The notes under the pieces are model-generated. The model worked only from the letters and a program-made list of their open reading frames with translations, did not search any database and had not been told where the DNA came from. DNA of 64,000 nucleotides from Coprobacter fastidiosus (GTDB taxonomy: Bacteria; Bacteroidota; Bacteroidia; Bacteroidales; Coprobacteraceae). Location: the NCBI RefSeq assembly GCF_030296935.1, contig NZ_AP028032.1, positions 1,178,001 through 1,242,000 on the forward strand. Direction: 5' to 3'. This document shows positions 1 through 64,000 of the stretch, piece by piece (position 1 is the stretch's first letter; every line of letters starts with the position of its first letter). The position numbers and the translations under genes were made by a program.

Positions 1-27
1 CCATACTAATTTTCTCATTGCTTTCAT
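1..27 (-). CDS. Probable 5' end of a gene running off the left edge
   Basis: On the minus strand an ATG at 27 opens nine codons (MKAMRKLVW) with no stop before the window edge. The basic start looks like the beginning of a signal peptide. It lies 54 bp downstream of the DUF5689 lipoprotein gene in the same direction, so it may be the next gene of that operon. Exported EEP-type nucleases are often found in such groups, but that identity is only a guess. Nothing more can be said from nine codons. Confidence 0.4.
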
Positions 28-80
28 AGTTAAACTCAATTTAAATTATAATTATTGGTATATTTTATATTGTCTTATTT

Positions 81-1334
81 TTATTGAGGTCTTTCGCCTT
101 CGGCATATTCACGAGGACCATTATAATATTCAAACCCTTCGAGATCATCCAAAGAACGAAGTGTCAATTGATATTTTCCTCCGTAATTATCATTTTTATC
201 ATGAAACCATCCCAAAATAGCCGTTACAGTTCCCACACTTCCTTTTTTCGGAATAAACGTTTCGGCAAAATGGGCATATTCACTCGTTGAAATATATAAT
301 GTTCCCGTATCGTCCGATACCTCTCGAGACATCGGATAACCGATATTGTATTTCTTACTCATATCATAGGTAGAAGGTGCAAAAACCGGACTCAACTGAT
401 GGGCATTTACATTCCCGGTTTTCTCGATAGAGCGACGTAATGAAACAAATTCGGTCTTTAAATCAGCATCTCGATCATTCTTCCATGTAAATTCGACATT
501 CTCAATTTTGATCAACCGTCCGTACCAAGTAGAATCCAACGCTGCAATTTCAGCCATTGTCAATACAGCTTCTTCCGGTACTGTCACTTTACTCTTATCA
601 GGCCATCCGATACGTTGAAAATGGTCATATACCATAGCATAAGGAATACGTCCCGGTTCATAACGGGTCTTGTCATCATTCCGGAAAGAGTAAACTCCCA
701 ATTGCGGCATTTCGGCATAACGTCCCATCATCAAACCGTTACATTTCACGGCAACCACTTGCCCTAACGGGAAAACACCGCTCAAACTTCCGGCATCTAT
801 CGCTACTTTCAACGATTGACGAGTATTCAAATCTTCCAAAACAAAATATTTGTAAATATTAGAAGCAGTATCCGCAGAAATAATACGCCCCTTTATATAA
901 ATATCTTGCGGACCTTCGATCGGATTCAGTGTAAAGAGATTCTTATAAGTCTCTCCTTCTTCCCGATAAATGGTAAATTTCTTACCTTTATATTCGATCG
1001 GCAATTTAAGACGCCCGTCAACATATTCCGCTCCAATAATCGGATATTCCACATCGCCCTGATTCACCGTATAATAAGCGTTTTTTATACTTCCTGTCGC
1101 TTCATCTATCGGAGCATGATAACGTAACGTATCGTCTTTACCGAACACATACAAGCTATCGATTCGGTCATACATTGCCACCAACTCGCCGATAGACATA
1201 TTTGCCGGCCAAACTCGAGGATCGTTTTCCGGTAAAACCGCCATTTCCTGCGTGATCTCATCATAATCATTCACACACGAAGTAAATGATACTGCCGCCA
1301 ATAATGCACAAACTATATATTTAATCTTTTTCAT
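81..1334 (-). CDS. DUF5689-type surface lipoprotein
   Basis: A 417-residue protein with a type II signal peptide and lipobox SFTSC (Cys20), so a lipoprotein probably placed at the outer membrane. Residues about 45-240 fit the DUF5689 family of Bacteroidota, with OB-fold-like strands (YIKGRIISADTASN, then VAVKCNGLMMGRY). A second similar unit begins near residue 260 (WYGRLIKIENVEF). The gene starts 19 bp after the TonB-dependent receptor and is surely co-transcribed with it. By analogy it is a ligand-binding accessory of that receptor. With an exported nuclease-like enzyme next door, a role in nucleic-acid or phosphate-ester scavenging is plausible but inferred. No catalytic motif is seen. Confidence 0.8.
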   Translation of the reverse strand: MKKIKYIVCALLAAVSFTSCVNDYDEITQEMAVLPENDPRVWPANMSIGELVAMYDRIDSLYVFGKDDTLRYHAPIDEATGSIKNAYYTVNQGDVEYPIIGAEYVDGRLKLPIEYKGKKFTIYREEGETYKNLFTLNPIEGPQDIYIKGRIISADTASNIYKYFVLEDLNTRQSLKVAIDAGSLSGVFPLGQVVAVKCNGLMMGRYAEMPQLGVYSFRNDDKTRYEPGRIPYAMVYDHFQRIGWPDKSKVTVPEEAVLTMAEIAALDSTWYGRLIKIENVEFTWKNDRDADLKTEFVSLRRSIEKTGNVNAHQLSPVFAPSTYDMSKKYNIGYPMSREVSDDTGTLYISTSEYAHFAETFIPKKGSVGTVTAILGWFHDKNDNYGGKYQLTLRSLDDLEGFEYYNGPREYAEGERPQ

Positions 1335-1353
1335 AACTATTCTTCGCTAAAAT

Positions 1354-4300
1354 TTAGAACTTGTACCCGAGATTTAAGAAACAGTTGAATCCCCATGCAT
1401 AATAGTATTTATTCGGATAACGATCTACCAACTGAATATCTTTGGTCTGACTCTTATTATTACGTGCTATACGTCCCTGCTGGTAACCGCCGGTAACCAT
1501 ATCTTTATTATTCAAGATATTACTAAAGCTCAAATTAATATTTAACGACTGCTTGCGATTATTCAGATAAAGAACTTTTCCGACCGAAGCATCTAACATA
1601 AATCCGCCTTTCAACTTTTCTTGTGTACCGAACATTTCTACCAAAGCCTTGTCTTGAGCATACTTGCCGCTTTTTCTCTCTTCAGCCGTATATGTTCCTT
1701 TCTTACGATAACCGCTGTATTGAATATCCTGTCCGGCTTCATCTTGATAAGTACCGCCGTAATAGTTCATTTCGGTAAAATGAGAAGGAGAGAAATCGAG
1801 ATAATTATTATCGAAATACGAAAGCGTTATATCGGCAAACCACATTTTCGGATGGAAATAATCCAAAGTTATACTGGCTGCTAATTGAGGCCCGTTATTT
1901 ACCTTCAAATCTTTGATATATACCCGTTCACGAATATCCGACTTTTTAGCGGCTTCAGCATTTACAGGCAATTCTCCGGTCAACAGATTCGCACCGTTCT
2001 CCGCACTCATCGTTCCCATTGCGTCATCGGTATAACGATAATCACCGTAAGTTCCCGCCAGTTCGACAGAGAAGCTATTGTTCAGTTTTACGGAGATTCC
2101 GGCTTCGACACCCATATAACGTTTATTTACACCCGATAACGTATGGTTAATGTATGTACGGAATTCATCGTTGTAGTACCCTGTACCTTCTACTCCGTCA
2201 CGGGTAATCGTATGGAATCCGGTAATACGCCCTTTAACAATCGGAGTCGTAAATTGGTAGGTCAGGTCATAAGAATAAATTTTTTCAGAAGGCAAATCTT
2301 CCAAACGATACTGTTTCGGATTCTTCGGATTCACCACGACTTTTTGTATTTGCGTGTCCTTAACACGAGGGGCGACATAAGCATACCCGGCATAAGGAGC
2401 GCGAGTCTCTACCAAGCCGTTCAAAACCAAACGTTGGCGACCGTTGATCTTATATACCAATCCCGCCTTGAAACTCGGATCATAAAAACTCAAGGATTTT
2501 CCTTTCCCGTAAGACTGAACTCCGATAACCGCAGCACGACCGTTCTCCATCTTTCCCTCACGCCAGAAAGTCGTATAAGTAAATCTCGCTGCATAAGAAA
2601 GATCGAATTTCGTCCAATTCCACTCATTTTGGGCAAATACCCCGGCTTTTACAATGTGCATATTATAGTCATACCCGAAACGATCACCTTCTACAATTTT
2701 CCGGTTCGGATGACGAAGGTCATTTTGTATAATCGTCATATTCCCGGTAAAGTCTCGTTCGGCAAACTGGTCAATATCGATCCATTGATTACCGCCTAAC
2801 AGATCGTTCATTGTCTTGTAGTGCATACCCCTCGAATAATTGGCTTCGACTCCTGCCGTAAGTTTAAGACGACGGTTTATCTGATTTGAATAAACAGAGT
2901 TTAATGCCGTAGTCATCAAATCGTTATGACGTTCTTCCAACACATACTTGGCACTTCCGTCAGGGTTAGCGACATTATTCAAATAATTAGACTGATATAA
3001 GGAGTTCCAATTGATTTGCGTTACATCCGTATTATTGTTTACCCATTGCCCGGTCAGTTCATCCACTAAATCCTGATCTACATTACCCATTATTATATCC
3101 ATGTGATTCTGTTGGTCTTCAAGTCCATACGATCCGAGAACATCATTGATTTGATAACTCGGCAAATTGCGGTAATAATCGGGACGCGGATCGGCTGCAT
3201 TATAAAAACCGAGAGCCGTATTACTGTAATTGCTATAATGGAATCCGAAACCGGTTTTCAAATTTTGCTTATCCGTAATCTTAAAATCCCAATTGGCAAC
3301 GACAGTAGGATCGAAGCTGTTCACCACGCGAGAACTTCTTTTTTCTCCATTCTGGTATCCCCAATACGGATTATAATAAATACCTCTGAAATCATAAACC
3401 TCCTGAGTCACTGCAGCCGATTGCGAACGTTTTGTAGGAGCTCCGTAAGTTGCCAATGAAATGCTATGACGATCATTGATCATTTTTTCTGCCGAAAGAA
3501 AATAACCCCAAGAATTATAGAATGTTCCTTCTATAATACCCTCTTTTGCCCAACGCCATACTGCAGATCCGGTAAATGCCCAGCCGTTATTCATCAAACC
3601 GGTAGAGTGTGTAGCCGTAGCCCGCATATTATACGAACGATTAGAATAGGCAACGCTTGCTTTTGTTCCGGCTGCAAATGCCGTAGCCCGAGTATTGATG
3701 TTCGTCGTTCCTCCCAGACTGCCGAAAGCAAACGGAGCATTCTCAATACCATTAATTACATCCTTATTTCTAAACGCATCGTTCAGTCCCCCAAGGCTCG
3801 AATAATTGAAACGTCCTCGTTCCTGATCATTGAAATTGATACCGTTTATATAAGTCGTAGATGCCGACTGATCATAACCTCTTATAGAAAAACGCATCGG
3901 ACTGTAATTGTAACTGGCTGCATTCAGATAAATATCATCTGAAGCTCCGGATAAATAAGAAGATGATTGAGACGAAGTTTCATTATCGTCATCCAAAACC
4001 GACTCATCAAAAAGCTGTATATTCTCTTCTTGCTGACTGGCTTTCTCTACTCTAATTAAGGCGATATTACCAAGATCGATTTTTTCATCCTTGCCAATCA
4101 GAATACTCTGCTGGTAAGGCTGGTAGTCTGCCGAAACGACTAAAAGTTCGTCGGCTCCGGAAGATAAATTTTTGAAAATAAATACTCCGTCTTTAGAAGA
4201 CGTTACCGAAATGTTCTTGTTTTTTAAAGAAACCTTAACACCGGCAATCGGTGCTTTGGTTCCAAAGTCTATAAGTACTCCTCTCAACGACGCCTTTTGA

Positions 4301-4356
4301 GCAAAAGCGGAAACACTGAAAAAAAGCATTATAAACAGCCATAAATTTCGATTCAT
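1354..4356 (-). CDS. TonB-dependent outer-membrane receptor
   Basis: A 1000-residue SusC-like receptor. It has a signal peptide ending ...SAFAQ, a CarboxypepD_reg-like domain at about 22-100 (SLRGVLIDFGTKAPIAGV), a plug at about 130-240 (MRFSIRGYDQ, FAFGSLGGTTNINTRA), and then a 22-stranded-type barrel ending in an aromatic (LNLGYKF), the outer-membrane assembly signal. Length is normal for the family. It imports an unknown ligand with TonB/ExbBD energy. The DUF5689 lipoprotein gene follows 19 bp downstream. A divergent EEP-family secreted enzyme starts 452 bp upstream. No SusD partner is present, so DUF5689 probably takes that place. The substrate is not evident from sequence. Confidence 0.92.
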   Translation of the reverse strand: MNRNLWLFIMLFFSVSAFAQKASLRGVLIDFGTKAPIAGVKVSLKNKNISVTSSKDGVFIFKNLSSGADELLVVSADYQPYQQSILIGKDEKIDLGNIALIRVEKASQQEENIQLFDESVLDDDNETSSQSSSYLSGASDDIYLNAASYNYSPMRFSIRGYDQSASTTYINGINFNDQERGRFNYSSLGGLNDAFRNKDVINGIENAPFAFGSLGGTTNINTRATAFAAGTKASVAYSNRSYNMRATATHSTGLMNNGWAFTGSAVWRWAKEGIIEGTFYNSWGYFLSAEKMINDRHSISLATYGAPTKRSQSAAVTQEVYDFRGIYYNPYWGYQNGEKRSSRVVNSFDPTVVANWDFKITDKQNLKTGFGFHYSNYSNTALGFYNAADPRPDYYRNLPSYQINDVLGSYGLEDQQNHMDIIMGNVDQDLVDELTGQWVNNNTDVTQINWNSLYQSNYLNNVANPDGSAKYVLEERHNDLMTTALNSVYSNQINRRLKLTAGVEANYSRGMHYKTMNDLLGGNQWIDIDQFAERDFTGNMTIIQNDLRHPNRKIVEGDRFGYDYNMHIVKAGVFAQNEWNWTKFDLSYAARFTYTTFWREGKMENGRAAVIGVQSYGKGKSLSFYDPSFKAGLVYKINGRQRLVLNGLVETRAPYAGYAYVAPRVKDTQIQKVVVNPKNPKQYRLEDLPSEKIYSYDLTYQFTTPIVKGRITGFHTITRDGVEGTGYYNDEFRTYINHTLSGVNKRYMGVEAGISVKLNNSFSVELAGTYGDYRYTDDAMGTMSAENGANLLTGELPVNAEAAKKSDIRERVYIKDLKVNNGPQLAASITLDYFHPKMWFADITLSYFDNNYLDFSPSHFTEMNYYGGTYQDEAGQDIQYSGYRKKGTYTAEERKSGKYAQDKALVEMFGTQEKLKGGFMLDASVGKVLYLNNRKQSLNINLSFSNILNNKDMVTGGYQQGRIARNNKSQTKDIQLVDRYPNKYYYAWGFNCFLNLGYKF

Positions 4357-4808
4357 AAAATACGTAGGTTTAGTTTATAATTTGTTGTTGTTGTGTCTCT
4401 ATCATACTTCCCTATATTTTTAGGAGCGAAATAGTTGGGCAAATTAATATATTTTTTTTGATTATTCATATTACATTCGCATTATATTTTCTACACAGAT
4501 GTGTTAAAAGTAAGTATTTACTTTTCTTTTCAAAAGATGAGAGCGCTTGCAAATTATCAATTAAAACCCCATATACCACTCACTATAAATACATTACACG
4601 ATACACGCAGATAAAATCCTTACAATTTTCTGAAATTTCATAGAAACGAGATGTTTATTTCATTTTTTTTTCGAATCTTTGTATTATGATATGCTGTTCT
4701 TACGCGGTTTTCAAAATTCGTTTTCCCGTAAAGCATGTTTAATATGCAAATACCAGTTATAAATTGTAAGGAATAATTTTACAGATTAGAAACTAAATAT
4801 TTTGACTT
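4357..4808. other. Divergent promoter region without a gene
   Basis: This 452-bp AT-rich gap separates the minus-strand TonB receptor from the plus-strand EEP-family gene and should hold both promoters. No clean TAnnTTTG element is present. The nearest are AATCTTTGT around 4674-4682 (plus) and TTAATTTGC around 4438-4446 (minus). A 61-codon ORF inside has no coding character. No hairpin or repeat stands out. Confidence 0.5.
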
Positions 4809-5870
4809 ATGAAAAAATGCAGCTTACTTCTGGCATTAATCTTTTTATGCTTCCTATCATTAAGTGCTCAAAACAATGAACAAAGGAAACAATTCGCCGT
4901 ATATGCCGTTGCTTTTTATAACCTTGAAAACCTGTTCGACACAATCGACCAGCCGGACGTTTTGGACGAAGAATTCACTCCTCATGGCGGAATGCGTTGG
5001 ACTTCATTGAAATACAACAACAAATTGAAAAATATGTCCTATGCCATCAGCCAACTGGCTACCGACGGACCGTTTCCTCTGCCAAACGGTCCTGCAATCA
5101 TCGGTATATCCGAAATTGAAAATCGGGGTGTAGTGGAAGACCTTATCAAAACCGGTAAACTGGCAGAAAGAAATTACGGAATCGTTCATTACGACTCACC
5201 CGACAGACGTGGCGTAGATGTAGGTCTTATATACGATAAAGACCAGTTTACTCTCGAAAACAGCGATAGTTTCAGGCTGGTATATCCTGCAGACACCTCG
5301 TTGCGTACTCGGGATCAATTATTGGTAAACGGCATACTCGGAGGAGAACGGGTACATATAATCGTAAATCACTGGCCTTCAAGATTAGGAGGAGAGAAAC
5401 AATCAAGACCTAAAAGAGAAGCTGCCGCTGCATTGACCAAACATATTGCCGACTCGGTACTGACTGCTGATCCGAACTCTAAAGTCATTATTATGGGAGA
5501 TTTAAACGATGATCCTAACAATACCAGCTGCAAAGTTGTCTTAGGAGCTAAAAAAGACCAGAAAGATGTTAAGCCGGGAGGTTACTATAACACGATGTGG
5601 AACTTTTTTGACAAAGGCATCGGATCATTAGCTTATCAGGGATCATGGAATCTTTTCGACCAGATCATTATCTCAGAGAATTTTTTAGGTAAAGACCGCT
5701 CTACACTAAAATTTATCAAAGCAGAAATATTCAACCGAGATTTTCTGAAACAAACAGAAGGTAAATATAAAGGATATCCCAAAAGAACACATGCCGGAGG
5801 GGTATATCTGAACGGATATAGCGACCATTTCCCGACACTTATTTATCTGGCAAAAGAAGTAAACCGATAG
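4809..5870 (+). CDS. Secreted endonuclease/exonuclease/phosphatase-family protein
   Basis: A 353-residue exported enzyme with a signal peptide cleaved near LSLSAQ. The EEP (DNase I-like) fold is shown by its ordered motifs: FYNLENLFDT near 37, GISEIENRGV near 100 (metal-binding Glu), IIVNHWPSRLGG near 180 (catalytic His), IMGDLNDDP near 227 (Asp/Asn pair) and YSDHFP near 340 (final Asp-His). All catalytic positions look intact, so it is probably an active metal-dependent phosphodiesterase or nuclease in the periplasm or at the surface. It is divergent from the TonB receptor/DUF5689 pair, which suggests degradation of a phosphodiester polymer outside the cell and uptake of the product. The exact substrate is inferred only. 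Confidence 0.88.
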   Translation: MKKCSLLLALIFLCFLSLSAQNNEQRKQFAVYAVAFYNLENLFDTIDQPDVLDEEFTPHGGMRWTSLKYNNKLKNMSYAISQLATDGPFPLPNGPAIIGISEIENRGVVEDLIKTGKLAERNYGIVHYDSPDRRGVDVGLIYDKDQFTLENSDSFRLVYPADTSLRTRDQLLVNGILGGERVHIIVNHWPSRLGGEKQSRPKREAAAALTKHIADSVLTADPNSKVIIMGDLNDDPNNTSCKVVLGAKKDQKDVKPGGYYNTMWNFFDKGIGSLAYQGSWNLFDQIIISENFLGKDRSTLKFIKAEIFNRDFLKQTEGKYKGYPKRTHAGGVYLNGYSDHFPTLIYLAKEVNR

Positions 5871-5902
5871 TAAAACAGAACGTATCGATTATTCGATAAT
5901 CC

Positions 5903-5942
5903 AAAAATCACACACTCTTTAAATGGGTGTGTGATTTTTTAT
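5903..5942 (+). terminator. Intrinsic terminator after the EEP gene
   Basis: Inverted repeat AAAATCACACAC / GTGTGTGATTTT with an 11-nt loop and a run of six Ts, 33 bp after the EEP stop codon. The next gene has its own -7 element downstream. Confidence 0.85.
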
Positions 5943-6034
5943 CTACCCCCGGATATTCTCCAATGAAAAAGCATAAGAATCAGACAAACAACAAATAATT
6001 TGTTATAACCAAAGTCTATCCCAATAATAAATCG

Positions 6035-6043
6035 TATTTTTGC
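6035..6043 (+). promoter_or_regulatory. Candidate -7 element for the BASS-type transporter
   Basis: TATTTTTGC matches the Bacteroidota -7 consensus TAnnTTTGY and lies about 80 bp before the likely ATG. No TTTG sits at the expected 19-21 bp upstream, so the promoter is either weak or activated. Confidence 0.5.
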
Positions 6044-6122
6044 ACCATCAAAAAATTATAAGATACAATAAAAGAGAGAGAAACATAACGGAATTTTCTG
6101 ATTGTTTCTCGTTTATTTTTAT

Positions 6123-7028
6123 ATGATGATTATGTTGCAGAAACTCAAAACATACATGTTGCCTATCGCCATGATAGTAGGGGCGATATTTTATAAATAT
6201 GTCGAATCAGTATCTTTTTTGACTCCTTACCTTATCTTTTCTATGCTGTTGATCACCTACTGCAAATTGTCTTTACGCAACATGAATATATCCCCGCTTC
6301 ATTTTTGGTTACTATTGATACAAATATTCGGAAGCCTGCTGGTCTATTACTTTTTGTTACCTCTCGACTCGATGATAGCAGAAGGAACATTTATCTGTAT
6401 ATTCGCTCCTACGGCAACAGCAGCAGCCGTTATCACGGGTATGTTAGGAGGCGATATAGCCTGTTTGGCGACATACAGTCTTCTCAGTAATATGACCGTA
6501 GCCCTGACATCTCCCATCATCTTCTCTTTCATGGAAGCACACGGGACAATGCCGTTTTGGGAATCATTTCTGGTTATATGCAAACAGATGATCCCTCTCC
6601 TCATCTTGCCATTTATTGCAGCAATTTTTCTGAGGAAGTTTTTTCCTAAAGCGCATAATGCCTTACAAAACCGTCAAAGCATATCATTCTATATGTGGGC
6701 TATATCTCTCACTATAGTGATGGGAAAAACAGTTTCTTTCATAATCAATCAGGGATCGGGAAATATCAAGGAAGAAATTTTAATTGCTCTTTTCGCACTA
6801 ATCGCCTGTATCGCTCAATTCATTATCGGGAAATGGGTCGGATATAAAAACAATAACTTAATCGCCGGAGGTCAAGGATTGGGTCAGAAAAATACGGTTC
6901 TTGCCATTTGGATGGCTCTCATTTATCTGCACCCTCTGGCTTCCATAGGACCTGCATCTTATGTCGTGTGGCAAAACAGCATCAATTCTTGGCAACTTTG
7001 GAAAAAGCAAAAAGATTTAAAAAAGTAA
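6123..7028 (+). CDS. BASS-like (bile acid:sodium symporter superfamily) membrane transporter
   Basis: About 301 residues with nine or ten hydrophobic segments. Two conserved pieces recall the BASS fold: the unwound-helix motif APTATAAAVITGMLGGD near 95-115, and GGQGLGQKNTVLAIWMA followed by SIGPASYVVWQN near 250-285. Such proteins are sodium-coupled carriers of organic anions, and the substrate here is unknown. The longest reading frame begins at a TTG at 6102. ATG codons at 6123, 6126 and 6132 are better starts. It stands alone between terminators. Bile-acid uptake should not be assumed from the family name. Confidence 0.75.
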   Translation: MMIMLQKLKTYMLPIAMIVGAIFYKYVESVSFLTPYLIFSMLLITYCKLSLRNMNISPLHFWLLLIQIFGSLLVYYFLLPLDSMIAEGTFICIFAPTATAAAVITGMLGGDIACLATYSLLSNMTVALTSPIIFSFMEAHGTMPFWESFLVICKQMIPLLILPFIAAIFLRKFFPKAHNALQNRQSISFYMWAISLTIVMGKTVSFIINQGSGNIKEEILIALFALIACIAQFIIGKWVGYKNNNLIAGGQGLGQKNTVLAIWMALIYLHPLASIGPASYVVWQNSINSWQLWKKQKDLKK

Positions 7029-7114
7029 AATAGACACGATCAATCTACATTCAACATTTTATATTCGATTCATCTAATTTTTTTTATTATCTCAATTTTT
7101 CTAAATATAAATAA

Positions 7115-7140
7115 TAAGGTTACCGCATGCGGTAACCTTA
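7115..7140. terminator. Perfect 26-bp palindrome between convergent genes
   Basis: TAAGGTTACCGCA followed by its exact reverse complement, lying between the transporter (plus) and the MBL-fold gene (minus). It probably works as a bidirectional terminator, although the T-runs on both sides are poor. Perfect symmetry without a loop could also mark a protein-binding site. Confidence 0.65.
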
Positions 7141-7161
7141 CATTAAAAAGGAAACCCGACT

Positions 7162-7995
7162 TTATTTATAAAATATATTAGCCAACTCTGTTAACCCGGC
7201 TTCTCCCGGCAAATCGGGATAAGTCTTTTTCATGGCTGCGATAAATGAATCGGCCGTTTTATTTGCTGCAATTATACGCTTCATTGTTTTCAAATAATCA
7301 ATTTTAAATTCTACCATATCTTTTTTCGCAGCACCCCCGTGTCCGCCGATAAAATATTCACAACCGGATTTTAAAGCCCTCTCCGCTTCTGTTATTTCCG
7401 CATCAATCGCAGTTAAAGAAGATATTTGCAAATGGCTGGCATGGGATTTTGCAGGTGTCCAATGCGTATAATAGACCTTATCACCGATTATAATACTTGC
7501 CGCCGGAAAATCGGTTGGAGCTCCTTTTTGAAAAGAGAACTTCACGCCATCCCAATATTGAGTACTTCCCAAAGGAATTTCCTCTGTTTTTCCGGTTGGC
7601 ATGGGAACTATGGCATCACCAAATATTTTTGCAAAATTCTGCATCATTCCGCCGTAAACACTCCCCTTGACAAAATCCGGCATTCCCTCAATCATCACGA
7701 CATCATGATTACCCGTTCCGCCTACATGATAATCGGTGATAATTTTCTGTACAGGTTTATTTAATGAAACCACATAAGCGTCAAATTCCGATACATTATC
7801 TTTAAACAGCGGCTGTTCCAAAGTAACAAGCCCGGTCTTGCCCTCTATAATGTAGCTTGCATCTCCAAGTGCATCATTCGTATTATATACATGAAGTTTG
7901 AAACTGCCTAAATCCAAGACCTCAAAATTTCCTTTTATCTGTGCTTCTGCCACTACCGCCACAAAAACCAGTAATAATAAAAATATCTTTTTCAT
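7162..7995 (-). CDS. Exported MBL-fold protein with a degenerate metal site
   Basis: A 277-residue protein with a clear signal peptide (to ...VVAEAQ), so periplasmic. The body follows the metallo-beta-lactamase fold: LVTLEQPLFKDN, then the metal-motif region IITDYHVGGTGNHD near 90-103, THWTPAKSHASHLQ near 178-191, and YFIGGHGG near 215-222. The usual HxHxDH is shortened to DYH, so at least one zinc ligand is missing and hydrolase activity is doubtful. It starts 16 bp after the NAD(P)-binding reductase gene and is probably co-transcribed with it. Both may answer to the divergent HxlR regulator. Substrate unknown. Confidence 0.75.
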   Translation of the reverse strand: MKKIFLLLLVFVAVVAEAQIKGNFEVLDLGSFKLHVYNTNDALGDASYIIEGKTGLVTLEQPLFKDNVSEFDAYVVSLNKPVQKIITDYHVGGTGNHDVVMIEGMPDFVKGSVYGGMMQNFAKIFGDAIVPMPTGKTEEIPLGSTQYWDGVKFSFQKGAPTDFPAASIIIGDKVYYTHWTPAKSHASHLQISSLTAIDAEITEAERALKSGCEYFIGGHGGAAKKDMVEFKIDYLKTMKRIIAANKTADSFIAAMKKTYPDLPGEAGLTELANIFYK

Positions 7996-8011
7996 AATTT
8001 CTATATTTTAT

Positions 8012-8662
8012 TTAATAACCGATAGTAAAACGTTCCCGATGGTGATTTGCCTGTTCCATCTCATCTACCATTGCAACCGCATAATCTTCTACTGAAATAT
8101 GACTGTTCCCATTTTCGTCAACAATAAGATCGTCCTTTCCCAAACGGAACTTTCCTGTACGTTGTCCCGGTTCAAGAGTTCCGGCAGGGGAGAAAAACAC
8201 CCAGTCGATTTCTTTTTCGTTGCACAATGTATTTAGGTAAAACTCACCTAAAGATTTCACACCACCCATAATCTCAGCAGGAATTGCACCTGAATCCACC
8301 ACTCTAACCCCCGGAGCGCAGAATAAAGTACCAGCACCACCGACACACAACAGTCGTTTAATACCTGATTGCTTCACCGCTTTGAGGATTAATGGATAAT
8401 TTTTCAACGTTTCTTTGTAAATGTCAGGGTTTGTCCAGCCGGGATTATAAGCGCTGATAACAACATCTTTTCCCTTACAAGTAGCAGCTATCGTTTCCAC
8501 ATCAGATACATCTGCTTTAACTACTGATAAATTACTGTTACTAATTGCAATCTTTTCAGGATTGCGAACTATTGCTGTAACCTTGTTTCCTCTGTTCAAT
8601 AACTCATTAAGGATTGCAGTTCCAACAAAACCGCTTGCTCCGATCAATACTACATGCTTCAT
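8012..8662 (-). CDS. NAD(P)-binding atypical SDR / NmrA-like reductase
   Basis: A 216-residue single-domain Rossmann protein. The dinucleotide-binding loop GASGFVGTAIL sits at residues 7-17, NPEKI near 35 marks the end of beta-2, and VVISAYNPG near 70 follows beta-4. It resembles the short NAD(P)H-binding reductases (YwnB/NmrA-like) often placed beside HxlR regulators. It lacks the YxxxK of classical SDRs, as these relatives do. It is cytoplasmic and the first gene of a probable two-gene operon with the MBL-fold gene. The divergent HxlR gene suggests induction by a reactive or electrophilic compound, which is inference. Confidence 0.8.
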   Translation of the reverse strand: MKHVVLIGASGFVGTAILNELLNRGNKVTAIVRNPEKIAISNSNLSVVKADVSDVETIAATCKGKDVVISAYNPGWTNPDIYKETLKNYPLILKAVKQSGIKRLLCVGGAGTLFCAPGVRVVDSGAIPAEIMGGVKSLGEFYLNTLCNEKEIDWVFFSPAGTLEPGQRTGKFRLGKDDLIVDENGNSHISVEDYAVAMVDEMEQANHHRERFTIGY

Positions 8663-8773
8663 AACTATAAATATTTAATAATCAATATTACTATCCAAAA
8701 GATCGTTTATCTCTTTTCGGATGCAAAAATGAAATTCTTTTTTTAGTTATACAAGAAGGCACTTTGTACTCAG

Positions 8774-8795
8774 ATAGTTACCGATATGAAACTAT
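8774..8795. promoter_or_regulatory. Candidate HxlR operator dyad
   Basis: ATAGTT and AACTAT form a 6-bp inverted repeat with a 10-bp spacer in the 251-bp gap between the divergent reductase and HxlR genes. The half-site spacing suits a dimeric winged-helix regulator. No second copy was confirmed, so this is suggestive only. Confidence 0.35.
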
Positions 8796-8882
8796 TGTTG
8801 ATTATAAAGAATTTGAAAAATATACATTTAACACTATTTAAACAATTACTATTTTATTCTTGCTTGTTTGAAGAATGTTTGT

Positions 8883-8891
8883 TACTTTTGT
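8883..8891 (+). promoter_or_regulatory. -7 element for the HxlR gene
   Basis: TACTTTTGT matches TAnnTTTGY exactly and lies 22 bp before the ATG at 8914. A TTTG at 8867-8870 is too close to serve as the -33 element, so that element is not clear. Confidence 0.6.
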
Positions 8892-8913
8892 AGTGTAATA
8901 TAGAAAAGATAGT

Positions 8914-9285
8914 ATGGTAAGAACAAAAATACAAAATGAATTATATCCCGATTGCCCTATTCGGAATATACTTGCTCGCATAAGTGACAAATGGTCGATA
9001 TTAGTTCTTTTTACATTAAACCAATCTGCATTAATGCGTTTTAATACCTTGCAAAAAAATATCCCGGACATTTCACAGAAAATGCTGACTGTGACTTTAA
9101 GAACCCTTGAAGAGGACGGATTTGTCAAAAGAAAAGTATATGCCGAAGTGCCGCCAAGGGTTGAATATTCGCTGACAGAGAGAGCCATCTCCTTATTGCC
9201 CCATATCAATGATCTGATAACATGGGCAAAAAATAACATGGATGCCATCTTAACAGACAGAATACAGAACAAGCAAAAATCTTAG
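8914..9285 (+). CDS. HxlR-family winged-helix transcriptional regulator
   Basis: A 123-residue protein of standard HxlR length. The family signature runs from CPIRNILARISDKWSILVLFTL (about 12-33, including the conserved Cys) through the recognition region ISQKMLTVTLRTLEEDGFVKRK and the wing PPRVEYSLTERA. HxlR proteins are dimeric repressors or activators, several sensing electrophiles or oxidants through the N-terminal Cys. It is transcribed away from the reductase/MBL operon, its likely target. No N-terminal extension or extra domain is present. Confidence 0.9.
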   Translation: MVRTKIQNELYPDCPIRNILARISDKWSILVLFTLNQSALMRFNTLQKNIPDISQKMLTVTLRTLEEDGFVKRKVYAEVPPRVEYSLTERAISLLPHINDLITWAKNNMDAILTDRIQNKQKS

Positions 9286-9297
9286 TTCTATAAATTT

Positions 9298-9330
9298 AGA
9301 GCTTGCCTGAATTTTACAATAAAAACAGTA
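9298..9330. repeat. Possible end fragment of the dispersed repeat
   Basis: TTAGAGCTTGCCTGAATTTT resembles the reverse complement of the right end of the repeat copy near 17.17 kb, with about four differences in 22 bases. The other end was not found, so this may be a remnant. The surrounding 160-bp gap between the HxlR and TSCPD genes holds nothing else recognisable. Confidence 0.3.
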
Positions 9331-9448
9331 TGTTATTAATAGATTATCATATAAACTCCACTCCTGAAAAGAGTGTATAAAAAACGTGTTTCAAGAGTTT
9401 TTTTCGCATTCCTGCTATCTCAAGAAAGAACGACCTTAAACAAAAAGA

Positions 9449-9697
9449 CTAAACAGAAGTTAAGGTCCTCAATGCCTTACATAATTGATCGGGACAAGAG
9501 GTAGAACGTGTTCCGCAACGGATACCCTCTAAACGCGAAATGACATCTTCGACTCTCATTCCTTTCACCAAAGACGATATTCCCTGTAAATTACCATTAC
9601 AACCTCCTTTGAAAACGACTTTTTCTACTCTCCCATCTTGTATTTCCAGCTCAATATCAGTACTACACGTACCTTTGGGTTTATAATTTATTTTCAT
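9449..9697 (-). CDS. TSCPD-domain small protein
   Basis: An 82-residue protein made of a TSCPD domain (TIGR03905 type), the small module otherwise found at the C-terminus of some ribonucleotide reductases. Conserved cysteines are visible in KGTCSTDI, VFKGGCNGNLQG, EGIRCGTRSTSCPDQLC. The spacing suggests a metal- or cluster-binding role. It is free-standing with its own promoter. Its function in the cell is not established. A perfect palindrome 70 bp upstream may regulate it together with the divergent outer-membrane protein gene. Confidence 0.85.
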   Translation of the reverse strand: MKINYKPKGTCSTDIELEIQDGRVEKVVFKGGCNGNLQGISSLVKGMRVEDVISRLEGIRCGTRSTSCPDQLCKALRTLTSV

Positions 9698-9720
9698 TAC
9701 ATCCGAATATATTTACCGCT

Positions 9721-9753
9721 ACAAAATTATAGATTATAAACGATTAAGACAAT
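9721..9753 (-). promoter_or_regulatory. Promoter of the TSCPD gene
   Basis: On the minus strand TAATTTTGT (9721-9729) matches the -7 consensus. ATTG (9750-9753) lies exactly 20 bp upstream in the -33 position, one base from TTTG. The start codon is 24 bp downstream. Confidence 0.6.
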
Positions 9754-9766
9754 AAAATTTTTTAAT

Positions 9767-9783
9767 CTGTAAAGTCTTTACAG
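9767..9783. promoter_or_regulatory. Perfect 17-bp operator-like palindrome
   Basis: CTGTAAAG-T-CTTTACAG is a perfect dyad with 8-bp arms, sitting between the divergent promoters of the TSCPD gene and the outer-membrane protein gene. Its centre is 45 bp from the plus -7 G and 53 bp from the minus one. Size and symmetry suit a dimeric regulator of Crp/Fnr type. The regulator is unknown. Confidence 0.5.
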
Positions 9784-9812
9784 TACAAAAAACGGGAAAT
9801 AATAAAATTAAT

Positions 9813-9821
9813 TATCTTTGC
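9813..9821 (+). promoter_or_regulatory. -7 element for the outer-membrane protein gene
   Basis: TATCTTTGC matches TAnnTTTGY exactly, 62 bp before the ATG. No -33 TTTG is present, and the palindrome at 9767-9783 lies just upstream, where an activator would bind. Confidence 0.6.
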
Positions 9822-9883
9822 TGATATATGAATATCCCATTTCTTCATAAAGGGAGTCTGTCTCGAAAAATATAATTTACAAT

Positions 9884-10606
9884 ATGAAAAATATATTATT
9901 CATTATCTGCATGGTCTTGTGCAACACATTACTCGCATTCGCCCAAAACAATCAAGAAATTGTATATCTGAAAAACGGAAACAAAGTAAAGGGAATCATC
10001 ATCGAAGAAATACCCAATACATCTATAAAAGTAAAAACATCGAACGGCAGCATACTTGTCTATTCTATACATGAAATAGAAAAAATTATATCGCCCGAAG
10101 ATGAAATCTTTCAAAAAAAATTTCGTCTCAAACAGTACAACAACAATCCGACTTATGACAAAACTGGTTACAAAGGATTCATAGATTTCGGAGGAGTAAT
10201 AGGGATCGGAAATAGAGGAGACGGGGCAATTGCCGTATCAACAACTCACGGATATCAGTTTAACCCATATTTTTTCTTCGGAGCTGGTATCGGAATAGAA
10301 TACCACATGAATTGGGAAACTTTTTTTATTCCTGTTTTTGCTGATATTAAAACGTATTTTCTCAACAAGAATATATCTCCGTTTTTAGGACTGAAAGCTG
10401 GATACTCGGTTTATGACGGCAAAGGCTGTTATATAAACCCTCATATCGGAGTCACTCTTTCCAGCTCTCCTCGATTCGGTATGAATTTAACAATAGGATA
10501 TAATATGCAAAAAGCGAAAATCAACGACAGACCGAAGAACATCAAAAATTATAAAGATAATATGGCAATCAACGGAATATCTATAAAACTCGGCTTCGAA
10601 TTCTAA
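9884..10606 (+). CDS. Small outer-membrane beta-barrel protein, unknown role
   Basis: A 240-residue protein with a signal peptide ending near LLAFAQ. Residues about 25-65 form a small strand-rich domain (VYLKNGNKVKGIIIEE ... ILVYSIHEIEKI), a module often fused to Bacteroidota barrels. From about 80 on, alternating amphipathic strands rich in Gly and aromatics (FIDFGGVIGIGNRG, FFFGAGIGIEYHM, PFLGLKAGYSVYDGKG) end in LGFEF, a typical barrel C-terminus. No catalytic motif is seen. It stands alone, with its own promoter and a terminator behind it. Confidence 0.7.
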   Translation: MKNILFIICMVLCNTLLAFAQNNQEIVYLKNGNKVKGIIIEEIPNTSIKVKTSNGSILVYSIHEIEKIISPEDEIFQKKFRLKQYNNNPTYDKTGYKGFIDFGGVIGIGNRGDGAIAVSTTHGYQFNPYFFFGAGIGIEYHMNWETFFIPVFADIKTYFLNKNISPFLGLKAGYSVYDGKGCYINPHIGVTLSSSPRFGMNLTIGYNMQKAKINDRPKNIKNYKDNMAINGISIKLGFEF

Positions 10607-10626
10607 GAGCCACCTATCAAGAACAT

Positions 10627-10654
10627 AAAAAGAGGCCTTAAAAGACCTCTTTTT
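10627..10654. terminator. Bidirectional terminator
   Basis: AAAAAGAGG / CCTCTTTTT with a 10-nt loop, flanked by A- and T-runs. It lies between the convergent outer-membrane protein gene and yebC and can serve both. Confidence 0.85.
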
Positions 10655-10675
10655 ATATCTTAAACCTAAAGGGTG

Positions 10676-11404
10676 TTATTCCTCATCGTCAGCTTCTTTC
10701 AGATCATGGAAAACATTCTGAACGTCTTCATCATCCTCAAATTTTTCAAGAAGTTTTTCAATTGAAGCACGCTGCTCTTCCGTCACTTCTTTAGTATCAT
10801 TCGGAATACGTTCAAACTCAGCACTTTCTATCTCGAATCCATTTTCTTCAAGATATTTCTGAATGTTACTGAAAGATTCGAACTCTCCGTATAATACAAT
10901 CTCTTCCCCGTCAGCTTCAAGTTCATCTACACCATAGTCGATAAGTTCAAGTTCAAGATCCTCAAGGGACACTCCTTCTTTAGCCTTAATCTTAAACACG
11001 CTCTTATGATCGAAAAGGAAAGACAAACTACCGCTGGTTCCTAACGATCCGCCGAATTTATTAAAATAACTGCGTACATTGGCAACGGTACGGGTAGGAT
11101 TATCTGTCGCAGTCTCTACTACAATAGCGATACCGAAAGGTCCGTATCCTTCATAAACGATTTCTTTATAATCGCCCTCATCTTTTGATGTCGCCTTTTT
11201 AATTGCACGCTCCACATTTTCTTTCGGCATATTGGCAGCCTTAGCATTCTGCATAAGAACACGCAAACGCGGATTAGCATCGGGATCAGGGCCGCTGGCC
11301 TTCACGGCAATCGAAATTTCTTTACCTAATTTTGTAAATGTACGCGCCATGTTTCCCCAGCGCTTTAACTTTCTGGCTTTACGATATTCAAACGCTCTTC
11401 CCAT
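10676..11404 (-). CDS. yebC: YebC/TACO1-family protein
   Basis: A 242-residue YebC/PmpR-family protein, highly conserved throughout. The start MGRAFEYRKARKLKRWG is the usual one, followed by FTKLGKEI, NPRLRVLMQNAKAANMPKENVERAIKKA and the central VYEGYGPFGIAIVVE. Long regarded as DNA-binding regulators, members are also reported to help ribosomes through difficult peptide sequences. The C-terminus is acidic (DEDVQNVFHDLKEADDEE). It starts 33 bp after pheT in the same direction and is probably co-transcribed, which fits a translation-related role. Confidence 0.95.
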   Translation of the reverse strand: MGRAFEYRKARKLKRWGNMARTFTKLGKEISIAVKASGPDPDANPRLRVLMQNAKAANMPKENVERAIKKATSKDEGDYKEIVYEGYGPFGIAIVVETATDNPTRTVANVRSYFNKFGGSLGTSGSLSFLFDHKSVFKIKAKEGVSLEDLELELIDYGVDELEADGEEIVLYGEFESFSNIQKYLEENGFEIESAEFERIPNDTKEVTEEQRASIEKLLEKFEDDEDVQNVFHDLKEADDEE

Positions 11405-11437
11405 TGTATTCTATTCTTGTATTTCTTATATAATAAA

Positions 11438-13906
11438 TTATCTGAGTTTCGCATTAAGCTTCTGTTGCAAATTAGCAATAATCCGGTTCATTATCGATTC
11501 GATTTGCTTATCATTCAATGTCTTGGTTTCATCCTGCAAAATAAAAGAAACAGCATAAGACTTTTTCCCCGATTCCAGATTCTTTCCTTCATAAACATCG
11601 AAGAGGTACACATCTTTCAACAGCCTACGTTCAGTGTCATAAGCGACTTTCTCTATTTCGGCAAACTGTACGGATGTATCAACCAATAATGCTAAATCTC
11701 GTTTCACAGGAGGAAATTTAGAAATTTCACTAAACGTGACTTTATTTTTTACGGCTTCTTTTACAAGAAGAGTCCAATTCATTTCAGCATAAGATACCCC
11801 AGTTTCAATATCGAACGATTTCAATATTTTTTTCGAGACTAATCCGAACTTCGCAAGAATTTTTCCACCGTTCCGCATTGTATAAACCAATGCAACATCA
11901 AATATATCGTCTGAAATCTGAGAAAATTGTAATTTCTTCATATCCACACCCAAACGAGCAAAGATATTCTCGACATACCCTTTCAGCTCGAATACCGAAG
12001 ATTTTTCATCCGGATGTGCCCAACTTCCCGATACACGATTACCTGTAATCCACAAACCGAGATGCTGTGCTTCCGAATAAGATGCCAGTACATTTTTAGA
12101 CGTATCGGCATCTGCATCATAATTATAACAATTCCCGAATTCGTAGAATTTCAAATCCGGCCGGCGACGGTTGATATTATAAGCTAAACTCTCCAACCCT
12201 CCGAAAAGTAAAGTTTGTCTCATAACATTGAGATCATTACTCAGCGGATTAAGAAGCGGAACACAGTTCTTTTCAGGATAAGTCGTCAAAGAGGTATAAT
12301 AGGCACTTTTTGTCAAAGAATTATTCATGATCTCGTTGAATCCGCATCCGGTCAACTGTTCTGCAATCAAATTATACAGCCGATGATTCTCATCCGTCAT
12401 TGTTTTGTATGAAAGATTAGAATGTACAGAATCTGTAAATTCGACATTATTATATCCATAAATACGGAGAATATCCTCTATAACATCGACATCTCTTTGA
12501 ACATCTACTCGATAAGTAGGTACACTCAATGTCAGAACTCCATCTTTTTCATCTAAGATTTCAATTTCAAGACTGGAAAGAATACTTTTTACCATATCCT
12601 GAGGAATTACCTTACCGACAAGACTGTTCAAACGGTCATAGCTGAGTTCTACCCTGAAATTATCGATTTTGTTCGGATACACATCTACGATTTCTCCCGT
12701 TATCTTTCCTCCGGCCAACTCTTTCACCAATAATGCCGCACGTTTAAGTACATAGATCAAATTATTAGGATCAGCACCTCTTTCAAAACGGAATGAAGAG
12801 TCGGTATTAAGCCCGTGACGACGTGCCGTCTTACGCACCCACATCGGACTGAAATATGCCGATTCGAGGAATACATCCGTTGTTTGTTCGGTTACACCCG
12901 ATTTCAGGCCGCCGAACACCCCGGCAATACACATTCCTTCTTTTTCATTACAAATCATCAGATCTCGATCCGACAAAGAACGTTCGACACCATCCAGGGT
13001 TACAAACTTAGTCCCCTCCGGAAGTGTTTTTACAATAACCTTTCCTCCCTCGATATGATTCAAATCGAAACAATGCAAAGGTTGTCCGGTTTCATGCAAT
13101 AGAAAGTTGGTAATATCTACAACATTATTGATAGGCCGCAAACCTATCGCCAATAATCGTTGCTGCAGCCATTCGGGACTCTCTGTCACTTTTACATCCC
13201 GTATTGTAATCCCGCAATAACGAGGACAAGCCTCGGTATTTTCGACCGATACCGATATAGCTTTCCCCTCTTTATCATCGACAGCAAATGCCTCTACGGA
13301 AGGACGTCTTAAGACGGCATCATACCCGTTTTGTTTTAAATAAGCCGCCAAATCACGAGCTACACCATAATGTGAAGCGGCATCGACACGATTCGGAGTT
13401 ATATCTACCTCCAATACATAATCACTTTTTACATTATAATAATCTTTAGCCAATGTACCGGGAGCAACCGTATCGGGCAATACGATAATCCCGTCATGAC
13501 TATCACCGATTCCTATCTCATCTTCGGCACAAATCATCCCGAAAGATTCTTCTCCGCGTATTTTTGATTTCTTAATCGTGAATGTTTCGTCTCCTGAATA
13601 AAGTACAGTACCGAGAGTTGCAACAACGACATGCTGACCTGCCGCAACATTAGGAGCTCCGCAAACAATCTGCACAGGTTCGCCGTTACCCAAATCGACA
13701 GTAGTTATATGGAGATGGTCAGAGTTAGGATGATCTATACAAGTCAACACTTTACCGATTACCAGACCTTCCAATCCGCCTTTTATCGTTTGTACCTCTT
13801 CTACTCCACCCGTTTCGAGACCTATCGAGGTAAGGGCAGCTGCAACTTCTTCCGGAGTCTGCGAGATATTCAAATAATCTTTCAGCCAATTATACGAAAT
13901 ATTCAT
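11438..13906 (-). CDS. pheT: Phenylalanyl-tRNA synthetase beta subunit
   Basis: An 822-residue full-length beta chain, the partner of PheS (not in this window), which charges tRNA-Phe. Domains in order: EMAP/OB-like tRNA-binding domain at about 40-150 (VLTCIDHPNSDHLHITTVDLG), B3/B4 editing domain at about 200-400 (RPINNVVDITNFLLHETGQPLHCFDLNHI), B5 at about 405-475, catalytic-core-like region at about 490-690, and C-terminal ferredoxin-fold anticodon-binding domain at about 730-820 (FPPVKRDLALLVD). No sign of truncation. The 239-bp upstream gap carries a -7 element. A five-codon ORF there has no Phe codons, so attenuation by a leader peptide is not supported. Confidence 0.97.
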   Translation of the reverse strand: MNISYNWLKDYLNISQTPEEVAAALTSIGLETGGVEEVQTIKGGLEGLVIGKVLTCIDHPNSDHLHITTVDLGNGEPVQIVCGAPNVAAGQHVVVATLGTVLYSGDETFTIKKSKIRGEESFGMICAEDEIGIGDSHDGIIVLPDTVAPGTLAKDYYNVKSDYVLEVDITPNRVDAASHYGVARDLAAYLKQNGYDAVLRRPSVEAFAVDDKEGKAISVSVENTEACPRYCGITIRDVKVTESPEWLQQRLLAIGLRPINNVVDITNFLLHETGQPLHCFDLNHIEGGKVIVKTLPEGTKFVTLDGVERSLSDRDLMICNEKEGMCIAGVFGGLKSGVTEQTTDVFLESAYFSPMWVRKTARRHGLNTDSSFRFERGADPNNLIYVLKRAALLVKELAGGKITGEIVDVYPNKIDNFRVELSYDRLNSLVGKVIPQDMVKSILSSLEIEILDEKDGVLTLSVPTYRVDVQRDVDVIEDILRIYGYNNVEFTDSVHSNLSYKTMTDENHRLYNLIAEQLTGCGFNEIMNNSLTKSAYYTSLTTYPEKNCVPLLNPLSNDLNVMRQTLLFGGLESLAYNINRRRPDLKFYEFGNCYNYDADADTSKNVLASYSEAQHLGLWITGNRVSGSWAHPDEKSSVFELKGYVENIFARLGVDMKKLQFSQISDDIFDVALVYTMRNGGKILAKFGLVSKKILKSFDIETGVSYAEMNWTLLVKEAVKNKVTFSEISKFPPVKRDLALLVDTSVQFAEIEKVAYDTERRLLKDVYLFDVYEGKNLESGKKSYAVSFILQDETKTLNDKQIESIMNRIIANLQQKLNAKLR

Positions 13907-14062
13907 TTTGTATATAATTTTAAAGGTTCAGCAGGACAAAGGTTACAAATTTTACTGGTCAGGTAAAGAAAATTCACCTTGCTGCTTATATAATTTATTT
14001 TCTCAACGTCATAAAATAATAAAAACAAATGACCCAAAACCGCACTTTAATAAAAAAAGTAT

Positions 14063-14071
14063 GCAAAGTTA
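14063..14071 (-). promoter_or_regulatory. -7 element for pheT-yebC
   Basis: TAACTTTGC on the minus strand matches TAnnTTTGY, giving a leader of about 150 nt before pheT. No clear -33 TTTG is present. Confidence 0.55.
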
Positions 14072-14145
14072 ATAAGATTATTTGTGTTATTAAAAAGTAG
14101 CGAGCGAAAAGTATTCTCAAAACGAGCCTCTTACCCGCATCTTTT

Positions 14146-15075
14146 TCATCGACCTTTTACAATATACCTGAATTTAGCAGGAATCGGCGTTTCAAAAAAC
14201 ATGTCTCTCCTCGTTACGGGATGAACGAACCTCAAACGAGAAGCATGAAGAGCCAAACGTCCTAAAGGGTTGCATGTAGCTCCATATTTTTTATCTCCGA
14301 TAATGCTGTGTCCTAAATCCTTCATGTGTACCCGAATCTGATTTTTCCGTCCGGTGGCCAATTGCAATTCTACTAAAGAAAATTTTCCGTTGCTTTTGAG
14401 CACCTCATAGCGAGTAAGCGCATATTGTCCCTCATCCTTATTCTGTGTAGAATAAACCTCATAAGCAGCATTTTCGGCAAGATAAGAAGACACCTCTCCC
14501 TTATCTTTATCGAAAGCACCTTCCACAACTGCAACATAACGTCGGTCCAGCACCATATCGTTCCAAGACCGTTGCATAGTTTCCTGAATCTGTTGGCTTT
14601 TGGCAAACATCATCAACCCGGAAGTATCCCGATCGAGCCGATGGATAATGAATATTCTGCCGGCAGGATCATCTGCTTTTACGTAATCGCTAAGTATATG
14701 ATAGGCTGTTTTTTCTTTAATGCGGTCTGTTGACATCGAAAGAAGTCCGTATCCTTTATCAATGACAATCAAAAACTCGTCTTCGTACACAATACGCAGA
14801 CGACTATGCTTAAACACCCTAAATCCTCTTTCAAAATTTATCGCCAATTCATCACCGGAATGCAAAAGATCATCGAACTGTGTCGTAGGAATATTATTTA
14901 TTGCAACCTGACGATGGGACAAAAGAGACTTTACCGTTGTCTTACTCTTTTCAGGAAACAACGAGAACAGATAATCCAACAATTTGACAGGACCTTCCTG
15001 CACCGAATATGTCTTTACCGAACTTTCCTGATTATATCTTCTATTGCTTTTTCTATTATTACGAGTTTGTCTCAT
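14146..15075 (-). CDS. RluA-family pseudouridine synthase with S4-like N-terminus
   Basis: A 309-residue enzyme that isomerises uridine to pseudouridine in RNA. An S4-like RNA-binding stretch covers about 28-80 (VKLLDYLFSLFPEKSKTTVKSLLSHRQVAIN). The catalytic domain follows, with FLIVIDKGYGLLSM, the motif HRLDRDTSGLMMFAKS near 144 (catalytic Asp), and LATGRKNQIRVHMKDLGHSI near 240. The gene has its own promoter and is divergent from psd. The target RNA cannot be told from sequence: members of this family act on rRNA or tRNA. The N-terminal 25 residues are a basic, disordered tail. Confidence 0.9.
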   Translation of the reverse strand: MRQTRNNRKSNRRYNQESSVKTYSVQEGPVKLLDYLFSLFPEKSKTTVKSLLSHRQVAINNIPTTQFDDLLHSGDELAINFERGFRVFKHSRLRIVYEDEFLIVIDKGYGLLSMSTDRIKEKTAYHILSDYVKADDPAGRIFIIHRLDRDTSGLMMFAKSQQIQETMQRSWNDMVLDRRYVAVVEGAFDKDKGEVSSYLAENAAYEVYSTQNKDEGQYALTRYEVLKSNGKFSLVELQLATGRKNQIRVHMKDLGHSIIGDKKYGATCNPLGRLALHASRLRFVHPVTRRDMFFETPIPAKFRYIVKGR

Positions 15076-15101
15076 GTTAAGCGTTCTTTTTATTTCAAGT
15101 T

Positions 15102-15110
15102 ACAAAGATA
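15102..15110 (-). promoter_or_regulatory. -7 element for the pseudouridine synthase
   Basis: TATCTTTGT on the minus strand matches TAnnTTTGY, 27 bp before the ATG at 15075. The -33 element is not evident. Confidence 0.55.
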
Positions 15111-15241
15111 GACATTCAAGAATATTTTACGGGGTATATTTCATAAATTCAGAAAAGATATTCAAAAAGTCCAGATATATAATTCATCGAAAAATTCGGA
15201 CTGTCTCTGAAAGCCTGTCTATAAGATTTTAAAAGAGTTCT

Positions 15242-15274
15242 TTTGCTATTCCATAAAAATGTCATTACTTTTGC
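15242..15274 (+). promoter_or_regulatory. Full -33/-7 promoter of psd-pssA
   Basis: TTTG (15242-15245), a 20-bp spacer and TACTTTTGC (15266-15274) fit the Bacteroidota promoter consensus exactly. The element covers the ATG at 15259, so transcription begins after it and the psd start must be the ATG at 15301. Confidence 0.85.
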
Positions 15275-15300
15275 ATGATAAATTTTTACGTTGCGATATT

Positions 15301-15963
15301 ATGAAAATGAAAATACATCAGGAAGGACAAAACATACTTATTATATTATGTATTATCTTACTGATACTGAATAGCCTCATTCACTATTTTATAAACATAC
15401 ATTATGTTTCTATCCCTTTTCTTGTAATTTCGATCATATTCTTTTTATTGGTTCTCAATTTTTTCAGATCACCCAAAAGACATTATAAAGGAGATATAGA
15501 AAACAGCATCGTAGCCCCCGCCGATGGTACGATCGTAGCCGTAGAAGAGGTTATGGAAAATGAATATTTCCATGATAAAAGAATTCAGGTATCTATTTTC
15601 ATGAGCATATTCAACGTACATGCCAACTGGTTTCCGGTAAACGGAACGGTAACTCATGTAAGCCACCAAAACGGACGTTTTATGGCAGCATATCTTCCCA
15701 AATCAAGTACAGAAAACGAACGTTCTACAGTAGTTATCAAAACAGATAAAGGTGAAGAAATTCTTATGCGTCAAATTGCCGGAGCTATGGCACGCCGCAT
15801 TGTCACCTATGCAGAAGTCGGAGATAAATGTCATATAAACGAACATATGGGGTTCATAAAATTCGGTTCCCGCGTAGATGTATTTCTTCCTTTAGGGACA
15901 GAGGTTCTTGTCAAATTAAATGACAAAACGACAGGGAATATAACTCAAATTGCCAGATTATAG
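15301..15963 (+). CDS. psd: Phosphatidylserine decarboxylase, short type
   Basis: About 220 residues. It converts phosphatidylserine to phosphatidylethanolamine at the inner membrane. Two hydrophobic segments occupy about 10-55. The catalytic body has [14 protein letters not shown] near 75, [18 protein letters not shown] near 100 (His), and the autocleavage site [11 protein letters not shown] near 190, where Ser becomes the pyruvoyl group. The longer frame from 15259 is rejected because the promoter -7 element overlaps it. pssA follows 44 bp downstream, completing the two-step route from CDP-diacylglycerol, and the pair is probably one operon. Confidence 0.95.
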
Positions 15964-16007
15964 CTTTGTCGAAAAACAGGAAAAGACAAGGCCTAAATGA
16001 CATCATT

Positions 16008-16697
16008 ATGAAAAAAATTATAGTCCACATACCCAATGCAATTACATGTCTGAATTTACTATCCGGATGTTTTGCTTGTCTTTTCGCATTTAAAACCGAT
16101 TTTGAAACGTCTGCTTTGTTTATCTGTCTGGCTGCACTGTTCGATTTTATGGACGGATTTGCCGCCCGATTATTAAATGCCTACTCCCCTATGGGAAAAG
16201 AGTTGGATTCTTTAGCAGACCTGAGCAGTTTCGGCATGGCTCCAGGTATCTTGATATTCTCTTTTACCGGACAATTAATCACTCCCGAATATCCGATATT
16301 CATTCAAGAATACTTCCCTTATTTAGCATTCTTAATACCGGTTTTCTCCGGTTTGAGACTGGCCAAATTCAATATCGATACACGTCAAACTACGTCTTTC
16401 ATCGGATTACCGGTTCCAGCTGATGCACTTTTCTGGATCGGAGTTTGCTTTTGGGGACTTGAAAACGGATTCAATATTTATGTATTAGGCTGTTTGATCC
16501 TAATCTTTTCCTATTTATTGGTATCCGAATTGCCGATGTTTTCTTTAAAATTTAAAGACTTATCATTGCGTAATAATTACATACGGTATATTCTTTTATT
16601 AGGAGCAATAGTCTTTATTACATTATTCGGATTCGGCGGATTCGCCGCAGCCATTGTACTTTACATCGTTTTATCAGTTATTAATATAAAACTGTGA
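16008..16697 (+). CDS. pssA: CDP-diacylglycerol-serine O-phosphatidyltransferase
   Basis: About 229 residues with six to eight membrane segments. The CDP-alcohol phosphotransferase signature DGxxARx8GxxxDxxxD is complete in DGFAARLLNAYSPMGKELDSLAD (about 46-68), giving the catalytic aspartates. It makes phosphatidylserine from CDP-diacylglycerol and serine, the substrate of the preceding Psd. The frame is open from a TTG at 15966, but MKKIIVHIPNAITCLNLLSG from the ATG at 16008 is the usual family start. Confidence 0.95.
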   Translation: MKKIIVHIPNAITCLNLLSGCFACLFAFKTDFETSALFICLAALFDFMDGFAARLLNAYSPMGKELDSLADLSSFGMAPGILIFSFTGQLITPEYPIFIQEYFPYLAFLIPVFSGLRLAKFNIDTRQTTSFIGLPVPADALFWIGVCFWGLENGFNIYVLGCLILIFSYLLVSELPMFSLKFKDLSLRNNYIRYILLLGAIVFITLFGFGGFAAAIVLYIVLSVINIKL

Positions 16698-16698
16698 A

Positions 16699-16722
16699 AA
16701 CAAAAACGGAACGGTTTTTGTT
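16699..16722 (+). terminator. Weak hairpin after pssA
   Basis: AACAAAAAC / GTTTTTGTT with a 6-nt loop. It is AT-rich and lacks a good T-run, so it may reduce rather than stop transcription into the small DUF4834-like gene. Confidence 0.4.
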
Positions 16723-16757
16723 AAAATATAATCGATGCACACAAAATATTCTCAGTT

Positions 16758-17015
16758 ATGGTTATTATTCTCTATAGTCTCCTATTTATATTCATCTTTA
16801 TCCTTCTTTTAGGATTAGGTTTTATTGGCACAATAATACGTGTCCTTTTTGGAAATACACGACGTAACCCTGCCGATACGACAAAAAACTCCGGCAATCG
16901 TCAGGACGGACGCAGTTCAACAAAATGGTATACTTACCAAAAAAGAAGAGAAAAAATATTCGACAAAACAGATGGTGAATATGTCGAGTTTGAAGAAATA
17001 AAAGAAGAAAAGTAA
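16758..17015 (+). CDS. Small DUF4834-like membrane protein
   Basis: An 85-residue protein with one strong N-terminal membrane helix (about 3-28), then a basic hydrophilic tail (FGNTRRNPADTTKNSGNRQDGRSSTKWYT) ending in Lys/Glu. It resembles DUF4834 proteins of Bacteroidota, which often sit behind the psd-pss pair as here. Function unknown. Lying 60 bp after pssA, it may be part of that operon. Start and size are typical. Confidence 0.7.
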   Translation: MVIILYSLLFIFIFILLLGLGFIGTIIRVLFGNTRRNPADTTKNSGNRQDGRSSTKWYTYQKRREKIFDKTDGEYVEFEEIKEEK

Positions 17016-17177
17016 GAGCTCACCCAAATTTCGTACAGACATTTTCTGAGAATCTTTTGAGAGCGTTTTTCAGTTCGATAAAGAATGTCGGACTACATGA
17101 TATACAGAAACAGGAAAACAAAACGGAAAGAAACTCCAAAACCTGACCCGAGCAAAATTCAAACAGGCTCTAAGATT
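17013..17177. repeat. Dispersed repeat, copy A
   Basis: About 165 bp starting TAAGAGCTCACCCAAATTT and ending CAAAATTCAAACAGGCTCTAAG; the ends are imperfect inverted repeats of each other. The right 45 bp align with copy B (28.8 kb), sharing GAAACTC, CCCGA, CAAAATTC and AGGCTCT. The left part aligns with copy C (35.7 kb; CTTTTGAG..GTTTTT). The rest of the 373-bp gap to 17388 holds an inverted repeat CAACAAA/TTTGTTG (17294-17315) and no gene. An 83-codon ORF across it looks non-coding. Confidence 0.5.
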
Positions 17178-17388
17178 ATTTATTTCTCCCCTATTTCCAT
17201 CCAACTGCAACAAAAAATTCTCCGAATTTTAAATATTTTTTCGTCCCGAAAAATAAATACACAAAAACAAAATGACCATAAAATGTGTTTAACCAACAAA
17301 TCGTCCGGTTTGTTGAAGAGATCTCTAAACGAATAAACACTACAAATATCGGTTATCTTTTTATTTCAAACCGCAAAATTATAGTAAT

Positions 17389-17808
17389 ATGAAAAAAATA
17401 CAAGAACCTATCATAGGAGGATTTTTTGCAACCCTTGCCTTATTATTTGTCTCTTTTATCGAAAATATCAGCGGATCATTCAATTATATTTCACCTATAT
17501 TTTTATCATCAATAGCAGACGATTCTATTTTAGGAGCTTTCTTCTTGCAATTAATTGCAGGCTGGATATTTGCATTCATATACAGTCTTTTCTTTATTAA
17601 AATACTGAGTTGGGCAAAAAATGATTGGATAAGGGGCTTGATATATGGGATCGTAATAGCTATATTAATGGAAATAGGTCTATACATAGCAGTGGATAAT
17701 ATCATTCTTCCGAACCTCATATTAGACACAATCGGTATGCTTATCGCTTACGGAATATTCGGTATCGTTCTCGGAGCTTTCATTCCTTTGTCAAAAAGAG
17801 AAAAATAA
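17389..17808 (+). CDS. Small integral membrane protein, unknown function
   Basis: A 139-residue, very hydrophobic protein with four membrane helices (about 10-30, 45-75, 80-102, 110-132), separated by short loops (SWAKNDWIRG). The start at 17389 carries a basic MKKIQEP leader. No family motif was recognised. A TATCTTTTT sequence near 17354 is a poor -7 candidate. It precedes the his operon but is separated from it by the his promoter. Confidence 0.6.
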   Translation: MKKIQEPIIGGFFATLALLFVSFIENISGSFNYISPIFLSSIADDSILGAFFLQLIAGWIFAFIYSLFFIKILSWAKNDWIRGLIYGIVIAILMEIGLYIAVDNIILPNLILDTIGMLIAYGIFGIVLGAFIPLSKREK

Positions 17809-17870
17809 ATAACGAATTATCGGTTTCGACATTTTTTCAAGAACATTCAAAAAGAAAAAACGCCATATTA

Positions 17871-17902
17871 TTTGCAAATAATAATATTTAATGTACATTT
17901 GC
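17871..17902 (+). promoter_or_regulatory. Promoter of the his operon
   Basis: TTTG (17871-17874), a 19-bp spacer and TACATTTGC (17894-17902) make a full Bacteroidota promoter. Transcription should start near 17906, about 17 nt before the leader-peptide ATG. Confidence 0.85.
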
Positions 17903-17922
17903 AACATCAAAATAAAAGACTT

Positions 17923-17964
17923 ATGACAAATATTACTTTACATCACGGTCATCATCATTCTTAA
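17923..17964 (+). CDS. hisL: Histidine leader peptide
   Basis: A 13-codon ORF, MTNITLHHGHHHS, has five His codons in a run of six (17941-17958), right after the his promoter and before a terminator. This is the hallmark of translation-coupled attenuation. When charged tRNA-His is scarce the ribosome stalls on the His codons; otherwise it runs to the stop at 17962 and covers the start of the antiterminator arm at 17974. Confidence 0.9.
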   Translation: MTNITLHHGHHHS

Positions 17965-17973
17965 CTCAAATGA

Positions 17974-18044
17974 GGTGAGCTGTAATTGTATTGTAAAAAA
18001 GAAATATAAATAGAAGGCTTGCCGATCGGGTAAGCCTTTTTTTT
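17974..18044 (+). promoter_or_regulatory. his attenuator: antiterminator and terminator
   Basis: The terminator is AGGCTTGCC / GGTAAGCCT (18015-18023 and 18029-18037), a 9-bp stem with one G-U pair and a 5-nt loop, followed by eight Ts ending at 18044. An upstream arm GGTGAGCT (17974-17981) can instead pair with GGCTTGCC (18016-18023) over 8 bp with wobbles, blocking the terminator. Arms 2 and 4 are near-identical, as expected of mutually exclusive structures. A ribosome at the leader stop codon would mask arm 2, so histidine plenty favours termination. Confidence 0.85.
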
Positions 18045-18090
18045 ATGTCCGGAACAAAATTAATTTATAAACTTATAAAAACAATTTATC

Positions 18091-18942
18091 ATGTTACGCA
18101 TTGCTGTTCAATCAAAAGGTCGTTTATATGAAGACACAATGGGACTTCTCACGGAAGCCGGAATCAAATTATCCTCAGCCAAACGAACTTTATTGATCCC
18201 CGCCCGGAATTTTCCCGTAGAAATTCTTTTTCTAAGAGACGATGATATTCCCGATTCGGTCTCTTCCGGTGTCGCCGACATAGGGATCGTAGGTAAAAAC
18301 GAATTTATGGAAAAGGAAAAGCAAGCTCGCATCGTTAAAAATCTGGGATTCAGCAAATGCAGGCTTTCTCTCGCAATTCCTAAAGACGAAGAGTATCAAG
18401 GTCTGGAATGGTTCTCGGGACGTAAAATTGCGACATCTTATCCGGTAATCTTAAACAAATTTCTAAAAGACAACCACATAAATGCCGATATACACGTTAT
18501 CACAGGATCTGTAGAGATTGCTCCGGGAATAGGCCTTGCCGATGCGATTTTCGATATTGTGAGTTCGGGAAGTACCCTTGTCAGTAACCGACTGAAAGAA
18601 GTCGAGGTCGTTGTAGAATCGGAGGCTATACTCATTGCCAACAATAATCTGACAGACGAAAAACTCGAAATACTGGAAGAGTTGATATTCCGAATCAATG
18701 CCGTTCAAGCCGCCGAAGACAAAAAATATATACTGATGAATGTTCCCAATAACTCTTTAGATAAAATACTTGAGGTCTTACCGGGAATCAAAAGTCCCAC
18801 CATCATGCCTCTCGCAAAAGAGGGATGGAGTTCGGTGCATACGGTTCTTGAAGAAAAACGTTTTTGGGAAATCATCAACAAACTAAAAACTGCCGGAGCT
18901 GAAGGTATATTGGTACTGAACATCGAAAAAATGGTATTATAA
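18091..18942 (+). CDS. hisG: ATP phosphoribosyltransferase, long form
   Basis: A 283-residue enzyme catalysing the first, feedback-controlled step of histidine synthesis (PRPP plus ATP). The catalytic domain has MLRIAVQSKGRLYEDTM, DIGIVGKNEF near 67-76 and the PRPP loop DIVSSGSTLVSN near 152-163. The C-terminal ~70 residues form the ACT-like regulatory domain (IKSPTIMPL ... WSSVHTVLEEKRFWEI), so it is the long, HisZ-independent type. First structural gene after the attenuator. hisD begins 2 bp after its stop codon. Confidence 0.97.
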   Translation: MLRIAVQSKGRLYEDTMGLLTEAGIKLSSAKRTLLIPARNFPVEILFLRDDDIPDSVSSGVADIGIVGKNEFMEKEKQARIVKNLGFSKCRLSLAIPKDEEYQGLEWFSGRKIATSYPVILNKFLKDNHINADIHVITGSVEIAPGIGLADAIFDIVSSGSTLVSNRLKEVEVVVESEAILIANNNLTDEKLEILEELIFRINAVQAAEDKKYILMNVPNNSLDKILEVLPGIKSPTIMPLAKEGWSSVHTVLEEKRFWEIINKLKTAGAEGILVLNIEKMVL

Positions 18943-18944
18943 TT

Positions 18945-20231
18945 ATGGAAATCATCGAATATCCGTCCCGAGATGACTGGAACAAAATCACTGAACGTCC
19001 GCATTTGAATACTTTAGCCTTACACGAAAAGATCAGAAACATATTAAACGAAATCCGAGAAAACGGAGATTGTGCGATACGTTCATATACAGAACAATTT
19101 CAAGGAGTCAGATTGTCAGAACTGGAAGTTCAGGAAAACGAATTCGCCGAAGCCGAAAAGCTGCTTGACAAAGAGTTGAAAGAAGCTATTTTGACGGCAA
19201 AAAAAAATATAGCTAAATTCCATGCTTCACAGGCTATAACACCTCAAAAAATAGAGACTACCGAAGGAGTAACATGCTGGCAAAAAGCAGTAGGCATAGA
19301 ACGAGTCGGGCTTTATATTCCGGGAGGTACAGCACCTTTGTTCTCTACGGTATTAATGCTTGCCGTACCGGCTCGCATCGCCGGCTGCCGTGAGATCATC
19401 ATGTGCAGCCCGTGTAACGCAAACGAAAACATCCACCCGGCAATTCTTTTTGCAGCTCGTACCGCAGGGGTCGATAGGGTTTTCAAATTAGGAGGTGTTC
19501 AAGCAATCGGAGCAATGGCATACGGCACGAAAAGTGTTCCTAAAGTTTATAAAATATTCGGTCCCGGAAACCAATACGTAACTGCAGCAAAACAGATCGT
19601 GAGCCTGAAAGATGTAGCAATAGATATGCCTGCCGGACCATCAGAGGTCGAAGTTATTGCAGACAGCTCTTCTTTTCCCGAATTTGTGGCTTCGGACTTT
19701 TTATCACAGGCCGAACACGGTGCAGACAGTCAATCGATATTGCTCACTACCGAAAAATCGGTGATCGAAAACGTAAAACAAGAGATCGAGCGTCAACTCG
19801 AACAGCTCCCCAGAAAAGATCTGGCAAAAAAATCATTAGAACACAGCCGCCTTGTATTATTAAACGACTGGGATGAAGTGATCGACCTTACCAATGAGTA
19901 CGCTCCCGAACATCTCATCATTCAAAGCAGTAACTACCAGGAATTGAGTGAAAAAGTCATCAATGCAGGATCTGTCTTTCTCGGACCATATACTCCTGAA
20001 AGTGCCGGAGACTATGCTTCGGGAACAAATCATACCTTACCGACAAGCGGATATGCAAAAGCTTACAGCGGAGTAAATCTGGACAGCTTTATACGAAAGA
20101 TAACATTTCAGGAAATCAGCCGGAAAGGACTGCAGAATCTCGGGAACACTATAGAGACAATGGCCGCCAATGAAATGCTCGACGCTCATAAAAACGCCGT
20201 ATCGGTAAGACTCGCAAAAATAAACCAATAA
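18945..20231 (+). CDS. hisD: Histidinol dehydrogenase
   Basis: A 428-residue zinc enzyme that oxidises histidinol twice to histidine with NAD. Visible motifs are [18 protein letters not shown] near 120-137, [15 protein letters not shown] near 203-217, [14 protein letters not shown] near 226-239, the zinc/catalytic stretch [14 protein letters not shown] near 250-263 and PEHLIIQ near 320. Full length. It is tightly packed in hisGDCB (2 bp after hisG, 10 bp before hisC) and controlled by the leader attenuator. Confidence 0.97.
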
Positions 20232-20241
20232 TAAACACAGC

Positions 20242-21279
20242 ATGAAAAAATTAGAAAAACTGGTTCGACCCAATATATGGAGGCTCAAGCCTTACTCTTC
20301 GGCACGAGATGAATTTAAAGGTGAAGCATCTGTTTTTCTCGATGCCAACGAAAATCCGTACAATACTCCGTATAACCGCTATCCTGACCCTCTACAATGG
20401 AAAGTTAAAGAAAAAATAGCCGATTTAAAAGGGGTAAACATAGAGTCTATTTTTCTCGGCGTAGGAAGCGACGAACCGATAGATCTCTTATATCGGGCTT
20501 TCTGCGAGCCGGGTATAGACAACGTTATAGCCATCGATCCGACCTACGGAATGTACAAAGTATGCGCCGACATCAATAATGTGGAATACCGCCCTGTCCG
20601 ACTCAACAACGATTTCGATTTCGAACCGGACAAACTTTTGGCAGAAGCCGACTCTAACAGTAAACTGCTATTTCTATGCTCTCCGAACAATCCTTCGGGG
20701 AATTCGTTTTCCTTTGAAAAGATACGGTATATATTAGATAATTTTCAAGGCATTGTTATTGTCGATGAAGCCTATATAGATTTCTCTGCTTATCCTTCTC
20801 TTTTGGAGAAACTCGACCAATACCCTAACTTGGTGGTATTACAGACTTTTTCCAAAGCATGGGGAAGTGCAGGAATACGTTTAGGAATGGCTTTTGCATC
20901 AAAAAATATTATTCAGATATTCAATAAGATAAAATATCCTTATAATATTAACCGGTTGACACAGGAACACGCTTTGGAGCTCTTGAAACGAAACGGAGAA
21001 ATACAAGCATGGGTAAAAGAGCTTGTCTCAGAAAGAGAAATCCTTCAAAAAGAGTTATCCGCACTTCCGGTCATACTGCACATATACCCAAGCGATGCAA
21101 ATTTTTTACTGGTAAAAACCCGGGACGCTCAAGCCTTATATGATTATTTGGTCGCAAAAGGGATCATCGTCCGTAACCGCAACAAGATCACCTTATGCGA
21201 AAACTGCCTCCGTATTACAGTCGGTACACCCGAAGAAAACAAGGCATTGATCGACGCATTAAAAAAAGTAACGTTATGA
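20242..21279 (+). CDS. hisC: Histidinol-phosphate aminotransferase
   Basis: A 345-residue fold-type I PLP enzyme that converts imidazole-acetol phosphate to histidinol phosphate with glutamate. Visible: LDANENPYN near 31, [10 protein letters not shown] near 152, [11 protein letters not shown] near 173, and the PLP-lysine segment [17 protein letters not shown] near 205. Its stop overlaps the ATG of hisB (ATGA), so translation of the two is coupled. Confidence 0.95.
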
Positions 21280-22415
21280 ACTCTATAAAAAAAGTCCTAT
21301 TCATAGACCGGGACGGAACTCTCGTAGTAGAACCTCCTGTCGATTATCAACTGGATAGTCTTGAAAAATTAGAATTTATTCCGAAAGTATTCCGCAACCT
21401 GCATTTCATTAAAGAAAAACTCGATTTCGAATTGGTCATGGTAAGTAATCAAGACGGTTTAGGGACAGATTCTTTTCCTGAAGAGACTTTTTGGCCTGCA
21501 CAAAATAAAATCATACGTGCTTTTGAAAATGAAGGGGTGACTTTTGATAATATTTTAATAGACCGTTCTTTCCCTGAAGAAAATCTCCCTACTCGAAAAC
21601 CCGGAACCGGAATGTTAAAAGAATATCTTGACGGAAGTTATGACATGAAACAATCTTTTGTCATAGGTGATCGCATCACCGATATGCAGCTTGCAAAAAA
21701 TATGGGTTGTCGGGGAATATTCTTAAAAAATGAAGAACAAGGATTACAAGAAATAACAGATAACGGGCTCGATCAAACCTGCGTATTGGTCACTCCCGAC
21801 TGGGATAAAATCACAGAATTCCTTTTTGCCGGAGAAAGACGTGCAGAAATAATACGTAAAACTTCTGAAACCGACATACATGTAACGATCAATTTAGACG
21901 GTAACGGTAAATGTAATATTTCTACCGGACTCGGATTTTTCGATCATATGCTCGATCAGATCGGAAAACATTCGGGAATAGACCTGACAATTCAGGTAAA
22001 AGGAGACCTGAACGTTGATGAACATCATACAATCGAAGACACAGGTATCGCTCTTGGTGAAGCTATCGGCAAAGCTTTAGGAGATAAAAGAGGCATAGAA
22101 CGGTATGGTTACTATCTGCCAATGGATGACTGCCTCTGTTCTGTCGCATTGGACTTCGGAGGAAGGGCATGGCTGGTATGGAATGCAGAATTTAAAAGAG
22201 AGAAAATCGGAGACATGCCTACGGAAATGTTTTTCCATTTCTTTAAGTCGTTCAGCGATGCAGCCCGAATGAATCTCAACATCAAAGCTGAAGGAGACAA
22301 TGAACACCATAAAATAGAAGGAATATTCAAAGCTTTGGCTCGTGCCCTAAAAATGGCTATACGACGAGATATATTCCACTATGAGTTACCGAGTACCAAA
22401 GGAGCGATCTTCTAA
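21276..22415 (+). CDS. hisB: Bifunctional histidinol-phosphatase / imidazoleglycerol-phosphate dehydratase
   Basis: A 379-residue fusion. The N-terminal HAD phosphatase (about 1-165) carries DRDGTL near 11, VSNQDGLG near 55 and [15 protein letters not shown] near 130. The C-terminal IGPD domain (about 185-379) carries [31 protein letters not shown] and [17 protein letters not shown] with the metal-binding histidines. The start is the ATG overlapping the hisC stop; a longer frame from 21195 lies inside hisC. It catalyses the sixth and eighth steps. hisHAFIE are not in the window. Confidence 0.97.
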
Positions 22416-22441
22416 GATTGGGTAAATTTTTCAATAAAAAG

Positions 22442-22481
22442 AATCACCGGAATACAACTTATTCTTTCCGGTGATTTTTTT
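22442..22481. terminator. Strong terminator after hisB
   Basis: AATCACCGGAA / TTCCGGTGATT (11 bp) with T-run on the plus strand and A-run before it. It lies between hisB and the convergent acetyltransferase gene and can serve both. Confidence 0.9.
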
Positions 22482-22492
22482 ATAAACTATTG

Positions 22493-23029
22493 CTATTCCG
22501 ATATATTCCGGCGATAAACCTCATCTTTAATCCGCTCTATATATTGAGGTAAAAAGTCAGAGTTCTCGTTTCCCATAATCCATAACGGACATGCATCTTC
22601 TCGCTTATGATAAGAAGGCTGGATATATTCTTTTTCAAGAACCTTATATCCGTTTCTACGATAATATTCCACACGTCGTATAGCAATCTCATCATCAATT
22701 GCGGGCTCTACTTCAAGCAATCTCAATCCCGAAAGATTCCTTGCCACATAATCTAAAACCTGCTGTCCGATTTTCTTATTCCTTAAATGAGGATATATAG
22801 CGAAATGTTCCAGATAATAGAATGTTTCGAAATCCCAAAACACAAAAAGTCCGCATAATTCTCCATCCAAAACGACAGCATTAAAATGCATCGAGTCGGC
22901 AGATTTTATCAAACGTTTCAATTGTTCTACCGGGCGTCTTTCTTCCAATGGAAAAGATTCTTCATATAAAGAAATGAGTCTTTTCAAGAAAGCATCATCA
23001 GAATCAGTAATTCGAATTAATTGCATCAT
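22493..23029 (-). CDS. GNAT-family N-acetyltransferase
   Basis: A 178-residue single GNAT domain. The acetyl-CoA loop is RNKKIGQQVLDYVARN near 84-99, preceded by beta strands GLFVFWDFETFYYLEHFAIYP and followed by LRLLEVEPAIDDEIAIRRVEYYRRNGYKVL. Substrate unknown. It starts 7 bp after the EamA exporter gene, so the two form an operon; acetylation and export of the same amine-type compound is possible but untested. Confidence 0.85.
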   Translation of the reverse strand: MMQLIRITDSDDAFLKRLISLYEESFPLEERRPVEQLKRLIKSADSMHFNAVVLDGELCGLFVFWDFETFYYLEHFAIYPHLRNKKIGQQVLDYVARNLSGLRLLEVEPAIDDEIAIRRVEYYRRNGYKVLEKEYIQPSYHKREDACPLWIMGNENSDFLPQYIERIKDEVYRRNISE

Positions 23030-23036
23030 AGATTAT

Positions 23037-23963
23037 TTATTTAGAACGGTTAAACAAAAATACGGGAATAAACCGTTTTACAAAATCACTATTTATCCTA
23101 TTCTCGGATATAATAATAAACACCGCCGATAAAATAACAAAGATACCGACCAACTGTTCCCCATCAAGAGTCTCATTTAAAAAACATACTCCTAAGAACA
23201 ATGCGGTAAGAGGCTCCATACAGCCCAAGATAGCAGTAATAGTAGACCCGACTTGCTTAATTGCTAAAATCAAAGTAAAATCAGAAATAAGGGTCGGGAT
23301 CAGTGCAAGTAAAAATAAGTTTATGCCTGCTTTATAAGACGGAATCGCATCTAAACCGTTTCCCTTTATCAAAAGATTTCCTCCAAAAATAAGTGCCGAT
23401 GACAACAAAACATAAAAAGTCATTTTTAACCCGTCCATTTTTTGAACACAAGACTTATTCACACCGACAATATATATCGCATAAGTGAGCACCGTTACTA
23501 AGACCAATGCCAATCCCCTTACATTAATGACTCCCCCATCCTTGCCTCCACTTAAAAAATAGACTCCGACAATCGCCATCACCGCCGCCGTAACAACAGA
23601 TAAAGAAACCTTACTTTTGAAAAATAATATCATAATAGTCGTCACCAATACCGGATATAAAAAATGCACAGTGGTCGCAACACTGCTGGGAATATACAAA
23701 TAAGACGCCGTAAGGCATAAAGAAGTAAGGGCATAAAAAACTCCAAGAAAAAATAATGTAACAAGTTCCTTAGCCGTAATACGAAAATCGCTCTTTACAA
23801 ATAACAAATAAAGCCCTACTATAACTGCTGATACGGCAAAACGGTAAAACAATATAGAATCGATACCTACTCCCTCCTGTATGACCGGTAAAGCAAAAAA
23901 CGGAATCATCCCGAACGTAGAAGAAGATAATATCGCTAAAAATATGCCTCTGAATTGTTTCAT
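23037..23963 (-). CDS. EamA-family (DMT superfamily) transporter
   Basis: A 308-residue inner-membrane protein with ten hydrophobic helices arranged as two EamA repeats (about 5-140 and 150-290). Typical end-of-repeat pieces are AVMAIVGVYFLSGG near 130 and CMEPLTALFLGVCFLNETL near 248 in the second. Such proteins export amino acids or metabolites; the substrate is not predictable. First gene of an operon with the GNAT gene. A CAATTTTGC -7-like element lies 38 bp upstream. Confidence 0.88.
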   Translation of the reverse strand: MKQFRGIFLAILSSSTFGMIPFFALPVIQEGVGIDSILFYRFAVSAVIVGLYLLFVKSDFRITAKELVTLFFLGVFYALTSLCLTASYLYIPSSVATTVHFLYPVLVTTIMILFFKSKVSLSVVTAAVMAIVGVYFLSGGKDGGVINVRGLALVLVTVLTYAIYIVGVNKSCVQKMDGLKMTFYVLLSSALIFGGNLLIKGNGLDAIPSYKAGINLFLLALIPTLISDFTLILAIKQVGSTITAILGCMEPLTALFLGVCFLNETLDGEQLVGIFVILSAVFIIISENRINSDFVKRFIPVFLFNRSK

Positions 23964-24000
23964 TTATTCTCTATTTTTAAAGTAAAGTATTTTTCGAGGC

Positions 24001-24009
24001 GCAAAATTG
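24001..24009 (-). promoter_or_regulatory. Near-match -7 element for the EamA-GNAT operon
   Basis: CAATTTTGC on the minus strand differs from TAnnTTTGY at one base and lies 38 bp upstream of the EamA start. Confidence 0.35.
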
Positions 24010-24062
24010 GGAATAATAAAACAATTATCAATTTACATATGTAAAAAAAGAACAGAGACCTA

Positions 24063-24629
24063 TTATTGTATTCCGGCACGTATCCGGCTCAAAGAAACTT
24101 GAGAAATACCTAAATAGGAAGCAATGTGTCTGAGTGGCACTTTTTGTAAAATTTCCGGTTCTTGCTCTATCAACAGATGATACCGTTCGGAAGCCGAAAT
24201 AAAACAACGTTCCATAATCAATTTCTCCAACTCTAAAATTATCTGATCAGACATTCTTCTTCCCCAATTAGCTAATTCGATATTACGGTCGAAAAGCCGG
24301 TTAAGAGCATCATTCGATATTTTCAACAAGTCACACTCCTCAAGTAATTCGATATTTTCATATCCTGCAGAACCAAACATATAACCATTCATCGATAATA
24401 ACGACATACCCGATGAGGCAAACCAAATAGTCACATCCCGATCTTCTTTATAAAAAAATCCCCGTGCATATCCCTTTATAATGAAATAAGAATATTTTTC
24501 TTTAACATCGCTTCGTATCAACAAATGACCTTTCGGAAAAGATACTCGTTCTGTCTCTGCAATAAACAAGGACAACGCTTCATCCGAAAGAGGATATACT
24601 TTTCTGATTTTTTCTATAAAATCTTTCAT
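24063..24629 (-). CDS. Crp/Fnr-family transcriptional regulator
   Basis: A 188-residue protein. The N-terminal cyclic-nucleotide-binding-like barrel (about 15-115) includes FPKGHLLIRSDVKEKYSYFIIKGYARGFF. The C-terminal helix-turn-helix is VPLRHIASYLGISQVSLSRIRAGI. No cysteine cluster for an Fe-S centre is seen, so it is not a classical Fnr, and the cAMP-contact residues are not clear. The effector is unknown. It lies downstream of the FadL-type gene but behind a terminator. It is a candidate ligand for the palindrome at 9767-9783 only in the general sense that Crp proteins bind such dyads. Confidence 0.88.
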   Translation of the reverse strand: MKDFIEKIRKVYPLSDEALSLFIAETERVSFPKGHLLIRSDVKEKYSYFIIKGYARGFFYKEDRDVTIWFASSGMSLLSMNGYMFGSAGYENIELLEECDLLKISNDALNRLFDRNIELANWGRRMSDQIILELEKLIMERCFISASERYHLLIEQEPEILQKVPLRHIASYLGISQVSLSRIRAGIQ

Positions 24630-24651
24630 TCGATCTGTTTAACAAAAGAAC

Positions 24652-24668
24652 GCCCGAACAAGTCGGGC
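24652..24668 (-). terminator. Terminator after the FadL-type gene
   Basis: GCCCGA / TCGGGC with a 5-nt loop, followed on the minus strand by a T-rich stretch (GTTCTTTTG). It separates the FadL-type gene from the Crp-family gene. Confidence 0.6.
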
Positions 24669-24744
24669 ATAAAAAATATTACATTCTCATTCAATAAACC
24701 TTAAAGGCTGCCTAAATCTTCCGATAAAGAGATTCAGCTTCTTA

Positions 24745-26388
24745 TCAGAACTTAAAACCAAGAGTCAATATAAACGAATTATTTTTAGTATGCAAAGTAG
24801 CTACCTCCGAAGTCAGGCCCGTACTCGGAATCGGGGAAAACGCTAAAACATCGCTTTTTGCATTTTTATGAATATAAGCCATATCTGCATAAAAAATTCC
24901 GAACCGATAACCCAAACCACAAGTATAATATTGCGTACCCCGATCAAGCGTATAGTGAGGAGCCATACCCGCGATATTCAATTCATCTTCTGTACTCACT
25001 TTCATAGGAGATAACTGATTGGCATATCCCAAACGAGCACTTAACTGAGGAGTAATGCGATATTCTCCTCCTACCCGGAATGTATGTCCAGCTTTAAAAT
25101 AAGAAGAAATATCATCATTGACATCATTCATCTCCAATCCGTCGGTTTCGCTTAAACTCATTTTGTCATACGCCGTATATTCATAATCAAAACTGACAAT
25201 TCCCTTTTTCCCGATTATAAATGCCGTACTCGCCATAAATTTCCACGGAGTAACCAAACTATAATCATAACGACCTTCGGGACTATCGGTAATATCATTA
25301 CGCGATTCATTACTATTATTTTTTAAATAAGTATAGCTATTGTCCACACTCGCCATATAATAATCGCTCATCGAATAGTAGGTCGGTGTATGAAACGCCA
25401 AGCCCAATCGCCAATAATCGGTAACACGAGCTATTAATCCGAGTTTGACATTAAAACCCGTACCTTCTGTTTTCAACCGATTCCATAAAGAGAAATTACT
25501 GCTCGTTATCGGATAATTATAAACCTGACCATTATCACCATCTTCTTCCTCATATATAGGAACAAATCCTGATGTATTGGATAAATTTTCATCATGAGAA
25601 GAAGTCATTTCATAATCCAAGTCCATTATACCGAGCCCTATTCCGAAATAAACCACATTCGACACATTTCCCCCGAAATTGAACGTATATTCGTTTGTCC
25701 GACCTCTTTCCCTGACATAAAGCGATCCCGATCCGGTGGCTTTTGCTCCGAAAAGGCCCTCATAACTGTCATCATAATAACCTCCTTCCGGATTTTCCTG
25801 AGGAGAGATCAGCAACGACTCATATCCTAAAATACTCAACCAAGGAAGGCCGTTTATATCATAAGCATCCCCACTTTGCACATCAGCTCCGGCCAAATCG
25901 TTCTCCCAAATTCCGAAAGATTTATCGGCAATATAATTCGTTACAGAGGAACGAAGATTGCTATATTGTACCCGATATGTCTGATCATAAGAATTACGAC
26001 GATTATACGCAAATCCGAAATTATAAGAGACCATTCCCAAATCTTTTCCGGTATTAAAAGTTCCTATTATACCGACATTATCAAAAACAAATTTTGTCAG
26101 ATTATTACTCACATTGACAGAAGTTTTTGTCTCCGCAGAAATTCCGGCTATACCCAAAGTCGTAACGATTTCATTACTTCTATACACTCCGATACCCGCC
26201 GGATTTTGCGACAACGTCGATATATCACCGCCTAAAGCTCCAAAAGCCCCTCCCATTCCCATGTAACGGGCCGTACCTTTTATATCGGTACGAGAATAAT
26301 TATAGGCATTCATACTGCCTTGCGCGAATAGCGAAGCTACGCAACACATCGTTATCGCCATAATACAAATTGACCGTTTCATTTTCAT
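24745..26388 (-). CDS. OmpP1/FadL-type outer-membrane transport protein
   Basis: A 547-residue protein with a signal peptide ending near SLFAQG. The family's N-terminal hatch region is clear: GTARYMGMGGAFGALGGDISTLSQNPAGIGVYRSNEI (about 37-73, in the usual MGxAxxAxxxDxxxxxxNPAG pattern). Amphipathic strands follow, with Arg/Gly-rich turns (EYRITPQLSARLGYANQLSP) and a barrel end ILTLGFKF. Homologues carry hydrophobic compounds across the outer membrane. It follows the Trp/Gly/Ser-rich secreted protein gene, with a terminator-like hairpin between; no separate promoter is seen. Confidence 0.88.
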   Translation of the reverse strand: MKMKRSICIMAITMCCVASLFAQGSMNAYNYSRTDIKGTARYMGMGGAFGALGGDISTLSQNPAGIGVYRSNEIVTTLGIAGISAETKTSVNVSNNLTKFVFDNVGIIGTFNTGKDLGMVSYNFGFAYNRRNSYDQTYRVQYSNLRSSVTNYIADKSFGIWENDLAGADVQSGDAYDINGLPWLSILGYESLLISPQENPEGGYYDDSYEGLFGAKATGSGSLYVRERGRTNEYTFNFGGNVSNVVYFGIGLGIMDLDYEMTSSHDENLSNTSGFVPIYEEEDGDNGQVYNYPITSSNFSLWNRLKTEGTGFNVKLGLIARVTDYWRLGLAFHTPTYYSMSDYYMASVDNSYTYLKNNSNESRNDITDSPEGRYDYSLVTPWKFMASTAFIIGKKGIVSFDYEYTAYDKMSLSETDGLEMNDVNDDISSYFKAGHTFRVGGEYRITPQLSARLGYANQLSPMKVSTEDELNIAGMAPHYTLDRGTQYYTCGLGYRFGIFYADMAYIHKNAKSDVLAFSPIPSTGLTSEVATLHTKNNSFILTLGFKF

Positions 26389-26403
26389 AAATATTTCTGA
26401 TAT

Positions 26404-26459
26404 AAAAAACGGAAGCCCACATCACTCCTCGAATTCTCATTCACAATGATTATGGGCTT
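26404..26459 (-). terminator. Hairpin between the low-complexity protein gene and the FadL-type gene
   Basis: On the minus strand AAGCCCA and TGGGCTT pair across a 33-nt loop and are followed by CCGTTTTTTA. With no promoter visible before the FadL-type gene 16 bp further on, it may be a partial terminator that lets some transcription through. Confidence 0.55.
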
Positions 26460-26509
26460 TCATTACACTATTTCATTATCGAATATTATCTTAAACTTAT
26501 CTTATCTCT

Positions 26510-27748
26510 TTATCTCGTACGCCCCCGGGAACCTCCGCTACTACGGCCAACACTACCGCTCGATCCGCTACTGCGAGATGTGGACGGGCTATAGCTACTC
26601 CTCGATTCCCGCCTCTGACTGCTTGATGGAGTATATGTGCTGCGTCCTCCGCTACTGTTCCGTACTCGCGATGAAGAGCCGGAAGTACGTCCTGAAGAAG
26701 ATCCCGGAGTATAAGTCGATCGGCGATTGGTTGTTCCTGAAGGACGGCTATACGTAGAATTACCACTTGATGTACCGATACGAGTACGTCCACGATTCGA
26801 ATTGGTTTCTCTCATTATAGGTTGCTTGCTTGAAGAAGCCCCCGAAGTGTATTTGTTCCCCGTAGAAGACGGACGGGTATTTATAGTGTTTCTTCCTCCA
26901 CTATAACGATTTGAAGAACCGTAATTTCCGTAAGTCGTTCGTCCACCATTCGAATAACGGATATCCCGTCCGTTATTCCATCCGGGACGATGTCCGGGAT
27001 AATAGCCGGGGTGATGGTGATGACCTCCCCAGCCCCAATGCGGATACCATGGTCCTGCCCAACCCCAATAAGGATTGTAGCCCCATCCCGGATAACCATA
27101 TCCCCATGAGAATCCCCATGAACCGAACCCGAAATTCCAACGCCAAGACAAACTCGAATAACTGTAAGGCGCCCACATATAATTCCAATACCATGGATTG
27201 GTCCATGTCGGTGTCACAAATGCATACGAATTATCAATATATACATTCCAATCCGTAGGATCTAAGAAATATATATCCGTATAAGCAGGATCGGAAATAT
27301 GTATGGTAAATTTCGGATTGTGAAAACGGCGTATCCGTTCGGCATATTCAAGATCACTTTGAGAACCTTCAAAACCATTAAGATAATATCCCGTATTATC
27401 ATCATCCGCATCCTGCTCATTCTTCTGAGCCATTCGGGTAAACTCATCAAGAGTAATAGATGGAATCGTATCTGTAGTTTCCGGAGAATAACGGCGATTA
27501 TATGCATCTACTTCCCGATCATAATCAGATTGAGCAGTAGTTGTCGTAACTGTTGTAGTAGTCGTTGTTGTCGTCGCTACCGGCTGTTGATAAACCGAAG
27601 TCGATTTTTCCTGTTTTTTCTTTTCTACAATCGGATTTTTATCTTTCGGCTGATAATATAAATCATCTTCGGGAATATATTTTTGCCCAAAAGCAACAAC
27701 CGATAATCCTAAAAATATCAGGACAGACGATAATCTTTTTATTTTCAT
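26510..27748 (-). CDS. Secreted low-complexity Trp/Gly- and Ser/Arg-rich protein
   Basis: About 412 residues. It has a signal peptide (MKIKRLSSVLIFLGLSVVAFGQ), a Thr-run linker near 60-75, and a globular segment (residues about 110-190, HNPKFTIHISDPAYTDIYFLD). Then comes a Trp/Tyr/Gly-rich stretch (WGYGYPGWGYNPYWGWAGPW; HHHHPG) and a C-terminal ~140 residues almost only of Ser, Gly, Arg, Thr and Asn. The ATG at 27748 follows a good Shine-Dalgarno (GGAGG); an upstream in-frame Met at 27829 is less likely. No enzyme motif. It may be a cell-surface or matrix protein. Function unknown. Confidence 0.75.
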   Translation of the reverse strand: MKIKRLSSVLIFLGLSVVAFGQKYIPEDDLYYQPKDKNPIVEKKKQEKSTSVYQQPVATTTTTTTTVTTTTAQSDYDREVDAYNRRYSPETTDTIPSITLDEFTRMAQKNEQDADDDNTGYYLNGFEGSQSDLEYAERIRRFHNPKFTIHISDPAYTDIYFLDPTDWNVYIDNSYAFVTPTWTNPWYWNYMWAPYSYSSLSWRWNFGFGSWGFSWGYGYPGWGYNPYWGWAGPWYPHWGWGGHHHHPGYYPGHRPGWNNGRDIRYSNGGRTTYGNYGSSNRYSGGRNTINTRPSSTGNKYTSGASSSKQPIMRETNSNRGRTRIGTSSGNSTYSRPSGTTNRRSTYTPGSSSGRTSGSSSRVRNSSGGRSTYTPSSSQRRESRSSYSPSTSRSSGSSGSVGRSSGGSRGRTR

Positions 27749-27934
27749 TGCGATGTCCTCCCTATAATAATTTTCTATTTTGACTTGTCCTGCCGGCAAA
27801 AGTTTAACTATACTGTCACTCTTTACCATATATTATATTTTATTCAAATGTCTATACATCAACGAATAAATACAAGAACAAGCATTATCTTATTGTAAAG
27901 ATGCAACAATTCGGATATTTCGCTGCATCCCGAA

Positions 27935-27943
27935 GCAAAGATA
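27935..27943 (-). promoter_or_regulatory. -7 element for the low-complexity protein gene
   Basis: TATCTTTGC on the minus strand matches the consensus exactly and implies a leader of about 180 nt. The leader contains a GATGCA/TGCATC inverted repeat. The gap from 27749 to 28079 holds no other gene. Confidence 0.5.
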
Positions 27944-28003
27944 AGATTTATACTGGTCAAAGAATACTTAATAATGAATAATTTACCCTATAAAATACAT
28001 TAA

Positions 28004-28035
28004 AAGGCATGCTTTGCTCACGCAAAACATGCCTT
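28004..28035 (-). terminator. Terminator after the HdeD-like gene
   Basis: AAGGCATG / CATGCCTT extended by TTTGC/GCAAA around a 4-nt loop with one mismatch, followed by TTTT on the minus strand. Confidence 0.8.
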
Positions 28036-28079
28036 ATCGATAAAGAAAATAGGAAATATATAAAACACAATTGGCCTGA

Positions 28080-28649
28080 TTACTTAGGCTGTTCTATTGT
28101 CTTGTCTGGCTTTACATCATAAGAGAAGATAATCAATGCCACTCCCCAATAAACAAAAACAAATGAACAGAGAAATACGATACTGTAGGCTGCAGTAAAA
28201 GGTGTAAAGAAAAACAAGAATGAGATCAAAAGCATGATAATTCCGTTAATCAAATACAGCCACCAATATTTATAAGCCGATGTCATAGAAAATGCAGAAA
28301 TAATATTGCTAAGTCCCTTAAACAAAAATATAAAAGCGAAAAAATAAGGAAGAGTCAATTCGCTCAATGCCAAATTGCTGATCAACAAAAATCCGATAAA
28401 TATATCGAATATTCCTCCAGCAAGCCACCAGCCCCATCCTTGTCCTCGTTTTTCTATATCTCCCGAAACAGTTAATTGAACCACTCCGAAAAGTATCAAT
28501 CCCCATCCTAACAGCATCGAAATGACAGCATATCCCATAACCGGTTGAAACAACAACCATAAACCCGCAGGTATCAACAAAATCCCTACCAGCATTATTC
28601 CCCACCAATATTTGGTCTTTCCCCAAAAATTAAAAGTCGTAAGTTCCAT
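28080..28649 (-). CDS. HdeD-like (DUF308) membrane protein
   Basis: A 189-residue inner-membrane protein with six helices in three DUF308 pairs (WWGIMLVGILLIPAGLWLLFQP, YAVISMLLGWGLILFGVVQL, and so on). The HdeD name comes from an acid-resistance protein of E. coli; the biochemical role is not known. The N-terminus MELTTFNFWGKTKYWWG fits relatives. It stands alone, ended by a good hairpin. Confidence 0.85.
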   Translation of the reverse strand: MELTTFNFWGKTKYWWGIMLVGILLIPAGLWLLFQPVMGYAVISMLLGWGLILFGVVQLTVSGDIEKRGQGWGWWLAGGIFDIFIGFLLISNLALSELTLPYFFAFIFLFKGLSNIISAFSMTSAYKYWWLYLINGIIMLLISFLFFFTPFTAAYSIVFLCSFVFVYWGVALIIFSYDVKPDKTIEQPK

Positions 28650-28690
28650 AATCTTTACTTTTATTGATTTATCATATTAATTCGAAATGT

Positions 28691-28819
28691 TTAAAGTCTA
28701 TCTAAATTCTCTGATAAGAAAATGTTATCCGGTTACTTTTGCATTTTCCTCTGAACAGAAATATGTTCTTAAAAGAAAACTCACAAATCTGCCCCGACAA
28801 AATTCAGATAGGCTCTTAA
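28691..28819. repeat. Dispersed repeat, copy B
   Basis: 129 bp bounded by TTAAAGTCTATCTAAATT and AATTCAGATAGGCTCTTAA, imperfect inverted repeats of each other. The right 45 bp align closely with copy A at 17.13-17.17 kb. It lies in the 318-bp gap between the HdeD-like and Porin_10 genes, which otherwise holds only the porin promoter. Confidence 0.5.
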
Positions 28820-28952
28820 TCTGCATGTATAACAAGAATAATGGCCGTTTAGATTGATTTATACACGTTAAAGATTATCAAAACCCAAACAACCCTCTCT
28901 TTACGAAAGCCTTTTTATAGGCCCGACTCCTTTAATTCTGATTTTTTAATTT

Positions 28953-28961
28953 TATCTTTGC
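28953..28961 (+). promoter_or_regulatory. -7 element just before the Porin_10 start codon
   Basis: TATCTTTGC matches the consensus exactly, but the ATG is only 6 bp further on. Transcription would start at or next to the A of the ATG, giving a leaderless mRNA. The -33 position has only TTTA. Confidence 0.6.
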
Positions 28962-28967
28962 AGCCGT

Positions 28968-30944
28968 ATGAAAAGAATTTCGGTACTCTTTATTATCGGT
29001 ATCTGCTGTGTTTTCTCGGTATTTGCCAAGAAAAAGCCGGTTATTGCAGAACCGTATGCATGGCGCAATACACAACCGTTGGGCAACAGGTATCGTGTAC
29101 CGATGGACACACTTCAGCTCAATTTTTACCAAACTGACCAACCCTCTTCATATTCGACGGCTTATGGTTATACGGGTAATTTAGGAGGTCCGGGATTTTC
29201 AAAAATATTTTTCGATCGCCCGCAGATGCCCCAGTTCATATTCAAAGCGCCTTTTCATCCTTGGATAACAACTCCCGAGAATTTTGACTTTTACAATACC
29301 CGCATTCCCATGACACTTTTATCCTACCTCACAGGAGGTTCTAAAGTGAAAAAACAAGACGACTTGAAAGCCGTCTTTTCAGGAAATGTAAATGCCAAAT
29401 TGGGATTCGGGGCAAATATTCAATATCTCTATTCTCGGGGAAGTTATGATCATCAGGCAACAAATGAGCTTTCTTGGCAACTCTCATCTAATTATATCGG
29501 AGAAAAATATCAATTACAAGTAATGTTCAACACATATAATTTTGTATGTCAAGAAAACGGAGGGCTTGCTGACGACAACTACATCCTTCATCCTACCGAA
29601 ATGGATGGAGGAACGGGTATCGATTCGCAAAGTATTCCAATCAACCTAAGCGATGCATACAACCGTGTGAGAGGACAAAACTATTATGCCACACAACGTT
29701 ATAATGTAGGTTTTTATAAAACAGAGACAAAAGACACGACAACAATAGAGACATTTGTTCCTGTCACCAGTTTTATTCATACGATAGAATACAACCGAAA
29801 TTTCCGTCGTTTTGTCAATCTCTCGGCTGACGAAGATCAAAAATTTTTCAAAAATACCTATTTCAACAAAAACGGATCGAATGACACGACCTCTTATTGG
29901 TCTCTCAAAAATACACTGGGAATCTCTCTGCTTGAAGGTTTTAACAAATATGCAAAAATGGGATTGGCGGCCTATATGACATACGAAATACGCCAATTCA
30001 AACTAATGCCGGATACTGTTCCCTCAGCCTTCGCTTTCGCACCTGAAACACCGGTACTCGGAGAGCCTGTAACATTTATAAGACGATCATCGAGCCGATA
30101 CTATACTGAGAATTTACTATGGATAGGTGCTGAAGTTTCGAAACGGCAAGGGAAAATACTGACCTATACTGTAAACGGGAAATTGGGATTAACCGGTCCG
30201 GAAGTAGGATCGTTCGATGTGAATGGAGAAATACAGACTCGCTTTCCTATTTTTAAAGATACCGTCCAATTACGTGCATATGGCTTCTTTAAAAATCTTG
30301 AACCTGCATTTTATTATAAGCATTATGTTTCCAATCATTTTATATGGAACAATAACTTCAATAAAATCAGGAATTTTCGAGTCGGAGGAGAATTTGCAAT
30401 AGAACGTTGGGGCACTCGATTGAACGTTGGTGTAGAAAATGTCCAAAACTACGTCTATTTTGATGAAAACTGCATGCCTCGTCAAGAAAGTTCGATCATG
30501 CAAGTTTTTAGTGCCAAACTAAACCAATCATTCAAAGTCGGGATTCTTAATTTAGATCTCGAAGCAGTTTATCAAAAATCGAGCAGACCTTCTATTATTC
30601 CCCTTCCCGACCTCAGCGCATACGGAAATCTGTATTTATCTTTTCCGATAGCGAAGGTATTGAATACTCAAATAGGCGTAGATTGCCGGTATCACACCGA
30701 ATATTATGCAGAAGGATACCAACCGGCAACTTTGTCGTTTTATAACCAAAGGGAATTTAAAATAGGCAATTATCCAATGATGAATGTTTATGCAAACATG
30801 AAATTGAAAATGGTGCGTTTTTACGTTTTATACTCGAATTTCAATCAAGGAATGTTCGGTGGAAACAACTATTTTTCTATGTTGCATTACCCAATAAACC
30901 CTGCAACCCTGCAATTCGGAGTCTCAGTCGATTTTGCAAATTAA
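28968..30944 (+). CDS. Putative porin, Porin_10 family
   Basis: A 658-residue outer-membrane protein with a signal peptide (MKRISVLFIIGICCVFSVFAK). The arrangement is that of Bacteroidota Porin_10 proteins: an N-terminal segment with YGYTGNLGGPGFSKIFFDRP, then many barrel strands (NAKLGFGANIQYLYSRGSY) and a final FGVSVDFAN. No plug or lipobox is seen. Probably a general or nucleoside/peptide porin; the substrate is unknown. A substrate-binding-like gene begins 27 bp downstream and is likely co-transcribed. Confidence 0.85.
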   Translation: MKRISVLFIIGICCVFSVFAKKKPVIAEPYAWRNTQPLGNRYRVPMDTLQLNFYQTDQPSSYSTAYGYTGNLGGPGFSKIFFDRPQMPQFIFKAPFHPWITTPENFDFYNTRIPMTLLSYLTGGSKVKKQDDLKAVFSGNVNAKLGFGANIQYLYSRGSYDHQATNELSWQLSSNYIGEKYQLQVMFNTYNFVCQENGGLADDNYILHPTEMDGGTGIDSQSIPINLSDAYNRVRGQNYYATQRYNVGFYKTETKDTTTIETFVPVTSFIHTIEYNRNFRRFVNLSADEDQKFFKNTYFNKNGSNDTTSYWSLKNTLGISLLEGFNKYAKMGLAAYMTYEIRQFKLMPDTVPSAFAFAPETPVLGEPVTFIRRSSSRYYTENLLWIGAEVSKRQGKILTYTVNGKLGLTGPEVGSFDVNGEIQTRFPIFKDTVQLRAYGFFKNLEPAFYYKHYVSNHFIWNNNFNKIRNFRVGGEFAIERWGTRLNVGVENVQNYVYFDENCMPRQESSIMQVFSAKLNQSFKVGILNLDLEAVYQKSSRPSIIPLPDLSAYGNLYLSFPIAKVLNTQIGVDCRYHTEYYAEGYQPATLSFYNQREFKIGNYPMMNVYANMKLKMVRFYVLYSNFNQGMFGGNNYFSMLHYPINPATLQFGVSVDFAN

Positions 30945-30971
30945 ACCTATATAGAGATAAAGAAAGAATAT

Positions 30972-31799
30972 ATGAAATACAAAACGCGATTTATTCTCTA
31001 TATCGTTCTGTTGGTCATAGTACTTTTCATCATGTATATGATACGTACCCAAATACTCGTTCCGTCATATACCCCGAGAGATATTCCGGAAATCAAGCAA
31101 GACACACTACGTATTGTAACGGACTATACTCCGATAAATTACTACATATCTGATGATACCATATCGGGATTTGATTATGAATTATCACAACTGATTGCCA
31201 AGCGAAGCGGTCTGCATGTAAAAGTATATCCCGAAGTCAGTTTAAGCAAAAGCATAGAAGGACTCGAGAAAAATCGTTACGATATTATCGGGCGTCCTAT
31301 TCCTGTCACTACGGACAGTAAAGAAAATTTTTTATTTACCGATCCCATCTTACTCAACAAACAAGTATTAGTGCAAAGAAAAGCCGAATATAACAATGGG
31401 AAAGACCCTATACGAAATCAACTCGATCTGGCTCAAAAACATTTGAATATTATCAGTGACGCCCCTACCCGTTTACGGATTATGAATTTGGCACATGAAA
31501 TAGGCGATACGATTTATGTCAATGAAGAAAACACCTACGGTGACGAACAATTAATTATTATGGTAGCCAAAGGTGAAATTGATTTTGCCGTATGCGATGA
31601 AACAATTGCCCGAGAAATGAGTAAACATTATCCGGAAATCGATTTCAGCACCGATATAAGTTTTACACAATTCCGATCTTGGGCTCTACGACTTACATCG
31701 CCTTTACTTCTCGACAGCCTCAATATCTGGCTAAAAGACATCAAAAAAAGTCCGGAATTTCAAAAACTGAAAACAAAATATTATAAGAAAAAAAGATAA
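30972..31799 (+). CDS. Membrane-anchored family 3 solute-binding-like protein
   Basis: A 275-residue protein with one N-terminal membrane helix (about 6-26) and a periplasmic SBP_bac_3 domain from about 45: LRIVTDYTPINYYISDDTISGFDYELSQLIAKRSGLHVKVYPE, then GRPIPVTTDSKENFLFTDP and EIDFAVCDETIA. It resembles the N-terminal half of MltF-type proteins but has no lytic transglycosylase domain behind it, and there are no ABC permease genes nearby. It may be a sensor or regulator of cell-wall or amino-acid uptake; this is open. Confidence 0.75.
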   Translation: MKYKTRFILYIVLLVIVLFIMYMIRTQILVPSYTPRDIPEIKQDTLRIVTDYTPINYYISDDTISGFDYELSQLIAKRSGLHVKVYPEVSLSKSIEGLEKNRYDIIGRPIPVTTDSKENFLFTDPILLNKQVLVQRKAEYNNGKDPIRNQLDLAQKHLNIISDAPTRLRIMNLAHEIGDTIYVNEENTYGDEQLIIMVAKGEIDFAVCDETIAREMSKHYPEIDFSTDISFTQFRSWALRLTSPLLLDSLNIWLKDIKKSPEFQKLKTKYYKKKR

Positions 31800-31800
31800 C

Positions 31801-31834
31801 AAAAACGGGAGACAAAAATTTTCTCTCCCGTTTT
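31801..31834. terminator. Bidirectional terminator
   Basis: AAAACGGGAGA pairs with TCTCCCGTTTT, closing a loop near AAAATTTT, with A- and T-runs on both sides. It separates the substrate-binding gene from the convergent aspD gene. Confidence 0.85.
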
Positions 31835-31842
31835 ACAAAAAA

Positions 31843-33510
31843 CTATTTTGATTCACCTTTCGCCTTTTTCCATGCCAAAGCATACTCATCCAATATCAAC
31901 CGTACCCCCTTCCCGATTTTCTTATAATCATCTTTATCGAGATTGGCCAAAGATGCACGTATCGACCAATCAGGACCATCAAAACCGCTACCGTTAAGCA
32001 ACACTATACAAGTATCTTTTGCTAAATGAATTACAAAATCAAGAGGATCATAATTAGCTTCAAGATAACAGGCAAATTCATCTCCGTATAATTTCTTTGC
32101 CCACACCATAATATCTATTTCTGAATAATATCCGGCACGCAAAGGATCAGGAACAAGCTCGAAACCTGTATTTTCCCACATGGCATCGAGCCGCTCTTTA
32201 ATCATTTTCTGCATTTTTTTCTTATATCGGTCTTCCTTATCAAAAAGAGCATAAGCCGCAAAAAGAGCCATCTGCATTTGCTGCGGAGTAGAAAGTCCTG
32301 CCGTATGATTCAACGCCACCATACGACTATCCGCTACCATACGGTCTATAAATTTAAGCTTCTCCGGATTAAGAGTTATAGACTCATAACGTTTATGCAA
32401 ATCTTCAATATCCGATTTCGGAAGCGCAGCAATCATCTCATCATAAATATTATTCTCGCTCAATGCTATTACCGCCAAGCGCCACCCGGTAGCTCCGAAA
32501 TATTTAGAGAAAGAATATACACACAATGTATTCAACGGTAATTCATACATCAAAGATTTGAAATGCGGCACAAATGTCCCATACACATCATCCGTAATAA
32601 TCATCAGATGCGGATTATCTTTCTTGACAATATCTACGATCTTATCCAAAGACCGTTTGTCTAACGTATAAGAGGGTGGATTACTCGGATTGACGATATA
32701 AAGAACCTTTATCGATTTATCTTTCAATTTATCGAGCTCCGAATCGGGATACTGCCAAGTATGAAGTCCTTTTCCTGTCATTTGACTTGCCTGAATTTTA
32801 GTCACCTGAAACTGAAAACGATCAAGTTCCGGAATTTCGATATAAGGGGTAAATATGGGTATCATAAGAGCGACCCGATCTCCCTTGGCCAGCAAACGAT
32901 TTTCTTGCAAAGAATCGAAAATATAACACATAGCTGCCGTGCCTCCCTCCGTAGCAAACAGATCATACTTGAAATTTACCGGCTGACGATCACACATCTC
33001 TTGTAACAGATAATCGTGTACAATCATTTCGGCATATTTCAACATACGATCAGGTACAGGATATTGATCTCCGATAATCGCTTCAGCCCATTCGTGTATC
33101 AACGAATCCGGATCGACTCTTTTCTTATCGACAAAATAATGATAAGCCTCTTTCAACAGATCAGCACCCGGTAAGGTCTTGTGCTGCTGAATAAAATCTT
33201 CAAAGCGTTTAGCAATGCCTTTCTCTACAGGAATACCTGCAATTCCTTCAGAAAGATCGAATACCCGACGGCACTCTTCCAGACCGAATTTTCCCAATAA
33301 AAAGAAAGCTTCACGAGGGACTGTTGCAATCCAGTTAGGATTTCCTCGTCCGGCATTCAGAAATAAACAAAAAGCTTTTCGAGTATGCTCTTCAGCAAAC
33401 TCTATTAACTTATTCTTAATCTCGAACGGACTCATCAATTCAAGTCCTTTTTCAAACTTCCGGCTATATCCTTTCATTAAAGCCGAAGGTAATTTTTCTT
33501 TACAATCCAT
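31843..33510 (-). CDS. aspD: Aspartate 4-decarboxylase / aspartate aminotransferase
   Basis: A 555-residue PLP enzyme of the AspD type, much longer than ordinary aminotransferases. The N-terminal 100 residues (LNAGRGNPNWIATVPREAFFLLGKFG) are typical of it. The PLP fold has IVNPSNPPSYTLDK near 273, ITDDVYGTFV near 304 and the lysine segment YSFSKYFGATGWRLAV near 333. It decarboxylates aspartate to alanine plus CO2. aspT, 41 bp upstream, exchanges the two amino acids, so the pair uses up protons inside and helps make a proton-motive force. Confidence 0.93.
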   Translation of the reverse strand: MDCKEKLPSALMKGYSRKFEKGLELMSPFEIKNKLIEFAEEHTRKAFCLFLNAGRGNPNWIATVPREAFFLLGKFGLEECRRVFDLSEGIAGIPVEKGIAKRFEDFIQQHKTLPGADLLKEAYHYFVDKKRVDPDSLIHEWAEAIIGDQYPVPDRMLKYAEMIVHDYLLQEMCDRQPVNFKYDLFATEGGTAAMCYIFDSLQENRLLAKGDRVALMIPIFTPYIEIPELDRFQFQVTKIQASQMTGKGLHTWQYPDSELDKLKDKSIKVLYIVNPSNPPSYTLDKRSLDKIVDIVKKDNPHLMIITDDVYGTFVPHFKSLMYELPLNTLCVYSFSKYFGATGWRLAVIALSENNIYDEMIAALPKSDIEDLHKRYESITLNPEKLKFIDRMVADSRMVALNHTAGLSTPQQMQMALFAAYALFDKEDRYKKKMQKMIKERLDAMWENTGFELVPDPLRAGYYSEIDIMVWAKKLYGDEFACYLEANYDPLDFVIHLAKDTCIVLLNGSGFDGPDWSIRASLANLDKDDYKKIGKGVRLILDEYALAWKKAKGESK

Positions 33511-33551
33511 ATTACAAATTTAAATTATCGATATTATTCTACATTTATTAT

Positions 33552-35252
33552 TTACGACATCAGCAATACGATAACCACTCCCCAAAGAATCAATAAAGTA
33601 TTCCCGACGGCATACGTTACCGTATATCCGAGAGCAGGGACTGTGCTCTCTATCGACTCCTGTATTGCACCTAAGGCCGCTGTCGTAGTACGAGAACCGG
33701 CATTACATCCCAAATTAATGGCTGGATGAAACTTAAATATCTTGTCACCGATCCATATCCCTAATATCAACGGTATAGAAGTGGACAAAATACCCGCAAA
33801 GAAAATTATGAATCCCATTTCTTTTATTCCGGATAGAAAAGTAGGTCCGGCAGTAATTCCGATTACTGCAATAAACATATTCAATCCGAGATTATTAAAA
33901 ATCCATACCGCCGGATCGGGAATACGGCCAAAGGTCGGATGTTTGGTTCTCAGCCATCCGAAAAACAAACCCGATATCAAAGCCCCGCCACTGGTACTTA
34001 GACTAATAGGAATACCGCCTAAACGTATAGTCAATGCTCCTACAATACCGCCGATCAATATTCCTAAACCGACAAAAATAAGGTCTGTTTTATTAGTCGG
34101 ACGATCTACATATCCCAATTTAGGAGAAGCTTGCTTTATATCGTTTGCCATACCGACAATTTCAAGCAGATCCCCTGCTTGCAACTTCGTATTTGCTAAA
34201 ATAGGTAATTCAACTCCTGTTCTTTTTACTTTCTTAATAATAATGCCATGCATGAACGGCTGCCGGCGTAATTCTCTTATTGTTTTCCCCTTTGCCGTCT
34301 TCTGAGTAAGCATGACAAAAATATCTTCAACCGGAAATGTCAACAATTCAGGATCATTTACCTCATCACCGATCCAGCTTTCATCTTCTATGACAGTCTC
34401 CCGTCTTCCGCTCAAAACAAGCTCGTCGTTTTTATGAATGATTTGATCAGGAGTCGCATCTACTACTTTACCTGCAGAACGAACTCTCTCTACAAATATT
34501 CTCCGTCCCAAAGTCTGCATTTGTTTCTCCACATCGGCAACTGTTCTCTGAGTATCGAACCAATCGCTACAAGCACAATAGGCTCGAAAAACAACCGGAC
34601 GATTCGCATCGATCAAAGCCGGATCATCTTCGATAGAACCTTTTCTCATTTGAGCTTCAAGTTCCCGGGTTTTCTGTTTTACTTTTTCCAACCCACCCAG
34701 CATTTTTGGTCCTAATGTCCCCAAAATATAAGCAGAACCGATCGTTCCGTAAATATAGGTCACGGCATAACAAACAGGAATAATATTCAACCAAGCCTGT
34801 TTTTCGGACTCTGAAACGCCCAATGTCCCGATCGTATCAGTCCCGACACCAATTACGGCAGAGATTGTCTGAGCTCCGGCAAACAATCCAATGGTTTCTC
34901 CAGGATTATAACCCAATATCTTGGCAATAATAACCGTCACGCCTAAACAGAGAATACAAAGTACACAAGCGAATATAACTTGCGGGATGCCATCGCTTTT
35001 TAATGACTGAAAAAACTGAGGACCGACACTGTAACCAATAGAGAAAAGAAATAATAAAAAGAAAACCGATTTTACAGGTCCTGGTATAGGAATATCCATT
35101 TGTCCTACTACCACACCTACTAAGAGCACAGAAGTTACCGTCCCCAGAGAAAAAGATTTATATTTCAATTGTCCCAACCAGAACCCAATGCCGATTGTAA
35201 GAAATATAGCCATCTCCGGATAGGTACGAAAAAAATGTAAGATTGTCTCCAT
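33552..35252 (-). CDS. aspT: Aspartate:alanine antiporter
   Basis: A 566-residue AAE-family transporter: an N-terminal membrane block (about 10-170), two cytoplasmic RCK_C/TrkA-C domains (about 205-380, [10 protein letters not shown] and [15 protein letters not shown]), and a second membrane block (about 390-566) with [14 protein letters not shown] and [18 protein letters not shown]. It exchanges external aspartate for internal alanine electrogenically. Operon with aspD behind it. The 226-bp gap upstream shows no clear -7 element. Confidence 0.93.
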
Positions 35253-35478
35253 ATCACAGATTATTTAATAAATAATTTTCTTTTCACTCTCAGATAACAA
35301 GCATAACCGATATTTTGTTGACTACTTCCAAAAGACAGATATCCAATAAATCTCCCAAAAACAACTGTACGGCATAAACGAAGTAAATCAGAAAGTTCTA
35401 TAAATTACTTTAACCAAATCAACATTTTTAAGCTTCGTATTGTATTTATATCAATTAATTTCTAAATAGTAAACAAAT

Positions 35479-35727
35479 ATGGAAAAACTAGAACAAAAAG
35501 TCTATGCAATAAAAGAACAGGCTAAAGACGCCGCAAATGTAGCTACAGCTAAAACAAAAAAATCTGCTGATAAAGTCAAAGAAAAAGCGCAGGAAAAGAC
35601 TCAAGAATTAAAAGAAAAAGCACAACATGCAGCACATACAGTAAAAGAGAAAGCAACACACGCTGCTGACACTGTCAAAGAAAAAGTTCGACAAGGAATC
35701 GACATTATTCATGAAAAAAGTAAATAA
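35479..35727 (+). CDS. Amphipathic Lys/Glu/Ala repeat protein (LEA/apolipoprotein-like)
   Basis: An 82-residue, highly charged, entirely helical protein with imperfect 11-residue repeats (KEKAQEKTQEL, KEKAQHAAHTV, KEKATHAADTV, KEKVRQGIDII). This pattern is shared by LEA-type desiccation proteins and apolipoprotein-like helices; similar small proteins in bacteria are stress-induced. There is no signal peptide, so it is cytoplasmic. It stands alone, and the gap behind it holds a repeat copy and a strong terminator. Composition alone cannot prove function. Confidence 0.7.
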   Translation: MEKLEQKVYAIKEQAKDAANVATAKTKKSADKVKEKAQEKTQELKEKAQHAAHTVKEKATHAADTVKEKVRQGIDIIHEKSK

Positions 35728-35737
35728 AAACCGACTC

Positions 35738-35912
35738 TAAGAGCCTATCTAAATTTTACTATGGTCGGTTTTGAAAATTTCTTTTGAGGATGTTTTTTAT
35801 TTTTAAATGATAACAAACTATCTGTCGAATGAAAATGAAAAAACAAACCGAAAGAAAATATTAAAATGGTCTGACAGATTTTCTACATTAGCAAATTTAA
35901 ACCGGTTCTTAA
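35738..35912. repeat. Dispersed repeat, copy C
   Basis: About 175 bp bounded by TAAGAGCCTATCTAAATTTT and AAATTTAAACCGGTTCTTAA. The left half matches copy A (TTTTGA.AAT.TCTTTTGAG..GTTTTT) and the segment ACAAACCGAAAGAAA matches ACAAAACGGAAAGAAA of copy A. It has no ORF, so it looks like a small non-autonomous element or a structured RNA. With the terminator behind it, it fills the 313-bp gap. Confidence 0.5.
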
Positions 35913-35925
35913 ATCTGCCTGAATA

Positions 35926-35978
35926 AAGGGTATGTCTAAATTGAAATAACACTATTTCTGACATACTCCTTATTTTTT
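35926..35978 (+). terminator. Long terminator before the RimL-like acetyltransferase
   Basis: AAGG-GTATGTC pairs with GACATAC-T-CCTT, and inside it GAAATA pairs with TATTTC around ACAC. A run of six Ts follows. Confidence 0.75.
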
Positions 35979-36012
35979 GGAAAAGAAGCTTCTCTGTTTT
36001 TCAAATAAAACG

Positions 36013-36021
36013 TAAGTTTGT
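36013..36021 (+). promoter_or_regulatory. -7 element for the RimL-like gene
   Basis: TAAGTTTGT matches TAnnTTTGY, 19 bp before the ATG at 36041. No -33 TTTG at the right distance. Confidence 0.5.
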
Positions 36022-36040
36022 AAATTATCGGATATTAATT

Positions 36041-36571
36041 ATGAAACTATACATAGAAACAGAGAGGCTCTTATTACGAGAATGGACTCCAAATGATTTA
36101 CCGACTTTTATTAAAATGAATCAAGATCCGGAGGTAATGGAGTTTTTTCCTAAAATATTAGACAGTAAAGAATCTATTGATTTTTATCAACGTATCTGCA
36201 AAGAGTTTGATAAAGTAAAATACGGATTGTTTGCCGTAGAAAAGAAATCGGATCATAAATTCATCGGATATACAGGATTACATAAAACCGATTTCCCTGC
36301 AAACTTTACCCCTTGTATCGAAATCGGATGGAGACTCATAAAAGATGTATGGAATCAAGGCTATGCAACAGAAGCTGCCAAAGCATGCCTTCAATATGGA
36401 TTTATTAATTTAAATATTAAAGAGATATACTCTTTCACTGCTGCTATCAATAAACGATCTGAACGTATCATGCAAAAAATCGGATTACAAAAAATCGGAG
36501 AATTCGATCATCCGAATATAATTTCCGAGAATCGTCTATGCAGACACGTTCTGTACAAAAGTTCTTTTTAA
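36041..36571 (+). CDS. RimJ/RimL-type GNAT acetyltransferase
   Basis: A 176-residue acetyltransferase of the RimJ/RimL branch: IETERLLLREWTPNDLPTFIKMNQDPEVM at the N-terminus, EIGWRLIKDVWNQGYATEAAKACLQYGF with the acetyl-CoA loop near 105-130, then INKRSERIMQKIGLQKIGEFDHP. Such enzymes acetylate protein N-termini or small amines. It lies 59 bp before the PatB-like gene and may share its transcript. Confidence 0.85.
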   Translation: MKLYIETERLLLREWTPNDLPTFIKMNQDPEVMEFFPKILDSKESIDFYQRICKEFDKVKYGLFAVEKKSDHKFIGYTGLHKTDFPANFTPCIEIGWRLIKDVWNQGYATEAAKACLQYGFINLNIKEIYSFTAAINKRSERIMQKIGLQKIGEFDHPNIISENRLCRHVLYKSSF

Positions 36572-36630
36572 GAAAATAAGTCTCTGCATAATAAAAACAA
36601 TAAGACTCTATATTAAAAACCGCCCCTATT

Positions 36631-37806
36631 ATGAAATATAATTTCGACACAATAATAGACAGAAATAACACTGATGCTATAAAACAAGAAGCATTGCTTA
36701 CCCGATGGGGAAGAAATGATCTTATTCCGCTTTGGGTAGCCGATATGGACTTAGCGACACCTCCATTTATCATGGAAGTATTACAAAAACGGTGTCAACA
36801 CCCTATTTTAGGCTATACGAGCAAGCCCGATTCTTATTATTCGGCAATTATCAATTGGCTGAAAAAACGATATAATTGGAGTATAGAACGCAAATCGATC
36901 TCTTATACTCCGGGTATCGTCCCCGGACTTGCTTTCGCAATAAAATGTTTTACTTCACCGAAAGATAAAATATTGGTAATGCCTCCTGTTTATCACCCGT
37001 TCTTTTTAGTTACGGAAAATGAAAACCGTAAGGTCGTATTTTGTCCGTTAATCTTAAAAGACGGACAATACCAAATCGATTTCGAACAATTTGAAAAACA
37101 GATAAAAGGCTGTAAAGTCTTTATTCTTTGTAACCCACACAATCCTGGCGGACGAGTGTGGAATATGGAAGAACTGAAACGGATTGCTTCTATTTGTGCC
37201 CAAAACAATGTATTAGTTTTTTCTGATGAAATTCATGCCGATCTCACTTTCCCGCCATATCAACATATACCTTTTGCTACAGTATCAAAAGAAGCCGCAG
37301 ATAATTCGCTGGTTTTCATGTCACCCAGTAAAGCATTCAATATGGCAGGACTCGCCAGTTCATTCTGCATAATAAAAAACGAATTCCTTCGAGAAAAATT
37401 CAAAAAATTCACAGAAGGAAGCGATCTTACCGAAGGACATGTATTTGCATTCAGGAGCGTAGAAGCTGCCTATACTTACGGAGAAGAATGGTTATCGCAA
37501 GTATTGGAATACCTTCAAGAGAATGTAATTTATACCGAACAGTACCTAAAAGAAAAAATGCCCCGTATAAAAGCAATAATTCCACAAGCCTCTTTTTTAA
37601 TTTTTTTAGATTGCAGAGAGCTTTGCTTGTCACAAAAAGATCTGGTCGATTTTTTTGTCGACAAAGCCCATCTTGCCCTAAATGACGGAAGCATGTTCGG
37701 AAAAGAAGGAGAAGGTTTTATGCGTATGAATATCGCATGTCCACGAGCTATTCTCAACCGTGCTTTAAATCAACTTGAAAAGGCTTATCACGAAAAATTC
37801 GAATAA
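36631..37806 (+). CDS. PatB/MalY-type aminotransferase-fold C-S lyase
   Basis: A 391-residue fold-type I PLP enzyme of the MalY/PatB group: RWGRNDLIPLWVADMDLATPPFI near 25-47, NPHNPGGRVW near 169, SDEIHADLTF near 197 and the PLP-lysine region MSPSKAFNMAGLASSF near 230. Members cleave cystathionine or cysteine conjugates (beta-lyase), giving a sulfur theme shared with cysK 0.8 kb away. Ordinary aminotransferase activity cannot be excluded. The response-regulator gene begins 25 bp downstream. Confidence 0.85.
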   Translation: MKYNFDTIIDRNNTDAIKQEALLTRWGRNDLIPLWVADMDLATPPFIMEVLQKRCQHPILGYTSKPDSYYSAIINWLKKRYNWSIERKSISYTPGIVPGLAFAIKCFTSPKDKILVMPPVYHPFFLVTENENRKVVFCPLILKDGQYQIDFEQFEKQIKGCKVFILCNPHNPGGRVWNMEELKRIASICAQNNVLVFSDEIHADLTFPPYQHIPFATVSKEAADNSLVFMSPSKAFNMAGLASSFCIIKNEFLREKFKKFTEGSDLTEGHVFAFRSVEAAYTYGEEWLSQVLEYLQENVIYTEQYLKEKMPRIKAIIPQASFLIFLDCRELCLSQKDLVDFFVDKAHLALNDGSMFGKEGEGFMRMNIACPRAILNRALNQLEKAYHEKFE

Positions 37807-37831
37807 ACCGAATGCTCATTATTAAATCTGC

Positions 37832-38482
37832 ATGTCTCAAAAATATTATATACTTGCCGATAACCAGGCTATTACACGAGCCGGATTAAATTTCATAATA
37901 CGGGAATTACATCTTTCCGAACGTATTATACATATATATTCAAAACAGGAACTGCCCGATTTACTTAAAAAAAATTCTCAAGCTATAATCATCTTAGATT
38001 ATACACTTTTCGATTTTTCAAGAATCGAGGAGTTGATAAACTTACACGAACGATTTCCCTCTGTCCGATGGATCTTATTCTCGGAAGAACTTACTACCGA
38101 ATTTATCCGCAACATTTATTCTGACAAGGCATTCAGCGTCTTATTCAAAAATTCCTCATTTCAAGAAATTTCTGATGCCTTAAAATATACGATTTCCGAT
38201 AAACAATATTTGTGTGCCCAATCAAAAAATCAACTGCAAAATAATACAGAACAAGGAATCATCGGACAATCTTTACTAACTACTACGGAAATAGAAATAC
38301 TAAAACTGGTGGCACAAGGAAAATCCGTTAAAGAAATCGCGGCAATCCGCATATCAAGCGTACATACCATTATTACTCACAAAAAAAATATATTCCGAAA
38401 ACTGAACGTTAACAATATACATGAAGCAACCCGGTATGCCTTTCGTGCCGGAATAATCGACATGGCAGAATACTGCATATAA
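37832..38482 (+). CDS. LuxR/NarL-type response regulator (receiver intact)
   Basis: A 216-residue protein. The receiver (about 1-120) starts YYILADNQAITRAG, has the phospho-acceptor Asp in QAIIILDYTLFD near 51, the Ser switch in RWILFSEE and the conserved Lys in FSVLFKNSS. The C-terminal LuxR helix-turn-helix is LTTTEIEILKLVAQGKSVKEIAAIRISSVHTIITHKKNIFRKL (about 148-190). No histidine kinase is adjacent. It is paralogous to the regulator at 39.8-40.4 kb, especially in the recognition helix (HTIITHKKNIFRKL versus HTVITHRRNIVRKL), so the two might bind related sites. Confidence 0.9.
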   Translation: MSQKYYILADNQAITRAGLNFIIRELHLSERIIHIYSKQELPDLLKKNSQAIIILDYTLFDFSRIEELINLHERFPSVRWILFSEELTTEFIRNIYSDKAFSVLFKNSSFQEISDALKYTISDKQYLCAQSKNQLQNNTEQGIIGQSLLTTTEIEILKLVAQGKSVKEIAAIRISSVHTIITHKKNIFRKLNVNNIHEATRYAFRAGIIDMAEYCI

Positions 38483-38487
38483 AAAAT

Positions 38488-38510
38488 AAGGCTGTCATAA
38501 AGACAGCCTT
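38488..38510. terminator. Hairpin between the LuxR gene and cysK
   Basis: AAGGCTGTC / GACAGCCTT around a 5-nt loop. The T-run is on the minus side (TTATTTTTT), so it fits cysK termination better, though it also closes the LuxR gene. A fragment resembling the right end of the dispersed repeat (CTCAAATCAGACCCG) follows at about 38541-38570. Confidence 0.65.
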
Positions 38511-38579
38511 AGAATCATTTTAAGTTTCTCAATAAAAAATTCTCAAATCAGACCCGTGCAGGCCTCTGTTATTTACCTT

Positions 38580-39542
38580 TTAATCCAAAGGATATTCTTC
38601 AAAAGCATAAAGGACTGTGGACAAATAACGTTCACCGGTATCAGGAAGTAATGCAACGATAGTTTTCCCGGCATTCTCCGGAAGCTTCGCCAATTCAGAT
38701 GCAGCATAAACTGCTGCTCCGGAAGATATTCCGACTAAAAGTCCTTCTTTTTTTGCCAATTCTCTACTGGTACGTATAGCATCGTCATTCTGTACTGGAA
38801 TAATCTGATCAACAACTTCCCCTTTATAAGTTCGGGGAATAAACCCAGCTCCTATACCCTGTATTTTATGAGGTCCGGGTTCTCCTCCAGATAAGACAGG
38901 AGAATCCGCAGGCTCTACTGCAACAATTTTTATCGCAGGATTATGCTTCTTCAATGTTTCTCCGACACCGCTTATTGTTCCTCCAGTACCTACTCCAGCC
39001 ACGAATATATCGATTTTACCATCAGTATCCCTCCAAATTTCTTCTCCAGTAGTTCTTCGATGAACAGCCGGATTAGCAGGATTCTCAAATTGTTGCAGAA
39101 TAATCGATCCGGGAATTTCATTCTTTAAAGATTCGGCTTTGGCAATAGCCCCCTTCATTCCTTCTGCTCCGGGAGTCAGTACAAGTTGAGCCCCCAATGC
39201 CTTGAGCAAATTTCTACGTTCAATACTCATAGTATCGGGCATTGTGAGAATTAGGTTATATCCTTTAGAAGAAGATACAAAAGCCAATCCGACTCCGGTA
39301 TTTCCACTGGTCGGTTCTATAATCGTAGCACCCGGTTTTAAGACTCCACGTGTCTCTGCATCCTCAATCATTGCCAAAGCAATTCGATCTTTCACACTAC
39401 CTGCAGGATTAAAATATTCCAGCTTACCTACTACTCTCGCCCGCAAATTCTTGCTTGCATTAAAATTAGAAAACTCCAATAATGGTGTATTCCCGACCAA
39501 TTCGGTCAAACTTTTAGCTATTCTTGCCATATCATTCTCCAT
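38580..39542 (-). CDS. cysK: Cysteine synthase A (O-acetylserine sulfhydrylase)
   Basis: A 320-residue PLP enzyme making cysteine from O-acetylserine and sulfide. Visible: [11 protein letters not shown] near 14, the PLP lysine in [11 protein letters not shown] near 50, [13 protein letters not shown] near 77, the phosphate loop [15 protein letters not shown] near 183 and [12 protein letters not shown] near 273. Full length. The start is either the ATG at 39542 or the one at 39530. Its promoter carries a NarL-like site at exactly the spacing seen for the RIC and porin operons, suggesting control by the adjacent LuxR-type regulator. Confidence 0.96.
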
Positions 39543-39566
39543 TTAACAATTATCATATCATATTCG

Positions 39567-39575
39567 GCAAAGGTA
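39567..39575 (-). promoter_or_regulatory. -7 element of cysK
   Basis: TACCTTTGC on the minus strand, an exact TAnnTTTGY match and the same nine bases as the porin operon -7 element. No -33 TTTG is present; the regulator site takes its place. The leader would be about 20 nt. Confidence 0.7.
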
Positions 39576-39598
39576 GGTTTTAAGAAAAACTCATCCTA

Positions 39599-39614
39599 TA
39601 CCACATTTATGGTA
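39599..39614. promoter_or_regulatory. NarL-like 7-2-7 site at the cysK promoter
   Basis: TACCACA-TT-TATGGTA, an inverted heptamer pair with a 2-bp TT spacer. Its centre (39606.5) is 38.5 bp from the G of the -7 TTTG (39568). The two sites at 41187 and 41276 have the same spacer and the same distance. The match to the enterobacterial NarL consensus is weaker here than at the other two, but TACC...GGTA symmetry is good. Confidence 0.6.
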
Positions 39615-39821
39615 TTTTATCTCTCATTCATAAAATACTGAATAAGAAGAGGTTTAGTCACAATAAAATCAACGATATGTCTCAGTTCTAAAAAAACAAT
39701 TTTTCAATAAGATAACCCTCTCAGGTCTTTTTTACGTTTTCAATCGACAGATAATAGTCCACTACTCTTCCTCAAAAAATAGAAACATCTCCTAATTAAA
39801 CGGATTTTCATGGAAAATTGT

Positions 39822-40433
39822 TTATTTCTTCACATCATCAAGCTCAACCAACTTATTTACTATGGCATAAATCGTCAGTCCGGCAGGAGAATGTATCTGC
39901 AATTTACGTACAATATTACGACGATGAGTAATAACGGTATGGATAGACAAACACAATTTCGATGCAATTTCTTTGTTAGTCATTCCCTTAACAACACAAA
40001 CCACGATCTCTTTCTCCCGATAACTGAGTGACTCAGATTCTTCTTCAATATCTTCATTTCCAGAATCTCTCTGTAATAATTGAAGAATCTTCCCGGTTAT
40101 CGTATCCATATCATCGAATATAGAAATAACCCCATCATATTTATTCAAAAGAGTCGTATCCAACAAAGCACCTTGTAACGCAATACATTTAATATGGGAT
40201 GTACGAGGATTTTCTCTAAATCGATTCAAATCGAAATATCCGTCAAACACGGGATTGACAATAAGTATATCCGGCGTATGCATTCGTATGAACTCTTGTA
40301 AAGCATCTGTACTCAACACCTCCATCGGCTGTATCTTCAAATTCGGAACACGTTTAAGTACCGCAGTCATACCATTCCGGATAATCACAGAATTTTCAGC
40401 AATAACAATTCTTATCGCTTCATTACTTTTCAT
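39822..40433 (-). CDS. LuxR/NarL-type regulator with a degenerate receiver
   Basis: About 203 residues from the ATG at 40433, which follows a Shine-Dalgarno-like GAGGAAA inside the end of the upstream RIC gene; an earlier in-frame ATG is at 40454. The receiver-like domain (AIRIVIAENSVIIRNG) has lost the phospho-acceptor Asp (PDILIVNPVFDG, Asn instead) and the conserved Lys (GVISIFDD). It is therefore unlikely to be controlled by phosphorylation. The LuxR helix-turn-helix is LSYREKEIVVCVVKGMTNKEIASKLCLSIHTVITHRRNIVRKL. Overlap with RIC means coupled translation. It is the best candidate for the three local 7-2-7 sites. Confidence 0.9.
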   Translation of the reverse strand: MKSNEAIRIVIAENSVIIRNGMTAVLKRVPNLKIQPMEVLSTDALQEFIRMHTPDILIVNPVFDGYFDLNRFRENPRTSHIKCIALQGALLDTTLLNKYDGVISIFDDMDTITGKILQLLQRDSGNEDIEEESESLSYREKEIVVCVVKGMTNKEIASKLCLSIHTVITHRRNIVRKLQIHSPAGLTIYAIVNKLVELDDVKK

Positions 40434-41124
40434 TTTCCTCGAATTTTTTTTCAAGTTGGGCTACAGCCGGAACAAACAACAAATCTTCCAAATTACAATG
40501 TGATGCCAAATCTTGTTCACAAGAATAAATATCGAACAAGACGGAGTTCAAACTATTATTACTTCTTTCTGCCGGATAATATTTAATAATTATATTTTTC
40601 AGTTCGGTAAGTTTCGTCTGTATCTGATTATGCTTTCGGGCAAATACCAATATATTATAATCAGAATTCTTCTTCCCCTCTAATAAAGACGAAACATATC
40701 CGAAAACCATATTGTCTTCATATTCCATATGCCGGCGTACTTCGTTAACATATTCATCATAAAATTTCAAAATCAGAATAGCTACACCATCTTGAGAACA
40801 ATCTATCGCTTCAATCAATTTACGACGAATCGCCGGCAGACAAAAATCAAGAAAATAAGAATGAGAATTTTTCAAATACTCCATTAATGCTTGGATAGAA
40901 AGATCTGCTCCTCCGACAACAAATTGTCCGGTATCCATAAAATTAACGACTGCCAAAAACGTTTTATAATCCACGTTACAAGCATCGCAAACCTCTTTTA
41001 CATTTTTATCCCCGAACCCTAACGGCAAACCGAAACGGCTCATCACCATCAATAGAGTATAGTTTTCACAAATAAGATCGCTCATCTTATCTGTCGCTTT
41101 ATATTTAGGAATGTTGTCACTCAT
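40423..41124 (-). CDS. RIC/YtfE-type hemerythrin-domain di-iron protein
   Basis: A 233-residue protein. An N-terminal all-helical segment (KATDKMSDLICENYTLLMVMSRFGLPLGFGDKNVKEVC) resembles the ScdA/RIC N-terminal domain. A hemerythrin-like bundle follows with metal-ligand candidates KNSHSYFLDF near 86, RRHMEYEDNM near 130, FARKHNQIQ near 160 and ASHCNLEDLLFVP near 210. RIC proteins are di-iron factors that repair Fe-S clusters damaged by nitric oxide or oxidants. Operon with the LuxR-type regulator, whose start overlaps its stop. Its promoter has a 7-2-7 site at the shared spacing. Confidence 0.88.
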   Translation of the reverse strand: MSDNIPKYKATDKMSDLICENYTLLMVMSRFGLPLGFGDKNVKEVCDACNVDYKTFLAVVNFMDTGQFVVGGADLSIQALMEYLKNSHSYFLDFCLPAIRRKLIEAIDCSQDGVAILILKFYDEYVNEVRRHMEYEDNMVFGYVSSLLEGKKNSDYNILVFARKHNQIQTKLTELKNIIIKYYPAERSNNSLNSVLFDIYSCEQDLASHCNLEDLLFVPAVAQLEKKFEENEK

Positions 41125-41154
41125 ATTCTCTCTTTTATATGTTTAAGCACAGGC

Positions 41155-41163
41155 GCAAAATAA
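41155..41163 (-). promoter_or_regulatory. -7 element of the RIC-LuxR operon
   Basis: TTATTTTGC on the minus strand, one base off TAnnTTTGY, 31 bp before the RIC ATG. No -33 TTTG is present. A 7-2-7 site is centred 38.5 bp upstream of its G (41156). Confidence 0.55.
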
Positions 41164-41186
41164 CAGATTATTAGCTAAAAATACAA

Positions 41187-41202
41187 TCCCCATTTATAGG
41201 TA
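41187..41202. promoter_or_regulatory. NarL-like 7-2-7 site at the RIC promoter
   Basis: TCCCCAT-TT-ATAGGTA fits the enterobacterial NarL/NarP pattern TACYYMT-N2-AKRRGTA at 13 of 14 positions. Its centre, 41194.5, lies 38.5 bp from the G of the RIC -7 element. Confidence 0.65.
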
Positions 41203-41275
41203 TTTCAACAAAGCTTTTTCAGTATAAATAATGACAGACAAGAATCCCGATTTATAATGAGAATAAACAAAACAA

Positions 41276-41291
41276 TACTTATTTTTAGGTA
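41276..41291. promoter_or_regulatory. NarL-like 7-2-7 site at the porin/imelysin promoter
   Basis: TACTTAT-TT-TTAGGTA fits TACYYMT-N2-AKRRGTA at 13 of 14 positions. Its centre, 41283.5, lies 38.5 bp from the G of the -7 TTTG (41322). It is also embedded in a wider dyad, ACAATAC...GTATTGT (41272-41295). The motif TTTWTAGGTATT(G)TCAACA is shared directly with the RIC site 89 bp away. Confidence 0.65.
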
Positions 41292-41314
41292 TTGTCAACA
41301 CTTTACAGCACTTA

Positions 41315-41323
41315 TACCTTTGC
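41315..41323 (+). promoter_or_regulatory. -7 element of the porin-imelysin-dihaem operon
   Basis: TACCTTTGC matches TAnnTTTGY exactly and is identical to the cysK -7 element. It lies inside the longest reading frame of the porin gene, so the true start is the ATG at 41346. Confidence 0.75.
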
Positions 41324-41345
41324 CCCTGTAAAAACGTCAAAAAAA

Positions 41346-42635
41346 ATGAAAAGATTTACTACTTTAACATTCCTTATTCTACTTTTATGTCAGGGAATAC
41401 AAGCCCGAAATTTTCAAAATAACGATACTACAAAAGTAAAAAATCACGAAGAATATAAAAAATTCAGAGTCGGTAGTTACGGAGAAATGCTTTTCCAACA
41501 TATGGACTATGGCCCATATCGTTTTGGAAACGGCGGAGCTGGCTCTCCGAGTGATAAACGATCTTCTATATCGCTTCCCCGTTTTGTATTAGCTTTCGAT
41601 TACAAATTTACTCCATCTATCATTTTATCTGCTGAAATAGAATTCGAATACGGAGGTACGGGTGCAAGTATAGAACATGAATACACCGAAGGAGGCGAAT
41701 ACGAAGCTGAAATAGAAAAAGGTGGAGAAGTTGCATTGGAACAATTCCACATTACTAAAATATTTCATCCGGCATTTGCCGTACGAGCAGGACACATGAT
41801 CGTACCTATAGGATTGACAAATGCACATCACGAACCGATATTCTTTTTCGGTGCTACACGACCGGAAGGCGAAACACAGATAATCCCGTCTACTTGGCAT
41901 GAAACCGGGATCGCCATTTTGGGAAAGGCCGGAGATTTCGACTATCAAGCAATGGTCATCAGCGGATTAGATCCCAACGGATTCGATGCTGCTAATTGGA
42001 TTAAAAACGGAAAACAGAACAAATTCGAAATACCGAATATGACCAATCCGGCATATGTAGCACGGGTAGATTATTCGGGCGTTAAAAATACGAGATTCGG
42101 TATATCGGCATATTATACCCCAAGCACCGCCAAAAACTCGACTAAACCAAGCCGAATGGAAGGGATAAAAGGTGCAATCACAATTTTGTCTGCCGATGCG
42201 CAATATTACAGCCGTGATATTATTGCACGAGCAAACGTTATATACGGAAATCTGACCGAAAGCGACCTTATTTACAAAGAAAATTTAAGAAATCCCACAG
42301 CACTGGGATATTCAGAGACCCCTGTTGCAAAAGATGTTTTGACATACGGTGCAGAGGTAGGATACAACATCGGTGCATTTTTTAACCACAAATTCAATTT
42401 ATTTCCATTTGTACGTTACGAATATTATAATTCGATGCACAAAACAGCAAACAATATTTCTGCCGATCCTCGTTATAAAGTGGATCTTATTACTGCAGGC
42501 TTAAACTATTATATACTCCCCAATCTCGTTGCCAAAGCAGACTATACACGCAGATGGATCGGAGGAGGACGTTTCAATAATGAAAGTACTATATCATTAG
42601 GATTAGCTTATATCGGTTGGTTCTTTTCTAAATAA
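41346..42635 (+). CDS. Outer-membrane porin-like protein, first gene of the iron-type cluster
   Basis: About 429 residues with a signal peptide (MKRFTTLTFLILLLCQGIQA). The body is porin-like: YKKFRVGSYGEMLFQHMDYG, LPRFVLAFDYKFTPSIILSAEIEFEYGG, FAVRAGHMIVPIGLTNAHHEP, ending in LGLAYIGWFFSK. It resembles the phosphate-selective O/P-type porins of Bacteroidota; real substrate unknown. A promoter and a 7-2-7 site precede it. It leads the run porin, imelysin, dihaem oxidoreductase, porin, cytochrome (gaps 32, 22, 29 and 11 bp). Confidence 0.8.
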   Translation: MKRFTTLTFLILLLCQGIQARNFQNNDTTKVKNHEEYKKFRVGSYGEMLFQHMDYGPYRFGNGGAGSPSDKRSSISLPRFVLAFDYKFTPSIILSAEIEFEYGGTGASIEHEYTEGGEYEAEIEKGGEVALEQFHITKIFHPAFAVRAGHMIVPIGLTNAHHEPIFFFGATRPEGETQIIPSTWHETGIAILGKAGDFDYQAMVISGLDPNGFDAANWIKNGKQNKFEIPNMTNPAYVARVDYSGVKNTRFGISAYYTPSTAKNSTKPSRMEGIKGAITILSADAQYYSRDIIARANVIYGNLTESDLIYKENLRNPTALGYSETPVAKDVLTYGAEVGYNIGAFFNHKFNLFPFVRYEYYNSMHKTANNISADPRYKVDLITAGLNYYILPNLVAKADYTRRWIGGGRFNNESTISLGLAYIGWFFSK

Positions 42636-42667
42636 CAAAATAAATTAATAAATAATCTACAAAACGT

Positions 42668-43813
42668 ATGAAAAAGAAAAATTGGTTAGTAATGAGCTTA
42701 TTCATAAGCTCTATGGCATTTGCCGTATCATCATGTAGCGATGATAATAACAATGATAACACAGTGGATGATTCGGCTATGGATCCGGTTAAAACCGCCC
42801 TTATCAATGATTATATCGATCTTACCGTACTGCCTACTTACGATGACATGAAAGCTAAAGTATGGGATCTGATGGACGCCGTAACCGTTATGTTCGAAAG
42901 CGAAACAGCAACACAAGATCAGCTCAATGCTGTTTGTGCGGCATGGAGAAATGCCCGTGAACCGTGGGAATTGAGCGAGGGATTTCTATATGGTCCGGCA
43001 GCTAATTACAGCATAGACCCATCTTTAGACTCATGGCCTCTCGACCAAGTAAATATAGAGGCGTTGTTAAATAGTAGCCAAAACATAGCGGAACAAACTT
43101 TCGCACAAGATAATTCAGGGTTTCATACACTTGAATATCTTATTTTCTTAAACGGAAATCCCCGAGATATTTCATCCATTTCTTCCCGCCAAAAAGAGTA
43201 CATCTATTATGTAACAAAAAAATTATTGGATGATACCGTACGTCTTTGGGCAGAATGGCACGGTGAAAAAGCAATAAGCGATCAACGCGATGCAGAGTTG
43301 ATTGAAAATGATGAAATCACAATTGCCGGAGGAGAAGACGGATTTGCCGAATTACTGAGAAATCCGAACATGTATCAAAAATATAAAACTCAAAATCAAG
43401 TACTTGAAGAAATAATCGATAACGGATTGTGTAACATAGCGAATGAGGTAGGAACACAAAAAATCGGAAATCCTTATCGCGAACAAGATGTATATGCCGT
43501 AGAATCATGGTATAGTTTCAATTCTTTGGACGATTATGAAAATAACATAATCAGTATTGAGAATTCTTATTTGGGAGGACCGGCGGCAACCCGGAAATCA
43601 GAAACCAGCATGTCAGCTTACGTAGCATCAAAAAATAGTGACTTGGATGCGGAAATAACCAAAGCGATTTCTGATGCAAGAAAAGCGATTCGGGACATTC
43701 CTGCACCCTTCCGGGATCAAGTCACAAAAGGAAAAGTTGCAACAATAGATACAGCAATGGATAAATTAGCCGAATTGAATAAATCACTTGAAAAAATTAA
43801 AAGTGTCCTTTAA
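42668..43813 (+). CDS. Imelysin-family (ICMP/IrpA-like) lipoprotein
   Basis: A 381-residue lipoprotein with lipobox AVSSC (Cys23), followed by an acidic Asp/Asn linker. The imelysin domain starts near 40 (LINDYIDLTVLPTYDDMKAKVWDL). It has NAVCAAWRNAREPWELSEGFLYGPA near 83-103 and the diagnostic GxHxxE motif in NSGFHTLEYL near 157. Imelysin proteins (IrpA, ICMP, EfeO relatives) are linked to iron acquisition and probably bind iron. It lies between a porin and a dihaem oxidoreductase gene, a set known from other bacteria. Confidence 0.9.
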   Translation: MKKKNWLVMSLFISSMAFAVSSCSDDNNNDNTVDDSAMDPVKTALINDYIDLTVLPTYDDMKAKVWDLMDAVTVMFESETATQDQLNAVCAAWRNAREPWELSEGFLYGPAANYSIDPSLDSWPLDQVNIEALLNSSQNIAEQTFAQDNSGFHTLEYLIFLNGNPRDISSISSRQKEYIYYVTKKLLDDTVRLWAEWHGEKAISDQRDAELIENDEITIAGGEDGFAELLRNPNMYQKYKTQNQVLEEIIDNGLCNIANEVGTQKIGNPYREQDVYAVESWYSFNSLDDYENNIISIENSYLGGPAATRKSETSMSAYVASKNSDLDAEITKAISDARKAIRDIPAPFRDQVTKGKVATIDTAMDKLAELNKSLEKIKSVL

Positions 43814-43835
43814 AAATATTTTTTGAATTCTTAAA

Positions 43836-45280
43836 ATGACAAAATACAGATTTTTTAAAAATTTGTTCTCGTTTCCCCTTGTACTCAGCATTGCCCGGAC
43901 CATTGTCCCGGCAATGCTTCTCTATAGTTGTAGCGAAGCTCTCGATGACACGGTAATACTGAAGCCGAACGGAACTGTAGCCAGTTATAAAGAACTATCC
44001 GCCGGAACTTCTACAATATTCTCATCCTCCAGCCGTGCATACGACACCGAAGCTAACTGGGTAACAGGCGATCTGGAAACAATGTTCACCAATGGAGATA
44101 TGTTATATGATGACCCCAGGGTTAGCGGGAACGATCCTTCTACAGGAGGATTAGGACCAGTATATGGAGGCTATTCTTGCGGAAGCTGCCATAATAATGC
44201 AGGAAGAACCTCATCAACTTTGTTTACTCATGGAGGTTCGGGAAACGGCTTTTCCTCCATATTAATCTACATAACACGTAAAGACGGCGGTTATTTTCGC
44301 CAATACGGGCGCGTACTGCATGATCAAAGCATTGTGGGTAGCCAAGCTGAAGGAAAACTTTCTGTAACATATACAACAGAAAAGTTCAAATTTCCGGACG
44401 GAGAAGAATATGAACTACAAACACCGCATTATCGAGTTACCGAATGGTATGCCGATAGTATTCGTCCCGAAGACCTATATATAAGTCCTCGTATTCCGTT
44501 GCGTCATGTAGGGATGGGACAAATGATGGCACTCAGCCAAACGGAACTCATAAAAATTGCAGCTCAAAGCAATTATCCGGAATACGGAATCAGCGGAAAA
44601 CTAAATTATGTAACGGAAAAAGGGGTACGGAAAATCGGAGTATCCGGAAATAAAGCCAACCATTTGGACTTGACGGTAGAACTCGGTTTTTCTTCGGATC
44701 TGGGTGTCACAAACGACCGTTATCCTGAAGAAGTTTGCGAAGGCCAAAGCCAATCGCCTCACGGATTACAGGGGATACAAATAAGTACGAAAGATATGGA
44801 ATATGTCGATTTCTATCTGCACGCTTTAGGTGTACCTGCCCGAAGATATGTCAATAACGCCGAAGTAAAAAAAGGTGAAGAAAACTTCTATAAAGCGAAA
44901 TGCGATTTGTGCCATATGCCCACTTTACACACCCGTGCAGATGCGCCTTTATTACTTAACGGTACTCGACTGCCTTGGCTTTGCAATCAGGTTATACACC
45001 CATATTCAGATTATCTTCTACACGATATGGGCCCGAATTAGACGACCACCTTTCGGCAGGTCTGGCAACCGGAGCTGAATGGCGGACAACGCCATTATGG
45101 GGTATAGGCTTGCAAGAGGTGGTTAACGGACATACAGAATTCTTACATGACGGACGTGCACGCAACTTAAAAGAGGCGATCATGTGGCACGGAGGTGAAG
45201 GTGCCGTGTCGCGCGAACTGTTCAAAAGGATGAGCAAGGAAGACCGGGACGCACTGATTCTTTTTATCGAAAGTTTATAA
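43836..45280 (+). CDS. Dihaem oxidoreductase (DUF1111/DHOR family), frame-disrupted
   Basis: Two overlapping frames together encode one ~481-residue protein. Frame 1 (43836-45041) starts with a lipoprotein signal (LLYSC, Cys32), has haem-binding CGSCH near 115 and CDLCH near 356, and stops at TAG 45039-45041. The conserved C-terminus (LDDHLSAGLATGAEWRTTPLWGIGL ... FLHDGRARNLKEAI) continues in the -1 frame to 45280. The junction is the heptamer G-GGC-CCG at 45029-45035, a canonical X-XXY-YYZ -1 slippery site. A slip gives HDMGPELDDHL without loss. So either recoding, a real 1-base deletion, or a sequence error. Members are c-type dihaem proteins beside imelysin genes. Confidence 0.88.
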
Positions 45281-45309
45281 AACATTCATTTTATTACGAT
45301 CTACAAATT

Positions 45310-46542
45310 ATGAAATATATCTATTCAAAACTAAGTATAGCTCTGCTGTTATTTTCTTTCTTAATAATTCCGGTAACAGCTCAAAATAATGATGATAACG
45401 ACATCGATAACGGGGTAATCTCTTCGGCAGGAAGGCAAGGATTCAGCTTTCAAACAAAAAATAAAAAATTTCTATTTAAACCGTACGCCCTCATACAAAT
45501 AGCCGGAAAATTTAATTATTATGATGATGAAGGTTTAAATCTTGCAGATCAGGATAAAGTCGCAAATTCGGGATTTGCCATACCAAATGCGATCATAGGT
45601 TTTTCAGGCAGAGCATTTGGCAGACTGACATTCAACTTTGCCCTGAACGCATCCCAAAGCGGAGGAGCATTGTTACAACAAGCTTGGTTCGATGTAAAAA
45701 TGAAAGAGGCTTTGCAATTACGTGCAGGGAAATTTAAAACGCCTTATAATCAGGCTTACTTAGTTACTTTAGGAGAAACACTTTTCCCGGTATTACCGTC
45801 ATCGCTAACCACAGGAGTCAATCTCGACAAATCATTAAATGCCGTAAAGCCCAATATTGCAACAGGCTTCGACTTAGGAATAGAATTACACGGACTCATC
45901 AAACAAAAATGGGGATATCAGGTCGGCGTATTTAATGGGACAGGAATAGACGTAAACACTGCAACCAAAACGACAAGCGATGATCATAAAGGTATCCCAT
46001 CTCTTTTATATGCCGCACGTTTTGCATATATGCCGTTCGGTCCGATGCCGACCTATCAAGGAAATCCGGACGATCTGCACAACAACAAACTTTTATTTGC
46101 CATTTCGGGAAATTATAATGTAGAAGCCGAAGACGAAAGTAGCGATGATTTACGTGCCGGATTTGAATTCGCATGGTTAAAAAACCGATTTTATATATCG
46201 GGCGAGGTTTATATGTTGCGTATGAATTTCACTAAACGGATGCAATCTGCAGCCGATTTTACGGCTTGGGGAGCTTATATACAAGGGGGATATTTTGTTA
46301 CGAGCAAACTACAAACAGCTTTACGATACGACTTTTTTGACAGAAACGGAACGGATAAAGACGGAAGCTTGAACATGCCTGCCGTGGGTCTCAACTATTT
46401 CTTTTCTCGGTGTAATCTAAAATTGCAAGCAATGTACCAATACATAGGTCGTTGGGGACATGAAACTCAACTCGACAGAGACATGGACGATAACGGAATG
46501 GCAATGCACAGCGCCACAGTAATGTTGCAATATACTTTTTAA
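45310..46542 (+). CDS. Phosphate-selective porin O/P-like outer-membrane protein
   Basis: A 410-residue outer-membrane protein with a signal peptide (to ...PVTAQ). An acidic linker is followed by FKPYALIQIAGKFNYYDDEGL, FAIPNAIIGFSGRAFGRLTFNFALNASQ, QLRAGKFKTPYNQAYL and a C-terminal strand ATVMLQYTF. This is the O/P-type porin pattern. It is the second porin of the cluster, placed between the dihaem oxidoreductase and the cytochrome gene. Phosphate specificity should not be taken from the family name. Confidence 0.88.
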   Translation: MKYIYSKLSIALLLFSFLIIPVTAQNNDDNDIDNGVISSAGRQGFSFQTKNKKFLFKPYALIQIAGKFNYYDDEGLNLADQDKVANSGFAIPNAIIGFSGRAFGRLTFNFALNASQSGGALLQQAWFDVKMKEALQLRAGKFKTPYNQAYLVTLGETLFPVLPSSLTTGVNLDKSLNAVKPNIATGFDLGIELHGLIKQKWGYQVGVFNGTGIDVNTATKTTSDDHKGIPSLLYAARFAYMPFGPMPTYQGNPDDLHNNKLLFAISGNYNVEAEDESSDDLRAGFEFAWLKNRFYISGEVYMLRMNFTKRMQSAADFTAWGAYIQGGYFVTSKLQTALRYDFFDRNGTDKDGSLNMPAVGLNYFFSRCNLKLQAMYQYIGRWGHETQLDRDMDDNGMAMHSATVMLQYTF

Positions 46543-46553
46543 AAATTCCAAAA

Positions 46554-47231
46554 ATGAAATATTCTTTTATTATAATAGCAGGATTACTTGCATTTTCAGC
46601 TTGTGACAGTGGAGACATATATCCCAAGGAAGAAGAGTACAGCGGACGCAATGTAAATGTAACTCTCCATTTCTTCGGTGTTAATGCATGGCCCGAAGAA
46701 TATGAACTGAAACTCACATCTTTCGGTGATAACGAGGATACTCCGCTAACTACCCTACTGCTGGAAAAAAACGATGAAGGCTCAGGTACTTACCTGATGC
46801 ACAATGTGCCATTCGAAGCCAAGAATATTGCCGTATCGATCATGAATAACAGAAAATGGGTATGTAATCTCAATGAACAACAATTATCCGGTAGTGAAAC
46901 AAATATATCCCTATCTGATATGAATGTAAACCTTGTACAATATAACCGCATCCAGGAACAGGTATTTAACCAATGTACTGCCTGTCATGGCGGTGCCGGA
47001 GGTTTGTATCTTACGGAAGATAAAAGTTACGATGCCTTGGTAAATAAAGCTTCTTCAACCCATCCGGATAAAATGTTAGTCGAACCGGGACTTCCAAACA
47101 GCAGTTTTATCATTACGGTACTGACAGACGCTCAAGCTACCAAAACAAACCATACGACCTTATCTTCTTTAAAAAATGACGATATAACTTTACTGAAAGA
47201 ATGGATTAAAGCCGGAGCTAAAAAAGAATAA
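46554..47231 (+). CDS. Lipoprotein with a single c-type haem site
   Basis: A 225-residue lipoprotein (lipobox FSAC, Cys17). Residues about 30-125 form a beta-rich domain (VNVTLHFFGVNAWPEEYELKLTSFG). The C-terminal part has a haem-c motif CTACH at 141-145 (FNQCTACHGGAGGLYL), then SSTHPDKMLVEPGLPNSSFI and LKEWIKAGAKKE, like small cytochrome c modules of Planctomycete-type. Last gene of the cluster, 11 bp after the porin. It probably passes electrons with the dihaem oxidoreductase at the outer membrane, which is inference. Confidence 0.85.
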   Translation: MKYSFIIIAGLLAFSACDSGDIYPKEEEYSGRNVNVTLHFFGVNAWPEEYELKLTSFGDNEDTPLTTLLLEKNDEGSGTYLMHNVPFEAKNIAVSIMNNRKWVCNLNEQQLSGSETNISLSDMNVNLVQYNRIQEQVFNQCTACHGGAGGLYLTEDKSYDALVNKASSTHPDKMLVEPGLPNSSFIITVLTDAQATKTNHTTLSSLKNDDITLLKEWIKAGAKKE

Positions 47232-47239
47232 TTCGCTCG

Positions 47240-47299
47240 GAGATGTATCTTAATGGATTATTCAAATATAATTACCCAAAGATACATCTCTATTTTTTT
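47240..47299 (+). terminator. Terminator of the porin-imelysin-dihaem cluster
   Basis: A perfect 12-bp stem GAGATGTATCTT / AAGATACATCTC with a 27-nt loop, followed by a T-run. It overlaps the end of the convergent MFS gene. Confidence 0.8.
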
Positions 47300-48495
47300 A
47301 TCTTACGTATATCCGGTAAAAACCAAGCAATCAATCCCAATAAAGGCATATAAGCACACAATTGATATACATACTCTATTCCGAACTTATCTGCCAAACC
47401 TCCTAAAACAGCCGAAGCAATTCCAGCAATTCCAAAAGCCAAACCAAAAAAAAGCCCCGAAATCAGGCCGAGTTTAGATGGTAATAATTCTTGAGCATAA
47501 ACCAATATGGCAGAAAAAGCCGAAGAAAGAATCAATCCGATAAGGATACTTAAAATACAAGTCCATAAAAGATTTGCATGAGGCATAATCAAACTGAAAG
47601 GTGCTACTCCTAAAATAGAAGCCCAGATTACATATTTCCGGCCTACTTTATCTCCAACCGGCCCTCCCAACAGAATGCCAAGTGCCGAAGCGAACAGAAA
47701 AGCAAACAGAAAGAATTGCGAATCACGAACAGTTACATCGAATTTCTCTATTAGAAAAAATGTATAGTAGCTGGTTATACTTGCTAAATAAACATATTTG
47801 GAGAAAATCAAAATCAACAAAACCGACAACGAAAATATCGTCTTTTTACGAGATAACGGTGACATAACCTCAGTTTTCATTCCATCCTTATTTAACCGTA
47901 AAGCCTTCAGTTTTCTTTTGTACCACCGGCAAATAGGTATCATTACAATTATGGCACATAAAGCCAATAGGGCAAAAAACACGATATTACGCTGTCCATA
48001 AGGCGCTATACACAACGCAGCAAGTAACGGGCCTAATGAACTTCCCATATTCCCACCGACCTGAAAAACCGATTGGGCAAGTCCTCGCTTCCCACCGGAA
48101 GCTAAAGAAGTAAGACGAGACGCCTCCGGATGCAGTATAGAAGATCCTATACCCACCAAAAACACAGAGAATAAAACCTGATGCAAAGTTCCCGAAAAAG
48201 CTAAAACAACAAGTCCGATGAGAGTAAAACTCATCCCGATCGGCAAAAACCACGGATTAGGCTTTTTATCCAGATAAAACCCGACTAACGGTTGAAATAC
48301 CGAAGCCGAGATCTGGTAAACCAATGTTATGAATCCGATCTGGACAAAACTCAAAGCCATACTCTCTTTCAACAAAGGATATACAGCTGTAATTACAGAC
48401 TGTAATGTATCATTTAATAAATGAGAAAGGCCCAATGCCAATAACACTCGAAAAGCTGTACTCTCAGCAGCTTTCGGGAAAGATTGCTCTTGCAT
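47290..48495 (-). CDS. MFS exporter, Fsr (fosmidomycin-resistance)-like
   Basis: About 401 residues with 12 membrane helices. Close to the Fsr branch of the MFS: LLALGLSHLLNDTLQSVITAVYPLLKESMALSFVQIG near the N-terminus, YQISASVFQPLVGFYLDKKP, GSSILHPEASRLTSLASGGKRGLAQSVFQVGGNMGSSLGPLLA near 120-165 (the family's diagnostic loop) and GGPVGDKVGRKYV in the second half. It probably exports small toxic compounds. The ATG at 48495 is chosen; a GTG at 48516 lies inside a hairpin. The leader carries a terminator, hinting at attenuation. Confidence 0.9.
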   Translation of the reverse strand: MQEQSFPKAAESTAFRVLLALGLSHLLNDTLQSVITAVYPLLKESMALSFVQIGFITLVYQISASVFQPLVGFYLDKKPNPWFLPIGMSFTLIGLVVLAFSGTLHQVLFSVFLVGIGSSILHPEASRLTSLASGGKRGLAQSVFQVGGNMGSSLGPLLAALCIAPYGQRNIVFFALLALCAIIVMIPICRWYKRKLKALRLNKDGMKTEVMSPLSRKKTIFSLSVLLILIFSKYVYLASITSYYTFFLIEKFDVTVRDSQFFLFAFLFASALGILLGGPVGDKVGRKYVIWASILGVAPFSLIMPHANLLWTCILSILIGLILSSAFSAILVYAQELLPSKLGLISGLFFGLAFGIAGIASAVLGGLADKFGIEYVYQLCAYMPLLGLIAWFLPDIRKIKK

Positions 48496-48500
48496 AACTT

Positions 48501-48524
48501 CTAATTTTGGGAGCACAAAATTAG
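48501..48524 (-). promoter_or_regulatory. Hairpin immediately before the MFS start codon
   Basis: CTAATTTTG / CAAAATTAG, 9 bp with a 6-nt loop, ends 5 bp before the ATG at 48495 and directly follows the leader terminator. It may limit ribosome access. Confidence 0.45.
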
Positions 48525-48529
48525 TAAAA

Positions 48530-48582
48530 AAAGAGGTTCAAAGAACTTTAGTACAAAAAGTTCTTGAATCTCACACCTCTTT
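48530..48582 (-). terminator. Terminator-like hairpin in the MFS leader
   Basis: On the minus strand AAAGAGGT pairs with ACCTCTTT. Inside it TTCA-A-GAACTT-type arms (AGAACTT/AAGTTCT plus TTCA/TGAA) pair again. Seven Ts follow. No minus-strand gene lies upstream, so it ends no known transcript; it lies inside the presumed leader of the MFS gene, 35 bp before its start. Confidence 0.65.
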
Positions 48583-48610
48583 ATTCTATTAAATTATTCC
48601 AACAACGACT

Positions 48611-48619
48611 GCAAATATT
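48611..48619 (-). promoter_or_regulatory. Near-match -7 element for the MFS gene
   Basis: AATATTTGC on the minus strand differs from TAnnTTTGY at one base. A start near 48607 would give a leader of about 110 nt that includes the terminator hairpin. Confidence 0.4.
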
Positions 48620-48795
48620 ATTTTATTCAATTCAAAATCATCCCTGAAGGAGATAAAATAATAAGATTATCTGTATATAAATTTGAATTTTTTATGTACA
48701 TTTAGATTGAATGTTGAAATCAATATATCTATTTCTTGCAATAACGAAACATTGTAAAAGTTTGATTGTAATGGTATTTGCAAATCTCCAATAGC

Positions 48796-49164
48796 ATGAT
48801 TATGAAAAAGCGAGTTATAAGTATCGTCGGTCTTGTGATAATTGTGATCTTAATATCGTATGGTCTAACGATTTTCGAAATTAAGTCAAAAATTATATGG
48901 GGGTTACTATTTGTTGCCTTGACTTATCTTATTTGTGCAATGACCAACAAATTCCTTAAACCGAATACAATTTTATATGCATTATTAACAGGTATCGTTG
49001 TTACACATATCCCATGGTGGATAAGTCTTCATATCAACTATAATATAAACTTCGACTCACTAATTCGAAATTTTTTTGAAGGGACAAAAATGTCCTATTC
49101 CATTGCAGGGGCAATATCGGGATACTTGTTGTATAAACTCTCAAAGCTATTTCGACAAAAATAG
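48796..49164 (+). CDS. Small membrane protein, unknown function
   Basis: About 122 residues from the ATG at 48796 (an alternative at 48802 gives MKKRVIS; a TTG at 48778 is less likely). Three or four hydrophobic helices (IVGLVIIVILISYGLTIF, IIWGLLFVALTYLICAM, TILYALLTGIVVTHIPWWISL, YSIAGAISGYLLYKL). No family motif recognised. It stands alone; a short GTATTAG/CTAATAC hairpin covers its 3' end (49164-49183). No clear -7 element is visible in the 260-bp gap upstream. Confidence 0.6.
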   Translation: MIMKKRVISIVGLVIIVILISYGLTIFEIKSKIIWGLLFVALTYLICAMTNKFLKPNTILYALLTGIVVTHIPWWISLHINYNINFDSLIRNFFEGTKMSYSIAGAISGYLLYKLSKLFRQK

Positions 49165-49228
49165 TATTAGCCCAGACTAATACCATAAAAACTACAATTA
49201 AAAAAGGAAGTTAAAAGATGCGCCCCCT

Positions 49229-49678
49229 TTAGACATTACTCAACGGAATCTCTTTCTCTTTTAAGAAATCGGAATATTCTCGAATATAATCATTTTCATC
49301 ATACAATTCGGAAGCTAATACCAAAGAAACCGCTCCCGAAGAAAAATTGTTCAACTCACGCCAAATTCCGGGACGGATTAATAATCCGTAATAAGGACGA
49401 TTCAACGATACAATACGACGCTCTCTCCCATCATCCAAAATGACATCAAAGCTTCCACTGGCAGCAACGATCAACTGGTATAAAACACGATGGGCATGTC
49501 CTCCTCGTTCTTCTCCTCCGGGAACATCATATAAATAATAAATACGACGAATATCGAACGGTACGGTTATGCAGTCTTCTACCACTGTTATATTTCCATT
49601 GAGGCGAGAATGTTTGTCCAGTTCTATCACCTGACAATCACCGACTCTACTCATTACAAATATATTATCCATGCTCAA
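49229..49678 (-). CDS. FdtA/QdtA-type cupin ketoisomerase, second copy
   Basis: A 149-residue single cupin domain of the FdtA/QdtA (WxcM-like) family, which isomerises dTDP-4-keto-6-deoxyglucose to a 3-keto sugar. It keeps the expected His-Ala-His ([27 protein letters not shown], about 57-85) and the FDIRRIYYLYDVPGGE strand before it. Its start overlaps the end of the first copy by 14 bp, so the two are translated together. It lies downstream of rfbB-rfbA, which make the substrate. Confidence 0.88.
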   Translation of the reverse strand: MSMDNIFVMSRVGDCQVIELDKHSRLNGNITVVEDCITVPFDIRRIYYLYDVPGGEERGGHAHRVLYQLIVAASGSFDVILDDGRERRIVSLNRPYYGLLIRPGIWRELNNFSSGAVSLVLASELYDENDYIREYSDFLKEKEIPLSNV

Positions 49679-50084
49679 GACATTTTAAATATAGATCATA
49701 ATCCTCAATATAATCTTCGGGATCATACAATGTAGAAGATAATACCAAGGCTAACGAATTGGTGGAAAAATTTTCCAATCTGCGCCAAATCATATTAGGG
49801 ATATACACTCCGTAATAAGACCGATTCAAAGGATATACCTTTTCTTGCCGCCCATCATTCAGAATTACATCGAAACTACCGGACAAAGCCACAATGAACT
49901 CTTGCTGCTCTATAAAAGCATGCCCGTCTCGCTTTTCACCTCCAGGAACGTCATACACCCAATAAGACCGTTTTATAGGAAAAGGAATATGCCGAAATTC
50001 TTCTATGAAAGAAAGATTTCCGCGCGCATCTACAATTTTAGGCAAATCGACTATTTTAACGGCCTCCAACCCCATCGACTTCAT
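49665..50084 (-). CDS. FdtA/QdtA-type cupin protein, first copy, altered active site
   Basis: A 139-residue cupin closely similar to the next gene ([23 protein letters not shown]). The catalytic-type HAH is HAF here (about 50-57, [25 protein letters not shown]), so one active-site His is missing. It may be an inactive partner, a heteromer subunit or an enzyme with another outcome. Start at 50084 or the ATG at 50075; it overlaps the end of rfbA. Confidence 0.85.
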
Positions 50085-50952
50085 CTTTGATAAGATTAAT
50101 CATATATTGCCCGTACTGATTCTTCAACATAGGTTTCGCTTGTTGCAACACAGATTCTTTCGAGATCCATCCTTTTCTGTATGCAATCTCCTCCAGACAA
50201 GCAACTTTCAGTCCCTGACGATGCTCGATAGTTTCTATAAAAGCCGATGCTTCGAACAGCGAATCATGTGTTCCCGTATCAAGCCATGCAAACCCTCGTC
50301 CCATTAACTGAACTTTTAACTCTCCAGTTTCTAAAAAAGCTTGATTTACCGAAGTTATTTCAAGTTCTCCACGTGCAGAAGGTTTTATCGATTTAGCTAT
50401 ATCTACAACCTTATTCGGGTAAAAATAAAGTCCTACTACCGCATAGTTAGATTTCGGTTTTTCGGGTTTTTCCTCAATAGAAGTCACATTTCCTTCTGTA
50501 TCAAAAGCCGCAACTCCATATCGTTCAGGATCACTGACTCTGTACCCGAATACCGTAGCATATCCGTTCCCGACATTTTCAACAGCAGCACGCAACATCG
50601 CAGAAAAACTCTGCCCGTAAAAAATATTATCACCTAACACCAAGCAGACCGAATCATTACCTATAAATTCTTCTCCGATAATAAATGCCTGTGCCAAACC
50701 GTCTGGAGTCGGTTGTTCGGCATATTCAAAACGAACGCCAAACTGAGATCCATCACCTAACAAACGTTCGAATCCGGGTAAATCGAAAGGTGTAGAAATA
50801 ATCAAAATATCCCGAATGCCGGCTAACATCAATACCGAAATAGGATAATATATCATCGGTTTATCATATACCGGCAATAACTGTTTTGAAACACCCTTCG
50901 TAATTGGATACAAACGTGTCCCAGAGCCTCCGGCCAAAACAATCCCTTTCAT
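50056..50952 (-). CDS. rfbA: Glucose-1-phosphate thymidylyltransferase
   Basis: A 298-residue nucleotidyltransferase joining dTTP and glucose-1-phosphate to dTDP-glucose. Visible: [35 protein letters not shown] at the N-terminus, [13 protein letters not shown] near 108 and [18 protein letters not shown] near 220. Full length. It lies 5 bp after rfbB and overlaps the first FdtA-type gene, so all four are one operon. Confidence 0.96.
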
Positions 50953-50957
50953 TTTTT

Positions 50958-52160
50958 TTAATTTTTATGTCCGTACATTTGTTCATAATACTTTTGATAG
51001 TCTCCACTGGCTACTTCCTCAACCCAATCCTGATTCTCAAGATACCAACGGATTGTCTTCTCAATCCCCTCTGTAAATGGAGTTTCAGGATACCAACCTA
51101 ACTCTTTCGCTGTTTTCGAAGGGTCTATCGCATAACGCATATCATGCCCCAAACGGTCTCCCACATAAATAATCAGATCATAATTTATATTCGAAATATC
51201 GGTTCTAAGAACTTTTTGATAATGGGGTTCTTCCTTCATTAAACGCACGACAGTATCGATAATCAGCTTTACGATATTGACATTTTGTTCTTCATTAAAT
51301 CCTCCTATATTATACACCTCTCCTATTCTTCCCGAATTCAATACCATATCAATTGCTTTAGCATGATCTTCGACATATAACCAATCGCGAACATTCTCAC
51401 CTTTACCATATACCGGCAGCTTTTTACCTTCAAGAATATTTTTAATAATCAAAGGTATCAATTTTTCCGGAAAATGATACGGACCGTAATTGTTCGAACA
51501 ACGAGTAATATTTACAGGAAATTTATATGTTTCATGATATGCTCTAACAATCAAATCGGCACCTGTCTTTGAAGATGAATATGGAGAACGCGGATCTAAA
51601 GGTGTATCTTCCGTAAAAAAATACTTACCGTAAGTATGTATTGCCGAACGTCCTTTCACAACAGACTTCACCGCTTCATCTTTAATAACCAAAGGCTGAG
51701 GATCTACAAAATCTTTATTTAATGATCCATATACCTCATCAGTAGATACCTGCAAATATTTTTTACCTTCGCGATAAGTCGGATAACCATCTGCATCTTT
51801 ACCTGTCATCCATGCTTTTTTAGCACATTCCAACAAATTTTGAGTTCCCAAAATATTCGTCTGTAAAAATAACTGAGGGTTTGTAATACTTCTGTCTACA
51901 TGAGACTCGGCAGCAAAATTGACAACATAATCAATATCATTTTCCGCAAAAATATAAGAAACCAATTCTTCATTGCCGATATCTCCTTTTACAAATTTTA
52001 CACGAGGATCTTTCAATTCGGTCTTTATCGTCCCTAAATTACCGGCATAAGTCAACTTATCTAAAATAACAATATGAATATCTTCATATTTTTTAAGCAT
52101 GTACTTTACAAAATTTGCACCAATAAACCCGGCTGCTCCCGTTACCAAGTATGTTTTCAT
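50958..52160 (-). CDS. rfbB: dTDP-glucose 4,6-dehydratase
   Basis: A 400-residue extended SDR making dTDP-4-keto-6-deoxyglucose. NAD motif [15 protein letters not shown] near 7-21, [13 protein letters not shown] near 82, STDEVYGSL near 142, active-site YSSSK near 192 ([12 protein letters not shown]) and [17 protein letters not shown] near 218. It is somewhat longer than the usual ~355 residues because of inserts near 115-125 and 155-180. First gene of the operon. rfbC and rfbD are absent here, so the product goes to the FdtA-type enzymes rather than to rhamnose, at least locally. Confidence 0.95.
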
Positions 52161-52186
52161 AAATCATTTATTAAAATAAAACGTTG

Positions 52187-52194
52187 CAAGATAC
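52187..52194 (-). promoter_or_regulatory. Possible -7 element of the rfb-fdtA operon
   Basis: TATCTTGC on the minus strand lacks one T of TAnnTTTGY. It lies about 26 bp before the rfbB ATG. Weak evidence. Confidence 0.3.
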
Positions 52195-52382
52195 GAATAT
52201 TTTTTCATGGAATACCGTAAATTTAAACTTAAATCGGATTCTTTTTTTTATAACCTGATAAAAAATTCAAACTGGCTTTTAATATAATATAGATATAAGC
52301 TAAAATTATTTTCTCAAATAAAAATCGTCATTTTTTACACATTTATTGTACGAATATAAGATACAAAGAAATAAAAATTTCC

Positions 52383-52391
52383 TATATTTGC
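52383..52391 (+). promoter_or_regulatory. -7 element of the rseC-rnf operon
   Basis: TATATTTGC matches TAnnTTTGY exactly and sits 28 bp before the ATG at 52420. No -33 TTTG at the right distance. Confidence 0.6.
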
Positions 52392-52419
52392 CCCATAATT
52401 GCAATGTCGAGATAGCAAA

Positions 52420-52833
52420 ATGGATAATACTATAAAACACGAAGGTATCGTAGAACGAATTGAAAACGGTATTGCTTATGTAAAAATCATACAACATTCC
52501 GCATGTTCAGGATGTCATGTCAAAGCAGCTTGTACGATAGCAGATCAACAAGAAAAAATTATTGAAACGGTTTGTTCGGGATGCAATATAAAAATAGGGG
52601 AGCGTGTTTTTATAGTCGGAAACGAAACAATGAGCCGAAAGGCTTTAAAACTGGCAATCATATATCCGTTTTTTTGTCTTTTCGGCATACTTTGCATTGC
52701 ATACGCTTTTTCTGTAAATGAATTGCTATCCGGTATTTTATCCATTATAGCTCTAATACCCTATTACACAGTTCTATATTTTCGTAAAAGCAAACTAAGA
52801 AAAGATTTCATATTCACATTGGAGAAAGAATAA
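52420..52833 (+). CDS. RseC/MucC-family membrane protein
   Basis: About 137 residues from the ATG at 52420 (the frame runs back to a TTG at 52399). An N-terminal cysteine-rich domain has SACSGCHVKAAC and VCSGCNIKIG, then two membrane helices (about 80-100, 105-122) and a basic tail. RseC-like proteins accompany Rnf operons (they help keep SoxR reduced in E. coli). In Bacteroidota this gene regularly leads rnfBCDGEA, as here. Its role may be redox sensing or Rnf assembly; not settled. Confidence 0.9.
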   Translation: MDNTIKHEGIVERIENGIAYVKIIQHSACSGCHVKAACTIADQQEKIIETVCSGCNIKIGERVFIVGNETMSRKALKLAIIYPFFCLFGILCIAYAFSVNELLSGILSIIALIPYYTVLYFRKSKLRKDFIFTLEKE

Positions 52834-52867
52834 ACAGAACGACTTAAACTTTAAATAGAACAAACAC

Positions 52868-53722
52868 ATGAATTTAGTATTAATTGCGACTTTTTCACTT
52901 GGAGCAATCGGGGCAATAAGTGCTGTTATCCTGTATTTTGTCGCACAAAAATTTAAGGTGTACGAAGATCCTCGAAACGGACAAGTAGAAGAGGTGCTTC
53001 CGGGAGCTAACTGCGGAGGATGCGGATACCCCGGATGTAAAGGTTTCGCTGATGCTTGCGTCAAAGCTGAGTCATTGGACGAACTTCTATGCCCCGTAGG
53101 GGGTACTCCCGTTATGGCCAAAGTTGCTGCAATTTTAGGTAAAGAAGTAATCGAAAGTACTCCCAAAGTCGCTGTAATCCGTTGTAACGGCACTTGTAAC
53201 AACAGAGTGAAAACGAATATTTACGATGGGGCTAAAAGTTGTGCTATCGAAGCTGCTCTTTATGGAGGCGACACCGGATGTTCTTTCGGATGCTTGGGAA
53301 ACGGAGATTGTGTAAAAGCCTGCGCTTTTGGGGCTATACATATGAACCCTGAAACCGGGCTACCCGAAATCGATGACGAAAAATGTACAGGATGCGGTGC
53401 ATGTGTAAAAGCGTGCCCTAAAATGATTATCGAACTGAGGAAAAAAGGGCCTAAATCACGCCGTATATTTGTCAGTTGCATGAACAAAGACAAAGGTGGT
53501 ATAGCACGAAAAGCCTGTACTGCCGCATGTATAGGCTGCGGGAAATGTGCTAAAGAATGCCCATTCGACGCGATTACTGTAGAAAATAATCTCGCATATA
53601 TAGATGATAACAAATGCCGTTTATGCCGTAAATGCGAAGCCGTATGTCCCACCGGGGCAATTCATACAATAAACTTTCCTCTCCGAAAACCGGCAGAAAC
53701 TACGGTAACTGCCGAAACATAA
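52868..53722 (+). CDS. rnfB: Rnf complex subunit B (iron-sulfur protein)
   Basis: A 284-residue subunit with an N-terminal membrane helix and a cysteine block CGGCGYPGCKGFADAC (about 47-62) with a further Cys near 75 for one [4Fe-4S]. Ferredoxin-type motifs follow: CTGCGACVKACP, CIGCGKCAKECP and CRLCRKCEAVCP, plus GNGDCVKACAFGAI. RnfB receives electrons from ferredoxin and passes them into the membrane complex that pumps Na+ or H+ and reduces NAD. Operon order here is B-C-D-G-E-A. Confidence 0.96.
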   Translation: MNLVLIATFSLGAIGAISAVILYFVAQKFKVYEDPRNGQVEEVLPGANCGGCGYPGCKGFADACVKAESLDELLCPVGGTPVMAKVAAILGKEVIESTPKVAVIRCNGTCNNRVKTNIYDGAKSCAIEAALYGGDTGCSFGCLGNGDCVKACAFGAIHMNPETGLPEIDDEKCTGCGACVKACPKMIIELRKKGPKSRRIFVSCMNKDKGGIARKACTAACIGCGKCAKECPFDAITVENNLAYIDDNKCRLCRKCEAVCPTGAIHTINFPLRKPAETTVTAET

Positions 53723-53781
53723 ACCTGAAAATAACCATTACGAATTATCAAATCAGAATCCAATTATAAACATAATTATAT

Positions 53782-55119
53782 ATGTTAAAATCATTTCGGA
53801 TAGGTGGAATACATCCACCGGAAAATAAATTATCTGCCGGAAAAAACATACAAACGGCAACTCTTCCCAAACAAGCTGTAATTCTTTTAGGACAACATAT
53901 AGGAGCTCCGGCTCAAGTTGTCGTAAACAAAGGTGATTCGGTAAAAGTGGGAACGTTATTGGCAAAAGCCGGAGGTTTTGTTTCCGCTAATATTCACTCT
54001 TCTGTTTCCGGAACAGTAGCAAAAATAGATCAGATTACCGATACGTCAGGTTACAAACGCCCGGCAATATTTATTGATGTTGAAGGTGATGAATGGGAAG
54101 AAAGTATCGACCGTAGCAAAGCTCTGAAAAAAGAGTGTGCTCTTAGCGAAAAAGAAATAATACAACGAATCAGTGATTGCGGTATCGTAGGACTTGGAGG
54201 AGCAACATTTCCTACTCAAGTAAAACTGTCTCCGCCTCCGGGGATGAAAGCATCGATACTGATTATAAATGCCGTAGAATGTGAACCTTATCTCACTTCA
54301 GATCATCAATTGATGATGGAAAAAACCGAAGAGATTCTCGTCGGAATCATGATATTGAAAAAAGCGGTTGGAGTAGAACATGCGGTAATCGGAATAGAAA
54401 ATAATAAAAAAGACGCTATATCCAAGATGCAAAGTCTGGTGTCTTCATATTCCGGAATTACAATTTGTCCACTAAAAGTAAGATACCCGCAAGGAGGTGA
54501 AAAACAACTAATTGATGCTATTATCCACCGTCAAGTTCCAAGTGGCGGATTGCCTATCTCTACCGGAGCTGTAGTACAAAACGTAGGAACGGCATTTGCA
54601 GTATATGAAGCGATACAAAAGAATAAACCGCTATTCGAACGTATAGTAACCGTAACAGGGAAATCGTTAAAATCTCCGTCTAATTTTCTAGTACGAATAG
54701 GAACTCCTATCGGACAACTAATCGATGCTGCCGGAGGATTGCCTGACGACACCGAAAAAATCGTATCCGGAGGTCCTATGATGGGGAAAGCGGTAGTATC
54801 GACAGATATACCGACAACAAAAGGCTGTTCCGGTATTCTCCTGATTCAAAATCGAGAAGCCGAAAGAAAAGAAATGTATCCATGTATTCGATGCGCAAAA
54901 TGTGTAGCTGTATGCCCGATGGGACTCGAACCTAATCTTTTAGCGAAATTATCGGACTTTTCCGATTGGGAAAAATCGGAAAAAGAACATGTCATGGATT
55001 GCATCGAATGCGGTTCATGTAGCTACACATGTCCGGCACACCGTCCCTTACTCGATTTTATTCGTTTAGGCAAAAGTAAAGTCGGAAATATTATCCGTAA
55101 CCGGGTTGTCAAAAAATAA
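53782..55119 (+). CDS. rnfC: Rnf complex subunit C (NADH/FMN subunit)
   Basis: A 445-residue peripheral subunit. N-terminal FRIGGIHPPENK, an NADH/FMN-binding region (GLGGATFPTQVKL near 136, NAVECEPYLTSDHQLM near 168) and two [4Fe-4S] motifs near the C-terminus (CIRCAKCVAVCPMGLEP near 369, CIECGSCSYTCPAHRP near 408). It is the site of NAD reduction. 59 bp after rnfB. Confidence 0.96.
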   Translation: MLKSFRIGGIHPPENKLSAGKNIQTATLPKQAVILLGQHIGAPAQVVVNKGDSVKVGTLLAKAGGFVSANIHSSVSGTVAKIDQITDTSGYKRPAIFIDVEGDEWEESIDRSKALKKECALSEKEIIQRISDCGIVGLGGATFPTQVKLSPPPGMKASILIINAVECEPYLTSDHQLMMEKTEEILVGIMILKKAVGVEHAVIGIENNKKDAISKMQSLVSSYSGITICPLKVRYPQGGEKQLIDAIIHRQVPSGGLPISTGAVVQNVGTAFAVYEAIQKNKPLFERIVTVTGKSLKSPSNFLVRIGTPIGQLIDAAGGLPDDTEKIVSGGPMMGKAVVSTDIPTTKGCSGILLIQNREAERKEMYPCIRCAKCVAVCPMGLEPNLLAKLSDFSDWEKSEKEHVMDCIECGSCSYTCPAHRPLLDFIRLGKSKVGNIIRNRVVKK

Positions 55120-55140
55120 CAAAAAGAAATTCTTTAATTT

Positions 55141-56091
55141 ATGGATAAAAAATTTATAATATCACCTTCACCGCATATTCATAGCGGAAATTCTGTAGAA
55201 GGATGTATGTACGGCGTTCTGATTGCTTTGATCCCGGCATTTCTTGTAGCACTCTATTTTTTCGGGTTAGGAGCATTGATCGTAACTGTTACATCGGTAT
55301 TGGCATGTGTCTTATTCGAATACCTGATTCAAAAATACATTTTAAAAGGAAAAGTAACTATTTCTAACGGATCAGCAATTCTTACCGGGGTCTTATTAGC
55401 ATTCAATGTCCCCTCAAACCTTCCGGTATGGATCATTATCATAGGAGCATTGGTCGCTATCGGGATCGGGAAAATGTCGTTCGGAGGATTGGGAAACAAT
55501 ATTTTCAATCCGGCATTAGTAGGGAGGGTATTTCTATTGATTTCTTTTCCCGTACAAATGACAACATGGCCAAAACCGGAAGCATTCAACTCACATTATC
55601 TGGATGCGACAACAGGTGCGACACCTCTTAGTATGTTAAAACAAGGTATGCCGATAGAAAACACAACTTTAGATTTATTACTCGGAAACGTCGGAGGTAG
55701 TCTCGGTGAAATCGGGGCAATCGCCCTACTTTTAGGTTTTGCCTATATGTTATGGAAAAAAATCATTACATGGCACATTCCGGTGTCAATATTGGCAACC
55801 GTCGCAATTTTCTCTCTTTTAATAGGCATAGATCCTCTGACCCAACTTCTTACCGGAGGGCTGTTGTTAGGATCGATATTCATGGCTACCGATTATGTTA
55901 CATCACCGATGTCTCACAAAGGAATGATTATTTATGGCGTTGCCATCGGTCTCTTGACAATCATTATCCGCCAATGGGCTGCCTATCCTGAAGGAATGTC
56001 GTTCGCTATATTGATTATGAACGCTTTCACACCGTTAATTAATATGTATGTCAAACCTAAACGTTTCGGGGAGGTCGTAAAACATGGCTAA
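55141..56091 (+). CDS. rnfD: Rnf complex subunit D (flavinylated membrane subunit)
   Basis: A 316-residue membrane protein with about nine helices. The covalent-FMN threonine motif is clear in DATTGATPLSML (about 156-167). Conserved MYGVLIALIPA and NIFNPALVGRVFLLISFP are present. It carries electrons through the membrane with RnfG. Its stop overlaps the start of rnfG. Confidence 0.96.
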   Translation: MDKKFIISPSPHIHSGNSVEGCMYGVLIALIPAFLVALYFFGLGALIVTVTSVLACVLFEYLIQKYILKGKVTISNGSAILTGVLLAFNVPSNLPVWIIIIGALVAIGIGKMSFGGLGNNIFNPALVGRVFLLISFPVQMTTWPKPEAFNSHYLDATTGATPLSMLKQGMPIENTTLDLLLGNVGGSLGEIGAIALLLGFAYMLWKKIITWHIPVSILATVAIFSLLIGIDPLTQLLTGGLLLGSIFMATDYVTSPMSHKGMIIYGVAIGLLTIIIRQWAAYPEGMSFAILIMNAFTPLINMYVKPKRFGEVVKHG

Positions 56092-56707
56092 AACAGAATC
56101 TACATTTTTAAATATGCTTGTCGTCTTGACGGTCACCACTCTAATTGTCGGAGCAGCATTGGGATATGTGTACAACATCACCAAAAAACCTATTGCCGAA
56201 GCAGAACAGAAACAGCAAATAGAAGCCATACAAATGGTAGCTCCGGAATTTGACAATTCACCGATCAAGGATAAATATTCACTGAAAATCGGAGCAGACA
56301 GTTTGGAAGTTACCGTTTTCCCGGCAAAAAAAGGAGGACAAAAAGTCGGTGCGGCAGTAGAAGCAATCACAAAAAAGGGTTTTGGAGGAGAAATAAAAAT
56401 CATGGTAGGATTTAATGCAGACGGTTCAATACGTAATTATAGAGTTTTGAAACATGCAGAGACTCCGGGATTAGGTTCTAAAATGGATGAGTGGTTTCGA
56501 ACAGACAAAAACAATCAAAATATTTTAGGTAAGAACCCGGCAACCGACCGTCTGACAGTAAGTAAAGATGGCGGAAGTGTAGATGCCATCACTGCTGCAA
56601 CTATTAGTTCAAGAGCATTTCTGGATGCCATACAAACAGCTTATAATGCTTATATGAATCGTACCGATGCTCAAAGCGGTGCATCATATAAAGCGCATAC
56701 CAAATAA
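56084..56707 (+). CDS. rnfG: Rnf complex subunit G (flavinylated)
   Basis: A 207-residue protein with one N-terminal membrane helix and an FMN-binding domain outside. The flavinylation region is VDAITAATISSRAF near 166-179: the usual SGAT/TGAT reads TAAT, with Ala for Gly, a variant probably still used by ApbE. Other motifs: VGFNADGSIRNYRVLKHAETPGLGSKM. Overlaps rnfD by 8 bp. Confidence 0.95.
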   Translation: MAKTESTFLNMLVVLTVTTLIVGAALGYVYNITKKPIAEAEQKQQIEAIQMVAPEFDNSPIKDKYSLKIGADSLEVTVFPAKKGGQKVGAAVEAITKKGFGGEIKIMVGFNADGSIRNYRVLKHAETPGLGSKMDEWFRTDKNNQNILGKNPATDRLTVSKDGGSVDAITAATISSRAFLDAIQTAYNAYMNRTDAQSGASYKAHTK

Positions 56708-56722
56708 ACAGGAGATGATATT

Positions 56723-57307
56723 ATGAATAAAATGAGTATCATACTAAACGGAGTTATTAAAGAGAATCCGACATTTGTCCTATTATTGGGGATGTGTCCT
56801 ACTTTGGGAACGACCTCATCCGCAGAAAACGGAATGGGAATGGGACTGGCGACAACATTTGTTCTGATTTGTTCGAACGTAGCTATATCTTTAGTAAAAA
56901 ACTTTATTCCCGATAAAATCCGTATTCCGGCATTTATTGTGATAATCGCAGCTTTCGTTACTATTTTAGAAATGTGCATGAAAGCTTATGTACCGGCACT
57001 ATACGCAAGTCTCGGATTGTTTATTCCTCTAATTGTAGTAAACTGTATTGTCTTAGGTCGCGCCGAATCTTTTGCGGCAAAACACAACGCATTCGATTCG
57101 ATGCTCGACGGTGTAGGTATCGGTTTGGGATTTACCGGAGCACTGACTCTTTTAGGTGCTGTACGGGAGTTTTTAGGTACAGGAAAAATATTCAGCGTTA
57201 CAATCTTCCCCGAACAATACGGAGCTTTAGTCTTCGTTCTTGCTCCGGGAGCTTTCATCGTGCTGGGATATCTCATTCTCATTGTTAACAAACTTAAAAC
57301 CAAATAA
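56723..57307 (+). CDS. rnfE: Rnf complex subunit E
   Basis: A 194-residue integral membrane protein with six helices, paralogous to RnfA. Conserved: IKENPTFVLLLGMCPTLGTTSSAENGMGMGLATTFVL at the N-terminus and IIVNCIVLGRAESFAAKHN-type loop near 108. With RnfA it forms the central pore and holds a [2Fe-2S] between the inverted half-helices in solved structures. 15 bp after rnfG. Confidence 0.96.
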   Translation: MNKMSIILNGVIKENPTFVLLLGMCPTLGTTSSAENGMGMGLATTFVLICSNVAISLVKNFIPDKIRIPAFIVIIAAFVTILEMCMKAYVPALYASLGLFIPLIVVNCIVLGRAESFAAKHNAFDSMLDGVGIGLGFTGALTLLGAVREFLGTGKIFSVTIFPEQYGALVFVLAPGAFIVLGYLILIVNKLKTK

Positions 57308-57310
57308 GAG

Positions 57311-57892
57311 ATGATTACCTATATATCTATATTCATTACCGCCATATTCGTCAATAATATCGTATTGGCTCAATTTTTAGGGATATGCCCTTTTTTGGGG
57401 GTTTCTAAAAAGGTCAGTACTGCAATCGGAATGGGGGCTGCCGTAACATTTGTAATGACAATTGCAACAATCGTCACATACTTGTTGCAAAAATATCTGC
57501 TGGATGCTGCCGGACTGCAATTTATGCAAACCATAATTTTTATTTTAGTAATAGCGGCATTGGTACAAATGGTAGAAATCATTCTGAAAAAAGTATCACC
57601 TCCACTCTATCAGGCATTAGGAGTCTTTCTTCCTTTGATTACTACCAACTGTGCTATTCTGGGAGTTGCTATTTTGGTAATACAAAAAGATTATAATCTG
57701 ATGGAATCTGTCGTATTTGCCATTTCGACAGCTATCGGCTTTACATTAGCAATGGTTTTATTCGCCGGCATTCGGGAACAATTGAGTACGACTAAAGTTC
57801 CTAAAGCCATGCAAGGAATTCCTATCGCTTTAGTAGTCGCAGGACTTTTAGCTATGGCTTTCATGGGATTTTCGGGTATAAAAATCGGATAA
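57311..57892 (+). CDS. rnfA: Rnf complex subunit A
   Basis: A 193-residue six-helix membrane protein. [37 protein letters not shown] and [15 protein letters not shown] with the conserved cysteines of the RnfA/E pair are present. Last gene of the operon, 3 bp after rnfE and followed by a very strong terminator. Confidence 0.96.
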
Positions 57893-57900
57893 ATACTTGT

Positions 57901-57960
57901 TATTAGAAAAACGGAATCGCCGAAAACCATTTAGTTTTCGGCGATTCCGTTTTTCTAATA
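57901..57960. terminator. 27-bp perfect-stem bidirectional terminator
   Basis: TATTAGAAAAACGGAATCGC and the next seven bases pair exactly with 57934-57960, leaving a 6-nt loop CATTTA. A-tracts and T-tracts inside the stem give U-runs on either strand. It separates the convergent rnf and cyd operons. Confidence 0.95.
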
Positions 57961-57970
57961 CAACAAACTT

Positions 57971-59122
57971 CTAATAGGTATGTTCCCCACTTTCCATCTC
58001 CTGTTCGGTAATAGGCTTTTTGTCCATAGCTCTCCACGCATAGACAATATAAGCTAAAACAAAAGGAACTAAGAAAGAGACGACAGTCATTACTTCTAAG
58101 GTAAAGAGACTCGATGAACTGTTATAAATCGTCAGAGAACTTTGCAAATCAACAGCAGAAGAATAATACGGAGTATTATTATAACCTGCCAAGAAGAATA
58201 GGCTCAAAACGACTAACACTGTCCCAATACCGCTATACCAAATACCGCAAATCCATGTCTTGGAAAATGCTGCTCGTATAATTGCATACAATACCGACAC
58301 GACACCAATCAGAAACATAACCGCAACCCAAGGCATCTCTATCAAATTAAAGAAATATTTATATTTTCTCACAAACACTTCTCCATTTACAGGATTCAGT
58401 TCATAACCGTCGGCTGTAAGCGTTGCACCGACAAATATAAGGAACAACACGACAAAAGGAACTGCATTAATCAATACTTGCCGACGGGCACGATTAAAGA
58501 TCGTTTCGTCCGCAATATTATTCATAAAATAAAGCGAGGCCTGAACTCTTGCCAAAAAGAAAACAGTCACTCCTAACAAAAGATTACGCCAATCGGCTAT
58601 CGCTTCTAATCCATGATACGGATTTACCCACGTAGAAATTACAGGCTGATATATATCCATTAGATTTTCTTTATCAACTTTGAAATCAGCTCCGCTGAAA
58701 AAAGTACCGACAGCAACTCCTAATAAAATGATTCCGACAACACCGTTAATCAATAAAAATATATCATACACTTTCGTTCCCAAAAGATTCCCTTTACGAG
58801 AACGATATTCGTAAGAAACAGCTTGTATGATAAAACTAAAAAGAATAGCCATCCATAACCAATATGCTCCTCCGAAACTCGTAGAATAAAATAATGGGAA
58901 TGATGCAAAAAAAGCCCCTCCGAACACCACCAAAGTCGTAAACGTAAACTCCCATTTCCTACCTAAAGAATTAACGAGCATAGTTTTCTCTATCGGCTTC
59001 TTGGCAATAGTCGTCAGTAAAGTCTGCCCACCCTGCACAAAAAGTAAGAACACCAACAACGCCCCTAACAGCGAAATAATAAACCACCAATAATGCTGGT
59101 AAAAAAATTCATTCAGTTCCAT
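57971..59122 (-). CDS. cydB: Cytochrome bd quinol oxidase subunit II
   Basis: A 383-residue membrane protein with nine or so helices. N-terminal HYWWFIISLLGALLVFLLFVQGGQTLL, the family's GREWEFTF-like VNSLGRKWEFTFTTLVVFGGAFFASFPLFY near 48-78 and C-terminal NSSSSLFTLEVMTVVSFLVPFVLAYI. With CydA it reduces oxygen to water using menaquinol, with high O2 affinity. 6 bp after cydA. Confidence 0.95.
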   Translation of the reverse strand: MELNEFFYQHYWWFIISLLGALLVFLLFVQGGQTLLTTIAKKPIEKTMLVNSLGRKWEFTFTTLVVFGGAFFASFPLFYSTSFGGAYWLWMAILFSFIIQAVSYEYRSRKGNLLGTKVYDIFLLINGVVGIILLGVAVGTFFSGADFKVDKENLMDIYQPVISTWVNPYHGLEAIADWRNLLLGVTVFFLARVQASLYFMNNIADETIFNRARRQVLINAVPFVVLFLIFVGATLTADGYELNPVNGEVFVRKYKYFFNLIEMPWVAVMFLIGVVSVLYAIIRAAFSKTWICGIWYSGIGTVLVVLSLFFLAGYNNTPYYSSAVDLQSSLTIYNSSSSLFTLEVMTVVSFLVPFVLAYIVYAWRAMDKKPITEQEMESGEHTY

Positions 59123-59128
59123 AATCTT

Positions 59129-60686
59129 CTATTTTTGAACAGGTCCTTTTTTTATTTGTTTCAACATAATCCCGATCTCGGCAACAAGCAATACCGTAAA
59201 AAGAACGGCAAACATCCAAAATGTCGTCTGTACTGCAGATGTCTGAATTTTCGATACTGCAGCAAACGTCGGCATAATATCCTGTATCACCCAAGGCTGG
59301 CGTCCCATCTCCGCAACAATCCATCCCGACTCCAGACAGATATATCCCAAAGGAAGAGATAAGAGAGAGATCCATAATACCCATTTAGCTTTATCTAACT
59401 TATCTTTAGAGATATAAGCCAATATCAATAGAAAAAGCGCAATGAAGAAGAATGCTAATGTAATCATGATCATGAAACGAATAGAAAACAAAAGGAACAT
59501 GTGGTATCAATTGTTCCATATCAGTCACATACCCATATCCGAAATCAGAATAATTTTCTTCCAATCGTTTTCCCGCTTCTTCCATGGCTGCTTTATCTCC
59601 AGCTTTTTGAGCTACTTTATAATCAGACAATGCCTTAATAGCCAATTTCCCTCTTTCGATACGTTCTTGCGCAGAAGGGGCGATAATCACTTCTCCCTTT
59701 GCATTTTTCATCTCATACCCACCATCGATAATATCATTAATTCCCGGTACAAAACCGTCAATATGGCGAGTAGCAAGGAAAGACAAAAGTCCGGGAATTT
59801 TCACCTCGAATAAAAACGGATCGATATTGTCCGTATAACTCTTTTTTTCAGGATTAAGAATGCCGAAAGCGACCAATCCCTGTCTATTTTCTCCATGATA
59901 TACCCCTTCCATAGCTGCAAGTTTCATCGGTTGTTTTTCTGCAACCTGATACGCTGATCCATCTCCGGTATAAGCAACAACAATCATTCCTATAAGCCCG
60001 ACCCATGAAGCGACTTTCATACTTTTGACAGCCATAAAACGTTCTCTATTCTTTAATAAATACCAAGCACTAATACTGACAACGAATATAGCCCCGAATA
60101 CCCAACCTGCAGATACGGTATGAAAAAACTTATTGATTGCAACCGGTGATAATACGACATCTGCAAAACTATCCATTTCATTGCGGACGGTATCAGGATT
60201 AAATTTCATTCCTGCCGGATACTGCATCCAAGCATTGGCCACCAATATCCACAAAGCCGAAATCGTAGCACCCAAAGTTGTCAACCAAGTAGCAGCCAAA
60301 TGCATGCCTTTGCTCACCTTATTCCATCCGAAGAACATAATTGCAATAAAAGTCGATTCCATAAAAAAGGCCATAATTCCCTCAATAGCCAACGGAGCTC
60401 CGAATATATCACCGACAAACCAACTATAATTAGACCAATTCGTTCCGAACTGAAACTCCAAAATAATACCGGTTGCAACGCCAATGGCAAAATTTATTCC
60501 GAATAGAGTCATCCAGAATTTTGTCATTTGTTTCCACCGTTCATCTCCAGAACGATAATAAATCGTCTCCATAATCCCGACAATAACTCCCAGCCCCAAC
60601 GTCAACGGAACAAAAAGCCAATGATACATGGCCGTCAAAGCAAACTGCGCCCTCGACCAATCCACAACAGAAAATAGATCATTCAT
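59129..60686 (-). CDS. cydA: Cytochrome bd quinol oxidase subunit I, frame-disrupted
   Basis: Two frames together make one ~518-residue CydA. Frame 1 (60686 to 59406) gives MNDLFSVVDWSRAQFALTAMYHW (haem ligand His22), FFHTVSAGWVFG (second haem His near 190), and the Q-loop, but turns to nonsense after VFYSFH. The rest (IMITLAFFFIALFLL, then GWIVAEMGRQPWV with the conserved GRQPW) continues in the other frame to 59129. Skipping one base at 59471 (CAT-g-ATC-ATG) joins them as FYSFHIMITLAFF, the normal family sequence carrying the haem b558 Met ligand. A 1-base insertion or a sequence error is most likely. The oxidase would be dead if the shift were real and unrepaired. Confidence 0.9.
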
Positions 60687-60713
60687 AACTCAGACGTTTA
60701 TAATTTATAGTAT

Positions 60714-60956
60714 TTATCTACTTTCAGGAACAGGAAACGTAAGTTCCATACCTACATGCTCGGCCCGCTCCTCATCAGTATTGAAATTTGCATTTAAAAT
60801 ATTAGGGAAAAAAAATAGTTTCAGTACGAAAAACATAATAAATAATTTAATCAGAATAATCGTCCATAAGGTCTTGCCCAAAGTCATATTTCTGAATCCG
60901 TCTACATAAAATCGAAATATACGAACAAATACATTTTTATTATTTATCAAGGTCAT
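60714..60956 (-). CDS. DUF4492 small membrane protein
   Basis: An 80-residue protein with one membrane helix (IILIKLFIMFFVLKLFFFP, about 31-50) and the DUF4492 signature (FVRIFRFYVDGFRNMTLGKTLW). It is found right before cydA in Bacteroidota, as here (27 bp), and is probably a small accessory subunit of the bd oxidase, comparable in role to CydX/CydY, though that is inference. First gene of the operon. Confidence 0.88.
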   Translation of the reverse strand: MTLINNKNVFVRIFRFYVDGFRNMTLGKTLWTIILIKLFIMFFVLKLFFFPNILNANFNTDEERAEHVGMELTFPVPESR

Positions 60957-60986
60957 TCTCTATTCGGTATTAGAAAGCTTACGAAT

Positions 60987-61019
60987 ACAAACTTAAAAAC
61001 TATTTTTCATATTTATAAA
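60987..61019 (-). promoter_or_regulatory. Promoter of DUF4492-cydAB
   Basis: TAAGTTTGT (60987-60995, minus) matches the -7 consensus. TTTA (61016-61019) lies 20 bp upstream in the -33 position, one base off TTTG. The start codon is 30 bp downstream. Confidence 0.6.
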
Positions 61020-61051
61020 ATAAATCAGGATTTTTATCTGCAAACAATATC

Positions 61052-61088
61052 AAAAAGACTCTGCCCGATCACTCAGACAAAGTCTTTT
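61052..61088 (-). terminator. Terminator of the Dps-like ferritin gene
   Basis: AAAAGACT / AGTCTTTT with a CTG/CAG inner extension and an ACAA bulge; followed on the minus strand by a T-run. Confidence 0.75.
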
Positions 61089-61112
61089 CTTCATCAAAAA
61101 CACCCCAACATA

Positions 61113-61619
61113 TTAAGCTTTGCAAACTTCTTGGCGGAAAATACGCATATCTTCCAACCATGACTCAATATCTTCTTCATGCTCCAATTCTTCTGCAAGA
61201 ATATGAGTAGCGATATTGAAAGTCGTAAAATCTTTTCCATTAGTGAAATTAGCGATATCTTCGTATCTCTGAATAGCACATCTTTCTGATCCGAGATTTT
61301 GTTTCAATATAGCCTCAATATTAGGATCTACCGGAGGAAGATATTTACAATGAGCTAATTTAAACCATTCTTCAGGCGACAGAACCGGAGTACCATCCAA
61401 CTGAATAATTCTGTCAATTAACAGTTTTGCATGATCAAGTTCTTCATCTGCATGTTTCAATAATTCTTTTTCAATGTCATCATGCATCGGACCTTTCATT
61501 ACACGTGCTCCTACCCAATATTGATAATATGCCAACCATTCTTCTGCCAATGCCTGATTCAGAACATCGATCAAACTCTTTACATCCAATGTAAGAATTT
61601 CAACTCCTTTTTTTCCCAT
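61113..61619 (-). CDS. Dps-like (DPSL) ferritin-like protein
   Basis: A 168-residue four-helix ferritin-like protein. Metal ligands are seen in LAEEWLAYYQYWVGA near 18-32 (Glu), HADEELDHAKLLIDR near 57 (ExxH), NLGSERCAIQRYEDIA near 111 and LAEELEHEEDIESWLEDM near 143. Cysteines in LAHCKYLPP and SERCAI match the thiol pair near the di-iron site described for DPSL proteins, including the Bacteroides fragilis one. It probably stores iron and removes peroxide. Stands alone. Confidence 0.88.
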   Translation of the reverse strand: MGKKGVEILTLDVKSLIDVLNQALAEEWLAYYQYWVGARVMKGPMHDDIEKELLKHADEELDHAKLLIDRIIQLDGTPVLSPEEWFKLAHCKYLPPVDPNIEAILKQNLGSERCAIQRYEDIANFTNGKDFTTFNIATHILAEELEHEEDIESWLEDMRIFRQEVCKA

Positions 61620-61722
61620 AATTCTATTTTTATTATGTAAATAAATGTCGATTTATTACTTAAAACAAACTATGAGATAAAATGTTTAGAATCCGGAATA
61701 ATTATATGATGTCCGATAAAAA

Positions 61723-61748
61723 AGAAGTCCGGAATATTCCGGACTTCT
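61723..61748 (-). terminator. Perfect 26-bp palindrome: terminator of the GH30 gene
   Basis: AGAAGTCCGGAAT followed by its exact reverse complement; on the minus strand a run of six Ts comes next. It lies 6 bp after the stop codon. Confidence 0.85.
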
Positions 61749-61753
61749 ATAAA

Positions 61754-64000
61754 TCATTTTTTTATCATCTTTTGTGTTTTACAACCGTTATCTGTCTCCA
61801 CTTTTACAACATACATTCCCGGTAATAAGCCAGACAAAGATAATTTACAGATTTTTTCATTTATATCCGATTGCCGGTAAACAAGTTTTCCGTAAACATC
61901 ATATAAAGTGACATTTTTTATAGAACTTCCACTACTAACCGTAACTTCATCCCTAACAGGATTCGGCTGAATATGAATATCCCTATTCTTATCTTCCTCC
62001 TTTACCGTTGTAACAGAAGAAATATCTCCTGAACCCGACACAAATGTCACCACTGAAAGAGGGGGTATCTTAAACACATCGCCTTCTTTAATCTTAGGAT
62101 AAGCTTTCATATTGTCACCCTCTGAAGTCACATAAGGAGTAAACTCCAAGTCTGTATTACCGGATATATTCTCTACCTTAAACGTAAACGGTCTTTTCAC
62201 AGTTCTCGAATTTGTCGCAATAATTACGACTTGCTGCGTTGCTTCATTAATGTACGAAGAATACATATCGTTCTTCAACGCATCGACAACACTTAAATTA
62301 TCTGACCGTTTCGCTTCCACCCGCTTCATTCCAGGACGTACGAATCGGGAATATTGTCCTAATGTGTAAAGAAGCTTTGTATCGCTAAAAAAACCATCCG
62401 TAAGATCTTTAGTCGTTTGGGCTTCGATCAGGGCGAAACGGCTTTCTCCATAATGATTGGCTGGCGCAAAAGTTGTCCACCAATGCCACCCGGTAGCATT
62501 AGCTACCACCAGATCGACATGCAGCATACGGGCAAGAGACATAGCACACTCTATCTCACGAAGATTCCCGCCATGACTACCGGGATGTCCCCAAGTATAT
62601 CCATTATCCAAAAGGCTGTACTCCGACTGAAAATATTCCAAATCAGTATTTGTTGTATTCAACTTTTCGCGAAATTTGACACGGGTATTATACATCCTTT
62701 CAGCATTAGTATCATCCCAATAACTATGTGCAGATACGATATTAGAAACATTCGGCAATCCCGCTACTTTCATCGCCGACTGCTCACTTCCCCAGAATTT
62801 CGGAATTTGGGACATCGAACGACTAAGAGAACCAGCCTCTGCAAAAGTCAACTGCGTCGTCAACTGTTTTGCCGCAAACGCACTGCTCATAGCCTTTATC
62901 ACATCTGCAATCTCCTGATCGGTGGCCGGCGATCCCTCCTGTTCTCCATCATTCCAAGCATATTGTGGTTCATTCATCGGACTGATATAATCGAAATGAA
63001 TACCCTCCTTGTCAAAATGATCGACAACCTCTGCTGCAAACAACGCATAATCGTCGTATTTATCTTCCGCAAGAATATAATTCCATTTTTTTTCTTCATT
63101 ATAAGCATACCCATGCTTCGTCATATATATAGGAGGAGAATTCATAAATCCTAAAAGGTCTTCTACGCCATATTCCAATGCCGCCTTTCTAAGAAACCAG
63201 AGCTGCCCGGTCTGTCTCTCCCATGTATAAGTTCCATCGGGATTCAAGAAACATTCGGTACGCCTACTAGGTTTTGATATTTTACTATCCTCACCTTGTT
63301 CTGCCGAACCCGAACCGATATTGAACCGCCAGCAAGAGAGGCCTATCCCTTTCGGATTTCCGTTTTCATCCAGCTCTTTACTGAACAGCAGTTCAGCTAA
63401 ACGATTCTTCTTCGCTTCAGGCCAGTAACGTCCCAATAAATCCGTATCCCAAGCATCTGACGATCCGAAATTCCGTATTGTCTGATATTTATTTGAACAA
63501 TTGACGGTTATTTCGACCGGAGACATAAGCGTTGATGAATAGTAATAGGCAACATCTTCGACATCCATCGCATAATCATCGACCATCAACTCATCATAAA
63601 GCCCTCCGGCACTCTCTGATGCAACAGTACTACCTAAAAACCATTTATCAAGACCTAAATTATAAGGATTTACCGCTACCTTTACAGCCGTCTGCTTACC
63701 ATTTTGGTATATATACATAACACTTTCAGAATCATCTATCGCATGCACTACACTTATTGCATTCCATTTCCCGGACTCTAAAAGCTCACTGCCCACCGTC
63801 TCGGTCTTCTCCCCTTCTACGATGGTCTCCAAAACCACATAGGCTGCATCCCCGTCAACCTTTATCTTAAGGCCATAACCGTTGTTTTCATCCTTAAAAG
63901 CCCGATAAATATATTTGCCATGATCTGCATCGTCAATAGATTCTTTCTTATACAGAAAATTCAACGTCGAAGCTTCATCGGGAATGATATTATCGGAAAA
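61754..64000 (-). CDS. GH30-type glycoside hydrolase with LamG-like and T9SS sorting domains, 5' end missing
   Basis: At least 748 codons; the frame has no stop to the window edge, so the true start lies outside. The first ~155 visible residues form a LamG/ConA-like lectin domain (GLYDELMVDDYAMDVEDVAYYYS at its end). The GH30-like barrel follows: QTIRNFGSSDAWDTDLLG, SCWRFNIGSGSAEQ, the acid/base in SPMNEPQYAWN, a nucleophile candidate in YFQSEYSLLDNG, and WWTTFAPANHYGES. A beta-sandwich leads to a type A T9SS tail (IQPNPVRDEVTVSS ... LPGMYVVKVETDNGCKTQKMIKK). It is probably secreted to attack a plant or host polysaccharide such as beta-1,6-galactan or xylan; the substrate is not settled. Confidence 0.85.
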   Translation of the reverse strand, partial: FSDNIIPDEASTLNFLYKKESIDDADHGKYIYRAFKDENNGYGLKIKVDGDAAYVVLETIVEGEKTETVGSELLESGKWNAISVVHAIDDSESVMYIYQNGKQTAVKVAVNPYNLGLDKWFLGSTVASESAGGLYDELMVDDYAMDVEDVAYYYSSTLMSPVEITVNCSNKYQTIRNFGSSDAWDTDLLGRYWPEAKKNRLAELLFSKELDENGNPKGIGLSCWRFNIGSGSAEQGEDSKISKPSRRTECFLNPDGTYTWERQTGQLWFLRKAALEYGVEDLLGFMNSPPIYMTKHGYAYNEEKKWNYILAEDKYDDYALFAAEVVDHFDKEGIHFDYISPMNEPQYAWNDGEQEGSPATDQEIADVIKAMSSAFAAKQLTTQLTFAEAGSLSRSMSQIPKFWGSEQSAMKVAGLPNVSNIVSAHSYWDDTNAERMYNTRVKFREKLNTTNTDLEYFQSEYSLLDNGYTWGHPGSHGGNLREIECAMSLARMLHVDLVVANATGWHWWTTFAPANHYGESRFALIEAQTTKDLTDGFFSDTKLLYTLGQYSRFVRPGMKRVEAKRSDNLSVVDALKNDMYSSYINEATQQVVIIATNSRTVKRPFTFKVENISGNTDLEFTPYVTSEGDNMKAYPKIKEGDVFKIPPLSVVTFVSGSGDISSVTTVKEEDKNRDIHIQPNPVRDEVTVSSGSSIKNVTLYDVYGKLVYRQSDINEKICKLSLSGLLPGMYVVKVETDNGCKTQKMIKK

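Follow-up and report, generated by a model that had tools for sequence, protein, structure and literature searches.

The mechanisms of iron-responsive gene regulation in Bacteroidetes are described as scarcely known in PMC10434189, where CdhR of P. gingivalis is not shown to bind iron. According to the same source, a gene for a hemerythrin-domain protein and, directly after it, a response-regulator-like LuxR gene are induced by iron depletion both in P. gingivalis (PG1236–PG1237, the second being CdhR) and in B. thetaiotaomicron (BT_0519–BT_0520), and a fused form in Prevotella intermedia (PIN17_RS10465) contains the hemerythrin and the DNA-binding domain in one protein. The genes listed there as iron-dependent are the DUF4876/TonB genes PG1019–1022 (21- to 215-fold), the TetR/ABC genes PG1175–1181, the SAM-methyltransferase loci PG1467/BT_1855, gpmA (BT1658-60), and the hemerythrin–CdhR pair itself, these kinds of genes being induced by iron starvation in P. 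gingivalis or B. thetaiotaomicron. Moreover, CdhR activates hmuYR, as reported in PMC10101095, and cdhR responds also to the Ltp1/Ptk1 tyrosine-phosphorylation pathway in P. gingivalis (PMC4082711).

The window considered here, that is, the whole 64-kb stretch of DNA that was analysed, belongs to a genome of 3.44 Mb contained in one contig and holds a pair with the gene order of PG1236–CdhR and BT_0519–0520 (hemerythrin then LuxR, or fused), a likeness that is based on synteny and on the published description. At a distance of some 2 kb from the homologous pairs of B. fragilis and B. faecis there are flavodoxin and DUF2023 genes, which correspond to BT_0516–0517, whereas the pair in the window adjoins an operon for a porin, an imelysin, and a di-haem oxidoreductase (DHOR), unlike the flavodoxin/DUF2023 context of BT_0519–0520. 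The type represented by PIN17_RS10465 was found in 36 fused loci, while the window contains the two-gene form with a pseudo-receiver. As in the pair, a hemerythrin domain serves as sensory input in the hemerythrin–diguanylate cyclase VC1216 of V. cholerae (as cited in PMC10101095), which has, however, a different output domain and is a single protein.

PMC10434189 already describes the pair, the regulation of the pair by iron, and the fused form of Prevotella. The new elements are the pseudo-receiver clade, the recurrent receiver-free fusions, the DNA site with its predicted regulon, and a second pair without di-iron ligands; in the literature searched, mostly without subscription papers, no earlier report of an Asn-Pro pseudo-receiver, of repeated receiver-free fusions, of the palindrome, or of a metal-less pair was found. 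The explanation that we favour, with a probability of roughly 0.6, is that of a phosphorylation-independent di-iron sensor–regulator pair in control of iron acquisition.

The Gene Pair and Its Neighbourhood

Both reading frames of the preliminary description, together with their overlap, are present on the minus strand. The hemerythrin-domain protein (hereafter HHE protein, 233 aa; 40423..41124, minus strand) consists of a degenerate ScdA_N-like N-terminal part and a four-helix HHE domain (PF01814, 5.5e-10). It is followed by a LuxR/NarL-type regulator (39822..40433, minus strand) that is composed of a pseudo-receiver, with Asn67-Pro68 at the acceptor site (P0002 numbering), and a GerE HTH (residues 141–197 of P0002; Pfam, E = 2e-16). 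The longest LuxR reading frame opens at TTG 40454, and GAGGAAA precedes ATG 40433, which is the likely start. This ATG overlaps the 3' end of the HHE gene (stop at 40423–40425) by 11 nt (40423..40433, minus strand), and among relatives the two genes most commonly overlap by 4 or 11 nt; translation of the two genes is likely to be coupled through this overlap. The relatives of the locus that carry names are nearly all Bacteroidales, the closest being a Bacteroidales MAG with 92% identity.

The divergent operon, on the plus strand, comprises the predicted targets. Its first gene encodes an outer-membrane porin-like protein without a Pfam match (41346..42635), followed by an imelysin (PF09375; 42668..43813), the DHOR (PF06537; 43836..45280), a Porin_O_P protein (PF07396; 45310..46542), and finally a lipoprotein with one CxxCH haem motif and without a Pfam match (46554..47231). 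The DHOR is read in two overlapping frames (43836–45041 and 44975–45280) matching consecutive parts of PF06537 (154–417 and 419–499) and, thus, the gene is frameshifted as sequenced, either by a true lesion or by a sequencing error.

On the other side of the pair, a second LuxR-type regulator (37832–38482), with a divergent receiver that nonetheless retains Asp and Lys, comes after a gene for a class I/II aminotransferase (PatB/MalY-like). An aminotransferase of this kind is also close to the HHE–LuxR pair in three other loci.

A Receiver without Its Phosphorylation Site

The AlphaFold model of the regulator P0002 (pLDDT 89.8) comprises a (beta-alpha)5 receiver and the HTH, and its best PDB matches in Foldseek are full-length response regulators, e.g., ChrA, VraR, and LiaR. 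The protein shares the receiver and GerE HTH fold with these NarL/FixJ regulators, although, unlike them, it has no acceptor Asp, no switch Lys, and no kinase nearby. Asn67 comes after strand 3 of the predicted receiver, which is the phospho-acceptor position, within the segment ILIVNPVFDG, and had been read correctly in the preliminary description, as had the missing switch Lys. Among 47 adjacent LuxR proteins, the acceptor position is occupied by Asn in 38 and by Asp in 3, and none has Lys at the switch-Lys position; in a second set (n = 44), Asn67-Pro68 is at least 90% conserved. As judged from these alignments, the Asn at the acceptor site is not a product of chance. The Pfam model Response_reg detects only 4 of 44 LuxR proteins and misses the divergent receiver of P0002.

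No histidine kinase or HATPase_c domain was found within the 64-kb window, as had been claimed, and the nearest one recorded lies about 31 kb from the pair, outside the window. Across the orthologue alignment, the acceptor Asp is missing almost throughout the clade and no kinase is near, which agrees with the phosphorylation-blind regulator initially proposed. That the pair might work as a phosphorelay served by an orphan kinase is an idea that we set aside, since the acceptor Asp and the Lys are missing and the fused forms have no receiver.

A Hemerythrin Protein Derived from RIC

The RIC/YtfE/ScdA family (TIGR03652) is the best family and fold match of the HHE protein, and the two agree in their ligands (four His and two Glu). 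In the protein of the window, these are H88, H132, E136, H165, H209, and E213, the kept counterparts of the YtfE di-iron ligands H84, H129, E133, H160, H204, and E208. Five of them (H88, H132, E136, H209, and E213) occur in all of the 61 sequences aligned and H165 in 58, and in the fused set all six are invariant as well. A single-sequence search returned no PDB match to the HHE protein, and YtfE was found by fold search. From its sequence, the HHE protein should bind two irons.

Unlike RIC/YtfE/ScdA, however, the HHE protein is linked to LuxR, has no DFCCGG motif, and falls far under the family cut-off, scoring 42.7 bits in NCBIfam TIGR03652 against the 204.7 bits required. In the LuxR-linked clade, the DFCCGG of ScdA_N is replaced by an LGFGDK-type sequence, CC being missing in 61/61, and Cys46 is invariant. 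Across the phylum, all LuxR-linked hemerythrin reading frames are devoid of CC, while none of the 46 CC-type frames has a LuxR neighbour. Therefore, the hemerythrin family is RIC-derived and not RIC, because DFCCGG has been lost while the di-iron ligands have been kept; the initial designation as RIC-type holds for the ligands and fails for the Cys-Cys motif. Four CC-less frames (L189, L201, L210, and L232) are unlinked to LuxR and have no LGFGDK-type sequence either. The first of them (contig C64 of genome G484) is a hemerythrin homologue found elsewhere in the class that has neither CC nor LGFGDK nor a LuxR neighbour, and is possibly an intermediate.

The homology to RIC, the common fold, and the conserved di-iron site would also be expected of an enzyme that repairs iron clusters or stores iron and whose gene is simply co-transcribed with LuxR and regulated by it. 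Such a role is improbable in view of the loss of the CC motif in the LuxR-linked branch, the CC-type RICs that are never beside LuxR, the repeated receiver-free fusion to the HTH, and a ligand-less paralogue that is still paired with its own LuxR, the last two of which are described below.

Linkage of the Two Genes and Receiver-Free Fusions

Hemerythrin homologues are present in 197 of the 295 genomes of the order and LuxR homologues (threshold 1e-12) in 205; both genes occur in 190 genomes, a hemerythrin match alone in 7, and a weak LuxR match alone in 15. At 140 homologous loci, LuxR is directly downstream (100), upstream (2), fused (36), or absent (2). It is, thus, adjacent (102) or fused (36) in 138 of the 140, and the co-occurrence foreseen in the preliminary description is borne out. 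The two exceptions without LuxR (L077 and L094) form one small branch of the tree. In L072 and L073, the order is reversed, with LuxR first, and the genes still abut or overlap. Flavodoxin/DUF2023, FeoB, or imelysin/DHOR/porin genes are close to the pair in 31/140 loci, the FeoB neighbours being distributed across six families of the order. A functional partnership of the HHE and LuxR proteins is very likely, and direct contact between them is probable.

In the fused forms (36 loci), a hemerythrin domain is connected by a linker to the same LuxR HTH and the receiver is missing. These forms do not make up one clade, since the larger hemerythrin-domain tree contains nine changes, at least two of them forced by starred branches, and the AU test on a 55-row tree rejects a single fused clade (p = 4e-73, whose exact value is not to be over-read for a group defined by a trait). 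The trees clearly point to a repeated origin (or repeated loss) of the fused state. The receiver-free fusions indicate that the hemerythrin module can serve as the input domain of a LuxR HTH. Structure prediction was run on a natural fusion as a single chain (pTM 0.68, with an unreliable relative placement of the domains). In this model, the fourth helix of the bundle bears the ligands H209 and E213 and extends without interruption (residues 190–243) into the linker, followed by a short low-confidence break and then by the HTH. The metal site could plausibly communicate with the DNA-binding domain along this helix.

The fused forms also bear on the idea that LuxR is mainly controlled by another route, such as tyrosine phosphorylation, transcript level, or a small ligand, and that the hemerythrin only stabilises it. 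Ltp1 and Ptk1 do change cdhR expression in P. gingivalis (PMC4082711), but the effect is described as indirect and exerted on transcription, and the fused forms have no receiver to modify, so that this route is most unlikely to be the principal one.

A Palindromic DNA Site and the Predicted Regulon

A 22-bp imperfect palindrome, AAATACCTAnAAATnGGnATTG, is common to the upstream sequences of non-redundant loci. It scores at least 10 bits upstream of 64 of the 123 loci versus 0/123 shuffles, at 49 split and 15 fused loci, mostly 64–90 nt before the start, and a recognisable palindrome is missing in about half of the loci, mainly the distant ones. Its TAC...GTA arms follow a NarL-like 7-2-7 layout. 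In the window, the palindrome is present twice in the stretch that separates the pair from the divergent porin/imelysin/DHOR/Porin_O_P operon. The first (AAATACCTATAAATGGGGATTG; 41184..41205, minus strand) precedes the start of the HHE gene by 81 nt, a position conserved in relatives, and is predicted to be an autoregulatory site. The second (CAATACCTAAAAATAAGTATTG; 41273..41294, minus strand) is found just upstream of the promoter of the divergent operon, a Bacteroidota-type promoter (TATACCTTTG) that was read by eye. We infer that this LuxR protein binds the palindrome.

The genome was also searched for the palindrome as a pattern. With up to 2 mismatches, the 102 matches barely differ from the 88 of the reversed control and, therefore, only sites with 0–1 mismatch were used. 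Exact matches are found only three times in the 3.44-Mb genome, namely the two in the intergenic region of the pair and a third one that precedes an operon for a TetR regulator, a leucine carboxyl methyltransferase-like protein, a phosphoglycerate-mutase-like protein, an ABC transporter, and a second methyltransferase. Moreover, a TonB receptor–DUF4876 operon and a divergent gene are separated by a region with two sites in tandem, each with one mismatch. In B. fragilis Q1F2, sites with 0–1 mismatch amount to 10 rows, compared with 2 for the reversed control. Among them are sites at the pair, at a TonB receptor, and at a methyltransferase gene that is followed by a TonB receptor-type gene, together with several others without an evident iron link. 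The conserved site stands, in this way, at iron-type genes, and a match by family names, not by orthology, suggests that the predicted targets are the genes reported as iron-dependent in PMC10434189. A search for HmuY gave no match in this genome, nor in any genome in the control search. In Bacteroidales of gut and mouth, the pair probably controls the iron-uptake genes beside it.

The six ligands kept by the protein might instead form a site that senses O2, NO, or peroxide, through which LuxR would stop iron uptake under oxidative conditions. Sensing of O2 or of redox state is known for hemerythrin domains of bacteria, as in VC1216 of V. cholerae, and cdhR and hmu are reported to be down under microaerophilic conditions (both from PMC10101095). 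Nevertheless, the predicted targets and the reported induction track iron starvation, and this alternative appears unlikely, if less so than the two preceding ones; in a di-iron protein, these signals and iron overlap and are inseparable by sequence.

A Second Pair without Di-Iron Ligands

The same genome contains a second hemerythrin–LuxR pair at 894748–896053 (4749–6053 of L200, on C1), which was compared across the 17 genomes whose orthologue is close (identity of 49% or more). In all 17, LuxR is adjacent and the hemerythrin protein shows H88N (D in one), H132R (K in one), E136D, no His at 165, and E213R. This pair comes after ctpA and the gene for 5-formyltetrahydrofolate cyclo-ligase in most genomes, and no palindrome was found at it (best 8.9 bits). 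From these substitutions, it looks like a duplicate with a rebuilt metal site. Since the two paralogous proteins remain partners although the di-iron ligands are gone, the metal is dispensable for pairing itself.

Proposed Mechanism and Implications

In the sensor–regulator reading that we favour, the hemerythrin protein would bind a di-iron centre and report the occupancy or redox state of this centre through direct contact with LuxR, whose receiver would function as a docking module after the phosphorylation chemistry had gone. The LuxR dimer would then bind a palindrome of the TACCTA-n4-TnGGTA type and control the operon that encodes it as well as operons for iron uptake, which in the window means the divergent porin/imelysin/DHOR operon. 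Not all steps are equally firm. The di-iron state has a reasonable claim to be the signal, and the natural cue is slightly more likely to be iron supply than O2, NO, or peroxide, while the apo (iron-starved) form being the active one is a guess. The sensor pair envisaged in the preliminary description, with the di-iron protein or its iron state as the signal, gains from the loss of the Asp, the linkage, and the receiver-free fusions; its RIC-type component does not pass the RIC motif test, and both the pair and its iron regulation had already been reported (PMC10434189).

A broader picture, put forward tentatively, is that of an iron sensor, widespread in Bacteroidales, that uses a di-iron centre and no phosphorylation and might govern the iron-starvation regulon via AATACCTA-n4-TnGGTATT, with the second pair acting as a metal-blind hemerythrin switch (conserved Asn/Arg/Asp/Arg) with a LuxR partner of its own and another regulon. 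For the known iron-regulated systems, the analysis names the hemerythrin partner, and not CdhR itself, as the likely sensor, and the loss of the phosphorylation site together with the presence of this partner provides a reason why a kinase may be unneeded. The DNA site and the list of targets make the question of iron sensing directly testable in a gut commensal used in the laboratory, and the metal-less second pair is a natural control.
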